From Candidatus Naiadarchaeum limnaeum (GTDB lineage Archaea; Undinarchaeota; Undinarchaeia; Undinarchaeales; Naiadarchaeaceae), in assembly GCA_014189685.1 (NCBI GenBank), contig DVAB01000001.1, positions 1 to 11,240 on the forward strand: a stretch of 11,240 nucleotides of DNA. The letters are read 5' to 3'. Below the pieces are notes generated by a model. It was not told the DNA's origin, ran no database searches, and saw only the letters and a list, made by a program, of their open reading frames with translations. This document shows, in pieces, positions 1 to 11,240 of this stretch. How positions within the stretch are numbered: the stretch's first letter is position 1; each line of letters begins with the position of its first letter. Position numbers and translations under genes: made by a program.

Positions 1-23
1 AAAAAAGATAGTAACAAATTTTG
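1..23 (+). other. Probable 3' end of a 23S rRNA intron at position 1931
   Basis: The 23S rRNA sequence is recognisable from AGCGTAATACCTTGCCGC at position 24 onward. The highly conserved bases that should precede it (CUUAAGGU, E. coli about 1924-1931) are absent and replaced by AT-rich sequence ending AAATTTTG. The break falls exactly between U1931 and A1932, a well-known insertion site for archaeal bulge-helix-bulge introns, for example the Desulfurococcus mobilis intron that carries I-DmoI. I infer that the window opens in the last bases of such an intron. The upstream exon lies outside the window, so the splice motif cannot be tested. A contig-end artefact is the main alternative. Confidence 0.6.
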
Positions 24-1014
24 AGCGTAATACCTTGCCGCTTAATTGGTGGCTTGCATGAATGGAATAATGAGGTTTCTACTGTCCCTGGGTGGCACCC
101 AGCGAACACGCTCTTGTGGCGAATAGGCCACAGACTTCCAGTGGGGAGATAAGACCCCGTGGAGCTTTTCGGCAGTCTAATGCTGTGGCAAGTTTGCGAA
201 TACGTAGGGTAGGCAGGAGCCTTCGAAGCCTCTCTTTCGGGGGAGGTGGAGGCGAAAGTGAAACACTGCTTTTTCGCGGACTTGTTGCTAACTTTTCGAA
301 AGAGAAGGACAACATTAGATGGGCCGTTTGGCTGGAGCGGCACCGCCTTGAAAACTCATCAAGGCGGCCCAAAGGTCAGCTCATCCGCGTCAGAACTGCG
401 GAATGGAGTGTAAAGGCAAAAGCTGGCTTGATATGATCTTTATCAGTATAAGATCGTGGTACGAAAGTAGGGCTTAGCGAACCTCAAGTTCTTCTCGATG
501 GAGACTTGAGCTAACAGAAAAGCTACCCCGGGGATAACAGACTTGTCTCAGGCAAGAGTCCGTATCGACCCTGAGGTTTGGAACTCCGATGTCGGCTCGG
601 CTCATCCTGGCTCTGCAGCATAGCTGTGAAATAAATTAAAAAATTTCACCGCTCTGAAAGGAGCCAAGGGTACGGGTGTTCACCGGTTAAAGGGCCTCGT
701 GAGCTTGGTTTAGAACGTCGCGAGACAGTTCAGCATATACCTACTGGAAGTGCATAGCTCTCTGAGAGGAAAGGACTCTTAGTACGAGAGGAACAGAGTG
801 CTGCAGCCTCTGGTCTACCGGTTGTCTTACAAGGCATCGCCGGGCAGCCACGCTGTAGAGGGATAAGGGCTGAAAGCATCTAAGCCCGAAGCCCCCCTCG
901 AAAATAGAGAGCTGGGCTCTTATAAAACATGAGGTTGATAGGGCAGCGATGTACGCACAAAGCCAAAAGCGATGTGTTCAGTCGGCTGCTACTAATTGCC
1001 CGTTAGCCCAGTTT
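24..1014 (+). rRNA. 23S ribosomal RNA, 3' part (domains IV end to VI)
   Basis: This is the 3' part of the large-subunit rRNA, including the peptidyl-transferase ring and factor-binding domain. Landmarks in order are the AAGACCCCGTGGAGCTTT segment (151-170), CCCAAAGGTCAGCTCA (368-383), GGGGATAACAG of the peptidyl-transferase ring (530-540), TCGATGTCGGCTC-like sequence (585-603), the A-loop (around 675-690), GGTTTAGAACGTCG (708-721) and the sarcin-ricin loop AGTACGAGAGGAAC (781-794). CTACTAATTGCCC near 990 matches the end of domain VI. The 3' end is estimated by comparison with E. coli and may be off by several bases. The content is archaeal in type. Two insertions are described separately. No 5S gene follows within the next 200 bases, so 5S is not in the usual linked position. 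Confidence 0.96.
620..658 (+). other. About 39-nt insertion in the loop of 23S helix 91
   Basis: Helix 91 in E. coli reads CCTGGGGCTGAAGTAGG then TCCCAAGGG. Here the same helix begins CCTGGCTCTGCAGC and ends AGGAGCCAAGGG, but about 39 extra bases lie between the halves. The insert folds as AGC (622-624) with GCT (651-653), a T625/C650 mismatch, then GTGAAAT (626-632) with ATTTCAC (643-649), closed by an A/T loop. CAG 616-618 can pair with CTG 654-656, leaving three-base bulges CAT (619-621) and AAA (657-659) on opposite strands, close to a relaxed bulge-helix-bulge motif. It is either a mini-intron or an rRNA expansion. A 6-base GCTCTG direct repeat (610-615, 651-656) also spans it. Confidence 0.7.
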
Positions 1015-1027
1015 ACACGCTTTGCAG

Positions 1028-1169
1028 GACCACTTATTTTTTCTTTTATTTTGTTTTAGCAGACAGCTTTCGCTTTAGCAAATTTTTAGATACTTTGTAA
1101 GAAAAAATAAGTGGGTAGCAAAATCTTGAATTATTTTACAGAGAGATTTTGCCTGACCACTTTTTTCTT
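1028..1169 (+). repeat. Three-arm repeat in the 23S trailer with exclusive hairpins
   Basis: Arm 1 (1030-1045) and arm 2 (1099-1114) are perfect 16-bp inverted repeats beginning CCACTTA and ending TAAGTGG. Arm 3 (1157-1169, CCACTTTTTTCTT) is a slightly shortened direct copy of arm 1, and both are preceded by GA. Arm 2 can therefore pair with arm 1 or with arm 3, but not both. A separate 9-bp hairpin (GCAAAATCT 1118-1126 with AGATTTTGC 1144-1152) lies between arms 2 and 3. This could serve 23S trailer processing or termination. A repeat left by insertion is another explanation. Confidence 0.6.
1034..1060 (+). terminator. T-rich terminator tract after the rRNA
   Basis: This is a run of T-rich sequence (TTATTTTTTCTTTTATTTTG and onward) starting about 20 bases after the estimated 23S end. 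Archaeal RNA polymerase terminates at such oligo-T tracts without needing a hairpin. A second, shorter T6 tract (1161-1166) could act as a backup. Confidence 0.5.
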
Positions 1170-1211
1170 ATAATTTTTAGAATTAGCTTTAGCCTTGCTT
1201 ATTAAGAAATG

Positions 1212-1219
1212 TTTATAAG
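1212..1219 (+). promoter_or_regulatory. TATA box and Shine-Dalgarno site of the HNH gene
   Basis: TTTATAAG lies 32-39 bp before the ATG at 1251. Transcription would start near 1238-1240, just before a strong Shine-Dalgarno sequence GGGAGG (1241-1246). The very short leader with a strong ribosome site differs from the leaderless pattern of most other genes here and fixes the start codon at 1251. Confidence 0.55.
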
Positions 1220-1250
1220 TGTGCGCAAATTATTTTGTTTGGGAGGAAAT

Positions 1251-1667
1251 ATGGCTAGAAATCCATTTAGTATGTCGGGGTACGATCCACTTGGACTACA
1301 GCCTGAGGGAGATAGAAAAAGAAAACCTATTAGCAAAAGTCTGCGCGATCAAGTTTGGTTAAAATACTTTCGTAATAAAACGCAGGGAAAATGTTATTGT
1401 TGTAGGATAAGGCCAATTCATTTTACATATTTCCAGGTAGGGCACAACAAAGCAGTTTCTAGAGGTGGCAAAAATCATATAACTAATTTAAGGCCGATTT
1501 GTGCAACCTGCAATAGGGACATGGGGACAAGGTCAATTGAAGCTTATAGGAAGGAAACTTTTGCTAAACCAACTAAAAGAAAAATTCCTAGGAAAAAATC
1601 AAGAAAAAGGCGCGCTTACAACCCTTTGGAAATTAGAATGAATCAAAGAAATCCTATTTGGGGGTAG
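1251..1667 (+). CDS. HNH endonuclease-like protein
   Basis: This is a 138-residue very basic protein with one HNH nuclease domain. C48-x2-C51 and C84-x2-C87 form the expected zinc-ribbon pairs. GHNKAVSRGG (64-73) supplies the conserved His65 and GG, followed by NLRPIC (79-84) and CNRDMGT (87-93). The usual Asp/Glu before the catalytic His is replaced by Gly (GH). The tail (107-121) is rich in Lys/Arg and probably contacts nucleic acid. An upstream in-frame ATG at 1209 would add 14 residues, but it overlaps the TATA box, and GGGAGG sits correctly before 1251. The gene follows the 23S rRNA and precedes a coupled micro-ORF and a PD-(D/E)XK-like gene. HNH proteins act in homing, restriction, phage packaging and repair; which applies here cannot be decided. 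The strong ribosome site hints at acquired DNA. Confidence 0.85.
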   Translation: MARNPFSMSGYDPLGLQPEGDRKRKPISKSLRDQVWLKYFRNKTQGKCYCCRIRPIHFTYFQVGHNKAVSRGGKNHITNLRPICATCNRDMGTRSIEAYRKETFAKPTKRKIPRKKSRKRRAYNPLEIRMNQRNPIWG

Positions 1668-1668
1668 A

Positions 1669-1746
1669 ATGAAACTTGCAAAATTTAGAACAAAAAGCGG
1701 TAAGAAAGTAACTTTTTTGCATAGTGAAAGAAAGCGCAGAAAATAA
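1669..1746 (+). CDS. Basic 25-residue micro-ORF coupled to the HNH gene
   Basis: The ORF runs from ATG 1669 to TAA 1744-1746 and gives a peptide that starts MKLAKFRTKSGKKVTF and ends in a Lys/Arg cluster (11 of 25 residues are basic). It begins one base after the HNH stop codon. The GGGGG at 1660-1664, which encodes the end of the HNH protein, can serve as its ribosome site, so translational coupling is likely. The peptide has the look of a short beta-hairpin with a basic tail. I do not recognise a family. Its spacing and composition favour a real gene, but length alone gives little statistical support. Confidence 0.5.
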   Translation: MKLAKFRTKSGKKVTFLHSERKRRK

Positions 1747-1784
1747 TCTTTAGGCAATAGAGTATATGGATGTGAAATACGGAT

Positions 1785-2099
1785 ATGAATATTGATATTT
1801 GGGGTTATAGAAAGAATAAGAAGCAGAAAAAGAGAGACGTCCTTGAACAAAATAAAATGAAAGGACGATATGCAGAAGATATGGCTGCTTTGAATTTGGC
1901 AACGCAAGGATATGAAGTTGAAAGAACCGGTCGTGGCCATGACTTCAAAGTTAGAAAAAGGGATATATTGACAGGGAGAGTTACAGAGACAGGATATCGC
2001 GAGATTAAAAGTGGGCGAGCAAGCCTATCAAAATTACAAAGAAAAACAAAAAAGAAAAAAAGTAATTATAGAGTTATGCGCTCCTCATCTCTCTTTTAG
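1785..2099 (+). CDS. Small PD-(D/E)XK nuclease-like protein
   Basis: This is a 104-residue basic protein with the layout of a minimal restriction-endonuclease-like fold. KGRYAEDMAALNLATQGYEV (26-45) gives the first helix with Glu31 and the first strand. GHDFKV (51-56) supplies the catalytic-type Asp53, and YREIKSG (71-77) the E73-x-K75 motif. A basic helix, SLSKLQRKTKKKK (80-92), and a final strand, YRVMR (95-99), follow. This order matches small Hjc/YraN/VRR-NUC-type families, but I cannot name the exact one. The first 25 residues are Lys/Arg rich, and a start at 1857 (ATGAAAGGACG) is possible. No clear ribosome site or promoter lies before 1785, so it is probably transcribed with the HNH gene. 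Metal-dependent nucleic-acid cleavage is the expected activity; the target is unknown. Confidence 0.65.
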   Translation: MNIDIWGYRKNKKQKKRDVLEQNKMKGRYAEDMAALNLATQGYEVERTGRGHDFKVRKRDILTGRVTETGYREIKSGRASLSKLQRKTKKKKSNYRVMRSSSLF

Positions 2100-2134
2100 C
2101 AATTTACAATCTAAGGAATGCAACCTTTTTAAAA

Positions 2135-2143
2135 TTTTAAATA
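2135..2143 (+). promoter_or_regulatory. TATA box for the thioesterase gene
   Basis: TTTTAAATA lies with its end 22 bp before the ATG at 2166 and no Shine-Dalgarno sequence follows. This spacing predicts a leaderless mRNA. Confidence 0.6.
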
Positions 2144-2165
2144 TAGCCTAGTCAATAGTTTATTC

Positions 2166-2660
2166 ATGCCTGAACAAAGCCTTCAAGAAAAATACGCTCC
2201 AAATAGCACTTGTTATGGCTGCGGCCCTGCAAATCCAAAAGGATTACATGTAAAAAGTTTTGTTCAAGGAGAACAAGTTGTTGCTAAGTGGATTCCTGAA
2301 AAATATCACGAGGCTTTTGTAGGATTTTTGAGCGGAGGAATTATTGGGACGCTTTTGGATTGTCATTCAAACTGGGCTGCTGCGTGGTTCATGAAGAAAT
2401 ATCTCGATCTTGATTATTTTCCAGATTCAGTTACTGCGAAATACAGTGTAACTCTCAAGCGGCCAACTCCTACTAATAAAGGAGAGATAGAATTAGTTGC
2501 TAAATCATTCATGCCTGGAAAGATTCGTGATTACGATAGTGTAGAGGTTGAATCAGAACTTAAAGCAGGCGGCAATGTTTGTGCAGTTTTTAATGGAACT
2601 TTTATTAGAATTGAGAATCCAGATCATCCTGCGTATGGGCGCTGGAGCGGAAGAAAATAA
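2166..2660 (+). CDS. PaaI-like hotdog-fold thioesterase
   Basis: This 164-residue protein is close to the usual length for single-domain hotdog proteins. The N-terminus CYGCGPANPKGLHVKSF (17-33) is the characteristic PaaI/YbgC-like opening found in many acyl-CoA thioesterase homologues. GFLSGGIIGTLLDCHSNWAA (53-72) matches the hotdog helix, where the family typically has HGG-x-IATLLD. Here the His of HGG is replaced by Ser (LSGG), while Asp65 and Cys66 are kept. TAKYSVTLKRPTP (90-102) is the central strand. The family hydrolyses acyl-CoA or related thioesters; the substrate here is unknown. The gene has its own promoter and ends just before the 23-bp repeat. It is convergent with the surface-protein operon. 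Confidence 0.85.
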   Translation: MPEQSLQEKYAPNSTCYGCGPANPKGLHVKSFVQGEQVVAKWIPEKYHEAFVGFLSGGIIGTLLDCHSNWAAAWFMKKYLDLDYFPDSVTAKYSVTLKRPTPTNKGEIELVAKSFMPGKIRDYDSVEVESELKAGGNVCAVFNGTFIRIENPDHPAYGRWSGRK

Positions 2661-2667
2661 CTAATTC

Positions 2668-2690
2668 TATATTTTTTTCAAAACATAAAT
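2668..2690. repeat. 23-bp direct repeat, distal copy
   Basis: This copy is identical over 23 bp to 5214-5236. Read on the minus strand (2696 down to 2667) it encodes NEIYVLKKI and then TAG. This is the same C-terminal peptide (EIYVLKKI) that ends the methyltransferase gene 2.5 kb away, with a synonymous Glu codon change just outside the identity. It looks like a residual gene end left outside the surface-protein cassette. Its T7 run (2672-2678) may also terminate the thioesterase transcript. Confidence 0.8.
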
Positions 2691-2691
2691 C

Positions 2692-3156
2692 TCATTGAGC
2701 GAGTGTCTCGGTTTGTTGTTGCGGCTGTTTCTTTTTTAAATAAAAATATGCCGTTGCACTAACCGCGACTATTATGGCTGCCAAAATTACTGCTATAATT
2801 TGAACTGGAAACGTCTTTTTCACTTCTTTTGCTATTGGCAGTGGTATTTGCTGGGCAGTTTCTTTTTTTTCCTCAACCACAGGGGCTGTAACCTGCGGCG
2901 GTGGAGTGCTCGACGCAGCTTTTGTGCCCCTGAGTTTTGTAACAATTATTTTCGCTGAAGTAGAGCTCACAGCATTGCTAACAGTAACTTTCAAGTCATT
3001 CACTCCATCTCTGTCTAAATCAACATATTCCGTGTCCCCAAACTTTGTCTTTACTAAAAACGCGCTTGTTGGCTCTCGCGGCTGCCAAATCAAAATTATT
3101 GCCAGCACTACAAGAAACACCATTACTATTGTTGTTGCATTTTTTCCGTTTCTCAT
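2692..3156 (-). CDS. Two-TM companion of the surface protein
   Basis: This 154-residue membrane protein has a hydrophobic segment at 8-24, an external domain of about 50 residues, a Pro/Thr/Lys linker (80-115), a second TM helix (117-140) and a short KKKQPQQQ tail. The external domain contains VDLDRDGVNDLKVTV (45-59), an Asp-rich loop of the calcium-binding D-x-D-x-D-G type. It resembles the C-terminal module of the upstream surface protein (VGDSIVVDFGIPKG to VTFEIK), so the two probably share a small beta-domain. Its ATG overlaps the upstream stop (ATGA), which indicates tight translational coupling. Since the partner has no C-terminal TM helix, I infer that this protein anchors or docks it. 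Family name unknown. Confidence 0.75.
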   Translation of the reverse strand: MRNGKNATTIVMVFLVVLAIILIWQPREPTSAFLVKTKFGDTEYVDLDRDGVNDLKVTVSNAVSSTSAKIIVTKLRGTKAASSTPPPQVTAPVVEEKKETAQQIPLPIAKEVKKTFPVQIIAVILAAIIVAVSATAYFYLKKKQPQQQTETLAQ

Positions 3157-5183
3157 TTTATCTCAAATGTTACACTTCCGCCATCTATGCTCAACACATT
3201 AATCGTATATGTTTCAGAAACATTGTTGCCTTTCGGAATCCCGAAGTCAACAACAATGCTGTCGCCTACTGAAACAGTATTTTTACTTTCACTGACATTT
3301 GCTGGAATTATAAATGTCTTAGCTTTTTTTGCTGTTGTTTCTCCGCCACCGGTGCTTGTACTTGTCCCTCCAGAGCTTGAAGTAGTAAGTGTTATAGTTA
3401 GCAATTGGCTTGATGAAAAGTTAAACTGCGTGCTGTAGTCATCATAACCTGTTTTGTTCGCAGTTATTGTATAAGGAGTGAAATAAAGATAGCCCGATGT
3501 GGCGTTCTTTGAGCGGTTTCCCAGAAATTGCGTCAAAAGCTGCTGAGAGATATAGCCAGATGAATTTGTTGTTCCTGAGAAACTGCTGCCTGCAGGATTT
3601 TCTGAATCAGCAACAGAGCTTGTGTCGTTTCCAACGATTGTTGTATTGTTTACAGGGTTGCCGTTTGAATCCACAACTCTGATAGCAATCCTGTGCTGGA
3701 CAAATATTTTTCCAGTTGAGTCAGTAGGGATATTAATATCAGATTCGTTAAATGTTGAATTTACTAAGTAGTTGTCACCCCCTGAGTTAGCCGCAAATAT
3801 ATCCGGCGACCCGCTAGCATTTATTGCTGTATCGTTGATAAAAGAGCCCTTAATGTAATCGAAATATATTCCATAATTAGTTGTTCCGCCTGCTGTTGTA
3901 ATATTGTTTGAAGAATAATTAGCGTAGTCTCCACCTATATAGATGCCGTAGCTATTGCCTGTGCCATAGGCCGATATTATATTGTTGCTTATATTACTAA
4001 AATACCCCCTATCATCAATGCCAGAATTACCAGTTCCTGTGCCACGCGCGGATATTGTGTTGTTGACTATAGCGCTAGAATCGCCTCCTATTAAGATTCC
4101 AACATTCAACGATGTGCCGTTTGTTGTTATGGTATTGTTAATTATAGTATCATGTTGGGTTGTAAAATAGACGCCATAATTGTCGCTTCCACTACCATTT
4201 GTGCTTACTATGTTGTTGGTCACAAATGCACCATAAGAGGCTGCTGTGTAAATACCATAACTATTGATGGTGCCATTTGTGCTTACTATATTGCCTGTTA
4301 TATTTATGCTGCTCTCTGCCTCATTTAAAATTCCATAATTGTTCTGGTTATTGCCCCTTGTTGATATGCTGTTGTATGCTATTATGTCATCACCCCGAGA
4401 TCCATCATTGATGCCATAATTGTATCCCCCATCACCATTTGTTGTTATGATGTTGCTGACTATTGTTGAATTTTTAGCAAAGTTGTAGATTCCTGTATTG
4501 CAACAACCGCTGCCATCTGCATTTATCACATTATTTGTTATTGCGAAGTTCAAAGTATTATTAACTCCACTGCCACTATTGCTGTACACACCATAATTAC
4601 TATCAGTGCCGTTTGTGTTTATCACATTGTTTGAAAAATTATTGCTTTGTGCATTTTTATTGGAATATATGCCATAATTATTATTTCCACCATTTGTGTA
4701 TATTGTATTGTTAATAACATTGCTGGAATTTGTTGTATCAAAAAGGACTCCATATCCAGTATTGCCCGAGCCAGTATTGTTTATTATGTTGTTTGCAATT
4801 GTAATATTGCTTTTTGAGGTTGCAGATATTACCGCCATAGATGCAGAAGTGCCGTTATATTTCAACATAAGTCTGCTAATTGTTGTATTATTTGCAGTTA
4901 TGGTTACTGTATTTGAACTTCCATCAAAGAAAACAGTAGGCCATGTCGTATTGTTGGATGTAAGCAAAACACTCTTGTTCGCAGTAACAGTTTCATTGTA
5001 TTCCCTGCTGTCTGTTATCCTAACTTCATCACCATTGCTGGCAAGGTTTATCCCTGTTTGCACTGAAGTAGAATTGCAGCCGGATGAACAGACATCTACA
5101 ACTGCTGCATTAGCATCCTCTATTAAAAGGAATAATAAGAAGCTGAATGTTAGCATTAGCAAATAGGTGATTGTTTTTTTCAT
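3153..5183 (-). CDS. Secreted parallel beta-helix surface protein
   Basis: This 676-residue protein from ATG 5183 (a TTG lies directly before it at 5186) has a signal peptide (about 1-26, ending DANA). From about 130 to 475 there are roughly 13 imperfect repeats of about 26 residues with the core NN-I-x-T/S-x-G followed by N-Y-G-I-Y, the signature of a right-handed parallel beta-helix (NosD/PbH1 type). A region of about 490-610 (IAIRVVDSNGNPVNNTTIVG, later SSGYISQQLL) resembles a carboxypeptidase-regulatory-like Ig fold. A Ser/Thr/Gly linker (STSTGGG) and a terminal beta-module ending VTFEIK follow. N-x-S/T sequons are very abundant, so heavy N-glycosylation is likely. Cysteines are few (VCSSGC near the N-terminus, GCC in a repeat). 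There is no C-terminal TM helix; the overlapping downstream gene supplies TM segments. Likely an adhesin-like or polysaccharide-binding cell-surface protein. Confidence 0.85.
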   Translation of the reverse strand: MKKTITYLLMLTFSFLLFLLIEDANAAVVDVCSSGCNSTSVQTGINLASNGDEVRITDSREYNETVTANKSVLLTSNNTTWPTVFFDGSSNTVTITANNTTISRLMLKYNGTSASMAVISATSKSNITIANNIINNTGSGNTGYGVLFDTTNSSNVINNTIYTNGGNNNYGIYSNKNAQSNNFSNNVINTNGTDSNYGVYSNSGSGVNNTLNFAITNNVINADGSGCCNTGIYNFAKNSTIVSNIITTNGDGGYNYGINDGSRGDDIIAYNSISTRGNNQNNYGILNEAESSINITGNIVSTNGTINSYGIYTAASYGAFVTNNIVSTNGSGSDNYGVYFTTQHDTIINNTITTNGTSLNVGILIGGDSSAIVNNTISARGTGTGNSGIDDRGYFSNISNNIISAYGTGNSYGIYIGGDYANYSSNNITTAGGTTNYGIYFDYIKGSFINDTAINASGSPDIFAANSGGDNYLVNSTFNESDINIPTDSTGKIFVQHRIAIRVVDSNGNPVNNTTIVGNDTSSVADSENPAGSSFSGTTNSSGYISQQLLTQFLGNRSKNATSGYLYFTPYTITANKTGYDDYSTQFNFSSSQLLTITLTTSSSGGTSTSTGGGETTAKKAKTFIIPANVSESKNTVSVGDSIVVDFGIPKGNNVSETYTINVLSIDGGSVTFEIK

Positions 5184-5210
5184 CAATCAATTAGTCATTC
5201 ACCCAGTCTT

Positions 5211-5220
5211 ATTTATATTT
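5211..5220 (-). promoter_or_regulatory. TATA box for the surface-protein operon
   Basis: On the minus strand AAATATAAAT lies 27 bases before the ATG at 5183, predicting a leaderless or nearly leaderless mRNA. The box overlaps the methyltransferase stop codon and one copy of the 23-bp repeat, so the repeat also contributes promoter sequence. Confidence 0.55.
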
Positions 5221-6490
5221 TTTTCAAAACATAAATTTCTCGTTTCACAATTTGGTAATGTTCTCCCTCAACAAGCGGCGCTTTCACCTCAAACCCAATC
5301 TGATTAGCGATTTTTTTAACATCCACTCTTACTTGCCCACGGCCAGTTGTTATTAATGGAGAAATTATTGCGCAAAATTTTTCCGGTTTTAAAATTCTGT
5401 AAATTTCTTTAAGCGCACCTGTGTAAATCGGCCGCAGTTCATTTATGATTTGGTTTGCAAAATCCTGTTTTGGCCGCTGTTTTAAAGTTTTCCCCAAATA
5501 AGGCTCTGTTGCAACAGCATCAACAGAATTATCTGCTAAATTTATTTTGCGCGCATCTCCCTGGTCAATGTCATAGGAAACATTTTTTCTATAACTTTTT
5601 AAAGTCGCTTCCATGTTCGCGGCCGCGAATTTTATTGCGTTTCCATCTAAATCTCGGCCAATAACATGAATATCATTTAAAATTGCCTCTTTCAAAACAA
5701 CTCCGATTCCACAAAACGGATCAAGCAAAATATCTCCTTGTTTCGCGCGTGCCAAATTTATAAGCGTTTTTCCCAGCCGCGTTCGAATTCCAAATTTCCA
5801 ATGTTGCGGCCTGAGCATTTCGTCCCCGCGCTTTTTTTCCCAGTCAATATTATACAAGCCTTCCACAACTCCAAAGTAAGTTTTTTCCTTTCCAATTCCA
5901 ATAACCAATTCTGAATTTTCGCCTGCATAATCGCGCGCAAAACTTTCTGATGGAATTATGAAACTGCTCTCAGAATATTTTGTCATCTGCGGAGTAACAA
6001 TCGAAGGAGTTGGAGCGATTTGCTTTAATTCTGTTTCCAAAAACTCATTTAGTTCTTCCCAATCAGTTTTTTCAATGGCGCTTTTGCTGTAGAAATACAA
6101 ACTTATTCCAATTTCTTTGGGCGCGCCCCGCACCCCTAAATATTTTTTGTCTAAATCGCTTATATCAAATTCAAGCTCAACCGTATTTCTTTTTGCAGCC
6201 TTGATTTTTCGCGCCGCAGCCTTACCTTTTTTCTCGCTTTGCTTTGTGAATGGGCCCAAAAGTTTTCTTGTTTCAATTTCTAAAACAATTTTCGCAATCT
6301 TTATTGTTCCTCCAAGCTCCTCAATCATTTTTTTTGCGTTCAAATTGTGTTCAATCCCATAAACTGCAAAGGGCATCTCTCCCAAAAATTCTCCAATCTC
6401 TTTAAACTCAATGCCTCCGGCTAAAAAATAGCTTTTAATCTCATAAGCCGAAATTTGTGGAAATTTTCCCAAAGCGAATAGATATTTCAT
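5213..6490 (-). CDS. Trm-G10/Trm11-like tRNA (guanine-N2) methyltransferase
   Basis: This is a class I SAM-dependent methyltransferase of 425 residues with an N-terminal region (1-165) in the place of a THUMP-type RNA-binding domain. MLRPQHWKFGIRTRLGKTLINLA (225-247) precedes SAM motif I, LLDPFCGIGVVLKEA (255-269). VIGRDLDGNAIKFAAANM (276-293) follows, then QGDAR (310-314) and the catalytic motif IV, here TEPYLG (328-333) instead of DPPYG. The family methylates N2 of a guanosine in tRNA, typically G10. A GTG 18 bp upstream (6508) extends the frame, but the TATA box at 6514-6524 would start transcription near 6490-6496, past that GTG. ATG 6490 therefore fits a leaderless mRNA. The 3' end is duplicated at 2668-2690. 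It is divergent from the regulator gene, with their TATA boxes about 30 bp apart. Confidence 0.85.
   Translation of the reverse strand: MKYLFALGKFPQISAYEIKSYFLAGGIEFKEIGEFLGEMPFAVYGIEHNLNAKKMIEELGGTIKIAKIVLEIETRKLLGPFTKQSEKKGKAAARKIKAAKRNTVELEFDISDLDKKYLGVRGAPKEIGISLYFYSKSAIEKTDWEELNEFLETELKQIAPTPSIVTPQMTKYSESSFIIPSESFARDYAGENSELVIGIGKEKTYFGVVEGLYNIDWEKKRGDEMLRPQHWKFGIRTRLGKTLINLARAKQGDILLDPFCGIGVVLKEAILNDIHVIGRDLDGNAIKFAAANMEATLKSYRKNVSYDIDQGDARKINLADNSVDAVATEPYLGKTLKQRPKQDFANQIINELRPIYTGALKEIYRILKPEKFCAIISPLITTGRGQVRVDVKKIANQIGFEVKAPLVEGEHYQIVKREIYVLKKI
5214..5236. repeat. 23-bp direct repeat, copy inside the methyltransferase 3' end
   Basis: This copy encodes the last codons (IYVLKKI and stop) of the methyltransferase on the minus strand. 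The identical copy at 2668-2690 lies beyond the surface-protein operon, so 2.5 kb containing exactly two genes is bracketed. Integrative elements often leave such duplicated gene ends as attachment sites, but no integrase is present between the copies. Confidence 0.8.
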
Positions 6491-6513
6491 CTGTTCAATC
6501 TTGTTCACATCCC

Positions 6514-6524
6514 TTTTTATATAT
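6514..6524 (-). promoter_or_regulatory. TATA box for the methyltransferase gene
   Basis: ATATATAAAAA on the minus strand ends 23 bases before ATG 6490, the spacing of a leaderless archaeal mRNA. This decides against the upstream GTG at 6508. Confidence 0.6.
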
Positions 6525-6555
6525 CGTTCATTCTCACTCCCTTTTTATGACAACC

Positions 6556-6563
6556 TTTAAATA
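6556..6563 (+). promoter_or_regulatory. BRE/TATA box for the membrane regulator gene
   Basis: AACC followed by TTTAAATA is a good BRE-TATA pair, 22 bases before ATG 6586. It indicates a leaderless transcript and fixes the start well inside the longer open frame that begins at 6457. Confidence 0.65.
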
Positions 6564-6585
6564 TTTCGCTGCTGTAAAAAACCGC

Positions 6586-7497
6586 ATGAACGCGCGAATC
6601 GGGAGGAGGCTATTAGCTTTAACTTTCTTAGCCTTGTTATTAGCCGCGCCGCAAGCGGTTAAGGCCGCAACAGCAGATTATAATATAGTTGTAAATGACG
6701 CAGGCGATTCTTTAGTTGTTCTAAACATAGTGGGCAGTGGGGAAATTCGCATTCCTTTGCCTTTAGACGTTTCCAATCCCGAAGTTAGGGGGGCGCTTTA
6801 TGTGCCTGCAGAAAATGGAATTGATATTCTAATTGGCCCATCTGGAAAAGCAAGTGTTGCTTATGATACCTCACTTTTAACTGCAAAATCAGGCGGAACA
6901 TGGGTTTTCGATCTCGATTTAGTGAAATGGATGGACAAAAAAGTAACTGTGCTTCTGCCCCCACATGCTGAAATTACTTCCACAACCCCGCGCGGCGCAA
7001 TTGAACAACTTTCGGATAGCAAAAAAGTAACCTGGAATGTGGATCAATATGCTGAAAAAGTTTCTGCCACTTATACTTTGGCCGAGCGCGCTACTTTAAA
7101 ACCAGCTTTGATAAGTCCGATTTTGCTCGGAATTTTAGCAGTTGTGTTCGTTGGAATAATTGCTTTAGCATATGCGCGGCCGGGTTTGCTCCCAAAGCAG
7201 AAAGTAGAAAAGAGAAGATTTATTCAGCGGCCGGCAGTAATTGAAAGAAAATCACTGATAACAAAAGAAAAACAAAATGTTCTAAAAACTTTGACAGAAA
7301 ACGAATTAAAAATTGTAAACAATTTGCTTACAAATTCAGGAAGTATGAAGCGCAACAAGCTGGAGCGGGAAGCCCAGATAGCAAAATCATCCCTTGCTTC
7401 TGCTTTAGCAACTCTTGAGCGCAGAAATGTTGTTCAAATTGATCGGACTTACACTGTTCACACAGTTGAACTATCTGATTGGTTTAGGAAACTCTGA
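6586..7497 (+). CDS. Membrane-anchored winged-helix regulator (COG2512-like)
   Basis: This is a 303-residue protein. Residues 1-27 form a signal peptide or N-terminal anchor (LLALTFLALLLAAPQAVKA). Residues 28-172 are a beta-rich extracytoplasmic domain without cysteines. A TM helix spans 174-196 (ISPILLGILAVVFVGIIALA), and a basic linker follows. Residues 235-303 form a winged helix: LTENELKIVNNLLTNSG, then MKRNKLEREAQIAKSSLASALATLERRNVVQID and a C-terminal wing. This architecture is that of archaeal membrane-associated transcriptional regulators, which are thought to pass an external signal directly to a DNA-binding domain. The frame is open up to 6457, but the added residues are not signal-like and the promoter lies inside them. 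The neighbouring downstream gene encodes a secreted protein and carries a palindrome in its upstream region, so it is a plausible target. Confidence 0.8.
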   Translation: MNARIGRRLLALTFLALLLAAPQAVKAATADYNIVVNDAGDSLVVLNIVGSGEIRIPLPLDVSNPEVRGALYVPAENGIDILIGPSGKASVAYDTSLLTAKSGGTWVFDLDLVKWMDKKVTVLLPPHAEITSTTPRGAIEQLSDSKKVTWNVDQYAEKVSATYTLAERATLKPALISPILLGILAVVFVGIIALAYARPGLLPKQKVEKRRFIQRPAVIERKSLITKEKQNVLKTLTENELKIVNNLLTNSGSMKRNKLEREAQIAKSSLASALATLERRNVVQIDRTYTVHTVELSDWFRKL

Positions 7498-7519
7498 ACA
7501 AGGCTGTTCAAAGCTGTTC
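7496..7519 (+). promoter_or_regulatory. TGTTC/GAACA motif cluster, possible operator
   Basis: GAACA (7496-7500), four bases, then TGTTC (7505-7509) form a perfect 5-bp palindrome. A further TGTTC follows at 7515-7519, exactly 10 bp after the second, one helical turn. The cluster ends about 7 bp before the first TATA-like box of the coiled-coil gene and starts inside the regulator stop codon. Another TGTTC lies at 7455, inside the regulator gene. Confidence 0.4.
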
Positions 7520-7525
7520 TGCTCC

Positions 7526-7556
7526 TAATATAAAAACCGTTCGGAATATAATAAAA
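7526..7556 (+). promoter_or_regulatory. Tandem TATA-like boxes for the coiled-coil gene
   Basis: TAATATAAAAA (7526-7536) and AATATAATAAAA (7545-7556) are both TATA-like. The second would give a start near 7576, almost leaderless for ATG 7580. The first would start near 7557 and include a five-codon ORF (ATG 7566, MEKKE, stop 7581-7583) whose stop overlaps the main ATG. GGAG at 7568-7571 may serve as ribosome site. Confidence 0.45.
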
Positions 7557-7579
7557 CCAGCAAAAATGGAGAAAAAAGA

Positions 7580-8512
7580 ATGAAAGCGAAAAATTTGCTT
7601 GCAATTGCGTTGTTTGCATTAATATTAGTTAGTGCAACTGCAATTACAGCATACGCTGCTCGCGGAGGAAATCCAGGGCCAAACTCAGTATCAGGAAATT
7701 TAGTGGCCGGTGGGAGAGGTTCTGAAAAAGCTATGGAAAAATCCTCTGAAAAAGCTCAAGAAAAGCTTGAGCGCGCAGGGGAGCGCGTAGAGAGAGCTCA
7801 GGAAAGGCTTGCTGGGTTAAAGGAAAGAATAAATGAAAAGTTAGAGGAAAAGAGACAGGAAAGGCTAGCAGCTGCAGAAGAAAATGAATCTAACGAAACT
7901 GAAAATGAAACCGAGGACAATGTAACAAAAATTGCCCCAGGAAGATTGATTTCTCAAGTTCAACAGGCGCGCAGAGAAGTCTGGCAGGAAACAAAGGAAA
8001 TTTTGCGAGAAGCTGGCTATCATGGCCGCGTAAATGAGTTCCAAAGGCTCTTTAATCAATTTACAAAGTCAATGAAGGATGAAATCAGAGCAAAAATCGC
8101 CTCTGGAAATAATACAGACCTGAGCGCAGAAGTTGTTCGAGAAATTGCAAAGCGCGAACTCACAAAACTTAGAGAGGAAGTGCTTGCAAAATTAAACATA
8201 ACTGCTGAAAATGTTACTGACGAGATTGAAAACGCAACTAATGAGACAAATGAAACCGTAAATACTTCAACATTGACACTGATCTCAGCTCAGTTGGCTG
8301 GCGCATCTCCTGAATTCAGGGGAAAACTTTTCATTGCCCTTCAGGACGCAACTCCTGAAGAAAAGGCTGAGATAATTGCACAGCTGAATGAGTTTGCAAG
8401 CTCTGTGGGCGGAGAAGTAAAAGAGCTCAGAATCAAAGAGGGCAACGCAGGAAAGATTAGAGACCAGCTCAAAAAGCGCGGGCACAATATCAGGGAAATA
8501 TTAGCAGGCTGA
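7580..8512 (+). CDS. Secreted, glycosylation-rich coiled-coil protein
   Basis: This is a 310-residue protein with a clear signal peptide (1-26, LLAIALFALILVSATAITAYA). A Gly/Asn/Ser stretch is followed by a highly charged helical region (48-105, with patterns such as SEKAQEKLERAGERVERAQE) that should form a coiled coil. Two acidic Asn/Glu/Thr segments (about 105-120 and 205-235) contain clusters of N-x-S/T sequons (NES, NET, NAT, NIT), so glycosylation is likely. The rest (120-200 and 240-310) is predicted mostly helical, with GRVNEFQRLFNQFTKSMKDE the most distinctive stretch. There are no cysteines and no second TM helix, so it is probably released or held by binding. I do not recognise a family. 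It lies directly after the membrane regulator and may be controlled by it. Confidence 0.75.
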   Translation: MKAKNLLAIALFALILVSATAITAYAARGGNPGPNSVSGNLVAGGRGSEKAMEKSSEKAQEKLERAGERVERAQERLAGLKERINEKLEEKRQERLAAAEENESNETENETEDNVTKIAPGRLISQVQQARREVWQETKEILREAGYHGRVNEFQRLFNQFTKSMKDEIRAKIASGNNTDLSAEVVREIAKRELTKLREEVLAKLNITAENVTDEIENATNETNETVNTSTLTLISAQLAGASPEFRGKLFIALQDATPEEKAEIIAQLNEFASSVGGEVKELRIKEGNAGKIRDQLKKRGHNIREILAG

Positions 8513-8514
8513 AA

Positions 8515-8613
8515 ATGGCAACTAAATCCGTGTTGCAGGTAAGAATGCTTGTGCAGATGATAGCGAACAAAAAAGCTCGTCTAAAAATTAATAGGATTTT
8601 CAAGAAGACTTAA
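8515..8613 (+). CDS. Possible 32-residue basic protein
   Basis: An ATG two bases after the preceding stop opens a 32-codon frame, MATKSVLQVRMLVQMIANKK and onward, ending KKT. It is basic (9 Lys/Arg) with a central amphipathic or hydrophobic helix. Its last codons overlap the TATA box of the RNase P RNA gene. There is no clear ribosome site, but tight spacing would allow reinitiation. It is not similar to ribosomal protein eL41 or another small protein that I know. It may be a chance frame. Confidence 0.35.
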   Translation: MATKSVLQVRMLVQMIANKKARLKINRIFKKT

Positions 8614-8617
8614 ATAC
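8610..8617 (+). promoter_or_regulatory. TATA box of the RNase P RNA gene
   Basis: TTAAATAC is centred 25 bp before the predicted RNA 5' end (8639), the exact spacing expected for an archaeal start. It overlaps the stop codon of the 32-residue ORF. Confidence 0.6.
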
Positions 8618-8638
8618 TATCTTTTACATTATATTCTT

Positions 8639-8996
8639 GAGGAGCATCAGGGCGACTAACGCTTGGACTCGTTGATAATAAAATCGAGTTTTCAAGCGAG
8701 GAAAATCCTCCACCCGCAGCTGCTTGCTAGTAATAGCATGCTCGAGAGGGCATATACTGGTAACAGAAACGATACTCTGCGCGGCTATGCGATGATGTTG
8801 AAAGACCGAGATCACGCAGCAGAGATGAAACGGACTAGTGTGAGTGGGTGCAAGCCAAAATACTTGCCAATGACTGCTAAAGAGGCGAGAAGTAGGCGCT
8901 TAGTAAAATGTCGTCACTCTCTGCATAAGAGAGCAACTCGAATGTGAAATAAAATTCGAGTAAGAGAACAAAAGAGGATTTACTCGATGCTCCTCA
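8639..8996 (+). ncRNA. rnpB: RNase P RNA (catalytic RNA of tRNA 5' maturation)
   Basis: The RNA is about 358 nt and is closed by a perfect 10-bp P1 helix, GAGGAGCATC (8639-8648) with GATGCTCCTC (8986-8995). P3 is CGCTTGGACTCG (8660-8671) with CGAGTTTTCAAGCG (8685-8698). The conserved core is recognisable against E. coli M1: GAGGAAAATCC (8698-8708) for GAGGAAAGTCC, GTAACAGAAACGATAC (8760-8775) for GCAACAGAGAGCAAAC, TTGAAAGACCGAGATCACG (about 8800) for the GTGAAAGGGTGCGGTAAGAGC region, GGGTGCAAGCCAAAATA (8847-8863) for GGAGCAAGGCCAAATA, and ACAAAAGAGGATTTA (8968-8982) for ACAGAACCCGGCTTA. P4 pairs 8703-8710 with 8974-8981. The RNA cleaves 5' leaders from pre-tRNAs with protein partners. Several core positions differ from consensus. 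Confidence 0.9.
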
Positions 8997-9021
8997 CTTT
9001 TACTTTTAAGTAACTTTATTA
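8997..9021 (+). terminator. T-rich terminator after RNase P RNA
   Basis: CTTTTACTTTTAAGTAACTT directly follows P1. Oligo-T tracts of this type terminate archaeal transcription. Confidence 0.45.
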
Positions 9022-9084
9022 ATAAGAGCGAATACTATTTCTCCCCAATGCACTTCCTGCAAAAATCTAAAATGAGTGATAAAA

Positions 9085-10845
9085 ATGATACGCCAGCCAA
9101 TAGTTTCTGTACTCGGCCATATAGACCATGGCAAGACAACCCTACTGGACAGAATAAGAGGGAGTGCAATAGCAGCGAAGGAAGCTGGCTACATAACACA
9201 GCATATTGGAGCAACCGAAGTTCCGATTGATGCTGTAAAAAAAGTCTGCGGCGAACTTTTGGAGCGCATGAATATTTCTCTCACAATTCCTGGTCTGCTT
9301 TTTATTGATACTCCTGGCCACGCGGCTTTTATAAATCTGCGAAAGCGCGGCGGCTCAATTGCGGATATTGCCATTTTAGTTGTTGATGCAAATGAAGGAT
9401 TCAATGTTCAAACTTACGAGTCCTTGAACATTCTAAAAACATACAAAACTCCTTTTGTAGTTGCAGCGAACAAAATTGATTTAGTCCCTGGCTGGCGGCC
9501 AAATAAAAATGAATGTTTTTCCGATTCTTTTGCGAAACAAAAGGATGATGTTCAGCAAACTCTTGATTTGAAAATTTATCAGATTGTTGAAACACTTTAT
9601 AAAAACGGATTTAATTCAGAACGCTACGATCGTGTTAGAGATTTTACAAATCAGATTGCTGTAATTCCAGTGAGCGCAAAAACAGGCGAAGGCGTTCAAG
9701 AACTTTTATCTGTTTTATCAGGATTAGCACAGAAATTTTTGGAGAAACAACTGAAAACAGATGTTAAAGGCACTGGAAAGGGTTCAATTCTGGAAGTGAA
9801 AAAAACAGAAGGGCTTGGAATAACGCTTGATGTAATTCTTTACGATGGCACAATTAGGAAAGGGGATATAATTGTTGTCGGAAGCGCAGAAGAGCCAATA
9901 GTTACAAATGTAAAAGCTCTTCTGAAACCTTTGCCCCTAGAAGAAATAAGAGTTGGGAACAGATTTGAAAATGTAGATGAAGTCTACGCTGCTGCAGGAA
10001 TAAAAATTGCTGCGCCGAATTTAGAAAATGCACTTTCAGGCGCGCCTGTTTATGTTGCGCAGGAGGAATCTGAAATTGGATTATTGAAATCTCAAATAAA
10101 AGCAGAAATTGAGGAAGTTCAAATCAAAACAGAGAAAAAAGGGGTAATTGTTCGCGCAGATACTTTGGGAAGTTTAGAGGCTTTAGTAAAAATGCTTGAG
10201 GATGAAAAAATTACTGTTCGCCGCGCGAGCTTTGGAACTTTATCCCATGCTGATATAAGGGAAGTTGAAGTAGTTAAAAAAGAAAACCCAGTTTATGCCG
10301 CGATTTTCGCGTTTAACATAAAAATTCCAGATGAAATAAAAAAAGAAGCAGAGGATTTTGGAATAAAAATTTTTGCAGGCGAAGTTGTTTATACTTTAAT
10401 TGAGGATTACAGGAATTGGATTAGAGAGGAGGCTGCGCTCTCAAAGGAGGAATTGTTTAAGCGCGTTTCCTTGCCGGCAAAAATTCGAATTAAACCCGGC
10501 TATGTTTTCAGGCAATCTAAACCAGCGATTTGCGGAGTTGAAGTTTTAGTTGGAACAATTAAGCCGCGCGCAATTTTGATAAATGAAAAAGGAGAGGAAA
10601 TCGGAGAGGTAAAAGAAGTTCAGAGGGAAGGCAAACCAATCAGCGAGGCAAAAGGCGGAGAGGATGTTGCGCTTTCAATTCAAGGAGCAATTATTGGACG
10701 AAATGTGAATGAGGGTGATTATCTTTTTACAAGAGTTTCAATTCGCGATGCGCAGCTTTTGAAAACAAAACTTGCTGAGCTTATGAGCGGTGAAGAATTG
10801 GAGCTTTTGCGTGAGATTGAAAAAATTTCGAAGGCTAAAGCTTAA
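9085..10845 (+). CDS. infB: Translation initiation factor aIF5B (IF2-type GTPase)
   Basis: This is a 586-residue GTPase that promotes subunit joining and initiator-tRNA placement on the ribosome. All G motifs are present: GHIDHGKT (11-18), switch I TQHIGATE (38-45), DTPGH (75-79), NKID (129-132) and SAK (197-199). The insertion between G4 and G5 (PGWRPNK, about 135-185) is typical of aIF5B/eIF5B. Domains II (about 230-330), III (about 345-440) and IV (about 460-586) complete the chalice-shaped protein, without the long N-terminal extension of eukaryotes. A GTG at 9076 would add three residues, but GAGTGAT (9074-9080) fits a Shine-Dalgarno site for ATG 9085. No TATA box is at leaderless distance, so a leader or read-through from upstream is likely. 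No intein is present. Confidence 0.95.
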   Translation: MIRQPIVSVLGHIDHGKTTLLDRIRGSAIAAKEAGYITQHIGATEVPIDAVKKVCGELLERMNISLTIPGLLFIDTPGHAAFINLRKRGGSIADIAILVVDANEGFNVQTYESLNILKTYKTPFVVAANKIDLVPGWRPNKNECFSDSFAKQKDDVQQTLDLKIYQIVETLYKNGFNSERYDRVRDFTNQIAVIPVSAKTGEGVQELLSVLSGLAQKFLEKQLKTDVKGTGKGSILEVKKTEGLGITLDVILYDGTIRKGDIIVVGSAEEPIVTNVKALLKPLPLEEIRVGNRFENVDEVYAAAGIKIAAPNLENALSGAPVYVAQEESEIGLLKSQIKAEIEEVQIKTEKKGVIVRADTLGSLEALVKMLEDEKITVRRASFGTLSHADIREVEVVKKENPVYAAIFAFNIKIPDEIKKEAEDFGIKIFAGEVVYTLIEDYRNWIREEAALSKEELFKRVSLPAKIRIKPGYVFRQSKPAICGVEVLVGTIKPRAILINEKGEEIGEVKEVQREGKPISEAKGGEDVALSIQGAIIGRNVNEGDYLFTRVSIRDAQLLKTKLAELMSGEELELLREIEKISKAKA

Positions 10846-10848
10846 ATA
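10842..10848 (+). promoter_or_regulatory. TATA box for the eS6 gene
   Basis: TTAAATA overlaps the aIF5B stop codon and ends 24 bases before ATG 10873. Its position predicts a separate leaderless transcript for eS6 even though the genes are adjacent. Confidence 0.55.
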
Positions 10849-10872
10849 GTGTTTCAAATATCATTCTAAGCC

Positions 10873-11240
10873 ATGGCATTTAAATTAGTTATCTCAGATC
10901 CAAAATCCGGAAAAAGTTTTCAGAAGGAATTCGAGCAAACAGGAATTTTAGTAGGCAAAAAAATCGGAGAAACTTTGAGCGGTGAGGCTTTTGGTTTATC
11001 TGGATATGAATTGCAAATAACAGGCGGCTCTGATAAAATCGGGGTTCCAATGCGAAAAGATGTTGAGGGTGCTGCAAGCAGAAGATTGCTTTTAACAAAA
11101 GGGGTTGGTTACAGAGCGAAATTTAAAATAAAAAAAGATGGCAAGGTTTGGTACGATGCAGAGCCTGCTGGCGCACGAAAAAAGAAAAGACAGCGCGGAA
11201 ACACAATCGGGCCTGGGATGATTCACGTTAAGTTAATAGT
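10873..11240 (+). CDS. rps6e: Ribosomal protein eS6, 5' part (cut by the window end)
   Basis: The first 122 codons of a small-subunit ribosomal protein found in archaea and eukaryotes are present; there is no stop before the window ends. Diagnostic stretches are MAFKLVISDPKSGKSFQ (1-17), GLSGYELQITGGSDKIGVPMR (41-61) and KKKRQRGNTI (103-112), which match the eS6 core including the RGN-type motif. The position after aIF5B is common in archaea. Start ATG 10873 agrees with the TATA box spacing. The missing part is probably short, since archaeal eS6 is about 125-130 residues. Confidence 0.93.
   Translation, partial: MAFKLVISDPKSGKSFQKEFEQTGILVGKKIGETLSGEAFGLSGYELQITGGSDKIGVPMRKDVEGAASRRLLLTKGVGYRAKFKIKKDGKVWYDAEPAGARKKKRQRGNTIGPGMIHVKLI

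Follow-up and report, generated by a model that had tools for sequence, protein, structure and literature searches.

A two-gene surface operon in Candidatus Naiadarchaeum limnaeum is bracketed by a 23-bp direct repeat, TATATTTTTTTCAAAACATAAAT, which occurs exactly at 2668-2690 and at 5214-5236 of the window (the whole stretch of DNA analysed, 11,240 nt) and which can be read, with moderate confidence, as the scar of one old insertion at the 3' end of a gene. The scar is probably genuine, old and currently immobile. We infer insertion as the cause, and likewise which way the event ran and what the two copies do today. In favour of a scar are the uniqueness of the repeat, the in-frame occurrence of EIYVLKKI-stop twice, the intact joined flanks, the conserved C-terminus, the coincidence of the operon boundaries with the repeat, the TATA-box and T-tract context, and published parallels; against it stand the lack of an integrase, a resolvase or Cas1 in the metagenome-assembled genome (MAG), the lack of repeats at sister and fused relatives, and a size of only 2.5 kb. 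The original prediction had reported the repeat at both coordinates, which is exact, and had read the arrangement as integration into a gene 3' end by a cassette that may be mobile. The geometry of an insertion at a gene 3' end, with the gene restored and an old end left in frame with its stop, was borne out, and the mobile cassette was not.

A gene end present in two copies

The gene that ends in copy 1 lies at 5213-6508 on the minus strand and encodes a Trm-G10/TIGR01177-like RNA methyltransferase, with matches to PF01170 (E 2e-11), to the tRNA G10 dimethyltransferase of PDB 6zxv (E 2e-9) and to TIGR01177 (E 7.5e-22). Because the TIGR01177 score of 78 bits is under the family cut-off of 316, the protein was not assigned to that family; by these matches it appears related to TIGR01177 and Trm-G10 and is not filed as a member.

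Copy 1 (5214-5236) is the coding 3' end of this gene, which would be a restored end, and copy 2 (2668-2690) can be read as the old one. On the minus strand, copy 1 with its flanking bases runs CGA GAA ATT TAT GTT TTG AAA AAA ATA TAA and encodes REIYVLKKI followed by a TAA stop at 5213-5215, while copy 2 runs AAT GAG, then the same codons from ATT to ATA, then TAG, and encodes NEIYVLKKI followed by the putative old stop at 2667-2669. C-termini of the REIYV.KK type recur among distant relatives of the methyltransferase (REIYVFKKF, REIYVLSKY and others), and copy 1 is therefore the enzyme's own real end; the repeat had been described as copied from a gene end, and this proved correct. When the operon is removed and the flanks are joined in silico, the methyltransferase end is intact, reading REIYVLKKI with the stop TAG.

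The first mismatch on either side of the 23-mer (GAA/GAG and TAA/TAG) is in both cases synonymous. Ungapped homology between the copies ends at these mismatches, and a gapped extension reaches approximately 33 nt, which alone is not significant. Synonymous mismatches are of the kind seen between diverged gene copies, and copy 2 could once have been the end of a second gene. The main rival to an insertion starts from here: copy 2 would be what remains of a second methyltransferase gene that arose by tandem duplication around the operon and then lost all but its final codons. Long tandem duplications do exist in this genome (L054 10441-12855), but no further methyltransferase homology lies beside copy 2, 23/23 identity is high for the remnant of an old paralog, and the scheme requires a duplication followed by a deletion that happened to end at the stop of the small operon gene. 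Such a history is judged unlikely.

Rarity of the repeat

The search for more copies of the 23-mer that the original prediction had called for returned only the two known sites, both in the window, when the 984-kb MAG was scanned on both strands with up to 3 mismatches; the reversed 23-mer, used as a control pattern over the same sequence and with the same tolerance, gave 0 matches. An order-3 Markov model predicts 6e-6 further copies in 984 kb, and 300 dinucleotide shuffles of window positions 1030-11240 yielded exact direct repeats of 12-17 nt at the longest, against 23 in the real sequence. A chance repeat was discarded on the strength of these figures, and the concern raised in advance that the 23-mer might be common by chance in AT-rich DNA does not hold. 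A widespread terminator or promoter word was discarded as well, there being just two copies genome-wide.

Stretches adding up to approximately 250 kb from the same genome served as the background sample for counts of repeats and promoter words. Elsewhere in this sample, direct repeats of at least 20 nt no more than 8 kb apart were limited to a coding motif of SufB/SufD, a gene duplicated in tandem and a palindromic intergenic element of 21 nt. The latter, ATGCGAGGAAGCTTTGCTTCC, has a palindromic core, is present at two intergenic sites 4.5 kb apart (L062, G000:C13, 5675-5695 and 10224-10244) and looks like a REP-type element.

A repeat of this length could also arise during assembly, if the contig merged an empty chromosomal site and a separate operon-bearing molecule via their common 23-mer. 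The MAG consists of 52 contigs, and 23 bp is near small assembly k-mers. Such a merger would still presuppose an operon-bearing molecule with the 23-mer on it, and hence the unit itself in excised form, and the promoter placement and gene contexts at the locus are normal; an assembly effect is thus considered highly improbable.

The surface operon and a possibly split anchor module

Both operon genes lie on the minus strand and overlap by ATGA (3153-3156). The large gene (3153-5183), identified as an open reading frame, encodes a secreted, repeat-rich surface protein of 676 aa without a C-terminal transmembrane helix of its own. The small gene (2692-3156) encodes, according to profile match and hydropathy, a membrane protein of 154 aa that consists of an N-terminal hydrophobic segment, the second half of an anchor module, a proline-rich spacer and a C-terminal transmembrane helix. 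The edges of the operon coincide with the repeats, the stop of the small gene lying 1 nt from copy 2. Alignment-free structure predictions, of low confidence, gave two helices for the small protein (pLDDT 60) and repeated strands for the large protein (pLDDT 45), which is probably a beta-solenoid.

Relatives of the small protein are found in the MAG at C9, which has the two-gene layout too, at C6, where it forms a fused part of two long proteins, and at C51. The C-terminus of the large protein is 47% identical to that of the C9 sister. The GC content of the operon is that of its neighbours, and although the large gene departs from the usual codon choice, its C9 sister departs at least as far; a foreign origin inferred from composition was dismissed on both counts. 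Judged by sequence, the operon is of a paralog type resident in the lineage.

The anchor module comprises approximately 85 residues with the motif D.DxDGxxDL. A profile of the module, built with both split operons among its sequences and their halves put together, found matches in 4 of the 6 genomes of the phylum and in 0 of 115 others. The module is one contiguous piece everywhere but in the present operon (C23) and C9, and contiguous modules nearly always precede a spacer and a C-terminal transmembrane helix. At the two split-looking sites (window 3153-3156 and G000:C9:13830-14533, the latter L033 5831-6537), two genes overlap by ATGA and the second gene of each pair has its own N-terminal hydrophobic segment; the sisters at C6, C51 and C5 and those in order-mates are contiguous.

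When a profile was built from contiguous modules only, both small proteins matched its second half (E < 1e-8), with E 4e-9 for that of the present operon. The C-terminus of the large protein aligns in register with the first half of the module at E 2.6, which is not significant alone. A claim that the split of the whole module is significant was lowered, because that significance had come from the profile containing the joined halves. The independent profile backs the second half alone, and the idea of an anchor module split across the large and small proteins is therefore half shown by the alignments.

Present context of the two copies

In this genome, the frequency of promoter-like words of the form TTTAWATA has its peak 28-34 nt upstream of start codons. 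A candidate TATA box for the operon, TATAAATA (5210-5217, minus strand), is situated 34 nt before the operon ATG, in agreement with this peak. Its first half is supplied by the final four bases of copy 1 and its second half by the four that come directly after, and it overlaps the stop codon of the methyltransferase, beyond which the operon ATG follows at 30 nt. The C9 sister operon has TATAAATA too, 33 nt before its ATG, and a longer word, ATATAAATAA, is common to the two operons and has only four occurrences in the sample. Copy 2 contains a T7 tract at 2672-2678, 11 nt past the stop of the neighbouring thioesterase gene, and just 5 of the 228 gene ends sampled are followed by a T run of at least 7; the tract is likely the thioesterase terminator. 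By its position, copy 1 appears to serve now as coding end and as part of the operon promoter, and use may be what maintains both copies, the first in these two roles and the second as a terminator.

That each copy has a plausible role, as a TATA box or a T tract, is also what would be seen if two AT-rich promoter or terminator sequences had become alike by convergence. However, the common part includes the coding bases ATTTATGTTTTG, which neither role needs, copy 2 has no complete TATA box, and the vanishingly small number of further copies expected genome-wide speaks against independence; an independent origin of the two copies is close to excluded.

Mobility and the neighbouring genes

Neither tyrosine recombinases (PF00589), serine recombinases (PF00239) nor Cas1 were found in the approximately 98%-complete MAG, by searches that were positive in 14 of 14, 10 of 14 and 9 of 14 control genomes, respectively. 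With no PF00589 match, the MAG has no recognisable XerA. Within the 2.5-kb operon unit there is no mobility gene, no inverted repeat in the window has arms at both operon boundaries, and no flanking repeats of at least 11 nt were detected at the C9, C6 and C51 relatives. Neither the 23-mer nor the large protein nor the methyltransferase had a match on viral contigs, and a PHROG search with the operon gave no hit; a viral origin of the cargo was rejected on these grounds.

If the operon were a living cassette, still moved in trans between the 23-bp sites by the recombinase of another element and thereby swapping surface proteins, the att-like geometry and the different large protein of the C9 sister operon would be accounted for. 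But such movement is difficult to reconcile with a MAG that contains no tyrosine or serine recombinase, with a genome that has just two 23-mers and no repeats at C9, and with viral contigs on which both the 23-mer and relatives of the large protein are missing, and it is regarded as improbable. The earlier proposal of a mobile cassette for swapping surface proteins is not supported by this evidence, to which are added the missing Cas1, the resident paralog type of the operon, the C6 and C51 relatives without flanking repeats, and the lack of a third 23-mer in the genome or of any on viral contigs. Since neither kind of enzyme searched for is present in the genome today, the operon is probably fixed.

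Beyond copy 2, and convergent to the operon, lies a gene for a hotdog-fold thioesterase (2166-2660, plus strand), which matches PDB 2prx, 'Thioesterase superfamily protein', at E 1.1e-19. The thioesterase is sporadic, being found in 6 of 297 archaeal genomes, and is absent from all order-mates; it may therefore itself be a newcomer. In the 3.3-3.5 kb around its relatives elsewhere, no methyltransferase of this type is present, and a scan of the contigs of named relatives for the locus returned only a distant bacterial methyltransferase. The suggestion that thioesterase and methyltransferase were ancestral convergent neighbours is a guess.

Between the 23S rRNA and the thioesterase gene lie an HNH nuclease gene (1251-1667, plus strand) and a small possible PD-(D/E)XK nuclease gene (1785-2099, plus strand), the latter with a weak PADLOC match to TmtA (E 1.6e-4). 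Positions 1-1015 of the window belong to an archaeal 23S rRNA, of which they form the 3' part, and an archaeal RNase P RNA lies at 8640-8994 (plus strand; RF00373, 129.5 bits).

Comparison with known systems

In Thaumarchaeota, 14 of 68 mapped elements are located in the 3' regions of protein-coding genes, att sites are mostly < 26 bp, and in one case a TAA brought by the element took the place of a TAG stop (PMC6563490). The present locus resembles archaeal elements in the 3' ends of protein genes, such as NitEve-E2 of Nitrososphaera, in its direct repeat of < 26 bp over a gene end and in an apparently restored gene whose stop would have changed from TAG to TAA (PMC6563490). Unlike these elements, it is 2.5 kb in length, contains two surface genes, and lacks an integrase of its own, with none found elsewhere in the genome either. 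With respect to attL/attR features, direct repeats are present at both ends, one of them the target gene 3' end, and an integrase gene was found neither in the element nor MAG-wide (PF00589, PF00239). Published work on archaeal integrated elements relies on empty-site comparison (PMC6563490); the empty site considered here is the one made by joining the flanks in silico. Because the integrase is missing, the case is not filed among integrated elements; it is filed only as the scar of an insertion at a gene 3' end, which is a known kind.

Target duplications of casposons are 14-15 bp, and the 23 bp observed here is longer. As with transposons that duplicate their target site in gene ends, casposons among them (PMC6563490), a staggered cut with fill-in could give rise to a duplicated target at a gene 3' end. 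Unlike casposons, the locus shows no Cas1 MAG-wide and, in the window, no terminal inverted repeats beside the two copies.

In layout only, the operon is like the two-component S-layer of Sulfolobus, SlaA/SlaB, in combining a large secreted protein with a membrane partner, which in that system is membrane-bound and has an extracellular domain and a C-terminal membrane segment (PMC10903991). It differs in that no sequence relation to SlaA/SlaB is shown and in that its partner seems to carry half an anchor module, which in sister proteins lies within a single chain.

Proposed insertion and its implications

The insertion favoured here would have brought a two-gene surface operon of lineage-resident type, possibly a copy of the C9 sister, into the last 23-28 bp of the methyltransferase gene, either by integrase-type recombination between matching 23-bp sites or through a staggered break with fill-in. 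The event would have duplicated the methyltransferase end, such that the gene keeps its full C-terminus and a TAA stop lying in the operon TATA box, and would have stranded the old end with TAG beyond the operon, beside the thioesterase. A more far-reaching idea, considered quite improbable, would make the operon a transferable unit for surface display, in which a secreted beta-solenoid is held via a split anchor that is completed on its membrane partner; the unit would have been inserted precisely such that the stop of the target falls in its TATA box.

If the insertion reading is true, a surface operon can enter a small archaeal genome in which no site-specific recombinase was found, and can do so without harming its neighbour. 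The possible split anchor, in turn, suggests how large surface proteins might be held non-covalently by archaea.
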